A stretch of 10,522 nt of DNA from positions 1 through 10,522 of the forward strand of contig BNVT01000037.1 in assembly GCA_025998295.1 (NCBI GenBank). The letters run 5' to 3'. Below, in pieces: positions 1 through 10,522 of this stretch; the stretch's first letter is position 1, and every line of letters starts with the position of its first letter. The translations under genes were made by a program, and so were the position numbers. The DNA is from Endomicrobiia bacterium (GTDB lineage: Bacteria > Elusimicrobiota > Endomicrobiia > Endomicrobiales > Endomicrobiaceae). The notes beneath the pieces were generated by a model. The model saw only the letters and a program-made list of their open reading frames with translations. It was not told where the DNA came from and ran no database searches.

Positions 1-1
1 A

Positions 2-313
2 CAGCAATATAAGCATGCGACACGCACGAGTGACACAACAGGTGCAGGCGCAGGCATGAATGTAAATAGATTGGCGGTGCTTGGTGGGAGCAGTCCGCAG
101 CCACAGTCACAACCGTCGCAAGGGCAAGATAGTCCGCCGTATGGCAACATTAACGCACAACATATGGCGAACAACGCAGATGTAAGTAGTTTGAGTTCAT
201 TATCTTCTTCATCGATTAGTAGTTCATTAACTAGTAATTCTATGTCTCAATCATCACCGTCGTCAACATTTTCGCCATTTTCACCTTCAACAGTCCAATC
301 TCAAGTAGTTTGA
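2..313 (+). pseudogene. 5' part of the serine-rich protein gene, separated from the rest by an apparent frameshift
   Basis: This frame is open from the window edge (codons from base 2) to a TGA at 311-313, so the gene probably starts to the left of the window. The ATG at 56 is a possible start, but I see no convincing Shine-Dalgarno sequence before it and the codons upstream of it are also open. The peptide begins with a Thr/Gly/Ala hinge (TTGAGAG), then a Gln/Pro/Asn-rich stretch, then a serine-rich tract that continues in another frame after base 291. Comparison with the related internal segment near 931-955 suggests one G is missing between 290 and 291 (TCAA/CAGT here, TCAAGCAGT there). 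Restoring it joins this piece in frame to the 310-3276 reading frame. It could be a real mutation, a phase-variable slip or a sequencing error. I recognise no family. Confidence 0.55.
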
Positions 314-3276
314 GTAGTTTTACATCGAGCAGTTCAACATCGAACTTACTGGTACCACCACTACTACTACCAACACTACATACAACAAATTCATCTTCAA
401 GTAGCTCATCAAGCTCATTATCCTCGTTGTCACCATCATCTCCACCACTTTCATCATCGGCTACTACATTTGTTCCATCGCCATCTTCTTCTTTGTATCT
501 ATCATCGCCTTCTCTTTATCTGTCAATATTTCCTGTTACGTCTTCACCATCGTATTCTTCTTCGTCGTTTTCTAGTTCATCTTTATCGCCAGCATCAGCA
601 TCTCCATCACTTTCATCATCGGCTACTACATTTGTTCCATCGTCATCTTCTTTGCCTCCATCATTGCCTTCCTTCTCGTTTTCTAGTGCACCTTCATCGT
701 TAGTATCAGCGTCTCCATCATCGTCATCTCCTTCATTTTCTCCATTTTCTCCATCGTCACCTTCTTCTTCGTCGTTTTCTAGTTCATCTTCATCATTACC
801 GTCTTCCCAATCACCTTCTTCGTTTCCATCATCATCTTCTTCGTCGTTTTCTAGTTCATCTTTATCGCCAGCATCAGCATCTCCATCATCGTCATCTTAT
901 TCATTTGTTCCATTTTTTCCATCGCCATCTTTACCTTCAAGCAGTCCAAGCTCTAGTAATTTGAGCGGTTCAAGTTTGAGTCCAAGTAATTCGAGCTTAT
1001 CTTCAAGTTCAGTCAGTCCAAGCTCGAGTAGTTCGAGCCCGAAAAGTTCGAGCGTTTCAAGTTCAAGTGGTGGCAAAGATGTAGGTACAAGACATCATAA
1101 GCCATCGCCACTATCATCTTCTTCATCTTTTTTGGATCCATTTTCGTCATCAGATACAAATGGGGAGCATGATGGTTCATATGAGACCGGGACTGATTAT
1201 GCTAAGACTAGGGCAGCTGAGAAGTTAGAGGATATGGATCGGGAGTATCGGGAGGAGATGGAAAAATGGAATCCTGAGGTCGTTGAGGAGAAGTTTGAGG
1301 AGTCACAGCATAATTGTAATACATCGTCATCTTCTTCGTCGCCTTCTTCTTCATCTTCTTCGTCAGCATCAGCATCTCCATCATTGTCTTCTTCATTTTT
1401 TCCATCGTCATCTTCTTCGTCGCCTTCTTCTTCATCTTCTTCTTCGTTTTCGCCATCTTTACCTTCAAGCAGTTCAAGCTCAAGTAATTTGAGCGGTTCA
1501 AACCCGAACAGTTTTACATCGAGTAGTTCAAGCTCAAATGGTGGCACAGGTGCAAGCGTGGTTGGTCTACAACCACCACCACTACTACAACAACCACAAC
1601 TACAACGACGACCATACTTGAGTAGCTCGAGCTCAAGTGGTCGCACAGGTGTAGGTAGTCTATGGCAGTCTGGTCCGCCGCAACAGCCGCCGCGTTACGG
1701 CAATGGCAACCGCAACCAGAATAACGATATCAGACACCTACCATTCGTATCTTATTGGTTGTATTCACCACCGTCTTCTTCTTCAAAGGAGTTACTGAAT
1801 CATTATAATGGCTTCCCGCCACTATTTCTAATGGCGATCCCACAACACTCAACAAGTCAATCTTCATCGAGCTCATCAAATAGCTCGTCAAGCTCATCAT
1901 CCTCGTTGTCATCATCTTCTTCATCTACATCATCGTCATCTTCTTCGTTTTCTAGTTCATCTTTATCATTACCGTCTTCTTCATCACCATCGTCAACACT
2001 TTCGCCATCTTCACCTTTAAGCAGTTCAAGTTCAAGTAGTTTGAACAGTTCAAGCTCATCTTCAAGCCTAAGCTCGAGTAGTTCGAGTTCATCTTCAAGT
2101 TCAGCCAGTCCAAGCTTGAGCAGTTTGAGTTCGAGCAGTTCAAATCCGAGCAGTTCTACATCGAGTAGTTCAAACTCAAGCTCGAGTAGTTCGAGTTCAA
2201 GTGATGGCACAAGTGCAGGAAGCGAAGCTGGTCTGCAACAACGACAGAAATATCAAGAACTACTACTACCACCACCACCACTATTACCACCACCACATAC
2301 AACAAGTTCATCTTCATCGAGCTCATCAAGCAGTTCATCAAGCTCATCATCCTCGTTATCATCGCCATCTAGTGCGTCTTCAAGTAGCTCGCCTTCATCA
2401 TCACCAGCAGCAGCACAACCAGAACGACAAGCGCATATATTCATAGTCGATTTTGGCCATGTTGCCGACATGAGTATCAAATTCGCCGCCGACGCCTTAG
2501 CCGCCACCCACCAAATTATCGACCGCGCCGCCAGCAACGTCTGTACCCTCGCCAGCATCCAAACCATCGCCTCCACCTCTTGCGTCGATGCTAACTCCGC
2601 CTACGCCAACGCCGCCGACGCCTACGCCTTATATAACACCGCCGCCGATGACGACGAAACCGAATACAAATTAAGCAGCATTGTCTGCTACAACATCTGC
2701 GCCACCGCCTGCGACATCATCGCCGCCGCCTGTTGCTGTGCCGAAGCTTTCATCAGTAGAGATACCTCTTTCGTTTCCAAAGAAGAAGAAGGAGGAGCCA
2801 TCAACGTCGCTCTCTACAAAGCCCGCTCCTACGCTGAACACGCCACCGCCTGCAACAACAACACCCGTGCCGTCACCTCCAGACTCGCTCTCGTCCCCAT
2901 AGACTCCTATATCACCATAACCCTCCAGCAGCAGACCAACAAAGATGCCTATACCTGTGAAATATTAAAAAGCGAAGACATCGGTGACGAGACCTATACC
3001 CAGAGGCTCGAGCTCATTCACTCATGCACCTATAACCTAGAAAAAGATGCCTATTTCATCCGTAAAGTGGTCGAAGAAATCAGAGAAATCCCTACTACAA
3101 ACATCATTCGAGCCAACAAAGATAGCTTTACCCGTTGTCTAATCGAAAATCTTGCTACAGAAGTCGATGATATCGTTAAAAAAGCCCAAGGCTTAATCGA
3201 CAAAACCAGAGCATTAGTTGCCAAAACCGCCGTTGCAGGCAGTGTACAAGACTTAAAAGACAAAGAAACCAAATAA
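310..3276 (+). CDS. Giant serine-rich low-complexity protein with an Ala/Cys-rich helical C-terminal domain
   Basis: The frame is open for 988 codons from a TTG at 310. That TTG is unlikely to be the true start, because the frame is already open from about 292 and homologous text continues upstream in another frame. Residues 1 to about 700 are mostly serine, broken by Pro/Leu stretches, short Gly-Thr-Gly hinges, a charged island (nt 1153-1323) and an aromatic island (nt 1726-1860). From about residue 704 (QPERQAHIFIVDFGH) to the end lies a domain of about 285 residues of ordinary complexity. It is Ala-rich and probably helical, with 12 cysteines including a Cys-Cys-Cys at residues 808-810; the serine-rich part has only one cysteine. 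I see no LPXTG motif and no C-terminal membrane helix. The N-terminus is outside the window, so a signal peptide cannot be judged. Codons in 2450-2950 are strikingly C-ending, unlike the AT-rich neighbours. A surface, matrix or adhesin-like role is only a guess from composition. Confidence 0.7.
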   Translation: MSSFTSSSSTSNLLVPPLLLPTLHTTNSSSSSSSSSLSSLSPSSPPLSSSATTFVPSPSSSLYLSSPSLYLSIFPVTSSPSYSSSSFSSSSLSPASASPSLSSSATTFVPSSSSLPPSLPSFSFSSAPSSLVSASPSSSSPSFSPFSPSSPSSSSFSSSSSSLPSSQSPSSFPSSSSSSFSSSSLSPASASPSSSSYSFVPFFPSPSLPSSSPSSSNLSGSSLSPSNSSLSSSSVSPSSSSSSPKSSSVSSSSGGKDVGTRHHKPSPLSSSSSFLDPFSSSDTNGEHDGSYETGTDYAKTRAAEKLEDMDREYREEMEKWNPEVVEEKFEESQHNCNTSSSSSSPSSSSSSSASASPSLSSSFFPSSSSSSPSSSSSSSFSPSLPSSSSSSSNLSGSNPNSFTSSSSSSNGGTGASVVGLQPPPLLQQPQLQRRPYLSSSSSSGRTGVGSLWQSGPPQQPPRYGNGNRNQNNDIRHLPFVSYWLYSPPSSSSKELLNHYNGFPPLFLMAIPQHSTSQSSSSSSNSSSSSSSSLSSSSSSTSSSSSSFSSSSLSLPSSSSPSSTLSPSSPLSSSSSSSLNSSSSSSSLSSSSSSSSSSSASPSLSSLSSSSSNPSSSTSSSSNSSSSSSSSSDGTSAGSEAGLQQRQKYQELLLPPPPLLPPPHTTSSSSSSSSSSSSSSSSSLSSPSSASSSSSPSSSPAAAQPERQAHIFIVDFGHVADMSIKFAADALAATHQIIDRAASNVCTLASIQTIASTSCVDANSAYANAADAYALYNTAADDDETEYKLSSIVCYNICATACDIIAAACCCAEAFISRDTSFVSKEEEGGAINVALYKARSYAEHATACNNNTRAVTSRLALVPIDSYITITLQQQTNKDAYTCEILKSEDIGDETYTQRLELIHSCTYNLEKDAYFIRKVVEEIREIPTTNIIRANKDSFTRCLIENLATEVDDIVKKAQGLIDKTRALVAKTAVAGSVQDLKDKETK
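446..642 (+). repeat. 35-bp exact direct repeat within the serine-rich gene
   Basis: The same 35 bases occur at 446-480 and 608-642. In the main frame both encode a Leu-Ser-Ser-Ser-Ala-Thr-Thr-Phe-Val-Pro-Ser segment. They are among the few exact long repeats in a tract that is otherwise only approximately repetitive, so they point to recent internal duplication. Confidence 0.8.
556..888 (+). repeat. 54-bp exact direct repeat within the serine-rich gene
   Basis: Bases 556-609 and 835-888 are identical over 54 positions and in the same reading frame, encoding a Ser-rich stretch containing SPASASPS. Shorter relatives of the same block, with substitutions, occur near 763 and 1941. Together with the 35-bp repeat this indicates growth of the gene by segmental duplication followed by divergence. 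Confidence 0.8.
1051..2223 (+). repeat. Recurring Gly-Thr-Gly hinge module in the serine-rich protein
   Basis: Four related 33-39 bp segments (1051-1089, 1525-1557, 1621-1659, 2188-2223) encode Ser-Ser-Ser followed by G/D-G/R-(T/K)-(G/S/D)-(A/V)-G/S. Each marks the end of a serine tract and the start of a non-serine segment. A fifth, more diverged relative is at 29-55 in the upstream frame. The regular placement suggests a modular protein of serine linkers and short islands. Confidence 0.6.
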
Positions 3277-3328
3277 GAGACTAAAAAAAACATTAAGCAA
3301 TGGTCTTAAAGTATGTAGCATTCACACT

Positions 3329-3459
3329 CAAACGCACGAGAGCTTTTTTGAGAGCTTTTTTGATTTTTGATTGTTGCAGGCAAGAACTGTAACAACAATC
3401 TATGGAATTTGCTTAAAGGTTAAAGCAACCTCGCCAAAGACTTTTTTCGTGCGTTTGTC
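3329..3459 (+). repeat. Dispersed structured repeat, copy 1
   Basis: The element is bounded by a perfect 11-bp inverted repeat, CAAACGCACGA (3329-3339) and TCGTGCGTTTG (3447-3457). Inside is a second perfect stem, GATTGTTG (3369-3376) with CAACAATC (3393-3400), followed by the conserved core TATGGAATTTGC (3401-3412). A 12-bp unit GAGAGCTTTTTT is tandemly duplicated at 3338-3361. The same ends and core recur at 7546-7663 and, inverted, at 10311-10430. It may be a MITE-like element, a palindromic intergenic repeat, or a structured RNA. Core-to-end lengths differ between copies by amounts that are not multiples of three, which argues against coding. Confidence 0.75.
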
Positions 3460-3503
3460 GTGCTAATCCGGCTATTACTTTGCGAGAAGGTATAAAGCTT
3501 AGA

Positions 3504-3535
3504 ACTGGACAAAAAAGATTGATAAAAGGTCCAGT
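3504..3535. repeat. Small inverted repeat (7-bp stem)
   Basis: ACTGGAC (3504-3510) and GTCCAGT (3529-3535) are perfect complements around an 18-base A-rich loop. There is no T-tract on either side, so it is not a typical intrinsic terminator. It could be a short regulatory stem or protein-binding site, or chance. Confidence 0.35.
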
Positions 3536-3773
3536 GCAATGCTTTGTTTTGGTGAGAGTCTTATAATCTATTGGGTTTGCCTAAAAACTCTAACAAGTTA
3601 CTGTTGCTGTGTTTTTGTTTTGGTACAGATGTTGTTTTTTTTACAGGCAAGATACCTCAAAACAATACCAGTATAACAAATACAAAAACCTACAAAAACA
3701 ATGGGTTTTTAAGGAAGCCCTATTGCAATTTTGTTTGGTATATTTATTTACGCTAGGAAGTTCAGTGTAATTT

Positions 3774-3780
3774 AAGGGAG
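3774..3780 (+). promoter_or_regulatory. Ribosome binding site of the TadZ-like fragment
   Basis: AAGGGAG ends five bases before the ATG at 3786. It is a good Shine-Dalgarno match at the right distance. It supports a genuine translation start here even though the encoded protein lacks the usual N-terminal P-loop of its family. Confidence 0.6.
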
Positions 3781-3785
3781 TATAA

Positions 3786-4028
3786 ATGTTTTTAATAGCC
3801 CCAGGATGTGCTTTACTTTATAGAAATTTGATTGCGCATGGGTTATCTTGTGTAAGCTCAAATAAAAAAGAATTTAGCATTATTCTTGATTTTTCAATTC
3901 CAGGTACAGAAGCTTTTTGGTCTATATATAAAACTGGAACGAAGTATATTGAAGATATACTCCCGGTTTTGTCAAGTATTAATCCTAAAATGTTAAAAAG
4001 TTATTTATCTCCGATGGAAGCAGTATGA
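3786..4028 (+). CDS. tadZ: TadZ/CpaE-like N-terminal fragment without a P-loop (80 aa)
   Basis: TadZ/CpaE proteins are MinD/ParA-type ATPases that localise the Tad pilus machine. The segment FSIILDFSIPGTEAFWSIYK, followed by a Pro-to-Leu helix region ending YLSPMEAV, matches in layout the family's LIDLDL-PG strand and following helices. The start is set by ATG 3786 with AAGGGAG upstream. Where a KGGVGKT Walker A would be expected, the sequence has APGCALLYRNL, so the nucleotide-binding loop appears lost. The protein stops after 80 residues, and what looks like the second half of the same domain starts the next gene in the -1 frame at an ATGA overlap. It is either a split gene with translational coupling or a one-base frameshift in a TadZ-TadA fusion. 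Assignment rests on fold-level resemblance and position before tadA, so it is moderately secure. Confidence 0.55.
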   Translation: MFLIAPGCALLYRNLIAHGLSCVSSNKKEFSIILDFSIPGTEAFWSIYKTGTKYIEDILPVLSSINPKMLKSYLSPMEAV

Positions 4029-5770
4029 TTCTTGGGTTGAAAAATAAAAAACTGAGAGACATAAGCATTGAAAGCATCTTATACCTTATAAATGTTTTGG
4101 AAAGTGAATTTAAATATGTTTTTGTTGTTGCGCCTGACGAAGTCCGCGATGCATTAGGTCTTGTTAAGGAATCAAGGTGCGTTCTTCTTGCCTATATGTC
4201 TGATACGGTGTCTGCCAAAAATGCAATTCTTATTTCGGAAGAGTATAAATCTATAAGTTCTTATATAAATTTTATAACTCTAAAGCTTAATATTGGGTAT
4301 AATTTTTATTCTGATAAATTATTAAATAATTTTGAAGTTTTTAAAGATAATATATATGTAGATTTTGATTGCAATCTACAGGAACATATTCTCTCTCCGG
4401 AATTTTCCTACAGAAATAAATCAAATCCTTATGTCTTAGTTTTGGAAAATATAATTGATGATTATAACTTGAAGAAAAAGACGTCAGGAGTATTCTTGCA
4501 TGATTATTATCAGAATGAAGATGTTTATAAAGAATTAAGAGATGAAATGCAAAAGATGCTTGTGGAGGAAATGAAAGATTATGCCGATGAAACAGATGTT
4601 GAGAAGTTAAAACAAACTGCAAAAAATAAAACAAGTGAAATAATAAAAAAACGCGGACTTATTATGCCTGAAAACATTTTGGACAGACTTTACAAAGAAC
4701 TTTGCGACGATGTTGCTGGGCTTGGCGTTTTAGAAGACTTTTTGAAAGATCCATCAATTACGGAGATAATGATCAACGGATATAAAAACATATTTGTTGA
4801 AAAGAGCGGCAAAATATCGAAAACAAATATAACCTTCCCTGATGGAAAAAGATTAAGAACAGTTATAGACAGAATAGTTTCAAAAGTTGGCAGACATGTT
4901 GATGAATCGTCGCCAATTGTCGATGCAAGACTTCAGGACGGTTCACGCGTTAATGCAGTTATAAGTCCTGTGTCATTAGGTGGAGACATTCTTACAATAA
5001 GAAAATTCTTAAAGAATAAATTAACGCCTGATTCCTTAATTTCTTCAGAAAGTATAAGTAAAGAAATGATTGAGTTTTTAAAAACAGCTGTTATTTTAAA
5101 AAGAAATATCATTGTTTCAGGAGGCACTGGTACAGGGAAAACAACTCTTTTAAATACTATATCGTCATTTATCCCTATAGGGGAAAGATTGATTACTATT
5201 GAAGACTCCGCAGAACTCCAACTTCAGCAGGACCATGTTATAAGACTTGAAAGCAGGCCTAAGTCAACAGAAGGAACAGGAGAGATAAGTATAAGAAGAC
5301 TTGTTGTAAATGCTTTAAGAATGCGTCCGGACAGAATAATTGTAGGCGAATGTCGTTCAGGTGAAGCTCTTGATATGATTCAGGCAATGTCCACCGGACA
5401 TGAAGGAAGCCTTACAACATTACATGCAAATTCTCCCTATGACGCAGCTTCTAGACTTGTAACTATGGTATTAATGTCTGGAATGGATTTGCCAGAACGT
5501 TCTATTATCTCTCAAATTGCATCTGCCATTAATATTATAGTTCAGCTTAGGCGTTACTCGGACGGTTCAAGAAAGATATCTTCAATTTCTGTGATAAATA
5601 AAACAAAAGACGATAGAATATACGAAATCAAACCAGTTTTTCAATTTGATCCAAAATGTTTTGAAAATGGCACTCAAAAAGGAGATTTTGTTTTTACAGG
5701 ATATATACCTGAATTTATTAACACATCTTCTCAAATGGGAGTAAATATAGATATGGGGATTTTTAAATGA
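4025..5770 (+). CDS. tadA: TadA/CpaF secretion ATPase with a TadZ-like N-terminal extension
   Basis: This is the hexameric ATPase that powers Tad/Flp pilus assembly at the inner membrane. Residues about 165-581 cover the length of a normal TadA: a helical bundle (165-240), the N-terminal domain with ITEIMINGYKNIFVEK (245-260), Walker A GGTGTGKT (366-373), Asp box ITIED (390-394), Walker B RIIVGE with Glu442, and His box TTLHAN (464-469). RPDRIIVGECRSGEALDM is the typical CpaF wording with a Cys-Arg-Ser variation. Residues 1 to about 145 are extra. Their strand SEFKYVFVVAP, helix, and RCVLLAYMSDTVSAKNA resemble the second half of a TadZ/CpaE domain. The ATG at 4025 overlaps the previous stop as ATGA, with GGAAG four bases upstream. 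All ATPase motifs are intact, so the enzyme should be functional. It ends in an ATGA overlap with tadB. Confidence 0.93.
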   Translation: MILGLKNKKLRDISIESILYLINVLESEFKYVFVVAPDEVRDALGLVKESRCVLLAYMSDTVSAKNAILISEEYKSISSYINFITLKLNIGYNFYSDKLLNNFEVFKDNIYVDFDCNLQEHILSPEFSYRNKSNPYVLVLENIIDDYNLKKKTSGVFLHDYYQNEDVYKELRDEMQKMLVEEMKDYADETDVEKLKQTAKNKTSEIIKKRGLIMPENILDRLYKELCDDVAGLGVLEDFLKDPSITEIMINGYKNIFVEKSGKISKTNITFPDGKRLRTVIDRIVSKVGRHVDESSPIVDARLQDGSRVNAVISPVSLGGDILTIRKFLKNKLTPDSLISSESISKEMIEFLKTAVILKRNIIVSGGTGTGKTTLLNTISSFIPIGERLITIEDSAELQLQQDHVIRLESRPKSTEGTGEISIRRLVVNALRMRPDRIIVGECRSGEALDMIQAMSTGHEGSLTTLHANSPYDAASRLVTMVLMSGMDLPERSIISQIASAINIIVQLRRYSDGSRKISSISVINKTKDDRIYEIKPVFQFDPKCFENGTQKGDFVFTGYIPEFINTSSQMGVNIDMGIFK

Positions 5771-6576
5771 AAATAATGTTAGTTATTTCCTTATCTGCGT
5801 TTGTATTTTGTTTTGTACGTTTGATTTTTTTACAAATCAAAAAAAAGACAAAGCGTAAAAATAAAAAAAAGTTTAATTTTAAAAACTTGCCTGTTAAGAG
5901 AAAGAAACTCTTAATTTTATTATTGGCATTTCTTTTATTGGCTATTTTACTTAAGAATATTGTCTTTGCGTTAATATTGTGTATTTTATTTCTTTATTTG
6001 GATTGGTATGTAAAAGATAAGAATAAACGCAAACGTACAAATTTAATTGACAAGCAGGTTGTTGAAGCGTTAGCTATTATAAAAAATTCATTGCAAGCTG
6101 GACAATCCCTTCAAAATGCTTTGTTAACGGCTAAAAACGAATTAAACGAGCCTATAAAATTTGAATTTAAACAAATGTCAGACAGTTTGGCTTTAGGGAT
6201 AAGTTTGGATAAAGCTCTTGAAGAATTATCTAGAAAGACAGAAAGTAAAGAATTTAAGCTTATGCTTGATACTACAAGAATATCAAAAGATACCGGAGCA
6301 AGTGTAAAAGATATATTTGATAAAATAATCGATTCGACAAGCCGGAGAATTGATGTACGGTCAAAGATAAACGCCCTGACAGCGCAGGGTAAAATGTCTG
6401 GCAATATTGTAAGCGTTATGCCTTTTATTGTTGTGTTTTTGATGTATATAATTGAGCCTGATATGATAAAACCTTTGTTTGTAACATTACCAGGTAGTGT
6501 TTTGCTGCTTATTGTGGTTGTGATGGTGCTTGCAGGTTCGTTTGTAATAAGAAAAATGACGGAGATTGATTTTTGA
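5767..6576 (+). CDS. tadB: TadB, inner-membrane platform protein of the Tad pilus (GspF/T2SF family)
   Basis: TadB and TadC form the inner-membrane platform on which TadA acts. The 269-residue protein has hydrophobic segments at about 3-23, 47-62, 63-83, 212-230 and 240-262, with a very Lys/Arg-rich cytoplasmic loop at 24-48. The cytoplasmic T2SF domain lies at about 95-205 and contains AIIKNSLQAGQSLQNAL and the DTGASVKDIFDKI region typical of TadB. Segment TAQGKMSGNIVSVMPF leads into the penultimate membrane helix, as usual in the family. Length is slightly short of the common 300 or so because the N-terminal part is compact. The start ATG overlaps the tadA stop by four bases (ATGA), indicating translational coupling. 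Confidence 0.9.
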   Translation: MKIMLVISLSAFVFCFVRLIFLQIKKKTKRKNKKKFNFKNLPVKRKKLLILLLAFLLLAILLKNIVFALILCILFLYLDWYVKDKNKRKRTNLIDKQVVEALAIIKNSLQAGQSLQNALLTAKNELNEPIKFEFKQMSDSLALGISLDKALEELSRKTESKEFKLMLDTTRISKDTGASVKDIFDKIIDSTSRRIDVRSKINALTAQGKMSGNIVSVMPFIVVFLMYIIEPDMIKPLFVTLPGSVLLLIVVVMVLAGSFVIRKMTEIDF

Positions 6577-7451
6577 TGCTTATACTATTTTGTATATTTT
6601 TATCATTATCTATTTTTTTTGTGGGTTATTATATGTTTGTAAGTATTGGGCGAATTGAAATCGCCGGGAAGGTCTATAACGCTATTGAAAAAAGAAAAGG
6701 TAAAAGATTTATATCAAATTTTATAATGGACAATTTCGAAAAAGTAAGCAGGCTTTTCGTTCGTTTAAAATATAAAAAATTTATAAAATATACTGAGAAG
6801 ATAATGGTAATTTTAAAATCTCTAGGAGGTAAATACTCAAAAATTAATCCTTATCAATTTTTTGTTTTACAATTGTTTGTAATGTTTTTAGGTATGTTGA
6901 TATGTATACTTATAAGCAAGAATGTGGTTGTTGTAATTGTATCTAGCGCAGTTTTCTTTTTTCTTCCCTTTTTAAAAATTAAAGAAAAATTTGAAAAAAG
7001 GAAAGAATCTATAGAAAGGCAGCTCCCAGATACGGCGGAGTTGCTTTCTATCATGCTTGACGCTGGTCTTGATTTTTACAGTGCATCTCGCAAAGTTGTA
7101 CAAATAACAGACGGACATTTATCAGATGATTTAAAAGATGCATTGTCAAAAATTTCTTTAGGATGCGATAAACGCTTTGCTTTTACCGAGATGGCGCAAA
7201 AAGCCTCCGTTGATCAACTTAATTTCTTTGTAAAAACTATAAATATGTCGCTTGAGTCGGGTATTGGAATGTCCGATACTTTAAAACGTTTATCTATTTC
7301 ATTAAGAAACAGCAGATTTGCACTAGCAGAGAAAAAAGCGCAGGAAACACCTGTAAGAATGCTTATACCGTTAGTGTTGTTAATATTTCCGACTATTTTT
7401 ATAGTTATATTTGGGCCTATTGCTATTAATTTTATATCCACGGGATTTTAA
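6576..7451 (+). CDS. tadC: TadC, second inner-membrane platform protein of the Tad pilus (GspF/T2SF family)
   Basis: The ATG at 6576 shares its A with the tadB stop (TGATG). I prefer it to the TTG one codon upstream; a GGAG lies 11 bases before. The 291-residue product has an N-terminal membrane helix (1-23), two helices at about 94-132, then the cytoplasmic T2SF domain starting with RQLPDTAELLSIMLDAGLDF (149-167). It ends with the family-typical KAQETPVRMLIPLVLLIFPT and a last helix (about 262-285). These are standard TadC features. It is the last gene of the cluster; 94 bases later comes repeat copy 2, then the convergent glnN. I see no clear intrinsic terminator after it. Confidence 0.9.
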   Translation: MLILFCIFLSLSIFFVGYYMFVSIGRIEIAGKVYNAIEKRKGKRFISNFIMDNFEKVSRLFVRLKYKKFIKYTEKIMVILKSLGGKYSKINPYQFFVLQLFVMFLGMLICILISKNVVVVIVSSAVFFFLPFLKIKEKFEKRKESIERQLPDTAELLSIMLDAGLDFYSASRKVVQITDGHLSDDLKDALSKISLGCDKRFAFTEMAQKASVDQLNFFVKTINMSLESGIGMSDTLKRLSISLRNSRFALAEKKAQETPVRMLIPLVLLIFPTIFIVIFGPIAINFISTGF

Positions 7452-7545
7452 CTAGCGTGTGTTTGCATAAAATTCGAAGTAAAGAAGGGACTTGAGATAA
7501 AGGGATGTTATAATAACTTGCTTGTTTCTTTGGGGAAGCGCGCTT

Positions 7546-7663
7546 GGACAAACGCATAAAGGCTTTTTTAATTGCTGCAGGCAATGTCAAATTTTAGTCT
7601 ATGGAATATGCTTTAAATCTAAAATCAGCCGCCCCAAGAAATTTTTTTTTCATGCGTTTGTCC
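7546..7663 (+). repeat. Dispersed structured repeat, copy 2
   Basis: The ends are a perfect 12-bp inverted repeat, GGACAAACGCAT (7546-7557) and ATGCGTTTGTCC (7652-7663). Inside are ATTGC (7571-7575) with GCAAT (7581-7585), and ATTTTAG (7591-7597) with CTAAAAT (7619-7625). The core TATGGAATATGC is at 7600-7611. A 10-bp palindrome AAGCGCGCTT (7536-7545) directly abuts the left end. The copy lies between the convergent tadC and glnN and has the same orientation as copy 1. The open frame that crosses it (7522-7728) has no start signal and I do not regard it as a gene. Confidence 0.8.
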
Positions 7664-7714
7664 TTTACCTAAACCCACAACAACTTTCCATATGTCGTAG
7701 CAGTACTGTAGTTA

Positions 7715-9814
7715 TTAGAACGCATTAAGAAGTCGTTGATAGCTTATCATTGACCAAAATTCATCTGCAACTAAATCCTCAGCAGCATCGACTTTTTCTC
7801 TCAAACTTGCCAAAATCTCTACACCTTTAGATGCAAATTTCTCAGCTACTGTATTAACATCGCCGTAATCCTCCTCGAGAAATTTTTCTAAAGCAGAACT
7901 ATACTCTCTTATATCCTCATAAAGTTTAACTAAAGTATCAATATCTTTTGCAAATACTTCTGATTCTATGTTGAGTTTGCTCAAGTTTTTACCTGTTTTT
8001 GCCAATATGTTTATCTGTTTAAGAACTGCCGGCAAAACCAGAGTATATACAACTTTTACAGCATATTTGTACTCAATTTCCTTTATTTTTACATAATTTT
8101 CAAGTTTTATTTCAATTTTTGACCTTAACTCCCTCTCGGTTAACACGTGATAATCTGAAAAAGCCTTTATTACGTCTTTATCAAGGAAAAGTTTTAACGC
8201 TTCTGGAGTATTCTTTGCATTAGGCAAACCTCTTTTTTCTGCTTCCACATGCCAATCCTGCGAATATCCATTCTTTTCAAATCTTATATCTTTTGTTTCT
8301 GCAATTATTTCTTTTACTACTTCCAAAGCTTTTTTCTTTACATCGCTGTCATCTTTCTTTGCTTCAATTCTCTTATATATTTCATCAAATCCGTAAGCAG
8401 CGATAAGATTCAACGTGGTTCCGACCTCAGAAGGATTTGCCGAAGACCCAAGTGCTCTAAATTCAAACTTATTACCTGTAAAAGCAACCGGTGAAGTTCT
8501 GTTTCTATCGGAATAATCTTTGTTGACTTTAGGCAGATTTTGAACACCTAACGTTATTTCATTTACTTCTTTTTCATTAATTGTGCTTGCCTTTTCTATT
8601 GAGTCCAATAAATCGTTTACATATTCTCCTAAATAAACAGACATAATTGCAGGAGGAGCTTCATTTGCGCCAAGCCTGTGATCATTACCGGCGTCTGCAA
8701 CACTGGCTCTTAAAATCCCACTGAATTTTTTTACACCAAACAAAACTGCGCTTATAGTCAAAAGGAATGATATATTTTTAAGAGGAGATTTTGAAGGTTC
8801 GAAATAATTTGTTCCGGTATTGTCGCTAATAGACCAATTGAAATGTTTTCCTGAGCCGTTTACGCCTGCAAATGGCTTTTCGTGAAGAATAGCAACCATA
8901 TTGTGATTATCTGCAACTCTCTTCAAGATTTCCATTGTCTGCAAGTTGTTATCTATTGCCAAATTTGCCTCCTGATGAAGAGGCGCAAGCTCAAACTGAT
9001 TAGGAGCAACTTCATTGTGTCTTGTTTTTACAGGAATGCCCTTGCGGTAAAGTTCGTGATCAACATCTTCCATAAATTCCAAAATATTTTTTCTAATATT
9101 TCCAAAATAATGATCTTCCATCTGTTGACCTTTTGCAGGCTTATTTCCAAACAAAGTTCTTCCAGTAACTGTTATGTCGGGTCTTGATTTTACCAATTCT
9201 TTCGGAAGAAGGAAGTATTCCTGCTCAATACCAGCAAAAACTTTTATTTGTCTTGCATTTTTATTACCCAAAAGTTTCTGAAGACTTATTACTTTTTCAT
9301 TCAGAGCTGTAAGAGATCTAAGCAAAGGGGTTTTTAAATCTAGTACCTCGCCTGTCCACGAAAGAAAAACTGAAGGTATTACCAAAGTTTTTGTTTTACC
9401 CGCTTCAAGAAGAAACACAGGAGACGTAGGATCCCATGCAGTGTATCCTCTTGCTTCAAAAGTCGATCTTATTCCACCCGATGGGAAAGAAGACGCGTCA
9501 GGTTCAGATTGCACAAGCTGTGAAGCTGAAAATCTTTCTATTATTTCATTGCCTTCTCCGTAATCTATAAAGGAATCATGTTTTTGTGCAGTACCGCCTC
9601 TTTGAGGCTGAAACCAATGCGTAAAGTGCGTTGCTCCGTTTTTAAGAGCCCATTCTTTCATTGCGTGAGCGACTTCGCTTGCTATCGTCTGGTCCAGAGG
9701 TTCCAAATTGTCAATAGCTGCCACTAATTTCTTGTAAATGTTTTTGCTCAATTTCTGTTCCATCACCTTCTTTGTAAATACTAATTCACCATAATAATCA
9801 TGGATTGATTGCAT
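7715..9814 (-). CDS. glnN: Glutamine synthetase type III (GlnN)
   Basis: The enzyme joins ammonium to glutamate using ATP to make glutamine in the cytoplasm. Type III enzymes are about 700-730 residues, much longer than type I or II, and this one is 699. I start at the ATG at 9814 because AAAGGAGAGG lies just upstream; a longer reading to 9859 adds 15 codons that lack such a signal. Diagnostic motifs, numbered from this start: GIRSTFEARGYTAWDP (114-129), GIEQEYFLL (195-203), RHNEVAPNQFELAP (265-278), NGSGKHFNWS (319-328), NDHRLGANEAPP (377-388), DRNRTSP (436-442) and GNKFEFRALGSS (447-458). The reading frame is intact with all family motifs, so it should be active. I did not identify the type I adenylylation-site sequence. 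It stands alone, convergent with the Tad cluster, and is flanked by inverted copies of the dispersed repeat. Confidence 0.97.
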   Translation of the reverse strand: MQSIHDYYGELVFTKKVMEQKLSKNIYKKLVAAIDNLEPLDQTIASEVAHAMKEWALKNGATHFTHWFQPQRGGTAQKHDSFIDYGEGNEIIERFSASQLVQSEPDASSFPSGGIRSTFEARGYTAWDPTSPVFLLEAGKTKTLVIPSVFLSWTGEVLDLKTPLLRSLTALNEKVISLQKLLGNKNARQIKVFAGIEQEYFLLPKELVKSRPDITVTGRTLFGNKPAKGQQMEDHYFGNIRKNILEFMEDVDHELYRKGIPVKTRHNEVAPNQFELAPLHQEANLAIDNNLQTMEILKRVADNHNMVAILHEKPFAGVNGSGKHFNWSISDNTGTNYFEPSKSPLKNISFLLTISAVLFGVKKFSGILRASVADAGNDHRLGANEAPPAIMSVYLGEYVNDLLDSIEKASTINEKEVNEITLGVQNLPKVNKDYSDRNRTSPVAFTGNKFEFRALGSSANPSEVGTTLNLIAAYGFDEIYKRIEAKKDDSDVKKKALEVVKEIIAETKDIRFEKNGYSQDWHVEAEKRGLPNAKNTPEALKLFLDKDVIKAFSDYHVLTERELRSKIEIKLENYVKIKEIEYKYAVKVVYTLVLPAVLKQINILAKTGKNLSKLNIESEVFAKDIDTLVKLYEDIREYSSALEKFLEEDYGDVNTVAEKFASKGVEILASLREKVDAAEDLVADEFWSMISYQRLLNAF

Positions 9815-9819
9815 ACTTT

Positions 9820-9829
9820 CCTCTCCTTT
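9820..9829 (-). promoter_or_regulatory. Ribosome binding site of glnN
   Basis: Read on the minus strand this is AAAGGAGAGG, ending five bases before the ATG at 9814. It is a near-consensus Shine-Dalgarno and decides the start in favour of the 699-residue product. Confidence 0.8.
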
Positions 9830-9890
9830 ATTTACGCAATTTGCGGGTATTAAACTCAAAAAAACATTTACACCCTATCACATCACGCTG

Positions 9891-9919
9891 ATTCAATCAT
9901 TTTTATTATAAGATGTCAA
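9891..9919 (-). promoter_or_regulatory. Candidate housekeeping promoter of glnN
   Basis: On the minus strand a perfect TTGACA (9919-9914) is followed 17 bases later by TTGAAT (9896-9891), a four-of-six -10 match. A perfect TATAAT (9910-9905) overlaps the same region but has no good -35 box at its own spacing. Either would give a leader of roughly 75-90 bases. No GG/GC sigma-54 pair at the right spacing was found. Confidence 0.35.
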
Positions 9920-10310
9920 ATTAAGTAAAAATATGCAAAAATAGCTGATGTATGTTCTGGTTTTATCATTTTCTTATGTTCTTTTAATCAAAAATAATAA
10001 AAAGCCCTAAATATTTTTGGATTCATTCTGCTTATGTTCATTAAACTTCTTGCAAAACTACATACAAATTTCATAACTACAAATACCAGCTATCAAATTA
10101 AATCTAAAAAGGTTTAAAGCCCTTTTTTCTGTTTCTGTACCCTTGCAAATATTATTTCAAACACCTACCATCTACAAAACACTTGCACTCGTTTGTTTTC
10201 ATAGCTATTTTGCTCTACTTATCCACTAGCAGCTTGGAAAAAGGTCAATAAATACCCAACAAGACTCTATCTGCCCACAACCCCTTTTGTAAAAAAATGG
10301 AAACACTTCA

Positions 10311-10430
10311 ACAACAAACGCATGAAAAAAATTTCTCGAGGTGAATGATTTTAAATCTAAACAAATTCCATAAATTGCAATTTGGTATTGCCGCGACAAT
10401 GAACCTCCGCTCAAAGCAAGACGTGCGGTA
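10311..10430 (-). repeat. Dispersed structured repeat, copy 3 (inverted, degenerate outer end)
   Basis: Read on the minus strand this copy has the core TATGGAATTTGT, an ATTG/CAAT hairpin (10387-10400), the shared TTTAAATCTAAA-like text seen in copy 2, and the CATGCGTTTGTTG right end. The opposite end reads ACCGCACG, recognisably like the AAACGCACG of copy 1 but no longer a perfect partner, so the outer stem is weakened. The long minus-strand frame across it (10226-10498) lacks a convincing start. Peptide similarity to the frame across copy 2 follows from the DNA repeat. Confidence 0.65.
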
Positions 10431-10522
10431 TCAGCAGCAGAAATTGAAGAGCTGTAGTTGTTGCTGTGGATCTTTGACCCCCCCCTGTTTAGTAACATAG
10501 GCCTTGAGAATACCTTCTGTTT

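Follow-up and report, generated by a model that had tools for sequence, protein, structure and literature searches.

Three intergenic repeats in an Endomicrobium-group genome as very probable members of a decayed MITE family of ISAs1 type

The three short repeats in a 10,522-nucleotide stretch of Endomicrobiia DNA (contig BNVT01000037.1 of assembly GCA_025998295.1; the whole stretch is referred to as the window) very probably belong to a family of type II MITEs in an Endomicrobium-group genome; the family is specific to its lineage, for the most part decayed, of ISAs1 type and probably moved in trans by an ISAs1-family transposase. A transposase of this family, resident or brought in, would have recognised the MITE ends in trans, as suggested by shared ends and duplication length, and insertion would have involved a cut staggered by about 9-11 bases. 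A sequence-only reading of the window had proposed a non-autonomous mobile element as one option, and this was borne out by the inverted ends, the target duplications, the lineage-restricted expansion and the existence of ISAs1-family elements of full size that share these ends.

The core TATGGAATWTGY, which had been reported as common to the three copies, did occur exactly three times in the window (3401 and 7600 on the plus strand, 10361 on the minus strand; mean expected by chance 0.01), and three occurrences were reached in none of 200 shuffles of the window. Because copies 1 and 2 belonged to the training set of model R1, which has nine poorly supported pairs, their R1 scores are circular, and a profile without these two copies was therefore run. 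It was derived from alignment A2 (23 rows, i.e. 22 of 30 BLAST loci with both ends and a plausible length, plus copy 1) by removing copies 1 and 2, so that its training set comprised 21 copies located elsewhere in the genome. All three window copies were found with this profile, at 7546-7663 on the plus strand (E 7.7e-25), at 3328-3461 on the plus strand (E 5.1e-22) and at 10403-10312 on the minus strand (E 1.8e-19). When the window was shuffled 50 times in two-base blocks, the top match had an E-value of 2.3, which confirms that the repeat is real.

Copy 1 (3324-3462, plus strand) is a complete but diverged MITE between the serine-rich ORF and the tad genes, with its left inverted end at 3328-3345 (plus) and its right inverted end at 3442-3462 (minus). 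Copy 2 (7544-7665, plus strand) is a complete MITE between tadC and glnN, with inverted ends at 7548-7559 (plus) and 7644-7665 (minus), and has an ortholog in the genome G010 at C47:2972-3090. The limits of both elements are those given by the model, in whose training set copy 1 was included, and neither copy showed a readable target duplication (flank scores 3 and 2, respectively). Copy 3 lies on the minus strand upstream of glnN, its ortholog in G010 being located at C47:202-324, and it has only the right inverted end (10311-10331, plus; end match 10314-10325). In place of its left side stands a different dispersed repeat (10393-10470, unstranded), which is not part of the MITE and recurs in other fetched loci; copy 3 is therefore truncated to about 10310-10394. 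By eye, a junction of the same kind was also seen in G010. Inverted ends, previously described for all three copies, were accordingly present on both sides of copies 1 and 2 and on the right side only of copy 3. Likewise, the TTTAAATCTAAA stretch attributed to copies 2 and 3 has a real counterpart in homologous stretches, TTTAAATCTAAAATCA and TTTAGATTTAAAATCA in element orientation, but TTTAAATCTAAA itself had been read on the plus strand in both copies although copy 3 is inverted.

A lack of further copies in the genome, which would have refuted the sequence-only reading, was not observed: the family occupies 52 places (E<=1.5e-6) of the 1.35-Mb genome (G000), spread over many contigs and both strands. 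The element is about 125 bp in size (127 model positions; readings mostly about 105-140 bp), has the inverted ends CACGACAAACGCATGAAA and, according to the ORF list, contains no transposase gene of its own and no long frame. Several contigs of the assembly, e.g. C34, C3 and C108, end in or beside copies. Of the copies flanked by 300 or more bases on both sides (41 in all), none lay wholly inside a stop-to-stop frame of at least 150 codons, compared with 26% of 820 random 120-base stretches from the same loci. Intergenic placement is thus ordinary for the family, and the copies are not gene-block markers. The repeat that had been placed at each boundary between gene blocks is indeed intergenic, which reflects where the family is generally found.

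Target duplications of about 9-11 bp, now decayed, were detected at the level of the family by comparison with re-paired flanks. The mean flank score was 5.04 in G000 (36 copies), against 3.86 +/- 0.17 in 200 re-pairings (maximum 4.28), and 4.58 in G010 (33 copies), against 3.86 +/- 0.16 in re-pairings (maximum 4.30). A duplication of score >=7 was kept by just 6 of the 36 copies in G000 and 4 of the 33 in G010. Empty sites were sought in G010 for two loci with good duplications and for the region of copy 1, and none was found at these three: at the first locus the right flank alone matched, at a contig end; the second yielded a 127-base piece of the left flank at a contig start together with an unrelated piece of the right flank; and in the copy 1 region the G010 sequence diverges from that of the window at 3757. 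In congeners that are less closely related (77-85% protein identity), inspection of the surroundings of glnN by eye showed no recognisable synteny at the copy sites, so that these neighbourhoods could not be used as empty sites.

These duplications also bear on two other kinds of inverted repeat. Integron attC sites, and comparable recombination sites that bound cassettes, have a similar size range and inverted ends; the copies, however, are distributed over many contigs and both strands with no single-orientation array, and they have target duplications, which cassette integration does not make, leaving this explanation a practically negligible probability. Palindromic extragenic repeats of the REP/BIME type resemble the MITE in being dispersed and intergenic and in having inverted ends. 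REPs are shorter and RAYT-linked, involve a different enzyme class and are not known to have a target duplication of the MITE's kind. Spread of the family as a REP-type repeat by a RAYT (Y1) transposase is very unlikely, given the 9-11-base target duplications and ends that match elements encoding a DDE transposase of the ISAs1 family.

The link to ISAs1 came from full-size elements. Two of these, L117 and L272, have the same ends CACGACAAACGCATGAAA as the MITE, 9-10-bp duplications and ISAs1-family transposases in broken form (family references NCBIfam NF033564 and PF13808 + PF01609), and in a Lactobacillales genome the locus L252 has an intact ISAs1 transposase between a close pair of these ends, which are slightly different there. 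Wherever a full-size element was found between two such ends lying close together (three cases), it thus encoded an ISAs1-family transposase, and in L117 and L272, for which both flanks were seen, the duplication length equals that of the MITE family. Unlike such insertion sequences, the window copies are one tenth the size and without a transposase. Both L117 and L272, with their broken transposases, lie on virus-like contigs; the L117 element matched none of 50,697 phage records, and its only matches to plasmid records, six in number, were at 12-14% of its length.

Of the 17 end-bearing genomes that were searched, 7 gave an ISAs1 match. In G000, at C115:2408, a TIR is followed by an ISAs1 N-terminus that is 57% identical to that of L117 over 68 residues. 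This fragment is the sole ISAs1 match in G000 (43.6 bits, below the family cut-off of 70), and none was found in G010. An end with a short stretch resembling an ISAs1 N-terminus on C44 of the genome G004 was not counted, as it gave no tblastn match. A close pair of the ends was present at only one of 15 fetched ISAs1 loci, L252; most fetched loci were without the MITE's end, and most ISAs1 elements therefore have other ends. Mobilisation by a transposase of another family, sharing just the end with ISAs1, would accord with the failure to find an intact transposase in G000 or G010 and with the fact that TIR-only MITEs keep no record of the enzyme that moved them. It is nevertheless very unlikely in view of the ISAs1-family transposases of all three full-size elements and the matching duplication length in L117 and L272.

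The expanded family was restricted to G000 and G010 among 40 genomes. The 17-base end (<=1 mismatch) was present in 5 of the 40, all of one genus, the reversed-pattern control giving 0 in all 40, and in the searches made the MITE core matched Endomicrobia only (G000, G010 and MS502 records). For the 34 copies shared by G000 and G010, identity was 0.903 inside the element and 0.902 in the flanks (paired p 0.46), showing that shared copies drift neutrally and as fast as the DNA on either side; of the clear insertions, about two thirds predate the G000/G010 split. A family of structured RNAs had been a further option of the earlier reading; these could be small RNAs or cis-regulatory elements maintained by selection where genes adjoin, and the copies are short and intergenic, with potentially pairing inverted ends and a conserved-looking core. 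This option is unsupported, because divergence within the shared copies is no different from that of the flanks and there is no covariation between the two ends (pairing in 82.0% of cells vs 82.2% in shuffles). The consensus fold was weak (-1.1 kcal/mol, 9 pairs), no Rfam match came near its gathering score, and the narrow expansion and the target duplications likewise argue against it, so that an RNA family is highly improbable.

The preferred assignment to MITEs agrees with the size of less than 500 bp, the terminal inverted repeats (one end in copy 3), the family-level target duplications, the absence of an own transposase and the related autonomous-type elements L117 and L272 (in the own genome a fragment only). 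According to a review (PMC10969869), prokaryotic type II MITEs are shorter than 500 bp, have terminal inverted repeats and numerous intergenic copies, are flanked by direct repeats that fade as the copies grow older and resemble an IS at the ends only. The Endomicrobium-group family is like them in all these respects, with no difference in kind. In the openly licensed literature, no account of MITEs in Endomicrobia was found.

Short elements whose cores are unrelated bear an identical 21-base end in gut and oral bacteria of several phyla. Duplications of score >=7 were present in 23 of 32 distinct elements with this end (37 of 48 readings), against 0 of 2224 cross pairs. Their cores formed 13 groups when clustered on both strands; this result was used, since one-strand clustering (15 groups) over-split them. 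It is a tentative and rather doubtful possibility that the ISAs1 subgroup characterised by the end CACGACAAACGCATGAAA provides a mobilisation code common to members of gut and oral communities, where short cargo-free elements of several phyla share only this end. One incoming ISAs1 transposase, e.g. on virus-like contigs such as those of L117 and L272, could then set many unrelated MITE families in motion and make new cores out of other dispersed repeats. Because this end is identical in several phyla, it can be tested whether elements are trans-mobilised between gut bacteria.

Since neither G000 nor G010 yielded an intact transposase, the copies are now probably immobile remnants surviving between genes. 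That so conspicuous an intergenic repeat is transposon debris is a warning against reading such repeats as regulatory RNA or operon markers.

The core TATGGAATWTGY occurred three times in the window, against 0.01 occurrences expected by chance, and the three repeats lie at 3324..3462 (plus strand, copy 1), 7544..7665 (plus strand, copy 2) and 10310..10394 (minus strand, copy 3). A profile trained on 21 copies from other parts of the genome, and hence free of circularity, recovered all three places (E 7.7e-25, 5.1e-22 and 1.8e-19), while the top match among 50 two-base-block shuffles of the window had an E value of 2.3. The three places therefore share one repeat, as a sequence-only reading had proposed; of the inverted ends which it ascribed to each of them, both were present in copies 1 and 2, but copy 3 had a single end. 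Beyond ~10393, copy 3 is replaced by a different dispersed repeat, also present in other fetched loci of the window's own genome (G000) and of a close relative (G010). This second repeat (10393-10470; ACAACTACAGCTCTTCAA...TGATACCGC on the minus strand) was seen in many of these loci and cuts off copy 3. Similar sequence was joined at the same point in the G010 ortholog of copy 3, as judged by eye, indicating that the truncation is old. No readable target duplication was found at the flanks of copies 1 and 2.

With copy 2 as query, BLAST against its own genome returned 52 rows at E≤10, and 40 of these had E<0.002. A covariance model built from 23 copies gave 66 rows at E≤0.01, three of which were the same places on the opposite strand, and 52 places, further copies beyond the window among them, had E≤1.5e-6. 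Family members were spread over many contigs, in both orientations. The consensus, of about 127 bases, carries CACGACAAACGCATGAAAG at the left and, at the right, TTTTTTCATGCGTTTGTC together with an outer part of greater variability. Mean identity to this consensus was 0.825 across 49 copies (0.70-0.92), the commonest changes being C>T and G>A. Among 40 genomes, many covariance-model rows were obtained only in G000 (64) and G010 (53); the 22 remaining congeners had one weak row in three genomes and none in 19, and no family rows were found in the 16 genomes outside the genus. A 2-kb stretch of G010 contig C41 is contained in BNVZ01000041.1, a record of Endomicrobiia bacterium MS502-22, which places the window in the Endomicrobium group.

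None of the 41 copies with enough flank lay inside a frame of at least 150 codons, compared with 26% of 820 random stretches from the same loci, which agrees with the earlier placement of the repeats outside genes. A site such as that between tadC and glnN is where an insertion that survived would be expected. The glnN gene is flanked by copies 2 and 3 in G010 as well; copy 1 and the serine-rich ORF do not adjoin the tad genes there, the G010 sequence parting from that of the window at position 3757. In G010 (L121) about 400 extra bases, including the repeat of window 10393-10470, stand between the tad genes and copy 2. The serine-rich, low-complexity frame (310-3276, 988 codons) had no Pfam or NCBIfam matches, and a third dispersed repeat at 3581-3712 matched many places in G010.

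A family of structured RNAs had also been considered, and was not supported. An Rfam search of the window gave two rows, both far below gathering scores, and the RNAalifold consensus fold was weak (9 pairs, -1.1 kcal/mol). End-to-end pairing was seen in 82.0% of cells, and in 82.2% with partners redistributed among copies; since redistributed partners pair equally well, the ends do not co-vary. Divergence was the same as in the flanks: in 34 flank-sharing G000/G010 copy pairs, mean identity was 0.903 inside versus 0.902 in 62 flanks above 0.7, and the medians were 0.907 and, all flanks counted, 0.912 (paired Wilcoxon p 0.46). The pairs were hand-picked from flank matches between 52 G000 and 43 G010 copies, and the fraction 34/52 is thus approximate.

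Flank scoring was possible for 69 of 95 elements and showed that the paired flanks just outside the ends of one copy resemble each other more than flanks from different copies. The mean score was 5.04 in G000 (36 copies) versus 3.86 ± 0.17 in 200 re-pairings (maximum 4.28), and 4.58 in G010 (33 copies) versus 3.86 ± 0.16 (maximum 4.30). Scores of at least 7 were reached by six of 36 copies in G000 and four of 33 in G010, against 1.7% and 0.7% of cross pairs, respectively. Clear duplications included ATTTGCTCCA (contig C42), GTAAAAGAAA (C12) and AACCAACAC (C3). These sequence comparisons bear out the suggestion of a non-autonomous mobile element and indicate that the repeat family is mobile DNA. 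A 17-base direct repeat, seen by eye somewhat outward of the ends of the copy at C3:22640, is not accounted for by a cut of 9-11 bases. Of 92 right flanks, 13 (e.g. L010, L019, L025 and L026) resembled ATGAGATTCTACAAA with up to four mismatches, against three of 92 on the left side and 12 of 1499 stretches of background; since some of the copies are orthologs shared by G000 and G010, these counts are not all independent. The sequence may be a preferred target or else an extension of the element.

The inverted terminal sequence of the repeat, 21 bases at the right, matches the ends of some ISAs1-family elements. At three loci, full-size elements bounded by two such ends in a close pair encoded ISAs1-family transposases. 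The gene is broken in L117, which spans 1246 bases and has identical ends and the duplication CCCTTTACCC, and in L272 (1239 bases, duplication CGGTTTTGA). L252, of 1313 bases and with the ends CACGCCAAACGCATG and CATGCGTTTGGCGTG, has an intact ORF, and its right flank lies at a contig end. In G000 an end at C115:2408 leads into an ISAs1 N-terminus, with 57% identity to that of L117 over 68 residues, and then a break; this ISAs1 match scored 43.6 bits, below the curated family cut-off of 70. The frame after the break (L119) may resemble an IS1-type InsA protein and is perhaps a nested insertion. The ISAs1 family search of the 40 genomes found none in G010 and, besides G000, only a decayed match in the congener G009. 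An ISAs1 match was obtained in seven of 17 end-carrying genomes searched, and a close pair of these ends at one of 15 fetched ISAs1 loci (L252), some loci being cut by contig ends. Because most of these loci had no close end pair, the end marks one ISAs1 subgroup and not the whole family.

An exact scan of the genome collection with the 21-base right end gave 45 stretches, the chance expectation being about 0.1 in 257 billion bases at uniform composition. The hosts were Endomicrobia, Spirochaetia, Ruminococcus and other Clostridia, Lactobacillales, Streptococcaceae, Streptococcus suis and Leptotrichia, which by standard taxonomy represent four phyla. In Leptotrichia the left end was absent within 4 kb of the right end, so that only a right end, and no element, was seen there. 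Right-end readings from the exact-scan set, viral hits and six congeneric loci numbered 84, of which 48, representing 32 distinct elements, were usable (left end within 1400 bases with at most three mismatches, and both flanks). Duplications scoring at least 7 were found in 23 of the 32 elements (37 of 48 readings) versus none of 2224 cross pairs. The nine elements without such a duplication were L087, L094, L106, L109 (a member of the window's own repeat family), L111, L113, L116, L206 and L222. The cores of 30 distinct elements, full-size L117 and L272 being left out, and of two G000 copies, 32 in all, fell into 13 groups that did not match one another at E 1e-3 over 25 bases, and no group spanned different phyla. 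In other Endomicrobia (L075, L081, L085, L104, L105 and similar loci), some cores resembled other dispersed repeats, CCTGAACTTGTTTCAGGATCT, TACCGACGAAAGTCGGTA and CTCCCTCTCCCTCATCAGGGAGAGGG, by eye. Small elements with the same end, each congener having its own, were also observed, of about 125 bases in G004 (L218 and L222, one with duplication ACACTATAAG) and of 61-70 bases in G009 (L206 and L225).

Elusimicrobia are listed in PMC9208149 among phyla with <30% IS-containing genomes. Passages on Endomicrobia in PMC11257099 and PMC8809381 mention IS prediction and not MITEs; in passages from PMC5756416 and PMC3281130, MITEs and ISAs1 each come up, but separately. Taking a type II MITE, in the sense of PMC10969869, as an element of under 500 bp with terminal inverted repeats and with similarity to an insertion sequence only at its ends, the repeat family is, as judged from sequence, a type II MITE family belonging to one ISAs1 subgroup and mostly fossil.
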